NCBI RefSeq assembly: GCF_029763755.1
Contig: NZ_JARUVM010000005.1
Span: 1-42,189 of the forward strand
DNA: 42,189 nucleotides
Direction: 5' to 3'
DNA from: Luteimonas sp. 8-5
GTDB lineage: Bacteria > Pseudomonadota > Gammaproteobacteria > Xanthomonadales > Xanthomonadaceae
The notes under the pieces: model-generated
The model's database searches: none
What the model was told of the DNA's origin: nothing
Seen by the model: the letters and a program-made list of their open reading frames with translations, nothing else
Translations under genes and position numbers: made by a program
Shown here: positions 1 through 42,189 of the stretch, piece after piece
How the letters are laid out: each line of letters starts with the position of its first letter
Numbering within the stretch: position 1 is the stretch's first letter

Positions 1-369
1 ATGCGGGCCGGGCCGGCCGGCATCGCCGTCGGCGCCGCGGCGGGCGGCGCCCTGGGCGCCGTGGCCGGCAACCGGGCCTCGGAGAAGAACGATCCGCGCG
101 ACGACCTCGGGCATTTCCAGCAGATGTACCGGAACGCCCCCTACTTCGTGGCCGACCGCGACTGGCACGATTACGCCCCGGCGTACCGCTACGGCATGGA
201 GGCCTGGCGCTCCAACCCGGGAAGCACCTTCGAGCAGGTGGAATCGCAGCTGCAGGGCGGCTGGGAAGCCGCCGCACGCTTCGGCTCGCGGCTGCCCTGG
301 ACGCAGGCGCGGCCAGCGGTGGAACACGCATGGCGGCGCCTGACCGAGGCCCGGCACGAGGGCGCGTAG
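1..369 (+). CDS. Glycine-zipper hypothetical protein, possibly 5'-truncated
   Basis: The reading frame is open from the first base of the window, so the ATG at position 1 may be internal and the true start may lie upstream. The visible 122 residues begin with a glycine/alanine-rich stretch (about residues 7-25, [17 protein letters not shown]) that looks like a glycine-zipper membrane or oligomerisation segment. An aromatic-rich region with the motif DYAPAYRYG follows at about residues 57-65, and then a C-terminal part with several tryptophans. Similar arrangements occur in uncharacterised proteobacterial proteins. I do not recognise a function. The stop is TAG. The gene is followed by about 80 bases and then folE on the same strand. 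Confidence 0.6.
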
Positions 370-448
370 GCGCGGCTTTGCATACCCGCGGCGGGGGCGA
401 TGGGGCCGGCCGTCTACAATGGCCGCTGACCTGCAAAGGACGCGCCCG

Positions 449-1045
449 ATGACCGATACCCCCAAGCCCGCCGATGCCGTCAGCCGCGAACAGGCCGAAG
501 ACGCGGTCCGCGTGCTGCTGCGCTGGGCCGGCGAGGATCCGCAGCGCGAGGGCCTGCTCGACACCCCCAAGCGGGTGGCCAAGGCCTACCGCGACTGGTT
601 CAGCGGCTATGCCCTGGACCCGGACGATTACCTGGCGCGCACCTTCGAGGAAGTCGCCGGCTACGACGAGTTGATCGTGCTGCGCGACATCGAGTTCGAA
701 TCGCACTGCGAGCACCACATGGCGCCCATCATCGGCCGCGTGCACGTGGGTTACCTGCCCGACGGCAAGGTGGTGGGGATCAGCAAGCTGGCGCGGGTGG
801 TCGACGCCTACGCGCGCCGCTTCCAGGTGCAGGAGAAGATGACGGCGCAGATCGCCGACTGCATCCAGCGCGTGCTGCAGCCGCGCGGCGTGGGCGTGGT
901 GGTCGACGGCGCGCACGAATGCATGACCACGCGCGGCGTGCACAAGCGCGGCGTGAGCATGGTGACCTCGAAGATGCTCGGCAGTTTCCGCGACGACGCG
1001 CGCACCCGCTCGGAGTTCCTGCAGTTCATCGGGCGCAAGGGCTGA
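449..1045 (+). CDS. folE: GTP cyclohydrolase I (FolE)
   Basis: This 198-residue protein has the full length and motifs of type I GTP cyclohydrolase, which converts GTP to 7,8-dihydroneopterin triphosphate in the first step of tetrahydrofolate synthesis in the cytosol. The zinc ligands are visible as C87 and H90 in the motif HCEHHMAP and C158 in [10 protein letters not shown]. The core [20 protein letters not shown] is typical of the family. An upstream in-frame ATG at 419 exists, but the ATG at 449 is preceded by AAAGGA at a spacing of 8 bases, so I chose it. The next gene starts 7 bases after the stop, which suggests one transcript. Confidence 0.96.
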
Positions 1046-1052
1046 TGGCCCG

Positions 1053-1901
1053 ATGCCCGATGTCCATGACTGCCTGATCGTCGGTGCCGGCCCGGCCGGG
1101 CTGGTTGCCGCTACCTATCTCGCGCGGTTCCGCCGCCGCATCGCGGTGGTCGACGCCGGTGCCAGCCGCGCGCGCTGGATCCCAACCAGCCACAACTGCC
1201 CGGGGTTTCCGCTGGGTGTCAGCGGCGACGCGCTGCTGCAGCGGCTGCGCGAGCAGGCCGAGTCCTTCGGCGTCGACATCGTGCGCGGCTGCATCGTGTC
1301 GCTGCAGCGCGGTGGCGACGGCTTCGTGGCGCACGACGACGCAGGTCGCGCCTGGCACGCGGCCACCGTGATCCTGGCCACCGGCATCGTCGACCGCCTG
1401 CCACCGGTCGAAGGCGGCGACGCCGCGCTCGAGGCCGCGGTCGAGGCCGGCGTGCTGCGCCTGTGCGCCGTGTGCGACGGTTACGAGGCGACGGACGAAC
1501 GCATCGGCGTGCTCGGTCCCGCCGCCGATGCGTCGCGTCACGCGGATTTCCTGCGCACGTTTTCGCGCCGGGTGGATGCCATCGACGCGGAGGCGGCGCG
1601 CGGACTGCGCTGCGACGCTACATCCTGCACCGTCGCGTTCGAGGACGGCAGCTCGCGCGAGTACGACACCCTGTATCCGGTGCTGGGCAGCGATGCGCAG
1701 TCGGGCCTGGCGCGTGGGCTCGGCGCGGCCGTGGACGGCGAGGGCGCGCTGCATACCGACGCCCACCTGCAGACCAGCATCGAGGGCCTCTACGCCATCG
1801 GCGACGTGGTCAGCGCGCTCAACCAGATTGCGGTCGCCGTGGGCCATGCGGCGATCGCCGCGACCGCGGTCCACAACCGGCTGCCGGCCAACCCGCGCTG
1901 A
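1053..1901 (+). CDS. Thioredoxin-reductase-like FAD-dependent oxidoreductase
   Basis: The 282-residue protein starts with the FAD-binding motif GAGPAGLVAATYLA (residues 11-24) and ends with the second FAD motif GLYAIGDVV, the layout of low-molecular-weight thioredoxin reductases. A CxxC pair is present as CAVCDGYE (C138 and C141). The region where NADPH-dependent members carry GGGxSA reads VLGPAADAS here, so the second Rossmann motif is degenerate. The protein may be a dithiol/disulfide oxidoreductase that uses another electron partner, or a dithiol oxidase, rather than the housekeeping TrxB. This is inference from motifs only. It lies 7 bases after folE and probably shares its transcript. 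The substrate is unknown. Confidence 0.8.
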   Translation: MPDVHDCLIVGAGPAGLVAATYLARFRRRIAVVDAGASRARWIPTSHNCPGFPLGVSGDALLQRLREQAESFGVDIVRGCIVSLQRGGDGFVAHDDAGRAWHAATVILATGIVDRLPPVEGGDAALEAAVEAGVLRLCAVCDGYEATDERIGVLGPAADASRHADFLRTFSRRVDAIDAEAARGLRCDATSCTVAFEDGSSREYDTLYPVLGSDAQSGLARGLGAAVDGEGALHTDAHLQTSIEGLYAIGDVVSALNQIAVAVGHAAIAATAVHNRLPANPR

Positions 1902-1904
1902 GTC

Positions 1905-1933
1905 TTGAATATTACCCGGGGGAAATAGTAATC
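1905..1933 (+). promoter_or_regulatory. Candidate promoter with inverted repeat before the DUF2239 gene
   Basis: A small AT-rich island in a GC-rich region holds TTGAAT (1905-1910), 17 bases, then GTAATC (1928-1933), a plausible -35/-10 pair. The arms ATTAC (1911-1915) and GTAAT (1928-1932) form an inverted repeat with a 12-base spacer inside it, which could be an operator. The short arms make this tentative. Confidence 0.35.
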
Positions 1934-1962
1934 TGGCCGTCCACCAGCCCGGGCGCGCTCCG

Positions 1963-2583
1963 ATGCACACCTCCCATTCGCTTTCCACCCGGGTATCGGC
2001 GTTTGCCGGCCATCGCCTGGTCGCCGTCGGCCCGCTGCGCAGCGTGGCCCTGAGTGCGCGCCAGGCGCTGGACGCCGAGCCGAACGCCACGATCCTGATC
2101 TTCGATGACGTCGAGCAGCGCCAGGTCGAGATCGACCTGCGCGGAACCATGGCCGACCTGGTGCAGCGGCTGGCCGCGACGCCGGATTCCGCACCGCCCC
2201 CGAAACCTGCCGAAGTGGCGGCCGAAGCGCCAGCGGCGCCACGCGGCCGCGGCCGCCCGAAGCTCGGAGTGGTCGCGCGCGAAGTCACGCTGCTCCCCCG
2301 GCACTGGACCTGGCTCAACGCGCAGCCCGGCGGCGCCTCGGTCGCATTGCGGCGCCTGGTCGAGGCCGCGCGCCGCGACGGCGGCGGCGACCAGCGCCGC
2401 CAGCGACAGGAAGCGACCTATCGCTTCATGCACGCCATCGCCGGCAACGCCCCCGGGTTCGAGGAAGCCGCTCGCGCCCTGTTCGCCGGCGACCTTTCGG
2501 GGTTCGAGGATGCCGTCATCGACTGGCCCCATGACGTGCGCGAGCATGCGACCATGCTCGCCGCGCGCGCGATGCGCGACTGA
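1963..2583 (+). CDS. DUF2239 family protein
   Basis: The 206-residue protein matches the DUF2239 family by its central block RGRGRPKLGVVAREVTLLP followed by HWTWLNAQPGGASVALRRLVE (about residues 92-133). Members are cytosolic proteins of unknown function, found mainly in Proteobacteria. The N-terminal third contains a short beta-rich part (ILIFDDVEQRQVEIDLRG) and a proline/alanine linker precedes the conserved block. The C-terminal half is helical and mentions no catalytic motif I know. The gene is preceded by a candidate promoter and followed after 32 bases by the MFS gene. A DNA-related role has been guessed from the basic block, but I cannot support it from sequence. Confidence 0.85.
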   Translation: MHTSHSLSTRVSAFAGHRLVAVGPLRSVALSARQALDAEPNATILIFDDVEQRQVEIDLRGTMADLVQRLAATPDSAPPPKPAEVAAEAPAAPRGRGRPKLGVVAREVTLLPRHWTWLNAQPGGASVALRRLVEAARRDGGGDQRRQRQEATYRFMHAIAGNAPGFEEAARALFAGDLSGFEDAVIDWPHDVREHATMLAARAMRD

Positions 2584-2615
2584 CGCCCGCCCTGCAACCA
2601 ATCCTTGCCACGCCC

Positions 2616-3872
2616 TTGAACGCACAGACGACTCCGCGCGTGCGACGCGCCGCCCTCGCCTTCATTTTCGTCACCGTGCTGATCGACGTGCTGGCGTTCG
2701 GCGTGATCATCCCGGTGCTGCCGCACCTGATCGAGGATTTCGTCGGCGGCGACACCGCCAATGCCGCTTACTGGGTCGGCGTATTCGGCACGGTATTCGC
2801 CGGCATCCAGTTCGTGACCTCGCCGATCCAGGGTGCGCTGTCGGACCGCTTCGGCCGGCGCCCGGTCATCCTGCTGTCTTGCCTCGGGCTGGGCCTGGAC
2901 TTCGTGTTCATGGCCCTGGCCAATACGCTGCCCTGGCTGCTGGTGGGACGGATCATCTCCGGCATCACCTCGGCCAGCTTCACCACCGCGAACGCGTATG
3001 TCGCCGACGTCACCCCGCCGGAGAAGCGCGCCAAAAGCTACGGCATGATCGGCGCGGCGTTCGGCCTGGGCTTCATCGTCGGCCCGTTGCTGGGCGGCTG
3101 GCTGGGCGACGTGCACCTGCGCCTGCCGTTCTGGTTCGCCGCTGGCCTGGCGCTGCTCAACTTCTGCTACGGCCTGTTCGTGCTGCCCGAGTCGCTGCCG
3201 CCGGAGAAGCGCACCAGGAAGTTCGACTGGTCGCATGCCAATCCGCTCGGCTCGCTGGTCCTGCTCAAGCGCTATCCGCAGGTGTTCGGCCTGGCGGCGG
3301 TGGTGTTCATCGCCAACCTGGCGCACTACGTCTATCCGAGCATCTTCGTGCTGTTCGCCGACTACCAGTACCAGTGGGGCCCGCGCGAAGTCGGCTGGGT
3401 GCTGGCCGCGGTGGGCGTGTGCAGCGTGATCGTGCAGGCCGGGCTGGTGGGACGCATCGTGCACGCGATCGGCGAACGCCGCGCGCTGCTGCTGGGCCTG
3501 GCTTGCGGCATGCTCGGCTTCGGCATCTACGGTTTCGCCGACAGTGGCTGGATCTTCCTGATCGGCCTCCCGATCAGCGCGATCTGGGGCCTGGCCGCGC
3601 CTTCGACGCAGGCGCTGATCACGCGCCAGGTCGGCCCGGAGGTGCAGGGCCGCATCCAGGGCGCGCTGATGAGCCTGGTGTCGATGGCCGGCATCATCGG
3701 CCCGGGCATCTTCGCCGGCAGCTTCGGCTGGTTCATCGGCCCGAAGACGCCGGTGCACCTGCCGGGGGCGCCGTTCCTGATCGCCGCATTACTTCTGGGC
3801 TCGGCAATCGCCATCGCCTGGCGTTACGCTCGCGAAACCCCGCCAGGAGAACCGCCATGCGCATCGCCCTGA
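2616..3872 (+). CDS. TCR/Tet-type MFS transporter
   Basis: This 418-residue protein has about twelve hydrophobic segments and the major facilitator motif A between segments 2 and 3 (GALSDRFGRRPV). The motif GxLADxxGPR-like proton-antiporter signatures and overall length fit the drug:H+ antiporter TCR/Tet group in the inner membrane. The substrate cannot be read from the sequence, so calling it a tetracycline resistance gene would be unsafe. The start is a TTG at 2616 with no clear Shine-Dalgarno sequence. GTG at 2640 is an alternative that would shorten the protein by eight residues. Its last 16 bases overlap the start of the next lipoprotein gene. Confidence 0.88.
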   Translation: MNAQTTPRVRRAALAFIFVTVLIDVLAFGVIIPVLPHLIEDFVGGDTANAAYWVGVFGTVFAGIQFVTSPIQGALSDRFGRRPVILLSCLGLGLDFVFMALANTLPWLLVGRIISGITSASFTTANAYVADVTPPEKRAKSYGMIGAAFGLGFIVGPLLGGWLGDVHLRLPFWFAAGLALLNFCYGLFVLPESLPPEKRTRKFDWSHANPLGSLVLLKRYPQVFGLAAVVFIANLAHYVYPSIFVLFADYQYQWGPREVGWVLAAVGVCSVIVQAGLVGRIVHAIGERRALLLGLACGMLGFGIYGFADSGWIFLIGLPISAIWGLAAPSTQALITRQVGPEVQGRIQGALMSLVSMAGIIGPGIFAGSFGWFIGPKTPVHLPGAPFLIAALLLGSAIAIAWRYARETPPGEPPCASP

Positions 3873-4093
3873 CCGTCGTCGCCATCGCCTCCGCCGCACT
3901 GCTTTCCGCGTGCGGCAGCGTCGAATACCGGGATACCAACCCCGCCGTGGACGCCAACCCGCAGTGCGCACACAGCGAGAAGCCGGGCGAACTGGTGGCG
4001 CCGTGGTGCAAGCGCGAGCAGTCGGCGAACTGGGAACTGGGCGGGAAGGACGCGCCGGTGGACTTCACTGGCGGGGACGGCGACGAGGACTGA
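3857..4093 (+). CDS. Small secreted lipoprotein
   Basis: This 78-residue protein has a type II signal peptide with the lipobox LSAC and lipidation expected at C19. The mature part is only about 60 residues, contains two further cysteines (in QCAHSE and PWCKRE) and ends in an acidic tail GGDGDED. AGGAG at 3844-3848 precedes the ATG with good spacing, inside the end of the MFS gene, so the two are probably translated together. Small lipoproteins of this type are common in the Lysobacteraceae and have no known function. Confidence 0.72.
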   Translation: MRIALTVVAIASAALLSACGSVEYRDTNPAVDANPQCAHSEKPGELVAPWCKREQSANWELGGKDAPVDFTGGDGDED

Positions 4094-4094
4094 G

Positions 4095-4117
4095 GTCGCG
4101 GCTTCCGCCGCTCCTAC
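4095..4117 (-). repeat. REP-like palindromic repeat, single copy
   Basis: Read on the minus strand, the element begins with GTAGGAGCGGCGG and continues AAGCCGCGAC. Its head GTAG contains the TAG stop codon of corA (bases 4114-4116). It matches the copies at 6258, 6585 and 7298 and lies between the convergent lipoprotein and corA genes. Confidence 0.8.
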
Positions 4118-5112
4118 ATCCATTTCTTGAAGTGGGCGACGACCAGGGCGACGACGGCGAACACGCCCATCGCCACCAGCGAGCCCCAGAAGCCCACGGC
4201 GCCCGATTCGAACAGCGGCGCCTTGAAGTTCATGCCCAGTGCGCCGGCCACCACCGCCAGCGTGCCCAGCAGCACGGTGACGAAGGTGAGCACGCGCATG
4301 GTGTCGTTGGTACGCTGCGCGCTGCGGCTGGTGTAGAGCTCGAAGCTGCCGACGACCAGTTCGCGCCCGACTTCCACCGCGTCCATCGCGCGCTCGAAGC
4401 GCTGCTCCAGGGCCGCGAACCGGCGCTCGGCGCTGTCGTCGTCGTCGCCGGGGCGGAAATCCGGTCGCGCCAGCGCACCGAACACATGGCGGTGCGGGGC
4501 GAGCATGCGCCGCAGGCGCGAAGCACCGCGCCGCATCCGCGCAAGTTCCGCCAGGCACTCGGGGTAGCGCTTGCGGCCGAGGATCGCCACCTCGAGCCGG
4601 TCCACCGACTCCTCCAGCTCCGAGACCGCGTGCAGGTAGCTGTCGACCTGCCAGTCGAGCAGCGAGACGGTGAAGCTCTGCGCGTGCAGGGTGCCGATGC
4701 GCGTCTCGCCGCGCTCGCGCCCGTACAGCTCGTCCAGGATCTCCAGCGGCCCGCGGTGCAGGCTGAGCACGAAGTTCGGGCCGCACACCAGCGCCAGCGC
4801 GCGACCCTTGAACGCCAGGGGCCCGTCGCATTCGACGGCCGAGACCTCGACCAGGAACCAGTCGCCGTAGTTCTGCAGGCGCGGCTTGCCGCCCAGTCGC
4901 CGGAACTCGGTGCAGGCCGCATCGATTCCCAGGCGCGCGCACAGCCGCTCCAGGACCGGCGCGCTGCCCTCGTGGTCGTCGTCCTGCACGTCGATCCACA
5001 ACAGCTGGTTGTCGCCCAGCGCCGACAGGTCGATCGCGTCCTCGTCGATCCTGCGATCGCCGGCATCGGCGTCGAACAGAAATGCGCGCAGCTTCACCTT
5101 GTCCTCGGGCAT
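4114..5112 (-). CDS. corA: CorA-family magnesium/divalent cation transporter
   Basis: The 332-residue protein has the CorA layout: a long cytosolic N-terminal domain with helical segments, then two transmembrane helices at the C-terminus. The signature GMN is seen in GALGMNF between the helices, and the protein ends with the basic cap HFKKWM. The family forms pentameric inner-membrane channels for Mg2+ and related ions. The acidic stretch DDDDS near residue 228 is in the cytosolic domain. Distant members such as ZntB export zinc, so the ion is not certain. The stop codon TAG is part of a REP-like repeat. The gene diverges from topIB across 78 bases. Confidence 0.88.
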   Translation of the reverse strand: MPEDKVKLRAFLFDADAGDRRIDEDAIDLSALGDNQLLWIDVQDDDHEGSAPVLERLCARLGIDAACTEFRRLGGKPRLQNYGDWFLVEVSAVECDGPLAFKGRALALVCGPNFVLSLHRGPLEILDELYGRERGETRIGTLHAQSFTVSLLDWQVDSYLHAVSELEESVDRLEVAILGRKRYPECLAELARMRRGASRLRRMLAPHRHVFGALARPDFRPGDDDDSAERRFAALEQRFERAMDAVEVGRELVVGSFELYTSRSAQRTNDTMRVLTFVTVLLGTLAVVAGALGMNFKAPLFESGAVGFWGSLVAMGVFAVVALVVAHFKKWM

Positions 5113-5190
5113 GCCGCATCATCCCCCGCCACCGCGAACGCCAGGTGAACCGTTGCGCGGCGTTGACGCCCGCCCGCCGATGCTCCGCGC

Positions 5191-6261
5191 ATGCCGCCCA
5201 GCCCCGACAAGCACACGGCCGCCGCAGCCGCCGCGGCCGACGCCGGATTGCGCCATGTCAGCGACGCCGCGCCGGGCATCCGGCGCCAGCGCCGCGGCCG
5301 CGGTTTCGGCTACGTCGATGCGAATGGACACAAGGTCACCGACACCGCGGTGCTGCAACGCATCCGCGCGCTCGCCGTGCCGCCGGCCTGGACCGGCGTG
5401 TGGATCTGCGCCGATCCGCGCGGCCACATCCAGGCCACCGGCCGCGACGCGCGCGGCCGCAAGCAGTACCGCTACCACGCGCGCTGGAGCGAGGTGCGCG
5501 GCGAGGGCAAGTTCGACCGCATCGTCGCGTTCGGCCAGGCATTGCCGAAGCTGCGCCGGCGCCTGCGCGCCGACCTGGCGCGCCCGGGCTTTCCGCGCGA
5601 GAAGGTGATGGCGATGGTGGTGGCGGTCATGGGCGAGACCCTGGTCCGGGTCGGCAACGCCGAATACGCACGCGACAACCGTTCCTTCGGCCTGACCACG
5701 CTGCGAAACCGCCATGTCGAGTTCCTGCGTGGCGGCCGCGCCCGTTTCCGCTTCCGCGGCAAGGGTGGGCAGGAGCACGACATCGTCCTGGACGACGCGC
5801 GCCTGGTGCGGTTGCTGCGGCGTTGCCAGCAACTTCCGGGGCAGGCGCTGTTCCAGTATCGCGACGACGACGGCGAGCTGGCCGCGGTCGAGTCCGGCGA
5901 GGTCAATGCCTACCTGCACGACACCACGGGCAGCGAGTTCAGTGCGAAGGACTTCCGCACATGGGGCGGGACGCTGGCTGCGTTCCAGCGCCTGGCCCGC
6001 ACCAGCCTGCCGGTCACGGCGAGAGGCGAACCGGCGGGCGAGCGCGCGCTGGCCGCCGTGGAGAACGCCATCGTGCGCGAGGTCGCCAGCGCGCTGGGCA
6101 ACACGCCGACGGTGTGCCGCAAGGCCTACATCGACCCGGTCGTGTTCGCCGGCTGGCGCGACGGCCGCGTGCAGCGCGCGGCAGCGAGTTGCCGTGGCGA
6201 ACGGCAATGGGAGGCGGCGGCGTTGCGGTTCCTGCGGAAGGCGCATCGGGCCCCGTCGTAG
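5191..6261 (+). CDS. DNA topoisomerase IB, poxvirus type
   Basis: The 356-residue protein is a bacterial type IB topoisomerase, which relaxes supercoils by a 3'-phosphotyrosyl nick without ATP. The N-terminal domain has GFGYVDANG and IRALAVPPAWTGVWIC, and the catalytic part has GRKQYRYH, TLRNRHVEF, KDFRTWGG and the tyrosine motif RKAYIDP with the active Y313. The length is normal for the family. Such enzymes are accessory to the essential type IA and II topoisomerases. The start ATG at 5191 is followed by an alanine-rich stretch. The stop TAG is the TAG of a REP-like GTAG head. Confidence 0.93.
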   Translation: MPPSPDKHTAAAAAAADAGLRHVSDAAPGIRRQRRGRGFGYVDANGHKVTDTAVLQRIRALAVPPAWTGVWICADPRGHIQATGRDARGRKQYRYHARWSEVRGEGKFDRIVAFGQALPKLRRRLRADLARPGFPREKVMAMVVAVMGETLVRVGNAEYARDNRSFGLTTLRNRHVEFLRGGRARFRFRGKGGQEHDIVLDDARLVRLLRRCQQLPGQALFQYRDDDGELAAVESGEVNAYLHDTTGSEFSAKDFRTWGGTLAAFQRLARTSLPVTARGEPAGERALAAVENAIVREVASALGNTPTVCRKAYIDPVVFAGWRDGRVQRAAASCRGERQWEAAALRFLRKAHRAPS

Positions 6262-6307
6262 GAGCGGCGGAAGCCGCGATCGCGCTCGCGGCTCACGCCG
6301 CTCCTAC
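6258..6307. repeat. Inverted pair of REP-like repeats
   Basis: The first copy (6258-6279) begins GTAGGAGCGGCGGAAGC and the second (6286-6307) is in opposite orientation and ends CGCCGCTCCTAC. The outer 12 bases pair perfectly and the inner CGCGA/TCGCG pairs again, so the whole can fold into one long hairpin. It begins inside the topIB stop codon. It may act as a transcription terminator as well as a repeat element. Confidence 0.85.
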
Positions 6308-6350
6308 ACCTTGTCGGTCAGACTTGATCGCCCGCTCCAAGGACTCGACC

Positions 6351-6584
6351 ATGGCTACCTGCGACGTCTGCGGCAACGATTACGACAAGGCTTTCACCAT
6401 CTCCGGTCCGCTGGGCGCCGGCACCTACGATTCGTTCGAATGCGCGATCCATGCACTGGCGCCGACCTGCAGCCACTGCAACTGCCGCATCATCGGCCAT
6501 GGCGTGGAGAGCGACGGCGTCTTCTATTGCTGCGCGCACTGCGCGAAGCATTCCGGGGTGAAGGGCGTCGACGATCGGGCTTGA
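6351..6584 (+). CDS. Cysteine-rich metallothionein-like small protein
   Basis: The 77-residue protein has nine cysteines (residues 4, 7, 31, 40, 43, 45, 60, 61 and 64), arranged as CDVC, C, CSHCNC and CCAHC, with several histidines. This pattern strongly suggests zinc binding. Homologues with the block FDSFECAIHALAPTC are, as I remember, annotated as prokaryotic metallothionein, but the fold more resembles paired zinc ribbons. The start at 6351 is preceded by AAGGA (6339-6343). A TTG 27 bases upstream is possible. It stands alone between a REP pair and another REP copy, convergent with the barstar gene. It could store or sense zinc. No function is shown. Confidence 0.78.
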   Translation: MATCDVCGNDYDKAFTISGPLGAGTYDSFECAIHALAPTCSHCNCRIIGHGVESDGVFYCCAHCAKHSGVKGVDDRA

Positions 6585-6607
6585 GTCGCGGCTGCCGCCG
6601 CTCCCAC
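6585..6607 (-). repeat. REP-like repeat, variant copy
   Basis: On the minus strand this reads GTGGGAGCGGCGGCAGCC and on, one of the dispersed palindromes, with GTGG in place of GTAG. It lies directly after the stop of the cysteine-rich gene and just before the end of the barstar gene, between convergent genes. Confidence 0.7.
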
Positions 6608-6611
6608 GGGG

Positions 6612-7025
6612 TCACATTTCGGGCAACAGGGCCCAGAAGGGCTTCTGCGCTTCGGCCCAGGCCTGCGAAGCTTCCTCGATGATCTCCAGCAAGGTGTCGA
6701 ACGATTCCGGCTCCGCCTCGCGCCAGGCGTCCGGATGCTCGATCAGTACCAGGTAGCCCGCCGCCGGCCACCACGACATGTCCGCCAGGCAATCGGCCAG
6801 CGCATCCCAGTTGCGCCCGAACCATGACGGGAACTTCAGCGCGGCGCCGATGCGCTCGAGCGCTTCGTCCCGCTCGCTGCAACCGGCGAGGTTGACGGTG
6901 ACGGCGGCGAAGTCCAGTGCCATCGCCGCGGCGAGGAACTCCGAGGCGCCGGCGGCCGCGACCACGGACACGCCGGCCAGGGACGGGTCTGCCAGCACCG
7001 AACGCAGTTCGACCGATTCGTTCAT
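6612..7025 (-). CDS. Barstar-family ribonuclease inhibitor
   Basis: This 137-residue protein is a barstar homologue: the motif FPSWFGRNWDALADCLAD (about residues 65-82) is the barnase-binding helix and loop of the family, with the acidic residues that plug the RNase active site. It has no signal peptide and should stay in the cytosol. The gene starts with an ATGA overlap at the end of the secreted RNase gene, so enzyme and inhibitor are translated from one message with the inhibitor second. This is the arrangement expected for self-protection against a leaked or unexported RNase. The protein is longer than the 90-residue B. amyloliquefaciens barstar because of N-terminal and C-terminal extensions. 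Confidence 0.9.
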   Translation of the reverse strand: MNESVELRSVLADPSLAGVSVVAAAGASEFLAAAMALDFAAVTVNLAGCSERDEALERIGAALKFPSWFGRNWDALADCLADMSWWPAAGYLVLIEHPDAWREAEPESFDTLLEIIEEASQAWAEAQKPFWALLPEM

Positions 7026-7381
7026 TGCGGATCGAACCTGCGGAAGCTGCGGTAGTGGTCGTCTGTGTAGAAGTATTCGACCGGCGGATCGCCGCCGGCG
7101 ACGATGCGGCGTGCACCCCGGTCCGGGGAGCCCGGCGTCTCGACGGTGTACTCGCGGTAATAGCCGCGCGGTTGCGGCGGCAACAGGCGCTCGCGGTTGT
7201 GGAAGGTGCTGCCGTCCTGGCGATGGGCGAAAGGTCCACCGGCTTCGATGCGGCGCAGGGTCTCGTGTGCTTCCGGCGGGAGGAAAGCGGGCAAGTCGTG
7301 GGAGCGGCGGAAGCCGCGATCGGCAACGGCCCAGGCGAGCGCCATCGCCAGCAGTGCCAGCACGATCACACCTCGACGCAT
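7022..7381 (-). CDS. Secreted guanyl-specific ribonuclease, RNase Sa/barnase family
   Basis: The 119-residue protein has a signal or anchor segment (residues 4-20, GVIVLALLAMALAWAVA) and a catalytic domain from about residue 30 that follows Streptomyces RNase Sa closely: LPPEA, GPF, DGSTFHNRE, GYYREYTVETPG, DRGARRIV and DDHYRSF. Expected catalytic residues are E77, R88, R92 and H109. The enzyme should cleave RNA after guanosine, in the periplasm or outside. Residues 21-28 (DRGFRRSH) are encoded by a REP-like repeat, which makes the linker after the signal segment. The cognate barstar gene overlaps its stop codon by ATGA. No cysteine pair like that of RNase Sa is present. Confidence 0.9.
   Translation of the reverse strand: MRRGVIVLALLAMALAWAVADRGFRRSHDLPAFLPPEAHETLRRIEAGGPFAHRQDGSTFHNRERLLPPQPRGYYREYTVETPGSPDRGARRIVAGGDPPVEYFYTDDHYRSFRRFDPQ
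7298..7319 (+). repeat. REP-like repeat inside the RNase coding sequence
   Basis: The sequence GTGGGAGCGGCGGAAGC followed by CGCGA differs from the copy at 6258 by one base. It lies within the RNase gene and is translated on the minus strand as residues 21-28, between signal segment and catalytic domain. Confidence 0.75.
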
Positions 7382-7418
7382 CGCTCCTCCCCTTCGACGC
7401 CGGCCTGAAGCCGCACCG

Positions 7419-7712
7419 TTATCCGCAGCTGATGCCCACGATCGCGTCGCGTTCGTTGAGCTTGATGTTCACGCGGTCGCCGCGATAGTCCATGGTCACC
7501 GGCTGGCCCGGGCGGATCACGCGCACCGACTGGCTGCCGGTCTCGACCCGGATGCGCTCGACGATGTCGTCGCTCACGGCGTGGCCCATCGCCCAGCTCG
7601 CGGCTTCGGCATTGCAGGACTCCGCCAGCGGCGGCGGCCCCGGCGGCGGCATGGTGGCGCAGGCCGCGAGCGGCAACGCGATCAGCAGGATGGCGGGAAG
7701 TCGCATGGCCAT
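7419..7712 (-). CDS. Peptidase inhibitor I78 family lipoprotein
   Basis: The 97-residue protein begins with a lipoprotein signal (lipobox LAAC, C18) and a proline-rich spacer. The rest fits the I78 inhibitor family: WAMGHAVSDDIVERIR, SQSVRVIRPGQPVTMDYR, RVNIKLNERDAIVGISCG. Family members are small serine-protease inhibitors of the potato-inhibitor-like fold. Here the protein would sit on a membrane facing the periplasm. Two cysteines remain in the mature part (in ESCNAE and ISCG) and may pair. The start at 7712 was chosen because AGGAG precedes it by 7 bases. A longer frame exists upstream without such support. It is followed on the same strand by the RNase and barstar genes. Confidence 0.85.
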   Translation of the reverse strand: MAMRLPAILLIALPLAACATMPPPGPPPLAESCNAEAASWAMGHAVSDDIVERIRVETGSQSVRVIRPGQPVTMDYRGDRVNIKLNERDAIVGISCG

Positions 7713-7784
7713 GGCGGCACTCCTGGACGGATGGCGGGAGTGTGCAGCATCGGCGCGCCGGCGTGTGGCGTGCGTCAATGCCGC

Positions 7785-9248
7785 TCAGGCGATCATCAGG
7801 CCGGGCGCCGACGGGCGCACGGCGCGGCGACCGGCGTCGCCGCGGTTGGCCGGCCAGGCAGCGGCGATGCGCCGCACGGCCTCCACCAGTTCCTCTTCGT
7901 TGCGCGAGTAGGGAATCCGCAGCCAGCCGTCGAAGCCGCCCTCGACGCTGAACACCGGCCCGGGTGCCAGGAACACGCCGTGGCGTTCCATCGATGCGGC
8001 CATCGCCGTGGCGCTGCCGTGCGGCAGTTGCACCCACAGGGCCAGGCCGCCGTGCGGAATGCGGAAGCGCCAGTCCGGCAGGTGTTCGCGCATGGCGGCA
8101 ACCAGTACGTCACGGCGCGCGCGCAGGCGTTCGCGACGGATGGCATGGACGCTGTCGCCGGCCTTGAACAGCTCGGAAAGCACGAGCTGGTCGAACAGCG
8201 AACTGCCGAGGTCCAACTGCACGCGCGTGGCTACCAGATTGGCGACCAGGTCGAGCGGCGCGCGAATCCAGCCCAGGCGCACGCCACCCCAGTACATCTT
8301 CGATGCGCTGCCGATGCTGATCGCGTCGCGGGCATGCGCGGCGAACGGCGCCGGCATCGGCGCATCCAGCAACGAGGTCGGCTGCAGGGTTTCGTCGACG
8401 ACCGCCGTCGTGCCGGCCGCGCGCAAGGCGTGCGCGTAGCGTGCGCGCATCGCATCGTCCATCAGGAAGCCGGTGGGGTTCTGGAAATCCGGAATCAGGT
8501 AAGCCAGCCGCGGCGAGGCCTGGCGCAGCGTGGTTTCGATCTCGTCGAGGTCCCAGCCCGATTCGCCGAGCGGATCGGCCAGCGGCGAAGGCACCAGTTG
8601 CCCGCCGCCCAGCCGCAAGGCCTCGATCGCGTTGGCGTAGACCGGCGTTTCGATCATCACCCGGTCGCCGGGGCGCGACAGTGCGCGCGCGACGATGGCG
8701 ATCGCCGACAGCGCGCCCGAGGTGACGATGATCTGACCCGGCGTGGTCGGCAATCCACGTTGCGCATACCAGTCCGCGATGACCGCCTGCAGCTCCGGCA
8801 GGCCCGATGGCAGGTAGCCGCTGCCGCACAGGTAGCTGGGCAAGGCGGCGAGGGCGCGATCGTAGGCGGCCGCCACGCCCGGCGTCGCCGAGCCCGACGC
8901 GCAATTCAGGTCGATGCTGCCTTCCGGCGCGGCATCCATGCCGCCGGCGTGCAGCACGTGGTCGTGCGCGCGGCGGCGCTCGACCGGCACCGCGGCGTAG
9001 GTGCCCGATCCCTGGCGCGCGGTAGCGAAACCGGCATCGATCAGTTCGGCGTAGGCCCGCGATACGGTGCTGCGCGATACGCCCAGCGCCGAGGTGACCG
9101 CGCGCTCGCTGGGCAGCCGGGTGCCGACGGGGATGCGGCCGTCGCCGATCAGTTCCTGCAAGGCGCGTTGCAGGCCGAGCCAGGCCGGCGAACGGTCGAA
9201 GGGGCCGACCAGGGCGGCCAGGCGGGCAGGGGCAAGGGCGCGTTGCAT
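7785..9248 (-). CDS. MocR-type regulator: GntR helix-turn-helix fused to aminotransferase domain
   Basis: The 487-residue protein has an N-terminal winged helix of the GntR family (about residues 20-90, with PSERAVTSALGVSRSTVSRAY in two parts) and a fold type I aminotransferase domain with the PLP-binding lysine K317 in GSASKMYWGG. MocR proteins bind PLP or its adducts and control adjacent genes rather than acting as enzymes. It diverges from a yczE-like membrane gene, the arrangement known for the YczR subgroup. Clear repeats in the 52-base gap are likely its operator. No strong Shine-Dalgarno sequence precedes the ATG. The effector is unknown. Confidence 0.92.
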   Translation of the reverse strand: MQRALAPARLAALVGPFDRSPAWLGLQRALQELIGDGRIPVGTRLPSERAVTSALGVSRSTVSRAYAELIDAGFATARQGSGTYAAVPVERRRAHDHVLHAGGMDAAPEGSIDLNCASGSATPGVAAAYDRALAALPSYLCGSGYLPSGLPELQAVIADWYAQRGLPTTPGQIIVTSGALSAIAIVARALSRPGDRVMIETPVYANAIEALRLGGGQLVPSPLADPLGESGWDLDEIETTLRQASPRLAYLIPDFQNPTGFLMDDAMRARYAHALRAAGTTAVVDETLQPTSLLDAPMPAPFAAHARDAISIGSASKMYWGGVRLGWIRAPLDLVANLVATRVQLDLGSSLFDQLVLSELFKAGDSVHAIRRERLRARRDVLVAAMREHLPDWRFRIPHGGLALWVQLPHGSATAMAASMERHGVFLAPGPVFSVEGGFDGWLRIPYSRNEEELVEAVRRIAAAWPANRGDAGRRAVRPSAPGLMIA

Positions 9249-9250
9249 GG

Positions 9251-9290
9251 AGCCACTATCGCACAAATGGCTATACTCGATATAGCCACT
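9251..9290. promoter_or_regulatory. Operator between mocR-type and yczE-like genes
   Basis: A perfect inverted repeat TGGCTATA-CTCGA-TATAGCCA lies at 9268-9288. AGCCACT occurs twice in direct orientation (9251-9257 and 9284-9290), 33 bases apart start to start, about three helical turns. Direct repeats at such spacing are known for MocR regulators such as GabR. TATACT at 9272-9277 is a possible -10 box of the rightward promoter and sits inside the repeat. Confidence 0.75.
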
Positions 9291-9300
9291 TTTGGGCACG

Positions 9301-9972
9301 ATGCGCCGCATGGCTCCTCCCCCTGCCTCCACCGCCCTGGCCAACCTCGGCCCGCTGGCCCAGCTGCGTGCCGGGCGCATGCCCGAACGCCTGCTCAGGC
9401 TCGGCATCGGCCTGTGGCTGTACGGCCTGTCGGTGGCGCTGATGATCCGCGGCGCGATCGGCGCTTCGCCCTGGGACGTGTTCCACCAGGGCGTCGCGCT
9501 GCACCTGCCGTTGAGCTTCGGCACGGTGATGATCCTGGCCTCGGTGGCGGTGCTGCTGGCCTGGATCCCGCTGCGGCAGATGCCGGGCCTGGGCACCGTG
9601 GCCAACACCCTGCTCATCGGTCCCTTCGCCGACCTCAACCTGGCGCTGCTGTCGACGCCGGACCACCTGCTGCTACGCGTGGCCTTCATGCTCGCCGGCG
9701 TGCTGGTGTGCGCATTCGCCACCGGCCTGTACATCGGCGCGCAGCTCGGGCCGGGCCCGCGCGACGGGTTGATGACCGGCCTGGCGCGGCGCACCGGCTG
9801 GTCGATCCGGCTTGTGCGCACCGGGATCGAGGTCAGCGTGCTGGTCGCCGGCATCGCGCTGGGTGGCGTGTTCGGCATCGGCACCGTGGTGTTCGCGCTC
9901 GGCGTGGGCATCCCGACCCAGTTCTTCCTGCGCCGCCTGGTGGTACCGTTGCAACCGGTGGTGGCGCAATGA
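9301..9972 (+). CDS. YczE/YitT-like integral membrane protein
   Basis: The roughly 223-residue protein has five to six hydrophobic helices and the motifs GIGLWLYGLSVALMIRG, GASPWDVFHQG and GPGPRDGLMTGLARRTG typical of the YczE group of membrane proteins. Members are of uncertain function, and a transport or export role is often suggested. Start codons at 9301 and 9310 are both possible, and a TTG at 9292 is less likely. The gene diverges from the MocR-type regulator and overlaps the phzF-like gene by ATGA, so regulator, membrane protein and enzyme probably form one functional unit. Confidence 0.82.
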   Translation: MRRMAPPPASTALANLGPLAQLRAGRMPERLLRLGIGLWLYGLSVALMIRGAIGASPWDVFHQGVALHLPLSFGTVMILASVAVLLAWIPLRQMPGLGTVANTLLIGPFADLNLALLSTPDHLLLRVAFMLAGVLVCAFATGLYIGAQLGPGPRDGLMTGLARRTGWSIRLVRTGIEVSVLVAGIALGGVFGIGTVVFALGVGIPTQFFLRRLVVPLQPVVAQ

Positions 9973-10823
9973 CCGACATCCCGCACTCCGGCATCCTGCA
10001 CTACAGCGCGTTCACCGCCGACGGCCGCGGTGGCAATCCGGCCGGCGTGGTACTGGACGCGCGCGGCATGGACGAAGCCGCGATGCAGGACATCGCCGCG
10101 ACACTCGGCTATTCCGAAACCGCATTCCTGATGCCGCGCGACGAACCCGGCACGTTCGACATCCGCTACTACAGCCCGCTGACGGAAGTGAGCTTCTGCG
10201 GCCACGCCACCATCGCCACCGCGGTGGCGCACGCCGAGCGCCACGGCCCCGGCGAACGCCTGCTGCACACCCGGGCGGGCCCGGTGTGCGTCGCCGTCGA
10301 CGCCGCGAACATCGCGACGCTGAGCAGCGTCGAACCCCGGGTTACGCCGCTGGACGATGGCGACCTCGGCGCACTCCTGGCCGCGCTGCGCTGGCGTCGC
10401 GAAGACCTGGACCCGGCACTCCCGCCGGCAGTGGCCTACGCCGGTGCGTCGCATGCGGTTATCGCCGTGGCCACGCGCGCACGGCTGGCGCAGCTGGACT
10501 ACGACTTCAACGCGTTGCGCGACATCCTCGTCGCGCGCGGCTGGATCACCGTGGCCCTGGTCTGGCGCGAAGGCCCGGAAAGCTTCCATGCCCGCAATCC
10601 CTTCCCTACCGGCGGCGTGGTCGAGGATCCCGCGACCGGCGCCGCCGCGGCCGCGTTCGGCGCCTATCTGGCCGGGCAGGGCGCGCTGCCTGCGAGCCGC
10701 AGCTTCACCATCCGCCAAGGCGAGGACATGGGCCGGCCGAGCCTGCTCCACGTCGCCGTGCCCGAAGACCTGCGGCAAGGCGTGCGCGTGGGCGGCAGCG
10801 CGGTGAGCTTGCAGCGCGATTGA
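9969..10823 (+). CDS. PhzF-family isomerase-like protein
   Basis: The 284-residue protein belongs to the PhzF/diaminopimelate-epimerase-fold family. Typical motifs are GNPAGVVLDARGM near the N-terminus, the catalytic glutamate E50 in GYSETAFLMP, SFCGHATIATA (about residues 75-85) and DPATGAAAAAFGAYL near the C-terminus. PhzF isomerises a phenazine precursor, but most family members act on other, usually unknown, substrates, and no phenazine genes are seen nearby. It is translationally coupled (ATGA) to the yczE-like gene and probably controlled by the divergent MocR-type regulator. Confidence 0.88.
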   Translation: MTDIPHSGILHYSAFTADGRGGNPAGVVLDARGMDEAAMQDIAATLGYSETAFLMPRDEPGTFDIRYYSPLTEVSFCGHATIATAVAHAERHGPGERLLHTRAGPVCVAVDAANIATLSSVEPRVTPLDDGDLGALLAALRWRREDLDPALPPAVAYAGASHAVIAVATRARLAQLDYDFNALRDILVARGWITVALVWREGPESFHARNPFPTGGVVEDPATGAAAAAFGAYLAGQGALPASRSFTIRQGEDMGRPSLLHVAVPEDLRQGVRVGGSAVSLQRD

Positions 10824-10837
10824 GGCATGCTTCGCGG

Positions 10838-12436
10838 ATGGGAGTCCATCCATCCGCGCCGCCTCCGGCACCGACGCCGGCCAGGCGACTGCTGGCGGTT
10901 GCCGCCGGCACCGTGCTCACGCTCGTGGCCCTGGTCGGCAGCGGCCTGCTGCTCAACGAACGGCTCGCGCCGAAGGCGACGGGCGCGCCGGGCCATGCGT
11001 TGCCGCTGCAGGCCACGCAGACGGAAATCGACCGCGAACTGGCGCCGTTGCTGGCCGCCAACCCCGGCAAGACCGGTGCGCTGCTGCTGCCCGACGGCCT
11101 GGACGCCTATGCCGCGCGCGCGATGACCGCGCAGAAGGCCGGGCGCAGCCTCGACCTGCAGTACTACATCTGGCACGACGACCTCACCGGACACCTGCTC
11201 GTGCGCGAAGTGCACGCGGCGGCAGAACGCGGCGTGCGCGTGCGCATCCTGCTCGACGACATGAACGCCGCGGGCCGCGACCCGCAATGGATGGCGCTGG
11301 ACGCCCATCCAAACATCGAGCTGCGCCTGTACAACCCGTTTCGCAACCGCAGCGGCATCGAGCGCGGGCTGGAACTGGTGCAACGCGTGTTCAGCGTCAA
11401 CCACCGCATGCACAACAAGGCCTGGATCACCGACGGGCGCGTTGCGATCATCGGCGGGCGCAACATCGGCGAGGAGTACTTCGCCGCGGCCGGCACGGTC
11501 AACTTCCGCGACCTCGACCTGTTGCTGTTCGGGCCGGCGGTGGAGCAGGCCAGCGCGATCTTCGACCGGTTCTGGAACAGCAGCGCGGTGGTCCCGCTGG
11601 CGGCGCTGCACCAGTCCTCGGCCGAAACCCTGCGCGGCACGATCGCCGGCTTCGACGACGAATCGCTGCAGGCCCGGGCGCAACCCTACCTGGAACGGGT
11701 GGCGGCCTCGCCCAGCGTGCGCGACTACCTCCAGCAGCAGTTGCGGCCGGTATGGACCGATCGCCTGCAGGTCGTTTCCGACCCGCCGGACAAGCGCAGC
11801 GACGATGCGCGCGACGACTGGCTGGTGACGTCGCTGCTCGACATGCTGCGCGGCGCCCGCACCAAGGCGTTGCTGGTCTCGCCGTACTTCGTGCCCGGCG
11901 AAACCGGCACCGAAGGCCTGTCGGCGCTTGCGCGCGACGGCGTCGAGGTCGGCGTCATCACCAACTCGCTGGCGGCCAACGACGTGCCCGCAGTGCACAG
12001 CGGCTATGCCCGCTACCGCCCGGCGCTGCTGCGCAACGGCGTGCGCCTGCACGAGATCCGGGCGCGCGGCCGCCCGGAAAGCGCCGGTCCGTTGGGCAGC
12101 AGCGGCGCGAGCCTGCACACCAAGGCGTTCGTGGTCGACGACGCGCGCGGCTTCGTCGGCTCGTTCAACCTGGATCCACGCTCGGCCACGCTCAACACCG
12201 AGATGGGCGTGGTGTTCGACGACCCGGCGCTGGCCGCCGGCGTGCGCGCCGAGTACCTGCGCCTGTCCGCGCCTGAATACAGCTACTGGGTGTTCCTCGG
12301 CCGCGAAGGCGAAGTGCGCTGGCTCGACCGCGCCGGGCAACGCCCGGTCGTGCTCGACAGCGAGCCGGACGCGGGCGTGTTCCGCCGTGCCGTGGCACAC
12401 GCGCTGGGCTGGCTGCCGATCGAATCACAACTGTAG
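10838..12436 (+). CDS. Membrane-anchored phospholipase D / cardiolipin synthase-like protein
   Basis: The 532-residue protein has one N-terminal membrane helix (about residues 16-38) and two HKD motifs: HNKAWITD starting at H192 followed by IIGGRNIG, and HTKAFVVD starting at H427 followed by GSFNLDPRS. Two such motifs form one active site in phospholipase D enzymes. The size and motif context resemble the ClsC branch of cardiolipin synthases, which make cardiolipin from phosphatidylglycerol and phosphatidylethanolamine, with the domain facing the periplasm. A second family member lies at 23507. The ATG at 10838 lies 15 bases after the phzF stop. Confidence 0.85.
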   Translation: MGVHPSAPPPAPTPARRLLAVAAGTVLTLVALVGSGLLLNERLAPKATGAPGHALPLQATQTEIDRELAPLLAANPGKTGALLLPDGLDAYAARAMTAQKAGRSLDLQYYIWHDDLTGHLLVREVHAAAERGVRVRILLDDMNAAGRDPQWMALDAHPNIELRLYNPFRNRSGIERGLELVQRVFSVNHRMHNKAWITDGRVAIIGGRNIGEEYFAAAGTVNFRDLDLLLFGPAVEQASAIFDRFWNSSAVVPLAALHQSSAETLRGTIAGFDDESLQARAQPYLERVAASPSVRDYLQQQLRPVWTDRLQVVSDPPDKRSDDARDDWLVTSLLDMLRGARTKALLVSPYFVPGETGTEGLSALARDGVEVGVITNSLAANDVPAVHSGYARYRPALLRNGVRLHEIRARGRPESAGPLGSSGASLHTKAFVVDDARGFVGSFNLDPRSATLNTEMGVVFDDPALAAGVRAEYLRLSAPEYSYWVFLGREGEVRWLDRAGQRPVVLDSEPDAGVFRRAVAHALGWLPIESQL

Positions 12437-12473
12437 GCACGGTCACGGAGCCTGTGCCTTATGGCAGGGGCAC
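12435..12473. terminator. Weak overlapping hairpins after the phospholipase D gene
   Basis: AGGCAC (12435-12440) can pair with GTGCCT (12454-12459), and this second arm can alternatively pair with GGCAC at 12469-12473. Stems are short and no T-tract follows, so termination is only a possibility. Confidence 0.25.
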
Positions 12474-12527
12474 GGCGGCAAGCGACCGCTAGGATGGAGC
12501 GGTTGCCATCCGCACCGGGGAGTTGCC

Positions 12528-14414
12528 ATGTCGCGTCGCCTGATCCTTGCCGCCCTCTCGCTGGCCATCGCCGGCAGCCTGTACGCCGAAGTCCCGGCAC
12601 CGCGCGACGTGCCGTATTCGCCAGGCACCATCAAGCTGGAGGTGGACGCGACCAACCTGGCCCAGCGCATCTTCCACGTGAAGCAGACCATCCCGGTGCA
12701 GGCAGGAGACCTGACCCTGCTGTATCCGATGTGGATCCCGGGCGGACACACGCCGCGCGGCGCGATCGACAAGATCGCCGGCATCACCTTCACCGCCAAC
12801 GGCCGGAAGCTGGAGTGGAAGCGCGACACCATCGAGGTCGCCGCCTTCCACGTCACCGTGCCCGAAGGCGTGACCGAGATTACCGCCGAGTTCGACTTCC
12901 TTTCGCCGACCGACCGCTCGCAGGGCCGGGTGGTGATGACGCCGAACATGCTCAACCTGCAGTTCATCTCCACCGTGCTGTATCCGGCAGGCCACTACGC
13001 CAGCCAGATCACCTTCGATCCGATCGTCACCTATCCCGAAGGCTGGACCGCGTTCACCGCGCTGCACGTGGACAGCAGCAACGGCAGCACCATCGACTAC
13101 GAAAACGTGCCACTGGACATCCTCGCCGACTCGCCGGTGTTCGCCGGCCGCTACGCGAAGCAGATCGACCTGACGCCCAAGGGCAACAAGGTGCCGGTGC
13201 GCCTGGGCGTGGTGGCGGACGCCGCCAAGTACCTGGAGGCGAAGCCCGAGCAGGTGAAGCAGCATGCGGCGATGGTCGAGCAGGCGCTGAAGCTGTACGG
13301 CGCGCAGCACTACGACCACTACCAGTTCCTGTTCGCGCTCTCCGACCAGATGAGCGGCATCGGCCTGGAGCACCAGCGCTCGAGCGAGAACGGCGAGGAC
13401 CCGGGCTACTTCACCGACTGGAAGGAGAAGGCCGGCTTCAGCGACCTGCTGCCGCACGAGTACACCCACTCCTGGAACGGGAAGTACCGCCGCGGCGCCG
13501 ACCTGTGGACGCCGAACTACAACGTGCCGATGCAGGACAGCCTGCTGTGGGTGTACGAGGGCCAGACCCAGTACTGGGGCAACGTGCTGGCCGCGCGCAG
13601 CGGCATGCGCCCGATGGAAGCCTCGCGCGATGCGCTGGCGATGGTGGTGGCGACCTATGCCGACAACCGCCCGGGGCTGGGCTGGCGCAACGTGCAGGAC
13701 ACCACCAACGACCCGATCATCGCCGCGCGTGCGCCCCGCGCGTACCGCAACTACCAGATGAGCGAGGACTACTACCGCGCCGGCCAGCTGATCTGGCTGG
13801 AGGCCGATGCCCTGATCCGCAACGGCACGAAGAACCGCAAGTCGCTGGACGATTTCGCCAGGGCTTTCTTCGGCGTCAACGACGGCGAGTGGAAGGTCCA
13901 GAACACCTACACTTTCGAGGACGTGGTCGCGACGCTCGATGGCGTGATGGCGCACGACTGGGCGACATTCCTGCGCGAGCGCCTCGACGGCAAGGTGCCG
14001 CTGACCGGCGGCATCGAGGCCGCCGGCTGGAAGCTGGTCTACAAGGACGAACCGAGCGCGCTGGCCAAGTCCTGGGGCGGCAGCGGCGGCGACTTCGTGT
14101 ACTCGCTCGGCCTTTCGCTGGGCAAGGACGGCGGCGTCAGCGACGTGCGCTGGGACAGTCCGGCGTTCAATGCTGGCCTGGGCACCGGCGCCACCATCGT
14201 CGCGGTGAACGACCAAGCCTACGACAAGACCGTGCTCGAGGACGCGGTCAAGGCCGCGAAGGACGGCAAGGCCCCGATCCGCCTGCTGGTGAAGGAGTTC
14301 GACCGCTATCGCACGGTCGACATCGACTACCACGGCGGCCTGCGCTACCCGCACCTGGAACGCATCGAAGGCGTTCCGGACCGCCTGACGGCGATCTTCA
14401 CCCCACGCAAGTAG
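12528..14414 (+). CDS. M61-family metallopeptidase with PDZ domain
   Basis: The 628-residue protein has a cleavable signal peptide (residues 1-20, ending SLYA) and belongs to the M61 glycyl aminopeptidase family. The zinc site HEYTH starts at H310 in LLPHEYTHSWNGKYRRG, with the second glutamate expected in WVYEGQTQYWG. The upstream motif GIGLEHQRSS is also conserved. A PDZ-like domain near residues 510-600 (GLSLGKDGGVSDVRWDSPA, GTGATIVAVNDQ) is the usual C-terminal partner. The enzyme should act in the periplasm on small N-terminal residues. The last 17 bases overlap the convergent oxidoreductase gene. Confidence 0.93.
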   Translation: MSRRLILAALSLAIAGSLYAEVPAPRDVPYSPGTIKLEVDATNLAQRIFHVKQTIPVQAGDLTLLYPMWIPGGHTPRGAIDKIAGITFTANGRKLEWKRDTIEVAAFHVTVPEGVTEITAEFDFLSPTDRSQGRVVMTPNMLNLQFISTVLYPAGHYASQITFDPIVTYPEGWTAFTALHVDSSNGSTIDYENVPLDILADSPVFAGRYAKQIDLTPKGNKVPVRLGVVADAAKYLEAKPEQVKQHAAMVEQALKLYGAQHYDHYQFLFALSDQMSGIGLEHQRSSENGEDPGYFTDWKEKAGFSDLLPHEYTHSWNGKYRRGADLWTPNYNVPMQDSLLWVYEGQTQYWGNVLAARSGMRPMEASRDALAMVVATYADNRPGLGWRNVQDTTNDPIIAARAPRAYRNYQMSEDYYRAGQLIWLEADALIRNGTKNRKSLDDFARAFFGVNDGEWKVQNTYTFEDVVATLDGVMAHDWATFLRERLDGKVPLTGGIEAAGWKLVYKDEPSALAKSWGGSGGDFVYSLGLSLGKDGGVSDVRWDSPAFNAGLGTGATIVAVNDQAYDKTVLEDAVKAAKDGKAPIRLLVKEFDRYRTVDIDYHGGLRYPHLERIEGVPDRLTAIFTPRK

Positions 14415-17400
14415 CCCACTCGCGCAGCAGCGCCGCCTCGCGCGCCCGGGCCTGTTCCAGGTGCGCGTGCTTGACGTGGCCGTAGCCGCGGATGTGCTCG
14501 GGCACCGCGGCGATGCTGGCCGCCAGCGCGACGTTCGCGGGCGACAGCGACTCGAGCAGGCCGTCGACGGTGCGCTCGTACGCCGCGATCAGCGCGCGCT
14601 CGCCGCGGCGTTCGGCGGTATGGCCGAACACGTCCAGCGGCGTGCCGCGCAGCCCGCGCAGCTTCGCCAGCACCCGGAACGCGGTGAACACCCACGGTCC
14701 GTACTCGCGCTTGAGCAGTCGGCCTTCGGCGTCCTTCTTCGCCAGCAGCGGCGGCGCGAGGTGGAAGTGCAGCTTGAAGTCGCCTTCGAACTGCTGCTCC
14801 AGGCGCTTGCGGAACTCGCCGCTGGTGTACAGGCGCGCCACTTCGTACTCGTCCTTGTACGCCATGAGCTTGAACAGGTAGCGCGCCGCCGCCTCGGTGA
14901 GGTCGGTGCTGCCGGGCGCGCGTGCCTGCTCGGCGGCGCGCACGCGGGCGACGAAGTCGGTGTAGCGGCGGGCGTAGCGCGCGTTCTGGTAATCGCGCAG
15001 GAACGCGGCGCGGCGGGAGACCACTTCGTCCAGCGAGCGCGACAGGCGCGTGTCGTCCAGCGGCGAGAACGCGGCCTCGCCGGTCGCCGCGGCCGGTACG
15101 TGGCGCAGCGCGTCTTCGTCGCGGGTGGCGAGTTGGGCGTCGCCGATGCCGGACTCGCGGCCCTCGGACGGACGCGGCGCCAGCAGTGGCAGCGCATTGG
15201 CGGTGGCGTCGGCCAGCGTGGGAATGTTGCTGCCGCCTTCGAGCATGCCGATGCCGGCCGCCTCCAGCACCGCCGGTAGGTCGATGGCGGCCAGGCGGCC
15301 CCAGGCGAACGCGGTCTTGTTCATTTCCACCGCGGCGCCGTTGAGTTCGACCGCGCGCATCAGCGAATCGAAGGACAGCGGCACCAGGCCGCGCTGCCAG
15401 GCGTAGCCGAGCATGAACAGGTTGGCACCGATCGCGTCGCCCATCAGCGCGGTCGCGATCCGGGTCGCGTCCACCTGCGCCGGCTCGGCGCCGTCGAGCG
15501 CCGTGCGCACTGCCGCGACGATGTCGCTGGCCGGGAACTGCATGTCCGGACGCGTAGTGAAGGTGCCCGGCATCGCCTGGTAGGTGTTGAGCACTACCCG
15601 GGTGCGTCCGCTGCGGATCTTCGACAGCGCCCAGTAATCGTTGACCACGACCATGTCGCAGCCCAGCACCAGGTCGGCCTCGCCGGCGGCGATGCGCACG
15701 GCATGGATCTGCGACGGTGTGCGCGCAATGCGGATGTGGGTGGTGACCGCGCCGCCCTTCTGCGCCAGGCCGGTCTGGTCGAGCACGGTCGCCCCCTTGC
15801 CTTCCAGGTGCCCGGCCATGCCCAGCAGCGCGCCGATGGTGACCACGCCGGTGCCGCCGACGCCGGTGATCAGGATGTTCCAGGGTCGCGAAAGATCGGT
15901 CGCGATCGATGGCATGGGCAAGTCGGCCAGGCGCGAGGCCGCCGTCGCAGCACCGCCCGCGGCCTGTCCCTTGCGCGGCTTGCCACCGTGCACGGTGACG
16001 AAGCTGGGGCAGAAGCCCTCGACGCAGCTATAGTCCTTGTTGCAGTTGGACTGGTCGATCTCGCGCTTGCGCCCGAACTCGGTTTCCTTCGGCAGCACGC
16101 TCACGCAGAACGACTTCCTGCCGCAGTCGCCGCAGCCTTCGCACACCAGCGAGTTGACGAACACGCGCTTGGCCGGGTCGACCATCTTGCCGCGCTTGCG
16201 CCGGCGGCGCTTCTCCGTGGCGCAGGTCTGGTCGTAAATGAGGACGCTGACCCCCTTCACTTCGCGCAGCCGCTTCTGGGTGGCGTCGAGTTCGCGTCGG
16301 TCCAGGAACTCGACCCCTTCAGGGAAGATCGACCGATCCGACCACTTTTCGATGTCGTCGCTCAACACCACGATCGCCTGCACGCCTTCGGCGCGCACCT
16401 GGTGCGCGATCTGCGGCACGCTGAGCTGGCCGTCGACCGGCTGCCCGCCGGTCATCGCGACCGCGTCGTTGTAGAGGATCTTGTAGGTGATGTTGACGCC
16501 GCTGGCGACGGACTGCCGGATCGCCAGGGTGCCGGAATGGAAATAGGTGCCGTCGCCCAGGTTCTGGAATACGTGCGGCGTGTCGGTGAACGGCGCCTGC
16601 CCGGACCAGGTGACGCCTTCTCCGCCCATGTGGGTGAAGGTGTCGGTGCTGCGGTCCATCCACGTGACCATGTAATGGCAGCCGATGCCGGCCAGCGCGC
16701 GCGAACCCCCCGGCACCTGGGTCGAGGTGTTGTGCGGGCAGCCCGAACAGTAGTGCGGAACGCGCGGGAAGTTGGCGCGCGGCAGGGCGAGCTCGCCCTC
16801 CTTGGCGTCCATCCACTGCAGCACCTGCTGCATCCGCGCGGACTGGTGGAATCTCTGGATGCGGCGCGCGATCACGCCGGCGATGCGCGCCGGCGTCAGC
16901 TCGTTGGTCGACGGCAGGATCCATTCGCCGGATTCGTCGTACTTGCCGACGATCGAAGGACGCTCGCCTTCGAAGTTGTAGAACAGCTCCTTCATCTGGC
17001 TTTCGATGAAGGACTGCTTCTCCTCGACTACCAGGATGTCCTGCAGGCCGCGCGCGAACGCGCGGATGCCGACCGGCTCCAGCGGCCAGGTCATGCCGAC
17101 CTTGTACACGCGGATGCCGATGTCGCGGCACGCCGCTTCGTCCAGGCCGAGGTACTCGAGTGCCTGCAGCACGTCGAGGTAGCTCTTGCCGGTGGTAACG
17201 ATGCCCAGCCGCGCGTCGGGCGAATCGATCGCGATGCGGTCGATGCGGTTGGCGCGTGCAAACGCCTGCGCCGCCTTGACCGCATACATGTGCAGGCGCA
17301 TTTCCTGGTCCAGCGGCGGATCCGGCCAGCGGATGTTGAGCCCGCCCGGGGGCACTTCGAAATCGTCGGGGATGGCGATGCGCAGCGCGAACGGATTCAC

Positions 17401-18048
17401 GTCCACCGAGGCCGACGACTCGACGGTCTCGGCGATGGTCTTGAAGCCGACCCAGCGGCCGGTATAACGCGACATCGCCCAGCCCAGCAGGCCCATCTCC
17501 AGGATGTCCTGCACGCCGGCCGGATTGAGCACCGGCATCAGCGCGGACACGAATTCGCCTTCGGAGCCGTGCGGCAGGGTCGAGGAGCGGCACGCATGGT
17601 CGTCGGCGGCCAGCGCCAGCACGCCGCCATGCCTGGCGGTGCCGGCGGCGTTGGCGTGCTTGAACACGTCGCCGCAGCGGTCCACGCCCGGCCCCTTGCC
17701 GTACCACATGCCGAACACGCCGTCATGCTTCGCGCCCGGGACCAGGCCGACCTGCTGGGTGCCCCAGACCATGGTCGCGCCCAGGTCCTCGTTGAGCCCG
17801 GGGGTGAACTTCACCCCGGCCGCTTCCAGGTGCTTGCGCGCGCGCCACAGTTCCAGGTCGAAGCCGCCCAGCGGCGAACCGCGGTAGCCGCTGACGAAGC
17901 CGGCGGTGTCCAGCCCGGCGGCGGTGTCACGCAGCTTCTGCATCAGCGGCAGGCGCACCAGGGCCTGCACGCCGGACAGGTAGATCCGTCCGGATTCGCG
18001 GCTGTACTTGTGGTCGAGGGTGTAGTCGGGGTCGGCCAGGATGGTCAT
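14398..18048 (-). CDS. Indolepyruvate ferredoxin oxidoreductase, fused subunits
   Basis: This 1216-residue protein fuses the subunits of a thiamine-diphosphate-dependent 2-oxoacid:ferredoxin oxidoreductase, which decarboxylates aryl pyruvates to acyl-CoA with reduction of ferredoxin. The N-terminal part has GYRGSPLGGFD and NEDLGATMVWG, the middle has CSGCPHNTSTQVP and DGTYFHSGTLAI, and a cysteine-rich stretch from about residue 635 (CEGCGDCGRKSFC, SNCNKDYSCVEGFCPSF) should hold iron-sulfur clusters. The gamma-like part starts near residue 720 with ILITGVGGTGVVTIG. A poorly conserved linker (SEGRESGIGDAQLATRDED) precedes the C-terminal domain. The start at 18048 has no Shine-Dalgarno sequence and may be leaderless. 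It likely serves amino acid catabolism. Confidence 0.94.
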   Translation of the reverse strand: MTILADPDYTLDHKYSRESGRIYLSGVQALVRLPLMQKLRDTAAGLDTAGFVSGYRGSPLGGFDLELWRARKHLEAAGVKFTPGLNEDLGATMVWGTQQVGLVPGAKHDGVFGMWYGKGPGVDRCGDVFKHANAAGTARHGGVLALAADDHACRSSTLPHGSEGEFVSALMPVLNPAGVQDILEMGLLGWAMSRYTGRWVGFKTIAETVESSASVDVNPFALRIAIPDDFEVPPGGLNIRWPDPPLDQEMRLHMYAVKAAQAFARANRIDRIAIDSPDARLGIVTTGKSYLDVLQALEYLGLDEAACRDIGIRVYKVGMTWPLEPVGIRAFARGLQDILVVEEKQSFIESQMKELFYNFEGERPSIVGKYDESGEWILPSTNELTPARIAGVIARRIQRFHQSARMQQVLQWMDAKEGELALPRANFPRVPHYCSGCPHNTSTQVPGGSRALAGIGCHYMVTWMDRSTDTFTHMGGEGVTWSGQAPFTDTPHVFQNLGDGTYFHSGTLAIRQSVASGVNITYKILYNDAVAMTGGQPVDGQLSVPQIAHQVRAEGVQAIVVLSDDIEKWSDRSIFPEGVEFLDRRELDATQKRLREVKGVSVLIYDQTCATEKRRRRKRGKMVDPAKRVFVNSLVCEGCGDCGRKSFCVSVLPKETEFGRKREIDQSNCNKDYSCVEGFCPSFVTVHGGKPRKGQAAGGAATAASRLADLPMPSIATDLSRPWNILITGVGGTGVVTIGALLGMAGHLEGKGATVLDQTGLAQKGGAVTTHIRIARTPSQIHAVRIAAGEADLVLGCDMVVVNDYWALSKIRSGRTRVVLNTYQAMPGTFTTRPDMQFPASDIVAAVRTALDGAEPAQVDATRIATALMGDAIGANLFMLGYAWQRGLVPLSFDSLMRAVELNGAAVEMNKTAFAWGRLAAIDLPAVLEAAGIGMLEGGSNIPTLADATANALPLLAPRPSEGRESGIGDAQLATRDEDALRHVPAAATGEAAFSPLDDTRLSRSLDEVVSRRAAFLRDYQNARYARRYTDFVARVRAAEQARAPGSTDLTEAAARYLFKLMAYKDEYEVARLYTSGEFRKRLEQQFEGDFKLHFHLAPPLLAKKDAEGRLLKREYGPWVFTAFRVLAKLRGLRGTPLDVFGHTAERRGERALIAAYERTVDGLLESLSPANVALAASIAAVPEHIRGYGHVKHAHLEQARAREAALLREWATCVG

Positions 18049-18053
18049 GCCAA

Positions 18054-18059
18054 ATTGTA
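18054..18059 (-). promoter_or_regulatory. Candidate -10 box of the oxidoreductase gene
   Basis: TACAAT on the minus strand ends 5 bases before the ATG at 18048, so transcription would start at or next to the start codon and give a leaderless message. No convincing -35 box was seen at the right distance. Confidence 0.3.
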
Positions 18060-18123
18060 ACGTGCTGCGGTAGGCTGGCCCGGCGTGCGACGCATGGGTC
18101 AAGGGAACGGCTGGGGAGGCTGG

Positions 18124-19320
18124 ATGAGCCTGTCGGACTTGCGGGTGATGGTCGTGGAGGACCACGGGTTCCAGCGCAGGATGGCGCTGCGCCTGTTGGC
18201 GGACGCGGGGGGCGGGGCCAGCTGCGCGGCCGCCGCGGGGGCTGCGGGGGGGGTGGTAGTGCGGCAGTTGCCGCAGCCGCCCGATGTCCTCCTGGTGGAC
18301 CTGGACATGCCGGGCATGGACGGGGTCGAGTTCATCGGCCACGTGGCGCAGCGCCGGCTGGCGCGTGCCATCGCTCTGGTCAGCGCGCTCGATCCTGCGG
18401 TGCTCAAGACCGTGCAGACCATGGCCCGCGCCTACGGCATGCGCGTGCTCGGCGGCATCGAGAAGCCGCTCACCGCCGAGAAGCTGCAGTCGCTGCTCGA
18501 ATCCTACGACGCCAGCCTGCAGTTCCATGACGACGACGAACCGGTCGACATCACCCTGGACGAGGTGCGCGCGGCGATGCTGCGCGGCGAGCTCATCTCC
18601 TGGTTCCAGCCCCAGGTCGAGTTCGGCAACGGCCGGGTGGTGGCGGTCGAGGCGCTGGCGCGCCTGCGCCGCAGCGACGGCCAGGTGGTAAGGGCCAGCC
18701 ATTTCGTGCCGCTGCTCGAGCGCGAGGGCTATGCCCAGCACCTCACCGACAGCATGCTCGAGCAGGCCTGCCGCTGGAAACGCCGCTGGGATGGCGACGG
18801 ACTGCGCCTGAACGTCTCCGTCAACGTGAGCGCCTCGACGCTGGACGATCCTGCCGCGGCCGACCACTACCAACAGATCGTGCAGGACCACGGCGTGGAT
18901 CCGGCCGACGTGATGCTGGAGATCACCGAGGGTTCGCTGGTCACCGACGCGGCGCGCGGGCTCGGCGTGCTGGCGCGGCTGCGGCTGAAGGGCTTCGGCC
19001 TGGCGATCGACGATTTCGGCACCGGCTACTCGTCGCTGGCGCAGCTGTCGCAGATCCCGTTCACCGAACTCAAGATCGACCAGGACTTCGTATCGGGCGC
19101 CAGCGCGGAGCCGCGCAAGCGCGCGGTGGTCGAGGCCAGCCTGGACCTGGCGCGCAAGCTGCGCCTGGAAGTGGTGGCCGAAGGCGTGGAAACGGTCGAG
19201 GATTGGCAGATGCTGGCCGAGATGGGTTGCGGCATGGCCCAGGGTTACTTGATCGCCGGTCCGGTGCCCGGCGACGAACTCGCCGAAGCGGTGGCGCGCT
19301 GGCGGCGCCCCGAGCACTGA
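18124..19320 (+). CDS. Response regulator with EAL (cyclic-di-GMP phosphodiesterase) domain
   Basis: The 398-residue protein has an N-terminal receiver domain with acidic pocket VVEDHG, phosphoacceptor D59 in LLVDLDMPGMDG and conserved lysine in GGIEKPLTAEKL. The C-terminal EAL domain shows VEALARL, NVSVNVSAS, EITEGSLV, DDFGTGYSSL, KIDQDFV and EVVAEGVET, so the catalytic residues for cleavage of cyclic-di-GMP to pGpG appear intact. The ATG at 18124 follows GGGGAGG. Between beta-1 and the phosphoacceptor the protein reads through low-complexity GGGASCAAAAGAAGG, encoded by G-rich runs, which is unusual. The hybrid kinase starts 8 bases downstream and is the likely partner. Confidence 0.9.
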   Translation: MSLSDLRVMVVEDHGFQRRMALRLLADAGGGASCAAAAGAAGGVVVRQLPQPPDVLLVDLDMPGMDGVEFIGHVAQRRLARAIALVSALDPAVLKTVQTMARAYGMRVLGGIEKPLTAEKLQSLLESYDASLQFHDDDEPVDITLDEVRAAMLRGELISWFQPQVEFGNGRVVAVEALARLRRSDGQVVRASHFVPLLEREGYAQHLTDSMLEQACRWKRRWDGDGLRLNVSVNVSASTLDDPAAADHYQQIVQDHGVDPADVMLEITEGSLVTDAARGLGVLARLRLKGFGLAIDDFGTGYSSLAQLSQIPFTELKIDQDFVSGASAEPRKRAVVEASLDLARKLRLEVVAEGVETVEDWQMLAEMGCGMAQGYLIAGPVPGDELAEAVARWRRPEH

Positions 19321-19328
19321 TCCCCGCG

Positions 19329-21758
<2,430 letters not shown>

Positions 21759-21797
21759 ATGCTAGGCTTCGGCTTCGTGTTCATGGCGGAGTCGCGG

Positions 21798-22430
21798 ATG
21801 AAAACGATCCTGGTGGCCAGTTCCAAGGGCGGTGTCGGCAAGACGACCATCGCCACCCACCTGGCGGCGCAAGCCGCCCTGTCCGGAAAACGCACGGTGC
21901 TGGTCGATTCCGATCCGCAACGCTCCTCCACCCGCTGGGCCGAACGCCGCGCCGTCCTCGACAGCGCAGTCCTGCCGATGGACGGCAGCAAGGCCGAGCG
22001 CGGCTGGCAGCGCGACCTGCCCGAGGACACCCAGGTGGTGATCGTGGACGGGGCCGCCGGCGCGATGGCCCACGAGCTGATGCCCTTCATCGAACGGGCC
22101 GACTCGGTCGTGGTCCCGGTGCTGCCGTCGACGCTGGACATCGAAGCCACCGTCCCGTTCCTGGACACGTTCGCCAAGCTGGCCCGGGTCCGCCGCGGCG
22201 AACTCCCGGTGGGGCTGGTGGCCAACAAGCTGCGGCCCTGGACCAACGCCTCGCAGCAGGCGCTGGAGCTGTGGAAGCAGTGGCCCTACCCGGTGGTTGC
22301 ACAACTTCGTGACAGCCAGGCGTATTCAATGCTGGTCGGGCTGGGCAAGAGCCTGTTCGATTACCACTCCGCCCAGGTCCGCGATCACCAGGAAGACTGG
22401 CAGCCGCTGCTACGCTGGGTTCGCAAGTAA
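21798..22430 (+). CDS. Orphan ParA-family ATPase
   Basis: The 210-residue protein starts with the deviant Walker A motif KGGVGKTT (K10-T17) and has LVDSDPQRSSTRWAERR as the A' motif and VIVDGAAG as Walker B. This is a ParA/MinD-like ATPase that places cellular cargo, and no parB-like gene or centromere repeats are adjacent, so it is an orphan. The ATG at 21798 is chosen for GGAG at 21788-21791. In-frame ATGs at 21759 and 21783 would lengthen the protein. It follows the hybrid kinase closely and precedes sixA by 19 bases. It might position a sensory or c-di-GMP protein, which is speculation from context. Confidence 0.85.
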   Translation: MKTILVASSKGGVGKTTIATHLAAQAALSGKRTVLVDSDPQRSSTRWAERRAVLDSAVLPMDGSKAERGWQRDLPEDTQVVIVDGAAGAMAHELMPFIERADSVVVPVLPSTLDIEATVPFLDTFAKLARVRRGELPVGLVANKLRPWTNASQQALELWKQWPYPVVAQLRDSQAYSMLVGLGKSLFDYHSAQVRDHQEDWQPLLRWVRK

Positions 22431-22449
22431 AAACATCCGGAAGCGACCC

Positions 22450-22926
22450 ATGCGCGAACTGATCCTGCTGCGCCACGCCCACGCCGAGCCCCCGGATGCG
22501 GGGCAGGCCGACCTCGACCGCCCCCTCTCGCCGGAGGGACTGGCCGAGGCCGAGGCCGCCGGGCGCTGGCTGGCCGCGCAGGGGCTGGTGCCCGACTGCG
22601 TGCTGTGTTCGCCGGCGCGGCGCACGCGCGAAACCCTCGAGGCGGTGCTGGGCGTGATCGGCTACGTCGAGCAGCGCCTGGAGGAATCGATCTACGAGGC
22701 CACCTCCGGCACCCTGGCCGCGCTGGCCGACGCGCACCGGGACGCCGACCGCCTGCTGGTGGTCGGCCACAACCCCGGCCTGGAGCAGATGGTGGCGCTG
22801 ATGCACAGCGGCCAGTCGGGCGAGTACCGCGGCATGCCGCCGGGTGCGATCGCCGTGCTCACCCTGCCCGCGGATGCGGCCATCGAACCCGGTATCGCGA
22901 GCCTTTCCGCTTTCTGGTGGCCGTGA
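22450..22926 (+). CDS. sixA: Phosphohistidine phosphatase SixA
   Basis: The 158-residue protein has the histidine-phosphatase signature LLRHAHAE (H9), the arginine motif SPARRTRET and VVGHNPGLE, with a length close to E. coli SixA. SixA removes phosphate from phosphohistidine, originally reported for the HPt domain of ArcB and later for the nitrogen phosphotransferase protein NPr. An HPt-bearing hybrid kinase lies one gene upstream on the same strand, which makes a local substrate plausible but unproven. The stop overlaps the GTG start of the yceI-like gene by 4 bases. Confidence 0.92.
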   Translation: MRELILLRHAHAEPPDAGQADLDRPLSPEGLAEAEAAGRWLAAQGLVPDCVLCSPARRTRETLEAVLGVIGYVEQRLEESIYEATSGTLAALADAHRDADRLLVVGHNPGLEQMVALMHSGQSGEYRGMPPGAIAVLTLPADAAIEPGIASLSAFWWP

Positions 22927-23510
22927 ACCGGCGCGGGCGCCGTCCCGCGTGCCGGATCCGCGTAGCGCTGCTGGCGCTGGCCGCGACGCTGCTGGCGGCG
23001 GTCGCCCACGCAGCGGCCATCGATGCCGCCGCCTCGCAGGTCGGTTTCCATCTCGTGACCCGCTGGGGCCAGTCGCTGGACGGGCGCTTCAACACCATTC
23101 GTGGCGCGGTCGACGACATGGGCGGTGACCTCAGGCGGGTGAGGCTGATCCTGTCCACCTCCGACGTCGAGATCGTCGGCCACCCCGGTTACACGCGCTT
23201 CGCCCGCGGCAGCGGCTTCTTCGATGCCGAGCGCTGGCCGCTGGTCGAATTCATCTCCGATCCCTATCCGCCTGAGCTGCTGCAGACCGGCGGCGCTCTC
23301 GGCGGCACCCTGCGCATGCGCGGAGTGCAGCGGCGCGAAGTGTTCGTGCTGCAGCCGGCCGGCTGCGCGCGGCCGGGCATCGACTGCGACGTGGTCGCCA
23401 GCGGCCGCGTCCGCCGTGGCGACTACGGCATGCGCCGCTGGCGCGTGGCCCTCGGCGACGACGTCCGCTTCTCCCTGCGCATGCGCCTGCGGGCGGAGCC
23501 GGGCCAGTGA
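22923..23510 (+). CDS. YceI-family periplasmic protein
   Basis: The 195-residue protein starts at a GTG (22923) overlapping the sixA stop. It has a signal peptide (RVALLALAATLLAAVAHA) and a YceI-like lipocalin-type domain with IDAAASQVGFHLVTRWG near the N-terminus, SDVEIVGHPGYTRFARGSGFFDAE in the middle and LRMRGVQR later. YceI proteins bind polyisoprenoids or lipids in the periplasm, often in stress settings. The coupling to both sixA and the phospholipase D gene indicates one operon. Four cysteines may form pairs (PAGCARPG, IDCDVV). Confidence 0.85.
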   Translation: MNRRGRRPACRIRVALLALAATLLAAVAHAAAIDAAASQVGFHLVTRWGQSLDGRFNTIRGAVDDMGGDLRRVRLILSTSDVEIVGHPGYTRFARGSGFFDAERWPLVEFISDPYPPELLQTGGALGGTLRMRGVQRREVFVLQPAGCARPGIDCDVVASGRVRRGDYGMRRWRVALGDDVRFSLRMRLRAEPGQ

Positions 23511-25360
23511 ACCGCTGGTTGCGGTTGCTGGTTTTGTCGTGGGCGCTTGGTGCCAGCGCCTGCGCCTCGCTGTCGCCGCAGGAGCGCGGGCAGGTGGCGC
23601 GCCTGGTGCAGGAAGCCCGGCCGCAGCACGTCGCGTGCGAGCGCGTCGACGCCTGCGCCACGCCATCGCCCCTGCACCAGCTCGGCGCCGAGGCCATGGT
23701 CGAAAGCGCGCCGGGCTCGCCGCGCCATCGCGCGCTGATCCTCGACGCCGGCCAGGACGCCATGCTCGCGCGCATCAGCCTGCTGCGCAGCGCCACGACC
23801 AGCATCGACCTGCAGACCTACATCTTCGACGAGGACGATGCCGGCACGCTGTTCATCGAAGAGCTGCTGGCGGCCGCGCGCCGCGGCGTGCGCGTGCGCC
23901 TGCTGGTCGACCAGCTGTCCGCGCTGAGGCGCGTGGACACGCTCGCGGCGTTGTCCGGCGCGCACGCCAACTTTTCCATCCGCATCTACAACCCGGTGCT
24001 CCACCGCGCGCGCCTGTCCTACGTGCAGTACCTGTACGCCGCCGCGTGCTGCTGGGGCAGGCTCAACGAGCGCATGCATTCCAAGCTGCTGCTGGTGGAC
24101 GGCGTGGTCGGGATCACCGGCGGGCGCAACTACCAGGACGACTATTACGACTGGGACGCGGAGTACAACTTCCGCGATCGCGACATACTGGTGGCCGGGC
24201 CGGTGGCGCGCGAAATGGCCGCCAACTTCGACGCTTTCTGGAAGGATCCGCGCAGCGTGCCGCCCTACCTGCTGCGCGACGTGGGCGGACTGCTGCTCGA
24301 GTCGGGCGTGCCGCCGGCGCCCGCGCCCGGATACGACAATCCCGGGCGCGTGGCCGCGTTGCTGCGCGAGCTCGAGGAACCGGGCCGCATCGAGGCGCTG
24401 GCCGCAGACGCCATGCCGGTGGGCGAGGTCGCGTACATCGCCGACCTGCCGGGCAAGCACGAGCGCGACGCGGTCGGCGCCACCACCCACGGCCTGCGCG
24501 AACTGATCGAGTCGGCCAGCGATGAAGTCCTGCTGCAGACGCCGTACCTGGTGCTGTCGAAACCGGCGCAGCGGATGTTCCGGATCATGCACAGGCGCGA
24601 GGATCCACCGCGGGTGATCGTGTCGACCAACTCGCTGGCGGCGACCGACTCGTTCATCACCTACGCGCTGTCGTACAAGTACAAGCGCCGCTACCTGCGC
24701 GACTTCGGCTTCGAGATCCACGAATACAAGCCGTTCCCCGCCAATGCGCCGATCGACCTGGCGGCCACCGGCGCGGCGTTGCCGCCCGCCGCGGACGGGG
24801 CTTTCCGGGAACCGCTGTCGAGCGAGTACTCGGCGTTGCGCTACTACACCCGCAGCGCCAACGAACGCGTGCCGCTGGAACGCGCCGGCGTGCGCATCGG
24901 CCTGCACGCCAAGTCGCTGGTGGTGGACGAACGGGTCGCCGTCGTCGGCACGCACAACTTCGATCCGCGCGGCGACCACTACAACACCGAGAGCGCGGTG
25001 ATCATCGAGGACCCGGCGTTCGCGCGCGCACTGGCCAGCAGCATCCGCCGCGACATCGCACCGGAGAACTCCTGGACCATCGGCCGGCGCCCCGAGGCGA
25101 CGCCGTTCACGGGCCTGGAATACAGCCTGGCCAAGATCTCCGAGAAGATGCCGATATTCGACCTGTGGCCGGTGCGCTACGCGGTCAGTTTCGAGTTCGA
25201 GCAGGGACCCGGATGCCCGGGCCCGCTGTCGCCGTTCGATCCGCGGTTCAACGAGTGCTACCGGCCGGTGGGGGACTTCCCGGAGGTGGCGGTGGGATTC
25301 AAGTCGATCCTGACCCGCATCTTCACCGCGTTCGGTTCGGGCCTGGCGCCGATCCTGTAG
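23507..25360 (+). CDS. Phospholipase D / ClsC-like lipoprotein
   Basis: The 617-residue protein starts with a lipoprotein signal (lipobox ASAC) and has two HKD motifs: HSKLLLVD at H191 followed by ITGGRNYQDDYYDWD, and HAKSLVVD at H467 followed by GTHNFDPRG. The second conserved block NFRDRDILVAGP also fits the ClsC/YmdC branch of cardiolipin synthases. The region VIVSTNSLAATDSF between them is typical of the family. It overlaps the yceI-like gene by ATGA. The gene end lies inside a 16-bp perfect hairpin, with the TAG stop in the loop. It differs clearly from the membrane-anchored homologue at 10838. Confidence 0.88.
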   Translation: MNRWLRLLVLSWALGASACASLSPQERGQVARLVQEARPQHVACERVDACATPSPLHQLGAEAMVESAPGSPRHRALILDAGQDAMLARISLLRSATTSIDLQTYIFDEDDAGTLFIEELLAAARRGVRVRLLVDQLSALRRVDTLAALSGAHANFSIRIYNPVLHRARLSYVQYLYAAACCWGRLNERMHSKLLLVDGVVGITGGRNYQDDYYDWDAEYNFRDRDILVAGPVAREMAANFDAFWKDPRSVPPYLLRDVGGLLLESGVPPAPAPGYDNPGRVAALLRELEEPGRIEALAADAMPVGEVAYIADLPGKHERDAVGATTHGLRELIESASDEVLLQTPYLVLSKPAQRMFRIMHRREDPPRVIVSTNSLAATDSFITYALSYKYKRRYLRDFGFEIHEYKPFPANAPIDLAATGAALPPAADGAFREPLSSEYSALRYYTRSANERVPLERAGVRIGLHAKSLVVDERVAVVGTHNFDPRGDHYNTESAVIIEDPAFARALASSIRRDIAPENSWTIGRRPEATPFTGLEYSLAKISEKMPIFDLWPVRYAVSFEFEQGPGCPGPLSPFDPRFNECYRPVGDFPEVAVGFKSILTRIFTAFGSGLAPIL

Positions 25361-25385
25361 GGGAGGGGGCAGGATCGGCGCCAGG
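25342..25385. terminator. Perfect 16-bp hairpin between convergent genes
   Basis: CCTGGCGCCGATCCTG (25342-25357) pairs with its exact reverse complement at 25370-25385 across a 12-base loop TAGGGGAGGGGG. The loop contains the stop codon of the phospholipase D gene. No T-tract is present on either side, but the strength of the stem and its place between convergent genes suggest a two-way terminator or RNA-stabilising structure. Confidence 0.75.
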
Positions 25386-25388
25386 GAC

Positions 25389-25580
25389 TCAACCGCAGCG
25401 GAAGCGGGGCTGGCCGGTCCAGCCGCGGGCGTAGCGGCGGTCGGTCGCGTAGCCGCTGCTGTTGCCGTAACCGACACCCGCCTCGCGCTCGCGATAGACG
25501 GCGCGGCGGCTGTCGTTCGACGCCCGGGCACGGATTCCGGGGCGGAATTCGGGGACGAAGGAGCGGGGGATGGTGTTCAT
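25389..25580 (-). CDS. Small basic hypothetical protein with GYG-SSGY tail
   Basis: The 63-residue protein starts at the ATG at 25580, preceded by an AGGTAACC stretch. It begins MNTIPRSFVPEFRPGIR, is rich in arginine and ends with GVGYGNSSGYATDRRYARGW followed by TGQPRFRCG. This tail is strikingly like the C-terminus of the DUF1232 protein 0.7 kb away (GMGYGRSSGY, SYARTW, MFKFR). No signal peptide or membrane helix is present. The gene diverges from the thioesterase across a shared palindromic operator. The function is unknown. A role as partner or regulator of the DUF1232 protein is a guess from the shared tail. Confidence 0.6.
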   Translation of the reverse strand: MNTIPRSFVPEFRPGIRARASNDSRRAVYREREAGVGYGNSSGYATDRRYARGWTGQPRFRCG

Positions 25581-25608
25581 GGCGGTTACCTGAAGGCCCA
25601 ATGAATTA

Positions 25609-25630
25609 GTGTGGTAGTAATCTACAACAC
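25609..25630. promoter_or_regulatory. GntR/YtrA-like operator palindrome
   Basis: GTGTGGTAG (25609-25617) and CTACAACAC (25622-25630) form an inverted repeat with one mismatch and a 4-base centre TAAT. It can be written AGTG-N16-CACC, one base from the GGTG-N16-CACC motif that I remember as reported for the YtrA regulator of Xanthomonas. It sits between the divergent small gene and thioesterase gene. Confidence 0.6.
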
Positions 25631-25686
25631 CAAGCCAAAACCTGAATGTGCCAGAGGTCACCCCACCGATGTCCTACCCTTGCGCC

Positions 25687-26115
25687 ATGACCCTGTTCCA
25701 GCGCCAGGCCACCGTGGCCGACCTCAACGCCCTGTCCGAGGGCACCGCCATGCGTCCGCTCGGGATCGAGTTCACCGAGACCGGGCCCGACTACGTGCGC
25801 GCGACCTTGCCGGTCGACGAGCGCACCCGCCAGCCATACGGCCTGCTGCATGGAGGCGCATCGGTGTTGCTGGCCGAGACACTGGGCAGCACCGCCGGCG
25901 GACTGTGCGTCGGCGCCGGGCAGGGCGTGGTCGGCATCGAGATCAACGCCAACCACCTTGCCGGCGTGCGCGAGGGCAAGGTCACCGGCACGGCTCGGCC
26001 GCTGCACGTCGGCCGCAGCACCCAGGTGTGGGAGATCCGCATCGAGGACGAACGAGGCCGCCTCGCCTGCGTCTCGCGGCTGACACTGGCGGTCGTCGAC
26101 CGGCGCGGCGCGTAG
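25687..26115 (+). CDS. Hotdog-fold acyl-CoA thioesterase (MenI/YbdB/PaaI-like)
   Basis: The 142-residue protein is a hotdog thioesterase: MRPLGIEFTETGPDYVRA, RTRQPYGLLHGGASVLLAETLGS and VGIEINANHLAGVREG are characteristic, with the catalytic glutamate in LAETLGS and the HGG loop before it. Family members hydrolyse aryl or acyl-CoA esters, for example dihydroxynaphthoyl-CoA in quinone synthesis. The start at 25687 fits the usual N-terminus (MTLFQRQATVADLNALSEGT). ATG at 25669 and GTG at 25648 are alternatives, and none has a strong Shine-Dalgarno sequence. The palindromic operator lies 57 bases upstream. Confidence 0.9.
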   Translation: MTLFQRQATVADLNALSEGTAMRPLGIEFTETGPDYVRATLPVDERTRQPYGLLHGGASVLLAETLGSTAGGLCVGAGQGVVGIEINANHLAGVREGKVTGTARPLHVGRSTQVWEIRIEDERGRLACVSRLTLAVVDRRGA

Positions 26116-26134
26116 CGGCACCTACCGCGCGCCG
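26101..26134. terminator. Imperfect GC-rich hairpin after the thioesterase gene
   Basis: The end of the gene and the following bases (CGGCGCG-TAG-CGGCAC-CTA-CCGCGCGCC pattern) can form an imperfect stem with the stop codon TAG in the left arm. No T-tract follows. Termination is possible only. Confidence 0.3.
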
Positions 26135-26185
26135 GGCAGGGTTTGCTAGGCTTTGCCTTCTCTCTTCCTCGGATCCGGCCCTGCC

Positions 26186-26815
26186 ATGACGATCTCGCTG
26201 AACTTCGAACTCAACGATCGCGACCTGGAGCACTTCCACGCCGAAATGGAAGCAGCGAAGAAGGCGGCGGCCGGCAAATCCCCGGAGGAGATCGTCGACT
26301 GCGCGGCCAGGCTGCTGGTCGACGCGCAGAAGGGCACCATCCCCGACTTCATCATGCAGCGCCTGCTGCGCCTGGACGACCTGATCGCGATGGCGCGCGA
26401 CGAGGCCTGGGCACTGGCCGGCGAGGACCGCGACCGCGTACTCGGCGCGCTCGCCTATTTCTGCAACCCGGACGACGTGATCCCCGACCACGTGCAGGTG
26501 CTGGGCTTCCTCGACGACGCGATCATGATCGAGCTGTCGGTGCGTGAGCTGGCGCATGAGCTCGAGGCATACGACGACTTCTGCGACTACCGCGAAGCGC
26601 AGGCCAAGCGCCGCGGCCTGGAAGCGGAGAAGATCGGCCGCGCGGACTGGCTGGACTCGCGCCGCGAGGAACTGGTCGAGCGCATGCACACCCGCCGCCG
26701 CCGCGAAGCCGGTGGTCCGGGCATGGGATACGGTCGCAGCAGCGGTTACGGCATGTCTGCAGGCGGCCGCAGCTATGCGCGGACCTGGCGCCCGGGCATG
26801 TTCAAGTTCCGCTAG
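26186..26815 (+). CDS. DUF1232 (YkvA-like) protein with C-terminal GYG-SSGY tail
   Basis: The 209-residue protein has a DUF1232/YkvA-like core at about residues 85-125 (VLGALAYFCNPDDVIPDHVQVLGFLDDAIMI split over the block), with the usual DxIPD and DD residues. In this protein the core is less hydrophobic than in membrane-bound members. A charged helical stretch follows, and then an arginine/glycine-rich tail with GMGYGRSSGYGMSAGGR and SYARTWRPGMFKFR. The tail resembles that of the 63-residue protein at 25389-25580. The function of the family is unknown. The gene stands alone with a short upstream gap after the thioesterase. Confidence 0.8.
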   Translation: MTISLNFELNDRDLEHFHAEMEAAKKAAAGKSPEEIVDCAARLLVDAQKGTIPDFIMQRLLRLDDLIAMARDEAWALAGEDRDRVLGALAYFCNPDDVIPDHVQVLGFLDDAIMIELSVRELAHELEAYDDFCDYREAQAKRRGLEAEKIGRADWLDSRREELVERMHTRRRREAGGPGMGYGRSSGYGMSAGGRSYARTWRPGMFKFR

Positions 26816-26875
26816 GCGGGGGTTCTGCCGGCGCGTGCCGGCTGCGTACCGGACAAAAATCGGAGATTCGACCCC

Positions 26876-27625
26876 GTGCGCTGGCTGCGTTACCTGTACC
26901 GCGTGCCGATGCTGGCCTGGCACGTGCTCGTCCACCTTCCCCTGGTCCTGCTGATGATGCTGCCTCCGTGGGGCCGCATCCGCCTGGGCGGGGAAACCCT
27001 CGAGTACCGCGTGATCCGGCTGTGGCAGGGCGGCTTGATGCGCGTGTTCGGGTTCCGCATGCGCCGCCGCGGCACGCCGCTGCCGGGCGCGACCATGTTC
27101 GTCGCCAACCACGTCAGCTGGGTCGACATCATCGCCCTGCACAGCCAGCGCATGATGGGTTTCGTCGCCAAGCGCGAAATCGCCGGCTGGCCGCTGATCG
27201 GCTGGATGGCGTCGCGCGGCGAGACCATCTTCCACCAGCGCGGCAACACCGAGTCGCTGGACGGCGTGATGCAGCAGATGCTGGCGCGGCTGCGCGAAGG
27301 GCGCTCGGTCGGCGTGTTCCCGGAAGGTCGCACCCGCAACGGTGCGGAGGTCGGGCCGTTCCACGCGCGCATCTTCACCGCCGCGGTTGAAGCCGCCGTG
27401 CCGGTGCAGCCGGTCGCGTTGCGCTACGGCAACAACGGCGACGCACAGCAGCTGGTCGCCTTCCGCCCGGGAGAACACTTCTTCGGCAACTTCGTGCGCC
27501 TGCTCGGCGAACCCCCGCGCGAGGCGGAAGCCTGCTTCCTCGAGCCGATCGCGCCGGGCAGCACCGACGGCCGGCGCCGCCTCGCCGAACTGGCGCGCGA
27601 GCGCATCGTCGCCGCGATGGGATGA
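26876..27625 (+). CDS. Lysophospholipid acyltransferase (PlsC family)
   Basis: The 249-residue protein has an N-terminal hydrophobic segment and the acyltransferase motifs NHVSWVDI (catalytic HX4D) and FPEGRTRNG, with VPVQPVALRYG downstream. It is of the 1-acyl-sn-glycerol-3-phosphate acyltransferase type and should act at the inner membrane in phospholipid synthesis. Related enzymes acylate ornithine lipids, so the substrate is not certain. The start is GTG at 26876 with GGAG at 26862-26865. It overlaps the yheT-like gene by ATGA. Confidence 0.88.
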   Translation: MRWLRYLYRVPMLAWHVLVHLPLVLLMMLPPWGRIRLGGETLEYRVIRLWQGGLMRVFGFRMRRRGTPLPGATMFVANHVSWVDIIALHSQRMMGFVAKREIAGWPLIGWMASRGETIFHQRGNTESLDGVMQQMLARLREGRSVGVFPEGRTRNGAEVGPFHARIFTAAVEAAVPVQPVALRYGNNGDAQQLVAFRPGEHFFGNFVRLLGEPPREAEACFLEPIAPGSTDGRRRLAELARERIVAAMG

Positions 27626-28629
27626 ACGCGGGCCGGTACCACGCACCATGGTGGCTGCGCAGCGGCCACGTGCAGACCTTGCTCGGTTCCAGTCCCTGGC
27701 GGCAGCGCCACGGCGCACGCGTCCTGGCCGCGACCGGCGCGGTGACCCGCATGCACCTGGTCGACGGCGGCGACGGCGTGCGCCTGCAGGGACTGCACAG
27801 CGTCCTGCCCGGGGTGCAGCCGCACGGCCTGGCGCTGCTGATGCATGGCTGGGAAGGCAGCGCCGAATCCGGCTACATGCGCCTGGCCGCGGCGCGGCTC
27901 CTGCAGCGCGGCTACGCGACATTCCGGCTCAACTTCCGCGACCACGGCGACAGCCACCACCTCAACGAGGCGATCTTCCATTCGGCGCGCATCGACGAGG
28001 TGGTGCAGGCCTCGCTCGACGTCGTGCGCAAGCTGTGGCCCGACGCGGGGCCGGATCGGCCGCTGGTGGCGGGCGGTTACTCCCTGGGCGGAAATTTCGC
28101 GCTGCGCCTGGCCCTGCGCGCGCCTGCCGCCGGATTGCCGCTGTCGACCGTGGCGGCGGTGTGCCCGGTGCTGGATCCGGCCGCGACGATGGCGGCCATG
28201 GAATCCGGATGGCGCTTCTACCAGCGCCACTTCGAGCGTCGCTGGCGTGGCTCGCTGCGGCGCAAGCGCGCGCTGTTCCCGCAGGTGCACGACTTCGACG
28301 ACACCACCCTGCGCCTGGGCATGCGCGAACTCACCCGCTGGCTGGTCGAACGGCACACCGACTTCGGTACCCTGGAAAACTACTTCGACGGCTACTCGAT
28401 CGCCGGCGACCGGCTCTCGCGGCTGGAGGTGCCGGCCCACATCCTCACGGCCGCGGACGATCCGGTGATTCCGGTTGCCGGTTTCCGCGCGCTGGCGTTG
28501 GCGCCGGATACGCGGCTGGAGATCGCGCCGCAGGGCGGGCACTGCGGCTTCCTGCATGGGGCCGGCCTGGACGGCCATGCCGAAGCCTGGATCGCCGATC
28601 GCCTCACCGCTGGTAATGTAGGGGCATGA
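27622..28629 (+). CDS. YheT-family alpha/beta hydrolase
   Basis: The 335-residue protein is an alpha/beta hydrolase with the YheT-type start PWWLRSGHVQTLLGS and the catalytic triad seen as S154 in GGYSLGGN, an aspartate in TAADDPVIP and a histidine in GGHCGF. The block LNFRDHGDSHHLNEAIFHSAR is typical of the family. Members are carboxylesterases of unclear physiological substrate. It is coupled by ATGA to plsC upstream and to the ybhB-like gene downstream, so the three are one translational unit. Confidence 0.9.
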   Translation: MNAGRYHAPWWLRSGHVQTLLGSSPWRQRHGARVLAATGAVTRMHLVDGGDGVRLQGLHSVLPGVQPHGLALLMHGWEGSAESGYMRLAAARLLQRGYATFRLNFRDHGDSHHLNEAIFHSARIDEVVQASLDVVRKLWPDAGPDRPLVAGGYSLGGNFALRLALRAPAAGLPLSTVAAVCPVLDPAATMAAMESGWRFYQRHFERRWRGSLRRKRALFPQVHDFDDTTLRLGMRELTRWLVERHTDFGTLENYFDGYSIAGDRLSRLEVPAHILTAADDPVIPVAGFRALALAPDTRLEIAPQGGHCGFLHGAGLDGHAEAWIADRLTAGNVGA

Positions 28630-29225
28630 AACTCCACAGCGACAGCTTCGACAATCGCGCCCCGATCCCGGCCGAATTCGCGCTCGGCGCGCCCGGCGGC
28701 TTCGGCGGCAACCGCAACCCGCACCTGGCCTGGGAGGACGTGCCCGAAGGCACGCGCTCGCTGGTGCTGATGTGCATCGACACCGATGCGCCGACCGATG
28801 CCTCGATGGCCGGGCGCGACGACGTGAAGATCCCGGTCGACATGCCGCGCACCGACTTCGTGCACTGGGTGATGGTCGACATCCCGGCCGACGTGCGCGG
28901 GATCGCCGCGGGTAGCTGCAGCGACGGGTTCGAGAAGGGCGGCAAGCGCGAGCCGAAGGGGCCGGCGGGCAGCCGCCAGGGCCGCAACGACTACACCGGC
29001 TGGTTCGCCGGCGACGCGGCGATGGCCGGCGAATACCTGGGCTACGACGGCCCGTACCCGCCGCCGAACGACCTGCGCACGCACCGTTACTTCTTCCGCC
29101 TGTTCGCGCTGGACGTGCCCCGGCTTGAGGTTCCGGCCGGCTTCACCGCGGGGCAGGCGTTCCGGGCCATGCAGGGCCACGTGCTGGCGGAAACGGCGAT
29201 CCACGGGACCTACAGCCTGGCCTGA
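28626..29225 (+). CDS. YbhB/YbcL-family (PEBP) protein
   Basis: The 199-residue protein matches bacterial phosphatidylethanolamine-binding-protein homologues: NRNPHLAWEDVPEGTRSLVLM, DFVHWVMVDIPAD and the C-terminal block GYDGPYPPPNDLRTHRYFF. The ligand-pocket aspartate and histidine residues (DTDAP, HWVMVD, HRYFF) are present. The family is often called kinase-inhibitor-like, but the bacterial role is unclear. It has no signal peptide, so it should be cytosolic. AGGGG at 28618-28622 precedes the ATG, which overlaps the stop of the hydrolase gene. Confidence 0.9.
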   Translation: MKLHSDSFDNRAPIPAEFALGAPGGFGGNRNPHLAWEDVPEGTRSLVLMCIDTDAPTDASMAGRDDVKIPVDMPRTDFVHWVMVDIPADVRGIAAGSCSDGFEKGGKREPKGPAGSRQGRNDYTGWFAGDAAMAGEYLGYDGPYPPPNDLRTHRYFFRLFALDVPRLEVPAGFTAGQAFRAMQGHVLAETAIHGTYSLA

Positions 29226-29304
29226 TTCGATGGCCTGATCGGGCCTCGATGTGCGTCCTTGAATGGATGTGCAGCGGCAAATGGACGCCGCGGGGGATAC
29301 CTGA

Positions 29305-32300
29305 ATGCGTGCCACCTGGGTCCGGCGGCTCTGGCTGTCCTGCTTCCTGCTGTTGGCCTTCTGCGGTACTGCGCTGGCGCAGGTCTCGGTCACCATCTCC
29401 CCGGCGACGCTGGAAGACGGTGCCGTCGGGCTCGTCTACAGCGACACGTTCACCGCTTCGGGCGCGGTGCCGCCCTACACCTTCAGCGTCGCCTCCGGCG
29501 CGCTGCCGCCCGGGCTGGTCCTGGACGCCAACGGCGACCTGGGCGGCATTCCGACCACGGTCGGCGTCTACAGCTTCATGATCATGGCCGAGGATGCGGA
29601 TGCGACCAGCAACGGCTTCGCGTCGTACACGGTCGAGATCTTCCCCGAGGCGACGATACAGCCCGACGAACTCGGCACGGCCCAGGTCGGCGTGCCGTAC
29701 GAGCAGCAGGTGAGCGTGGTCGACGGCGGTGCGCCCAGTTATGTCTTCAGCATCCAGTCCGGCGCCCTGCCGTCGGGCATGTCCCTGGCCAGCGATGGCT
29801 GGATCACGGGCACACCCGATGTCGCCGGCGACGCCACCTTCACGATCCAGGCAACCCCGGGCTTCCTGGTGGACGAGCTGTTCGCGCCCACCGCCGCGCC
29901 CGTCGTCACCCTGACCCGCAGCTACACGATGTCGGTGGTGCCTGCGCCGATCATCGTCGCGCCGCCCGTGCTCCCCGACGCCACGCTGGGAAATGTCTAC
30001 AACCAGACCATTACTGCCAGTGGCGGCACCGCACCCTATACCTTCACCGTCAGCGGCTCGCTGCCTCCAGGCCTGACCCTGTTGCCCAACGGCACTCTCG
30101 TCGGGACTCCAGGCGCCGTGGGCAGCTACCCGTTCGTCATCCACGCCACCGACTCGCTGGGCGCCACCGGCGGCCAGGCCTACAACATCTCCGTCGATCC
30201 CGAGGAGCTCAGGCTGGCCGGAGGCAATCCGCCCAACGGCACCGTGGACGTGCCTTATTCGCACGACCTGCAAGCCACCGGCGGTTGGCCGCCCTACTAC
30301 TTCTACGCGGAAACCGGGCTGCCGCCCGGACTCCAGCTGGAAGAGGACGGCGAATTGCACGGCACGCCGGAATCGGCGGGAACCTATCCGTTCGAGGTCT
30401 ATGTATACGACGGCAGCGAAGCGTCGGACAGCCGCATCTACACGATCGTCATCGAAGACACGTTGCCGGTCGCCGTCGACGACGAAGCCGAGACGCCGTC
30501 GGGGCAGGCGGTGGCCATCGCGGTCACCGCCAACGACAGCGGCGAGTTCGACTCGGTCGCCATCGCCTCTTCGCCGACGCACGGCAGCGTTTCCGTCGAC
30601 GCGCTGGAGGTCGGGTACCAGCCGGCGGAAGGCTTCATCGGCGACGACAGCTTCACCTACACGCTGTCCGGTCCGGGCGGAACGTCCTCCCCGGCCACAG
30701 TGGTCGTGCACGTGCTGGCGCCCGCAGCGCCGGTGGCGGTCGACGACGAGGCCACGACACCGGCGGGCCAGGCAGTAACCATCGCGGTCACGGCCAACGA
30801 CAGCGGCGCGTTCGACACGATCGCCATTGCATCGTCGCCGGCGCATGGCAGCGTCGCGCTCGACGGGCTGGAGGTCGAGTACCAGCCCGCCGGCACCTAC
30901 GTCGGCGACGACAGCTTCACCTACACGCTGTCCGGTCCGGGTGGGACGTCGTCGCCGGCCACGGTCGTGGTCCATGTCGACGCACTGCCGGCGCCGGTCG
31001 GGGTTCCGCAGGCGCTCACCACGCAGGCGGGCGTGCCGGTTTCGTTCGACGCGGCTGCCGGCGCCAGTGGCGGGCCGATCACCGCGGTCGCGATCGTCGA
31101 ATCCCCGACGAGCGGCAGCGCGATGGTTGCCGGCACGCACATCGAGTACACGCCTGCCGTGGATGCGGCCGCCGGCACGGTCATTCCGGTGACCTATACG
31201 CTGGCCAACGCGTATGGCATCTCCGCTCCGGTGACCTCGACGATCACCATCGAGGCCGCACCGCTGGTACTGCCCACGGCGACGGCGCTCGAAGCCACGA
31301 CCGAGCGCGGCGTCCCGGTCGGCGTCGAACTCACCACCGGCGCCACCGGCGGTCCCTTCATCGCTGCAGACGTGCTTTCGCTGTCGCCGCTGGGTTCGGG
31401 AACGGCTGCGGTGGCTTCGTCGCCGGTCGGCTACCGCCTCACCTTCACACCGGCCGAGGATTTCATCGGCGTCGCCGTTGTCAGCTTCACCCTCGACAAT
31501 GCGGACGGCACGTCCGAGCCGGCGACGGTGACCATCACCGTGACCGAGCGCGCCAGCCCGGCCGACGATCCCGAGGTCGGCGGCCTCACCGGCGCCCAGG
31601 TGCAAGTGGTGCGCAGCTTCGCCAGCTCGCAGATCCTCAACGTGATCAACCGCCTGGAATCGCTGCACGAGCCCGGCAAGCCGCTGAGCTTCTGGATCGG
31701 CGGATCCATCCGCAAGGGCGATTCCCCCGGCCGCGAATTCGAAACCTCGGGCATGAGCGGCGGCGCCGACTACCGCTTCAGCGACAAGTTCGCCTTCGGC
31801 GGCGGCCTGGGCTACGGCCGCGACCGCACCATGACCGGCAACAAGGGCAGCCGTTCGGATGCGACCGCGAAGACGGGCATGGGTTACGCCAGCTACCGAC
31901 CGTCGCTGCCGTGGTTCATCGACATGGTCAGCGGTTACCAGCGCATCACCTTCCAGCTGCGCCGCTTCGTCACCGACACCGGCGACATGCTGGAGGCGCC
32001 GCGCGACGGCACCCAAGCCTTCAGCTCGTGGTCCAGCGGCTACGAGAAGAAGGGCGACAAGTGGGTGTTCTCCACCTACGGCCGCATGGATGTCGCCCAG
32101 GCCAAGCTCGACGAGTACAGCGAGAACGGCGATCCGCTGCATGCGCTGAGTTTCGGCGAGCAGTCGATCGAGACCCGCACCAGCACGGTGGGCGTGCGCG
32201 GCAAGTACAAGCGCAAGATTCCCTGGGGCACGCTGGAGCCGAGGTTCCGGGTGGAGCTGCAGCGCGATTTCCACGACGAGAGCGGCGCGGCGATCTCCTA

Positions 32301-32493
32301 TTCGGACCTGCAGTCCGGGCCGGTATACGTGCTGCCCGGCGAGGAACTGGATCGCAGCCGCTACATCATCGAGATCGGCACCATCTTCAAGTCACGCTGG
32401 GGCTTCGTGATGCGCCTGGACTACCGCGGCGTGCGCGGGGGCATGTACGACGACGACAACGCCATCATGTTCAGCTTCCAGGACGATCACTGA
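29305..32493 (+). CDS. Autotransporter-like adhesin with Ig-type repeats
   Basis: The 1062-residue protein has a signal peptide (cleavage after TALA near residue 25), then four putative-Ig repeats, each carrying a PPGL-or-SGM block with GxPxxxGxYxF (for example APYTFTVSGSLPPGL and GTPGAVGSYPF). Two nearly identical 88-residue repeats follow at residues 391-566 (VDDEA, TANDSG, SFTYTLSGPGG), then two more diverged repeats. From about residue 762 an outer-membrane beta-barrel-like C-terminus begins (LSFWIGGSIRKGD, GGADYRFSDKFAFGGGLGYG, TYGRMDVAQAKLDEYS) and ends FSFQDDH. The passenger would be displayed on the surface and is likely an adhesin. No catalytic domain was seen. Confidence 0.85.
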   Translation: MRATWVRRLWLSCFLLLAFCGTALAQVSVTISPATLEDGAVGLVYSDTFTASGAVPPYTFSVASGALPPGLVLDANGDLGGIPTTVGVYSFMIMAEDADATSNGFASYTVEIFPEATIQPDELGTAQVGVPYEQQVSVVDGGAPSYVFSIQSGALPSGMSLASDGWITGTPDVAGDATFTIQATPGFLVDELFAPTAAPVVTLTRSYTMSVVPAPIIVAPPVLPDATLGNVYNQTITASGGTAPYTFTVSGSLPPGLTLLPNGTLVGTPGAVGSYPFVIHATDSLGATGGQAYNISVDPEELRLAGGNPPNGTVDVPYSHDLQATGGWPPYYFYAETGLPPGLQLEEDGELHGTPESAGTYPFEVYVYDGSEASDSRIYTIVIEDTLPVAVDDEAETPSGQAVAIAVTANDSGEFDSVAIASSPTHGSVSVDALEVGYQPAEGFIGDDSFTYTLSGPGGTSSPATVVVHVLAPAAPVAVDDEATTPAGQAVTIAVTANDSGAFDTIAIASSPAHGSVALDGLEVEYQPAGTYVGDDSFTYTLSGPGGTSSPATVVVHVDALPAPVGVPQALTTQAGVPVSFDAAAGASGGPITAVAIVESPTSGSAMVAGTHIEYTPAVDAAAGTVIPVTYTLANAYGISAPVTSTITIEAAPLVLPTATALEATTERGVPVGVELTTGATGGPFIAADVLSLSPLGSGTAAVASSPVGYRLTFTPAEDFIGVAVVSFTLDNADGTSEPATVTITVTERASPADDPEVGGLTGAQVQVVRSFASSQILNVINRLESLHEPGKPLSFWIGGSIRKGDSPGREFETSGMSGGADYRFSDKFAFGGGLGYGRDRTMTGNKGSRSDATAKTGMGYASYRPSLPWFIDMVSGYQRITFQLRRFVTDTGDMLEAPRDGTQAFSSWSSGYEKKGDKWVFSTYGRMDVAQAKLDEYSENGDPLHALSFGEQSIETRTSTVGVRGKYKRKIPWGTLEPRFRVELQRDFHDESGAAISYSDLQSGPVYVLPGEELDRSRYIIEIGTIFKSRWGFVMRLDYRGVRGGMYDDDNAIMFSFQDDH
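30475..30990 (+). repeat. Tandem 88-codon repeat in the autotransporter gene
   Basis: The second unit begins at 30739, exactly 264 bases after the first. A run of 38 identical bases occurs near the end of both units (ending in GTCCGGTCCGGG), so the duplication is recent or kept uniform by recombination. Confidence 0.85.
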
Positions 32494-32499
32494 CGACGG

Positions 32500-33300
32500 C
32501 TATGCGAACGCCAGCAGCGCCGCGCCCAGGCCGAACCGGTAGATCGCGAACGCGGTGAACCGGTTCGACTGGATGTAGCGCAGCAGCCATTTCACCGAAA
32601 CGAAGGCGGTGACCGCCGAGGCGACGAAGGCGACCGCGAGCGCGTTCCAGTCCTCGCCGGCCAGGCCGCCTTCGGCATACAGCTCCACCACTTCGTAGCC
32701 GGTGGCCGCGAACATGGTCGGGATACCGACCAGGAACGCGAACTCGGTGGCCGCGGCGCGGTTGGTGATGCCGAACAGCAGCGCGACGAAGATCGTCGCC
32801 GCCGAACGCGAGGTGCCGGGGAACACGCCCGCCACCACCTGCGCCACGCCCACCAGCACCGCCACCAGCCAGGTGATGTCGGCGCGCTCGCCCAGGATCG
32901 AGGCGCGCCTGGCGGCGAAGTGTTCGGCCGCCAGCATCCAGGCACCGCCCAGGACCAGCGCCCACGCAATCGGCGCCACCGCATCGTCGAGCTGCCAACC
33001 CGCGGCCTTGACCGCCAGGCCAAGCACGGCGGTGACGCCGAAGGCCACGGCGAGCTTGAAGGCGTAGTCGCGGTTGCCGCGCTCGCGAAAGCCCGCCAGC
33101 AACTGCCACAGCCGCTGCCGGTAGACCAGCACCACGGCCAGGATCGCGCCGGCCTGGATGGCGACGTTGAACAGGTCGCTGCGCGCGCCCAGCCAGCGTC
33201 CCGCCAGCAGCAGGTGCCCGGTGCTGGAGATCGGCAGGAACTCGGTGACGCCTTCGATGATGCCGAGCAACAGGGCAGCGAGGAGGGAGTTGGGATCCAT
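32500..33300 (-). CDS. uppP: Undecaprenyl-diphosphatase UppP (BacA)
   Basis: The 266-residue polytopic membrane protein has the family motifs EGVTEFLPISSTGHL (residues 16-30) and FPGTSRSAATI (about residues 161-171), both in the active site. It dephosphorylates undecaprenyl diphosphate to recycle the lipid carrier of peptidoglycan synthesis, and high dosage gives bacitracin tolerance. The start ATG at 33300 has no purine-rich Shine-Dalgarno sequence, because pyrimidine-rich ATTCCCC repeat sequence lies just upstream in the transcript. The gene converges with the autotransporter gene with a gap of only 6 bases and diverges from glnA. Confidence 0.95.
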   Translation of the reverse strand: MDPNSLLAALLLGIIEGVTEFLPISSTGHLLLAGRWLGARSDLFNVAIQAGAILAVVLVYRQRLWQLLAGFRERGNRDYAFKLAVAFGVTAVLGLAVKAAGWQLDDAVAPIAWALVLGGAWMLAAEHFAARRASILGERADITWLVAVLVGVAQVVAGVFPGTSRSAATIFVALLFGITNRAAATEFAFLVGIPTMFAATGYEVVELYAEGGLAGEDWNALAVAFVASAVTAFVSVKWLLRYIQSNRFTAFAIYRFGLGAALLAFA

Positions 33301-33309
33301 GCGGAAGAC

Positions 33310-33333
33310 GGGGAATGAGGGGAATGGGGAATG
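33310..33333 (-). repeat. ATTCCCC tandem repeat, left copy
   Basis: On the minus strand this reads CATTCCCCATTCCCCT and continues CATTCCCC, 24 bases identical to the right copy at 33513-33536 in inverted orientation. It lies 10 bases upstream of the uppP start. Confidence 0.8.
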
Positions 33334-33367
33334 AGGGGAGTGGAGAGCTTAACGTGATCGAGTGGCT

Positions 33368-33412
33368 GCTCCTTCATGGTGCAACCCGCTGGATAAAGCG
33401 CCATTATGGTGC
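33368..33412. promoter_or_regulatory. Two NtrC-like enhancer sites upstream of glnA
   Basis: GCTCCTTCATGGTGC (33368-33382) and GCGCCATTATGGTGC (33398-33412) both resemble GCACCA-N3-TGGTGC. The second has one mismatch and the first has two. The two are 30 bases apart, about three turns, and are centred about 126 and 96 bases before the expected start of transcription, close to the glnAp2 layout of enteric bacteria. Confidence 0.8.
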
Positions 33413-33475
33413 ATTCAGGGGCCGGGCCGTCCCGCATTTTCCAGGCAGGACAATGACTTGGCTCCAAGCCAAGTG

Positions 33476-33490
33476 TGGCACGCCCCTTGC
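33476..33490 (+). promoter_or_regulatory. Sigma-54 promoter of glnA
   Basis: TGGCACGCCCCTTGC has the invariant GG (33477-33478) and GC (33489-33490) with exactly ten bases between, and matches the consensus TGGCACG-N4-TTGC. Transcription would start near 33501, leaving a leader of about 65 bases with the ATTCCCC repeat. Confidence 0.88.
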
Positions 33491-33512
33491 GTATCGGATG
33501 CCAGAACACCGC

Positions 33513-33536
33513 CATTCCCCATTCCCCTCATTCCCC
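33513..33536 (+). repeat. ATTCCCC tandem repeat, right copy
   Basis: This 24-base segment (CATTCCCCATTCCCCTC and on) is the inverted match of 33310-33333, with a fourth ATTCCCC unit just after it. It lies in the predicted glnA leader between the sigma-54 promoter and the Shine-Dalgarno sequence. Confidence 0.8.
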
Positions 33537-33565
33537 ATTCCCCGTTCCAGCCTCCGGAGCCCGCC

Positions 33566-34978
33566 ATGTCCACCTACGAGACCGTCGAAAAACTCATCAA
33601 GGACCACAAGGTCGAATTCATCGACCTGCGCTTTGCCGACATGCGCGGCGTGCAGCACCACGTGACGTTCCCGAAGTCGATCGTCGACGCCTCGCTGTTC
33701 GAGGACGGCAAGATGTTCGACGGCTCCTCGATCAGCGGCTGGCGCGGCATCCACCAGTCGGACATGGTGCTGCTGCCCGACCCGGCCACTGCGTTCCTTG
33801 ATCCGTTCACCGCCGATCCGACCCTGGTGCTGACCTGCGACATCCTCGACCCGACGACGATGCAGGCCTACACCCGCGACCCGCGCGGCATCGCCAAGCG
33901 CGCCGAGGCCTTCCTCAAGTCCAGCGGCATCGCCGAGCAGGCGTTCTTCGGCCCGGAGCCGGAGTTCTTCATCTTCGACTCGGTGCGCTACGGCAACGAC
34001 ATGGGCCACACCTTCTTCCACATCGATTCGGAAGAGGCGCACTGGAACTCCGCCAAGGAGTACGCCGGCGGCAACAGCGGCTATCGCCCGGGCATCAAGG
34101 GCGGATACTTCCCGGTCGCGCCGCTGGATTCGCTGCACGACCTGCGCGCGGAGATGTGCAAGACGCTCGAGCAGGTCGGCATCGAGGTCGAGGTCCACCA
34201 CCACGAGGTCGCGAACGCCGGCCAGTGCGAGATCGGCACCCGCTTCAATACGCTGGTGCAGAAGGCCGACGAGCTGCTGACGATGAAGTACATCATCAAG
34301 AACGTCGCCTTCCGCAACGGCAAGACCGCGACCTTCATGCCCAAGCCGATCGTCGGCGACAACGGCAGCGGCATGCACGTGCACCAGTCGCTGGCCAAGG
34401 GCGGCGCCAACCTGTTCACCGGCGACGGCTACGGCGGCCTGTCGCAGATGGCCCTCTGGTACATCGGCGGCATCTTCAAGCACGCACGTGCGATCAACGC
34501 GTTCGCCAACTCGACCACGAATTCGTACAAGCGCCTGGTTCCGGGTTTCGAGGCGCCGGTGATGCTGGCGTACTCGGCGTCCAACCGCTCCGCGTCGTGC
34601 CGGATCCCCTACGTGGCGAACCCGAAGGCGCGCCGCATCGAGATCCGCTTTCCCGATCCGATGAACTCCGGCTACCTGACCTTCGCCGCGCTGATGATGG
34701 CGGGGCTGGACGGCATCCGGAACCAGATCGATCCCGGCGCGCCGTCGGACAAGGACCTGTACGACCTGCCGCCCGAGGAAGAAAAGAACATCCCGACCGT
34801 GTGCCACTCGCTCGACCAGGCGCTGGAAGCGCTGGACAAGGATCGCGAGTTCCTCAAGGCCGGCGGCGTGTTCACCGACGACTTCATCGACGCCTACATC
34901 GGCCTGAAGATGAAGGAAGTGACCGCGTTCCGCGCCGCGACCCATCCGCTCGAGTACCAGATGTACTACGCGATCTAG
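33566..34978 (+). CDS. glnA: Type I glutamine synthetase (GlnA)
   Basis: The 470-residue protein is a type I-beta glutamine synthetase, which makes glutamine from glutamate, ammonia and ATP in the cytosol as a dodecamer. Visible motifs are [20 protein letters not shown] near the N-terminus, [16 protein letters not shown], and the ATP-binding [20 protein letters not shown] (in parts). The adenylylation loop has Y399 in DLYDLPPEE, so GlnE-type control is expected. GGAG (33556-33559) precedes the ATG at 33566. Transcription looks NtrC and sigma-54 dependent. The ntrBC genes lie 3.2 kb downstream. Confidence 0.98.
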
Positions 34979-34989
34979 GCCACGCGCCG

Positions 34990-35550
34990 ATGCGTGGCGA
35001 GCTTGCCGGCATCGCGATCCGCATCGCCCGACCGGGCGATGCGGATGCCATTGCCGCGATCTACAACCACTACGTCGCGGGCAGCGTCGCGACTTTCGAA
35101 CTGGCGGAGGTAGCGGCAGCGGAAATGGCCGCCCGGATCGCGGAAGTCGCATCGCACGGGTTGCCCTGGATCGTCGCCGGGGAGGGTTCGCGGATCCTCG
35201 GCTACGCCTATGCAGGCCGCTGGCGAACACGCGCGGGCTATCGCCACAGCGTGGAAACCTCGATCTACCTGGCGCCGGATGCGACCGGCCGTGGCCTGGG
35301 CGTGGCGCTGTACGACCACCTGCTGGCGATGCTGCCTCCGCTCGGCGTGCGTGCGGTGATCGGCGGCATCGCGCTGCCCAACCCCGCATCAGAGGCCCTG
35401 CACCAGCGTCTTGGCTTCGAGCCCGTGGCGCGATTCCGCGAGGTGGGCCTGAAGTTCGGGCAATGGATCGACGTTGCCTACTGGCAACGCTGCCTGCCCG
35501 CTGGAGGGAGCTTGCAATCGGCGGCCGCGGAGGTTGCAATGCGGGCATGA
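34990..35550 (+). CDS. GNAT acetyltransferase, phosphinothricin-acetyltransferase-like
   Basis: The 186-residue protein is a GNAT acetyltransferase. It shows IRIARPGDADAIAAIYNHYV at the N-terminus, SIYLAPDATGRGLGVALYD as the acetyl-CoA-binding part, and ALHQRLGFEPVARFREVGLKFGQW at the C-terminus. These blocks are those of the Pat/phosphinothricin N-acetyltransferase group, many of which act on methionine analogues or other amino acid derivatives. The start at 34990 lies 11 bases after glnA, so it is probably expressed with it. Its stop overlaps the next gene by ATGA. A link to glutamine-synthetase inhibitors is tempting, but the substrate is not shown. Confidence 0.85.
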   Translation: MRGELAGIAIRIARPGDADAIAAIYNHYVAGSVATFELAEVAAAEMAARIAEVASHGLPWIVAGEGSRILGYAYAGRWRTRAGYRHSVETSIYLAPDATGRGLGVALYDHLLAMLPPLGVRAVIGGIALPNPASEALHQRLGFEPVARFREVGLKFGQWIDVAYWQRCLPAGGSLQSAAAEVAMRA

Positions 35551-36335
35551 ATGCCCGACTGCTCGTCGTCCTCGCCGCCGCGGCGCTGCTCGCGGCCTGT
35601 ACCCACGCACCGCCGCGCAGCCCGATCGCGCAATGGGTGCCGTCGCCGAACTACGACGCGCGGCGGCCGAACCTGATCGTGATCCACGCCACCGAGGAAG
35701 GTTCGGCGGAGCAGGCGCTCGACACCCTGCGCACCGCCAACAGCGGCGGCCCGGTGAGTGCGCACTACCTGGTCGGCAAGGACGGCACCATCTACCAGCT
35801 CGTCGCCGATGCGCATCGCGCCTGGCAGGCGGGCGCGGGCGCATGGGGCACGATCAACGAGCTCAACTCCGCATCGATCGGCATCGAGCTCGACAACGAC
35901 GGCGAGACCCCGTTCGAGCCTGCGCTCATCGACTCGCTGATCCGCCTGCTCGACGACCTGTGCACGCGCCTCAACATCCCGCGCGACGCGATCATCGCCC
36001 ACGCCGACCTCGCGCCCGCACGCAAGCGCGATCCCGGCTTCCGCTTCCCCTGGAAGCAGCTCGCCGACGCGGGCTTTGGCCGCTGGCCGCAAGGAGAACT
36101 GGTCGACCCGCCGGAAGGCTTCGACCCGTGGATGGCCCTGCGCGTGCTCGGCTATCCGTTGCACATCGACAAGTCGCCCGGCTACAAGGACACGGTGCGC
36201 GCCTTCCATCGCCACTACCGCGGCGACGAGAACGACGTCCTCGACGCCGAGGACGCGCGGATCCTTTACGCGCTGACCAGGCTTCCCGACCAGGATCCCA
36301 TGCCCTCCACGGAAGCGGCCGGCGATGGCCCATGA
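35547..36335 (+). CDS. AmiD-like N-acetylmuramoyl-L-alanine amidase lipoprotein
   Basis: The 262-residue protein has a lipoprotein signal with C18 in LLAACTH and an amidase_2 domain. Zinc ligands appear to be H47 (VIHATE), H152 (AHADLAP) and D162 (KRDPG), which match the positions H50, H151 and D161 that I recall for E. coli AmiD. The C-terminal part looks like a short peptidoglycan-binding region (ALRVLGYPLHID). The enzyme should cut peptidoglycan amide bonds at the outer membrane and recycle or remodel murein. It overlaps the GNAT gene by ATGA and the AraC gene by 11 bases. Confidence 0.9.
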   Translation: MNARLLVVLAAAALLAACTHAPPRSPIAQWVPSPNYDARRPNLIVIHATEEGSAEQALDTLRTANSGGPVSAHYLVGKDGTIYQLVADAHRAWQAGAGAWGTINELNSASIGIELDNDGETPFEPALIDSLIRLLDDLCTRLNIPRDAIIAHADLAPARKRDPGFRFPWKQLADAGFGRWPQGELVDPPEGFDPWMALRVLGYPLHIDKSPGYKDTVRAFHRHYRGDENDVLDAEDARILYALTRLPDQDPMPSTEAAGDGP

Positions 36336-37188
36336 CGGACCGTTGCTGGCGACCGATACGGTCACCGTCCGCGATATCCGCTGTTGCGCCCCGCGGGGCG
36401 GGTGTGGTGCCGAGCGGGGCGACGAAGGCGCGCATATCGCGCTCGTGAGGCGCGGCGTCTTCGCCTACCACCCGGGAAGCCGCCGCTACCAGGCCGATCC
36501 CGGCACTGCCCTGTTCCATTGCCCCCGCCACGGCTACCGGATATCGCATCCCGCCGACGGCGGCGATCGCTGCACCACCATCGCCTGTGCCCCGGGCATC
36601 GAGGAAGAGGTCTTCGGCCGCCACGCGCTTGAGGGGCGGCGAGTGGAGTTCGCGGTGGCGCCGAGGGCACAGTGGGCGCACCTCAGGCTCTGCCGGGAAC
36701 TCGCGCAGCCGGCGCGCGACCGGATCGACGCGGAGGAACGGACCCTCGAACTGATCGCGCTCCTGCGCACCTCGCCGCCCGTTCCGCTGCGAGGGACGGC
36801 GGCAGGACGCCGTCTCGCGCGGCAGGTCGACGATGCCAGGCTCCTGCTGGGCACTTCCCTGGAGTGCAACCTCGATATCGGTGTCGTTGCACGAAGCGTG
36901 GGGTTGTCGCCCTTCCACCTGATGCGCAGCTTCCGGGCATGCACGGGGCAGACGATGCGCGGCTATCGCCGGCGCCTGCGCGTGGCCGCCGTACTCGATC
37001 GACTGGACGAAGGCGACGACGACCTGACCCGGATCGCCCTGGATGCCGGTTTCGCCAGCCATAGCCACATGGACGCGGCCTTTAGCCGTGAACTGGGCCT
37101 TGCGCCTGCGGCGGCGCGCGACCGGCCGAGGGCGTCGCGCAGCGCCACGCGCACGTTTCTGCAAGCCACGCGGCCACCCTCCCGCTAA
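36325..37188 (+). CDS. AraC-family transcription regulator
   Basis: The 287-residue protein ends in a two-helix-turn-helix AraC domain: NLDIGVVARSVGLSPFHLMRSF, TMRGYRRRLRVAAVL and IALDAGFASHSHMDAAFSRELG. The N-terminal domain is cupin-like in outline (ALVRRGVFAYH, GTALFHCPRHGYRISHP) and unusually rich in cysteine, with CCAPRGGCGAERG at about residues 20-32. These cysteines may bind metal or sense redox state, which is inference. The ATG overlaps the amidase gene. The PD40 gene follows after 30 bases. Target genes are unknown. Confidence 0.87.
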   Translation: MAHDGPLLATDTVTVRDIRCCAPRGGCGAERGDEGAHIALVRRGVFAYHPGSRRYQADPGTALFHCPRHGYRISHPADGGDRCTTIACAPGIEEEVFGRHALEGRRVEFAVAPRAQWAHLRLCRELAQPARDRIDAEERTLELIALLRTSPPVPLRGTAAGRRLARQVDDARLLLGTSLECNLDIGVVARSVGLSPFHLMRSFRACTGQTMRGYRRRLRVAAVLDRLDEGDDDLTRIALDAGFASHSHMDAAFSRELGLAPAAARDRPRASRSATRTFLQATRPPSR

Positions 37189-37218
37189 GTTGCGCTTTTC
37201 CGACAACGAGGCGTCTCC

Positions 37219-38169
37219 ATGATGCTTGCCGGCCTGGCACTGGCGATCGCGTTGGCTTCCGCGCAACATGCCGAACTGTTCGGCACGGGTGTGTTCTCCA
37301 CCGGTCACGACGACGCCCACATCACCTTCGCCCGGGATGGTCGCACGGCGTATTTCCTTCGCGATTCGCCCGACTTCGCCCACTGGACGACGCTGGTCAG
37401 CCACTTCCGCGACGGCCGCTGGCAGCCTGCGGAGGTCGCTCCGTTCAGCGGTCGCTTCAACGACGCCGATGTCTTCGTCGACTTCGACGGCGACAGGATG
37501 CTTTTCATCTCCAACCGCCCGGTCGAGGGCAACAAGCCGCGTCCCGACACCGAGATCTGGGAGATGCGACGCACGGACGACGGCTGGGGCCCGCCCCGCC
37601 ACGTGGCGGAACTCGGCAGTCCCGGCACCGACTGGTTTCCCGTCATGACCCGGGACGGATGGCTGGACTTCGGTTCGGAGCGCGAAGGCGGCCATGGCAA
37701 GAGCGACCTGTGGCGCGCGCGCTGGAACGGCGAACGGTTCCTGCCGGCCGAGAACCTCGGCCCGGCGATCAACACCGCCGACCAGGAGATCGAAGCTTTT
37801 GTCGATCCGGATGGGCGCTATCTCATCTTCGCGGCGAAAGGCAGGGTGCCAGGTGCAGGCGAATACGACCTGTACGTGACCTACCGCTGCGCGGCAACCT
37901 GGAGCCAGCCGCGGGCGCTGGGCGCCGGCGTCAATTCGGAAGGCTGGGATTTCGGACCCCGGATCGGCCCCGATGGAAAGTACCTGTACTTCACCAGCAA
38001 TCGCAGCACCTTCCGCGAGGAGGCACGGCGCTACGACATGGCAACCCTGGAACGGCGCCTCTCGAGTCCCGGGAACGGGCTGCGCGACATCTACAGGGTG
38101 GCCGTTGATGCGCTCGGGCTCGTCGATGCCGGCAATCCTTGTCCCGCATCGCTTGACGAGCCGCACTGA
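37219..38169 (+). CDS. Secreted PD40/TolB-like beta-propeller protein
   Basis: The 316-residue protein has a short signal peptide (LAGLALAIALASA) and several PD40-type strands ending in aspartate-glycine turns: ITFARDGRTAYFLRDS, DFDGDRMLFISNRP, EAFVDPDGRYLIFAAKG and IGPDGKYLYFTSNR. These are beta-propeller blades like those of TolB. It would act in the periplasm as a binding or scaffold protein. No catalytic residues are evident. Two starts, 37219 and 37222, are equivalent. It follows the AraC regulator closely, which may control it. Confidence 0.8.
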   Translation: MMLAGLALAIALASAQHAELFGTGVFSTGHDDAHITFARDGRTAYFLRDSPDFAHWTTLVSHFRDGRWQPAEVAPFSGRFNDADVFVDFDGDRMLFISNRPVEGNKPRPDTEIWEMRRTDDGWGPPRHVAELGSPGTDWFPVMTRDGWLDFGSEREGGHGKSDLWRARWNGERFLPAENLGPAINTADQEIEAFVDPDGRYLIFAAKGRVPGAGEYDLYVTYRCAATWSQPRALGAGVNSEGWDFGPRIGPDGKYLYFTSNRSTFREEARRYDMATLERRLSSPGNGLRDIYRVAVDALGLVDAGNPCPASLDEPH

Positions 38170-38179
38170 CCCCGGGGCT

Positions 38180-38196
38180 TGCACTATATTGGTGCA
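38180..38196. promoter_or_regulatory. NtrC box directly before the ntrB start codon
   Basis: TGCACTATATTGGTGCA matches the NtrC consensus TGCACCA-N3-TGGTGCA with one mismatch. The palindrome extends one base on each side to 38179-38197. Its last base is the A of the ATG of ntrB, so NtrC bound here should repress its own operon, as at the glnL promoter in enteric bacteria. Confidence 0.8.
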
Positions 38197-39246
38197 ATGC
38201 CCGATCCCGCCGACTTCGATGCCCTGACCACCCCGATCGCCTGGAGCGGGGCGGATGGGCATGTCACCGGCGCCAACCTGGCGTTCGGGCGATGGTTGGG
38301 GGTGGCCGCGCGACGGTTGCACGGGCTGCCCTTGGCGGCGCTGGAGGCGGATGGCGCACGGCTGGCGAGCTGGCTCGCCGCGCCCGACGGCGAGGAAGCC
38401 AGGCTGCGTCGCCTCGCCTTCGCATTCCCCGGCAATCCGCCGCGCTTCGCCGACGCGGTGCTGTCGCCGCGCGAGGACGGCGGCTGGTGGCTGGAGGCGC
38501 ACCCGGTCGACGAATTCCCCGGCGAGGATCCGGCCCTCGCCTTGCCCGGTGCGCTGGCCGCGGCACTGAAGGGCCTGGCGCACGAACTGCGCAATCCGCT
38601 GGCCGGCCTCAAGGGTGCGGCGCAACTGCTGGCGCGCCGCGCGGATGCGCGACCGGACAACGACGAGGAACGCGAACTGATCGGGCTGATCGGTTCGGAG
38701 GTCGATCGCCTGGCCGCGCTGCTCGACCGGTTGTTGTCGCCGGCACCGCCGCGGCCGCATGCGCCGCTCAACATCCATGCGGTACTGGAGCGCGTGTTGC
38801 GCCTGGCCGAAAGCGACGCGGGCTGGGCGGTGCGCCTGGCGCGCGACTACGACCCGAGCCTGCCCGACGTCTCCGGCGACGAGGATCGCCTGACGCAGGC
38901 CGTCTGGAACCTGGTACGCAACGCGATCGAGGCCGGCGCGGCCAACGTGACCCTGCGCACCCGCGCCGAGCACGGCGTGCGCATCGGCGACGCCGCGCAT
39001 GCGCTGGCGCTGCGGCTGGAGATCGTCGACGACGGCCGCGGCGTGCCCGAGGAACTGGCCGAGCAGGTGTTCCTGCCGCTGGTCAGTGGTCGCGCCGAGG
39101 GCAGTGGACTGGGGCTGGCACTGGCGCAGCAGGTGGCGCGCGAGCATCGCGGCTCGCTCGCCTACCGGTCGCGGCCGGGGCATACGGTGTTCACGCTGCT
39201 GTTGCCGTTCGACGATGCCGATGCGGAAGGAGCGGGCGATGAGTGA
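38197..39246 (+). CDS. ntrB: Nitrogen sensor kinase/phosphatase NtrB (GlnL)
   Basis: The 349-residue protein has a weak PAS-like N-terminal domain (about residues 5-110), the HisKA motif with H129 in GLAHELRNPLAGLKGAAQLL, then an ATPase domain with LTQAVWNLVRNAIEAG, VDDGRGVPEE and GSGLGLALAQQV. NtrB phosphorylates NtrC when nitrogen is low and dephosphorylates it with PII protein when nitrogen is high. The start at ATG 38197 follows an NtrC box with no obvious Shine-Dalgarno sequence. A TTG at 38179 lies in the same frame. Its end overlaps ntrC by 8 bases. Confidence 0.94.
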   Translation: MPDPADFDALTTPIAWSGADGHVTGANLAFGRWLGVAARRLHGLPLAALEADGARLASWLAAPDGEEARLRRLAFAFPGNPPRFADAVLSPREDGGWWLEAHPVDEFPGEDPALALPGALAAALKGLAHELRNPLAGLKGAAQLLARRADARPDNDEERELIGLIGSEVDRLAALLDRLLSPAPPRPHAPLNIHAVLERVLRLAESDAGWAVRLARDYDPSLPDVSGDEDRLTQAVWNLVRNAIEAGAANVTLRTRAEHGVRIGDAAHALALRLEIVDDGRGVPEELAEQVFLPLVSGRAEGSGLGLALAQQVAREHRGSLAYRSRPGHTVFTLLLPFDDADAEGAGDE

Positions 39247-40690
39247 CACGGCAACGGTGTGGGTGGTCGACGACGACCGTGGCGTGCGCTTCGTGCTGGC
39301 CACCGCATTGCGCGAGGCCGGCTACGCGGTGCGCGGATTCGAGTCGGCGCAGGATGCGCTGGACGCCCTCGGCGACGGCGTTCCCGGCCTCGTGTTCACC
39401 GACGTGCGCATGCCCGGCGACGACGGCATCGCACTGCTGCGCAAGCTCAAGGCCGCGCATCCATCGGTGCCGGTCATCGTGATGTCGGCCTATACCGACG
39501 TGGCGAGCACGGCCGGCGCGTTCCGCGGCGGCGCCTGGGAATTCCTGTCCAAGCCCTTCGACCTGGATCGCGCGGTCGAGTTGGCCGCGCGGGTGTTGCC
39601 GGCGAGCGGCAACGGCAGCGCGGCTGCAGTGGCACGACCCGCTGCCGCGTCCGCATCCGCGCCCGCACCGCAGGAAGCAGAACTTGTCGGCGATTCGGCC
39701 GCCATGCGCGCGGTGTTCCGCAGCATCGGCAAGCTGGCGCAGGTGCCGCTGTCGGTGCTGGTGACCGGCGAGACCGGCACGGGCAAGGAGTTGGTGGCAC
39801 GCGCGCTGCATCGCGAGTCGCCGCGCGCAGGCAAGCCGTTCATCGCCCTCAACACCGCTGCGATCCCGGCCGAACTGCTGGAGTCGGAACTGTTCGGACA
39901 CGAAGCCGGCGCGTTCACCGGCGCCAGCAAGCGGCATGTCGGGCGCTTCGAACAGGCCGACGGCGGCACGCTGTTCCTGGACGAGATCGGCGACATGCCG
40001 CTGCCGCTGCAGGTGCGCCTGCTGCGGGTGCTGGCCGAGGGCGAGTTCTTCCGCGTCGGCGGCCGCGAGCTGATCGAGGTCGACGTGCGCGTGATTGCCG
40101 CCACCCACCAGCCGCTCGAACGCCTGGTCGACGAGGGCCGCTTCCGCTCCGACCTGTTGCACCGCCTCGACGTGGTACGCCTGCAGTTGCCGCCGTTGCG
40201 CGAGCGGCTTCAAGACGTGCCGCTGCTGGCGCAATGCTTCCTGCAGATGGCGGCGCGCCGCCTCGGCACGCCGGCCAGGCGCCTGGATGCGGGCGCGATC
40301 GAACGCCTGCGTGCGCACCACTGGCCCGGCAACGTGCGCGAGCTGGAGAACGCCTGCTGGCGCCTGGCCGCGCTGGCACCGGACGAGCGCGTTGGCGCCG
40401 CGGAAGTCGATGCGTTGGCCGGGCTGGGCACGCGCCACGTCGCCAGCACGAGCGCTGCCGGCGGCGTGGCGTGGGAAGCCGCGCTGGGCGAATGGGCGCG
40501 CGCGCGCCTGGCCGGGGACGCACAGGACCTGTACGGCGAAGCGCGGGAGCGCATGGAACGGATCCTGTTCGACGCCGCGCTCGAATCCACCGGCGGCCAT
40601 CGTGGCGACGCCGCTGCACGCCTCGGCCTTGGCCGCAACACGCTCACCCGCCGCCTGGGAAGAAAGCAAAAAGGGGACGGAGGTAATTAA
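39239..40690 (+). CDS. ntrC: Nitrogen response regulator NtrC (GlnG)
   Basis: The 483-residue protein has a receiver with D55 in LVFTDVRMPGDDG, an AAA+ domain with Walker A GETGTGKE, the sigma-54 contact loop GAFTGA (in EAGAFTGASKR), Walker B GGTLFLDEIGD, and a C-terminal Fis-type helix-turn-helix (GDAAARLGLGRNTLTRRL). It activates sigma-54 promoters such as the one of glnA. The last ten residues or so (GRKQKGDGGN) and the TAA stop are encoded by the left arm of a palindromic element, so the native C-terminus was probably replaced. The helix-turn-helix seems complete upstream of this. Confidence 0.95.
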   Translation: MSDTATVWVVDDDRGVRFVLATALREAGYAVRGFESAQDALDALGDGVPGLVFTDVRMPGDDGIALLRKLKAAHPSVPVIVMSAYTDVASTAGAFRGGAWEFLSKPFDLDRAVELAARVLPASGNGSAAAVARPAAASASAPAPQEAELVGDSAAMRAVFRSIGKLAQVPLSVLVTGETGTGKELVARALHRESPRAGKPFIALNTAAIPAELLESELFGHEAGAFTGASKRHVGRFEQADGGTLFLDEIGDMPLPLQVRLLRVLAEGEFFRVGGRELIEVDVRVIAATHQPLERLVDEGRFRSDLLHRLDVVRLQLPPLRERLQDVPLLAQCFLQMAARRLGTPARRLDAGAIERLRAHHWPGNVRELENACWRLAALAPDERVGAAEVDALAGLGTRHVASTSAAGGVAWEAALGEWARARLAGDAQDLYGEARERMERILFDAALESTGGHRGDAAARLGLGRNTLTRRLGRKQKGDGGN

Positions 40691-40760
40691 GCGCGCGTGC
40701 GTTTACGGAAACCTTCACAATACGGGGCGCTTAATTACCTCCGTCCCCTTTTTGTTTCTT
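40660..40760. mobile_element. Palindromic MITE/REP-like element between ntrC and sodC
   Basis: Perfect 28-base arms at 40667-40694 and 40727-40754 (core GGGGACGGAGGTAATTAAG) enclose a 32-base loop, with a further AAGAAA match outside after one extra base. The right arm ends in TTTTTG, so the transcript would form a strong hairpin followed by U residues and terminate. The left arm encodes the end of NtrC and its TAA stop. No transposase is present in the window. Similar sequences are, as I recall, common near REP-associated transposase genes in gammaproteobacteria. Confidence 0.78.
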
Positions 40761-40773
40761 CAGGAGAATCGCC

Positions 40774-41334
40774 ATGCGCATCGCACCGCTCTCGTTGATC
40801 GCCTTTGCCACGCTCGGCGTTGCCGCCTGCGGAACCACGCCGGACCAGCCCGCGCCGGAGCCCGAGGCGCCGGTGGTGCAGCGCGACGCCGTGGCCAACC
40901 TGGCCGCTGCTTCCGGCAGCCTGGTCAGCGGACGCCTGCAGGTAATGACCATGGGCGCCAACGCGATCCACATTGCCGGCGACATCGGGGGCCTGGAACC
41001 GGGCAGCGCGCACGGCTTCCACGTGCACGAACACGGCGACTGCAGCGCGGCCGATGCCAGCAGCGCCGGCGGCCACTTCAATCCGGCCGGCAATCCGCAC
41101 GGACGCATGGACGAAGGCGCGCACCACGCGGGCGACATCGACAACATCGTCGCCGATGCCGATGGCGTCGCCCACGTCAACATGCACGTACCGGGCATGA
41201 CGCTGGGCACCGGCGCCGCGAACGACGCCGCGGGCCGCGCCATCATCGTCCACGCCGATCCGGACGACTACACCAGCCAGCCTTCCGGCAACGCCGGCAA
41301 GCGCATCGCCTGCGGCGTCATCACCGTCCTGTAG
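40774..41334 (+). CDS. sodC: Cu/Zn superoxide dismutase lipoprotein (SodC)
   Basis: The 186-residue protein has a lipoprotein signal (GVAAC) and a Cu/Zn superoxide dismutase domain. Metal ligands are visible in HGFHVHEHGDC, GGHFNP, NPHGRMDEGAHHAGDIDN and IIVHADPDD, and the arginine of the active-site channel in GNAGKRIACGV. It removes superoxide in the periplasm or at the membrane. A proline-rich spacer (PDQPAPEPEAP) follows the lipidated cysteine. CAGGAG at 40761-40766, just past the palindromic element, provides the ribosome-binding site. The stop TAG is the TAG of a GTAG repeat head. Confidence 0.95.
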   Translation: MRIAPLSLIAFATLGVAACGTTPDQPAPEPEAPVVQRDAVANLAAASGSLVSGRLQVMTMGANAIHIAGDIGGLEPGSAHGFHVHEHGDCSAADASSAGGHFNPAGNPHGRMDEGAHHAGDIDNIVADADGVAHVNMHVPGMTLGTGAANDAAGRAIIVHADPDDYTSQPSGNAGKRIACGVITVL

Positions 41335-41390
41335 CGGCTGTTGCCGCGGCAGGCAACAGCCCGCTCGCGTGCAGGGCGCCGTGCTCCTAC
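41331..41390. repeat. REP-like inverted pair between convergent genes
   Basis: GTAGCGGC at the left edge (41331-41338) holds the sodC stop and GCTCCTAC at the right edge (41383-41390) holds the stop of the opposite gene. A 10-base perfect hairpin GGCTGTTGCC / GGCAACAGCC (41336-41361) lies inside. The inner part is more diverged than the copies at 4-7 kb. Confidence 0.65.
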
Positions 41391-42189
41391 AGGTCGGGCG
41401 TGTCGCTGGCGCCGCAGTGGGCGAAGGTGACCGGCACGGCGTGCGCGCCGAGCACCGCGGCGAACTGCCGCTGGCGCAACTGGAAGTGTTCGAAGCGGCG
41501 TTCCAGGCGGGCGTCGTCATCGACGCCTGCCTGGTGTTGCGGCGCGTAGCGCGCCGCCCACGCGGCGGGCGAGAACAATGCGATGCGCACTTCGCCATCG
41601 CTGAAATGCGCGAGCGGTTCCGGCGGCGCGTCCAGCCATTCTTCCGCATCGGGCGCGAGCAGGGCGGCTTCCAGCAATGGCCACAGCGGCGCGAGGCCGG
41701 CATGTTCGTACTGCAGTGCCGTCATCGCCAGCAGGTCGTGCAGGGTGAGGTAGCGCGCATGCTCGACCCGCAGGCCGAACAGCTCCTGCGCCAGCAGCGC
41801 GGTGTCGGCGCCGGCCATGCCGGTCTCGACCAGGTCGATTTCGAACGCGTCGCCGACACGTGCGGTCGCGCCGGGATCGCCGCCGAGCACGAACGGCACC
41901 AGCCGCAACAGGCCGCCCGCGTATTCGGATGAAGGCGCCAGGATCCCGGGCAGCTGGCCGTCGCGGGCGCCGAAGGCGACGATCCGGCCCCCGGGAGCGG
42001 AGCGGTCGCCCGGCGCTCGCGCGGCGAGCTGGTCGAGCTCGCGGTGCAACGGCCAGCCGCGGCGCAGCAGTTCCACCGGGTCGTAGTGCGCGCCGACCAG
42101 GGCGAGCTCGAGCTCCGCCGCCTCGGCGTTGAAGCGGGCGAGGTCGGCGGCCATGCGTTCGCCCAGCTTGCCGGCGCCGGCCTGGTCGA
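41387..42189 (-). CDS. Unidentified protein, 5' end beyond the window
   Basis: The frame is open from the right edge of the window to a TAG at 41387-41389. An ATG at 42154 would give 255 residues, but the frame continues upstream (DQAGAGKLGERMAADL), so the gene is probably longer. The visible part is acidic and rich in leucine and alanine, with GGRIVAFGARDGQLPGILAP, GGLLRLVPFVLGG, HARYLTLHDLLAMTALQYEH and FSPAAWAARYAPQHQ. No signal peptide, membrane helix or catalytic motif that I know is visible. I do not recognise the family. The stop is supplied by a REP-like GTAG head. Confidence 0.65.
   Translation of the reverse strand, partial: DQAGAGKLGERMAADLARFNAEAAELELALVGAHYDPVELLRRGWPLHRELDQLAARAPGDRSAPGGRIVAFGARDGQLPGILAPSSEYAGGLLRLVPFVLGGDPGATARVGDAFEIDLVETGMAGADTALLAQELFGLRVEHARYLTLHDLLAMTALQYEHAGLAPLWPLLEAALLAPDAEEWLDAPPEPLAHFSDGEVRIALFSPAAWAARYAPQHQAGVDDDARLERRFEHFQLRQRQFAAVLGAHAVPVTFAHCGASDTPDL

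What the first reader, a model, noticed from the sequence alone, without database searches (positions are those of the whole stretch)
6612..7381. Translationally coupled RNase Sa-like enzyme and barstar
A secreted guanyl-specific RNase with intact catalytic residues (E77, R88, R92, H109) overlaps its inhibitor gene by ATGA. Such pairs are best known from Gram-positive bacteria. Here a Gram-negative chromosome carries one next to a cysteine-rich zinc protein and a protease-inhibitor lipoprotein. The pair could serve in competition with other cells or in nucleic-acid scavenging.
Basis: partly seen in the sequence, partly recalled or inferred. Interest (0 to 1): 0.6.

Follow-up and report, generated by a model that had tools for sequence, protein, structure and literature searches.

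The report
RNase with its barstar inhibitor gene
This bacterium carries a guanine-cutting RNase gene overlapping the gene for its barstar inhibitor; the pair is ordinary for this bacterial order, but most relatives' enzymes look tethered to the cell membrane rather than released.

Summary
Minus-strand genes at 7022-7381 (RNase Sa-type, PF00545) and 6612-7025 (barstar, PF01337) overlap by ATGA, and the catalytic residues are intact. The "unusual for a Gram-negative" reading is not supported. The RNase is in 285 of 395 sampled genomes of this family, and all 285 also have a barstar. 184 of 196 fetched loci show the same 4-base overlap. Zhang et al. [quoted passage not shown] Five of six residues that touch in the solved RNase Sa-barstar complex are nearly invariant, and both predicted folds match.

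What I had not expected is the enzyme's front end. In this order most RNases begin with a tryptophan-ended hydrophobic helix like that of the membrane anchor FtsB, then a long Pro/Ala-rich linker, and lack the two cysteines of most relatives outside the order. I read this as a periplasmic RNase held on the inner membrane, with barstar guarding the cytoplasm. This is inferred. The window's copy is atypical: a REP element (94 genome copies) encodes part of a short linker, and a possible signal-peptidase site appears. Its role is untested.

The parts
7022..7381 (-). RNase Sa-type guanyl-specific ribonuclease, 119 aa (P0001); catalytic E77, R88, R92, H109
   Evidence: PF00545 75.9 bits; RNase Sa3 E 5e-28; AF2 model pLDDT 90.4 matches RNase Sa2/Sa3, TM by target about 0.8; catalytic set 108 of 108
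7319..7372 (-). N-terminal hydrophobic helix, about residues 4-21: signal anchor or signal peptide; possible signal-peptidase site AVA before D21
   Evidence: AF2 helix 3-22; feature comparison with TolB and FtsB controls
7298..7319 (+). REP-like palindromic repeat core inside the RNase gene; read on the minus strand it encodes about residues 21-28 (DRGFRRSH) of the linker
   Evidence: 94 matches of the 22-base core pattern in the assembly, 0 for the reversed control pattern; copy in window
6612..7025 (-). Barstar, 137 aa (P0002); D74 and D78 correspond to barstar D35 and D39; N-terminal extension of about 39 aa before the Pfam domain
   Evidence: PF01337 104.3 bits over residues 40-134; AF2 pLDDT 95.8; Foldseek barstar 1bgs_E TM by target 0.81, rank 3 by E-value
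7022..7025 (-). ATGA overlap: barstar start and RNase stop
   Evidence: same arrangement (ATGA 157, GTGA 27) in 184 of 196 loci
6586..6607 (-). REP-like core between barstar and the Cys-rich ORF
7419..7706 (-). Neighbour: I78-family peptidase-inhibitor lipoprotein (start codon uncertain by a few codons); same strand and upstream of the RNase in 26 of 85 loci within the flanks held
   Evidence: PF11720 57.2 bits; synteny
6351..6584 (+). Neighbour: Cys-rich 77-aa ORF, found near the pair in 12 of 85 loci
   Evidence: no Pfam match; synteny
5191..6261 (+). Neighbour: DNA topoisomerase IB, near the pair in 9 of 85 loci
   Evidence: PF01028 99.8 bits; synteny

Best explanation
This is a chromosomal RNase Sa/barstar self-protection pair, inherited mostly vertically in Lysobacterales. 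The RNase is made with an N-terminal hydrophobic helix that sends it across the inner membrane; its catalytic domain then works outside the cytoplasm. Barstar has no export signal that I can see and is translated in step from the overlapping start. It stays in the cytoplasm and plugs the active site of any RNase that fails to leave, chiefly through D74 and D78 (barstar D35 and D39) against Y110/R63 and R88/Q55. In most of the order the helix looks uncleaved, so the enzyme would be held on the periplasmic face by a Pro/Ala-rich tether. Its most likely use is degrading RNA that enters the envelope, that is, nutrient and phosphate salvage. Shown by computation: both families, the folds, the catalytic and contact residues, the overlap and the co-occurrence. 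Inferred: binding, export, tethering in relatives, and salvage as the use.
For: Families and folds. Catalytic set invariant in 108 of 108. Residues that touch in the RNase Sa-barstar complex 1AY7 according to PMC2231411 (passages) map onto conserved ones: barstar D35 = D74 in 106 of 106; D39 = D78 in 105 of 106; RNase Y86 = Y110 in 108 of 108; R65 = R88 in 108 of 108; Q32 = Q55 in 106 of 108; R40 = R63 in only 77 of 108. All 285 RNase-bearing genomes of 395 have a barstar and none has the RNase alone. The two fetched loci of the order without an adjacent barstar, L049 and L070, have one elsewhere in the genome. Of 24 further loci (23 fetched, plus L097), the only two without a barstar match nearby (L204, L206) are also the only two that have lost the catalytic Glu and His; they are close sisters, so one event. 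Overlap kept in 184 of 196 loci. The strongest inter-protein covariation among 6,192 column pairs in 180 protein pairs is D87-W68, next to catalytic R88 and at the place of barstar Tyr29 by my alignment; 1 of 200 within-cluster shuffles reached its value. Mostly one copy per genome, no phage match. For barnase itself, expression without barstar kills the cell (PMC8625414, passage).
Against: No activity or binding was measured. The covariation is weak as a whole-matrix test: the largest value of any pair in the shuffles reached 0.263, above the observed 0.223. The window's protein has an AVA site just before D21, so its own copy may be cleaved and released. The REP-derived linker could be a step towards decay, although the frame and active site are intact. 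Three of nine sampled genomes of the genus lack the RNase, so it is dispensable. By E-value the barstar model's first two Foldseek rows are MuB and KaiC, barstar third. Salvage is a default reading with no direct support.
Confidence: 0.75

Rival explanations
1. An interbacterial competition toxin with its immunity protein: the RNase is released and kills neighbours, and barstar protects kin.
For: Barstar is the specific immunity family of barnase-type toxin domains in polymorphic toxin systems (PMC3482391, passages). The inhibitor is more divergent from the window protein than the enzyme is: 28-56% against 52-68% identity.
Against: No delivery module or repeat domain was found: the protein is a helix, a linker and the RNase domain. 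Mostly one copy per genome, in 285 of 395 genomes of the family, with shared neighbours in part of the loci, unlike variable toxin cassettes. In the order the enzyme looks membrane-held. No phage copy, and only 16 of 72,556 plasmid records hold a relative.
Confidence: 0.15
2. A freely secreted extracellular RNase with a cleaved signal peptide, as in Bacillus and Streptomyces, used for RNA in the environment.
For: The window's copy has a strict AVA-D site after the core. Under the same script 41 of 108 order relatives have some permitted site and 18 a strict one, so cleavage cannot be excluded for them either. Sa-type relatives outside the order mostly have signal-peptide-like or lipoprotein-like starts: 21 of 23 with a permitted site (11 strict), 4 with a lipobox, the sets overlapping.
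Against: For the order: Trp near the core end in 97 of 108, like the anchor FtsB (25 of 28) and unlike TolB (2 of 29); strict sites 18 of 108 against 25 of 29 in TolB and 0 of 28 in FtsB, ten of the 18 lying directly before a Trp; long Pro-rich linker (median 43 against 26 outside).
Confidence: 0.35
3. An intracellular toxin-antitoxin module for stress or phage defence.
For: Toxin and inhibitor genes overlap and co-occur.
Against: The toxin carries an export or anchor helix, and the gene order is toxin first. Family-wide, mostly single-copy distribution; no other domain was found in the barstar.
Confidence: 0.05

Closest known systems
RNase Sa family of Streptomyces (RNase Sa, Sa2, Sa3; PF00545)
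   Same: Domain fold and catalytic set; 60-61% identity to Sa3 over 84-85 columns (E 5e-28).
   Different: No cysteines in the window protein (178 of 179 relatives in the order have none in the domain; 20 of 23 outside have two). N-terminal helix with a tryptophan-ended core and long linker in the order.
Barnase-barstar of Bacillus amyloliquefaciens
   Same: RNase plus PF01337 inhibitor; the D35 and D39 equivalents are conserved; barstar fold matches at TM about 0.8 by target.
   Different: Barnase itself is a distant match (TM by query 0.45, by target 0.50, to 1bnf_B). The barstar here has an extra N-terminal helix-strand-helix of about 39 residues. That the Bacillus genes lie apart is recalled.
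Simple barnase-barstar pairs and Tox-Barnase/Imm-Barstar (Zhang et al. 2012, PMC3482391)
   Same: Toxin-then-immunity gene order; proteobacteria listed among the holders; [quoted passage not shown]
   Different: The passages I read do not mention membrane anchoring or Lysobacterales; the whole text was not read.
   Same: Same catalytic domain, intact in 21 of these 23 rows (not L204 and L206). A barstar match on the same strand in 20 of the 22 unnamed loci; none in L204 and L206.
   Different: Signal-peptide-like or lipoprotein-like starts, usually two cysteines, shorter linkers. The barstar domain usually begins farther downstream of the RNase stop (11 to 239 bases; typically 26 in the order).

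Membership tests
PF00545 / RNase Sa-type guanyl RNase | Profile match over the curated cut-off | tested here: met
   75.9 bits against 24
PF00545 / RNase Sa-type guanyl RNase | Catalytic Glu, two Arg, His (Sa E54, R65, R69, H85) | tested here: met
   E77, R88, R92, H109, invariant in 108 of 108; the Sa numbers and the roles of E54, R69 and H85 are recalled
PF00545 / RNase Sa-type guanyl RNase | Fold | tested here: met
   Model against 1pyl, 1mgw and 1mgr, rmsd 1.3-1.6, TM by target 0.78-0.82
PF00545 / RNase Sa-type guanyl RNase | Disulphide of Streptomyces RNase Sa (recalled) | tested here: not met
   No Cys in the window protein; 178 of 179 relatives in the order have none in the domain. Not a defining feature of PF00545.
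PF00545 / RNase Sa-type guanyl RNase | Guanyl-specific RNA cleavage | not testable with these tools
   needs an assay
PF01337 barstar | Profile match over the curated cut-off | tested here: met
   104.3 bits against 23.4
PF01337 barstar | DxxxD inhibitory motif (D35, D39) | tested here: met
   D74 in 106 of 106, D78 in 105 of 106
PF01337 barstar | Fold | tested here: met
   1bgs_E TM by target 0.81, rmsd 2.2, rank 3 by E-value; the first two rows are MuB and KaiC with TM by target 0.34 and 0.13
PF01337 barstar | Tight binding to the cognate RNase | not testable with these tools
   only indirect: contact-residue conservation and weak covariation
Polymorphic toxin (Tox-Barnase with Imm-Barstar) | Trafficking domain or repeats N-terminal to the toxin | tested here: not met
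   119-aa protein with only a helix, linker and RNase domain
N-terminally anchored inner-membrane protein | Hydrophobic helix without a signal-peptidase site | tested here: inconclusive
   Order: Trp marker like FtsB in 97 of 108. The site rules were crude: a site was found in 105 of 108 relatives and also in 23 of 28 FtsB. In one search a permitted site was found in 41 of 108 relatives, 26 of 29 TolB and 3 of 28 FtsB; a strict one in 18 of 108, 25 of 29 and 0 of 28. The window's own copy has a strict site.

The most novel reading that the evidence does not exclude
In Lysobacterales a secreted, cysteine-bearing guanyl RNase was turned into a cysteine-free enzyme tethered to the periplasmic face of the inner membrane by an uncleaved helix and a Pro/Ala-rich spacer, kept with barstar as a near-core function. 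It would be a standing RNA-degrading layer in the envelope. In the window's species, a REP element has since rewritten the tether and may have returned the enzyme to a released form.
Probability: 0.45. Interest if true: 0.5.

Novelty: new member of a known kind. Interest (0 to 1): 0.3.

Why it matters
The pair itself adds a member to a textbook system. The useful part is the survey: in 395 sampled genomes of the family the RNase is found in 285 (72%) and never without a barstar, and the order's enzymes have a front end that looks like a membrane tether. If true, this gives a simple question to test: what does a near-core periplasmic RNase do for these soil and plant bacteria?

Tried and rejected
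Gram-positive curiosity or recent foreign gene: rejected. Presence in most of the family, a tree in which order members lie apart from most outside rows (split 87/93, below the strong-support mark; one outside row, L196, falls inside on a very long branch), shared neighbours in part of the loci, and window GC like its surroundings.

Mobile cassette: no phage match; 16 of 72,556 plasmid records, best 60% identity, 13 of the 16 in Caballeronia, Paraburkholderia, Citrobacter, Enterobacter, Escherichia or Salmonella.

RNase without inhibitor: L049 and L070 looked like cases, but both genomes hold a barstar elsewhere. L054, L093 and L112 keep an intact barstar reading frame a little further on. Whether the three genus-mates without the RNase have an empty site was not examined.

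Signal-peptidase rule: the first version was useless, finding 'sites' inside hydrophobic cores in 105 of 108 relatives and 23 of 28 anchor controls. I kept the Trp-at-core-end marker from that same script and made a stricter rule. Under the slightly different core definition the Trp marker was weaker: 72 of 108 order members, 17 of 28 FtsB, 2 of 29 TolB, 1 of 23 outside Sa-type, 2 of 5 outside barnase-type. The marker was chosen after looking at the sequences, and orthologues are not independent observations. Two FtsB controls (L160, L177) and one TolB control (L144) dropped out because no frame or start was found. The outside set (28) holds L184-L211 without L199, plus L097; three long multi-domain rows (L212-L214) were left out. 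Start codons were chosen by a script that favours a hydrophobic start, which leans towards finding such helices.

'Order' in my counts includes six rows that are MAGs named only to phylum or class (L061, L078, L102, L103, L109, L110).

Covariation: the interface set used for the enrichment count (2 of the top 10 against 0.12 expected) was drawn from memory after the first run had shown the top pair, so it is not blind. Several high pairs (R119, R111 and R63 with distant barstar positions) look like lineage effects.

Complex prediction: the tool folds one chain, so the complex was not modelled.

Literature: the searches barnase+barstar+Gram-negative+Xanthomonas, barstar+proteobacteria+ribonuclease+secreted+homologs, barstar+Gram-negative (25 of 35 listed), RNase Sa+barstar, Xanthomonas+extracellular ribonuclease+type II secretion (none), Lysobacter+ribonuclease+extracellular+RNase, barnase/barstar/transmembrane/periplasm/RNase Sa (15 of 18 listed) and Xanthomonas+barstar listed no paper that by its title and abstract start is about this pair in Lysobacterales. 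Passages of three papers were read: PMC3482391, PMC8625414, PMC2231411. Only open-licence papers are held.

Full report
1. The observation. The window is contig C139 of a 2,506,271-base, 193-contig assembly (99.56% complete). On the minus strand, 7381-7022 encodes a 119-aa protein and 7025-6612 a 137-aa protein; the four bases ATGA at 7025-7022 hold the start of the second and the stop of the first. The first matches PF00545 (75.9 bits) and the second PF01337 (104.3 bits); neither family has another match in the assembly. The closest solved sequence for the RNase is RNase Sa3 (E 5e-28), followed by RNase Sa and Sa2; all 19 hits were of this kind. Against solved sequences the barstar gives only weak barstar hits (best E 0.06), but its predicted structure (pLDDT 95.8) matches solved barstars with TM about 0.8 by target length. 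By E-value the first two rows there are MuB and KaiC, and other ATPase folds are interspersed, with TM by target 0.13-0.42. The RNase model (pLDDT 90.4) matches RNase Sa2, Sa3 and Sa at rmsd 1.2-1.6 in the top rows.

2. How common it is. In 395 sampled genomes of the family, PF00545 is found in 285 and PF01337 in 300. Comparing the two lists by script: 285 have both, 0 the RNase alone, 15 barstar alone, 95 neither (the Fisher test there ignores kinship). In the phylum sample 35 of 398 genomes have PF00545, eight of them in this order (seven in the family, the window's own included). Of nine sampled genomes of the window's own genus, six have the RNase and three do not (G002, G132, G184; G184 is 76% complete). 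So the pair is normal for this family and scattered in the rest of the phylum sample.

3. The overlap. I examined 196 loci: the window, 80 named genome contigs (the best 80 of at least 392 relatives), 30 loci (its best-scoring), five genus-mates and 80 further stretches that I picked from the matches listed to spread over genera. They are not a random sample, and adjacency was not checked in all 285 genomes. Some are the same genome twice, for example L041 and L114; 180 distinct protein pairs remain. 157 have ATGA and 27 GTGA with the barstar frame starting there: 184 of 196. Ten have another arrangement and two have no barstar in the locus. Those two, Frateuria defendens (L049) and Fulvimonas soli (L070), have a barstar elsewhere in the genome.

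4. Residues. E77, R88, R92 and H109 are invariant in 108 distinct relatives. PMC2231411 (passages) lists contacts shared by the solved RNase Sa-barstar complex 1AY7: barstar D35 with Y86 and R40, and D39 with R65 and Q32 of RNase Sa. Through the and 14 alignments these are D74-Y110/R63 and D78-R88/Q55. They are conserved in 106 of 106 (D74), 108 of 108 (Y110), 77 of 108 (R63; 29 have Tyr), 105 of 106 (D78), 108 of 108 (R88) and 106 of 108 (Q55). Among 24 Sa-type loci of which 23 come from the phylum sample, the catalytic set is intact in 22; the two exceptions, L204 and L206 (Glu to Ala and His to Tyr), are also the only two with no barstar match nearby. They are close sisters and their genomes each have a second, intact RNase gene with a barstar match (L197, L198). 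So one lineage in which the enzyme copy died has no inhibitor beside it, as the self-protection reading predicts. Among 6,192 inter-protein column pairs in 180 protein pairs of the order, mutual information with average-product correction is highest for D87-W68; W68 stands at barstar Tyr29 by my alignment. Shuffling barstars within 38 similarity clusters reached that value in 1 of 200 runs, but the largest value of any pair in those runs (0.263) exceeded the observed 0.223. I take it as mild support for contact, no more.

5. The front end. Most order members start with a short basic stretch, a hydrophobic core ending in tryptophan and a polar or charged residue (for example LLGLWLWSQR), and then a Pro/Ala-rich stretch. 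Controls from the same family of bacteria: TolB with a cleaved signal (29 usable of 30) and FtsB with an uncleaved anchor (28 of 30); that TolB is cleaved and FtsB is not is established knowledge, not tested here. Trp near the core end: FtsB 25 of 28, order RNases 97 of 108, RNases outside the family 3 of 28, TolB 2 of 29. With a different core definition the ranking is similar but the values are lower (17 of 28, 72 of 108, 1 of 23 Sa-type, 2 of 29). Signal-peptidase sites under the rule: permitted 41 of 108, strict 18 of 108 in the order; 26 and 25 of 29 in TolB; 3 and 0 of 28 in FtsB; 21 and 11 of 23 outside Sa-type, four of which also have a lipobox. With the larger set: Trp in 161 of 179 in the order against 1 of 23 outside; linker median 43 against 26 residues; Pro 16.5% against 7.4% (Ala is alike, 20.9% and 19.4%); cysteines in the domain: none in 178 of 179 against two in 20 of 23. 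These are orthologues, so the counts are not independent. The pattern suggests one change near the base of the order. L196, an outside row with a Trp-ended helix, also falls inside the order's part of the tree, though on a very long branch.

6. The window's own copy. It keeps MRR and a Trp at position 17, but the linker is 19 residues, third shortest of 180 (one of the shorter two, L246, is cut by a contig end). About eight residues of it (21-28) are read from a REP-like repeat whose 22-base core occurs 94 times in the assembly against 0 for the reversed control pattern. None of the five genus-mates shows that stretch. AVA stands directly before D21, a possible signal-peptidase site. I cannot tell whether this copy is released, tethered or on the way out; the frame and active site are intact.

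7. Neighbourhood. In 85 loci (L033-L117, two genomes counted twice) the I78 inhibitor lies nearby in 26, the Cys-rich ORF in 12, topoisomerase IB in 9 and CorA in 3; flanks are at most about 5 kb and some contigs are short. In the five genus-mates the counts are 4, 3, 4 and 3. The locus is thus an old chromosomal neighbourhood in part of the family. I see no functional link between the neighbours and the pair.

8. Verdict. The finding is real and correctly described, but ordinary for its lineage. The mechanism is most likely the well-known one: exported guanyl RNase, cytoplasmic barstar, translational coupling. The only point that might interest a specialist is the apparent order-wide change from a secreted, cysteine-bearing enzyme to a cysteine-free, membrane-tethered one, which is inferred and can be tested simply.

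Noticed in passing
window 4096-4117, 6258-6279, 6286-6307, 6586-6607, 7298-7319: All five exact REP cores of this 42-kb contig lie within 3.3 kb around the pair; two form a facing pair at 6258-6307. 94 cores in the assembly.
   Followed up: partly
window 7298-7319: A REP core serves as protein-coding sequence, the linker of an exported enzyme. Whether other REP cores in this genome are coding could not be told from 20 sampled stretches because of the high GC.
   Followed up: partly
   Followed up: partly
L198 and L097: Catalytically intact RNase Sa-type enzymes with lipoprotein-like signals outside the order: perhaps another way of tethering the same enzyme.
   Followed up: no
L049 (Frateuria defendens) and L070 (Fulvimonas soli), downstream of the RNase: Barstar is missing next to the RNase, and a reading frame that looks to me like an S4-domain protein follows (not searched); a barstar lies elsewhere in each genome.
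   Followed up: partly
genomes G219, G243, G275, G295, G342, G369, G373, G385, G393 (genus g28): Weaker barstar matches (E 8e-11 to 3e-6) without any PF00545 RNase match: perhaps a divergent, stand-alone barstar-like protein.
   Followed up: no
window 6351-6584: 77-aa Cys-rich ORF with CxxC pairs, no Pfam match, 74-80% identical in 12 loci beside the same pair.
   Followed up: no
window 6612-7025 (residues 1-39 of barstar): N-terminal extension with helix-strand-helix, confidently modelled; solved barstars have about 90 residues.
   Followed up: no
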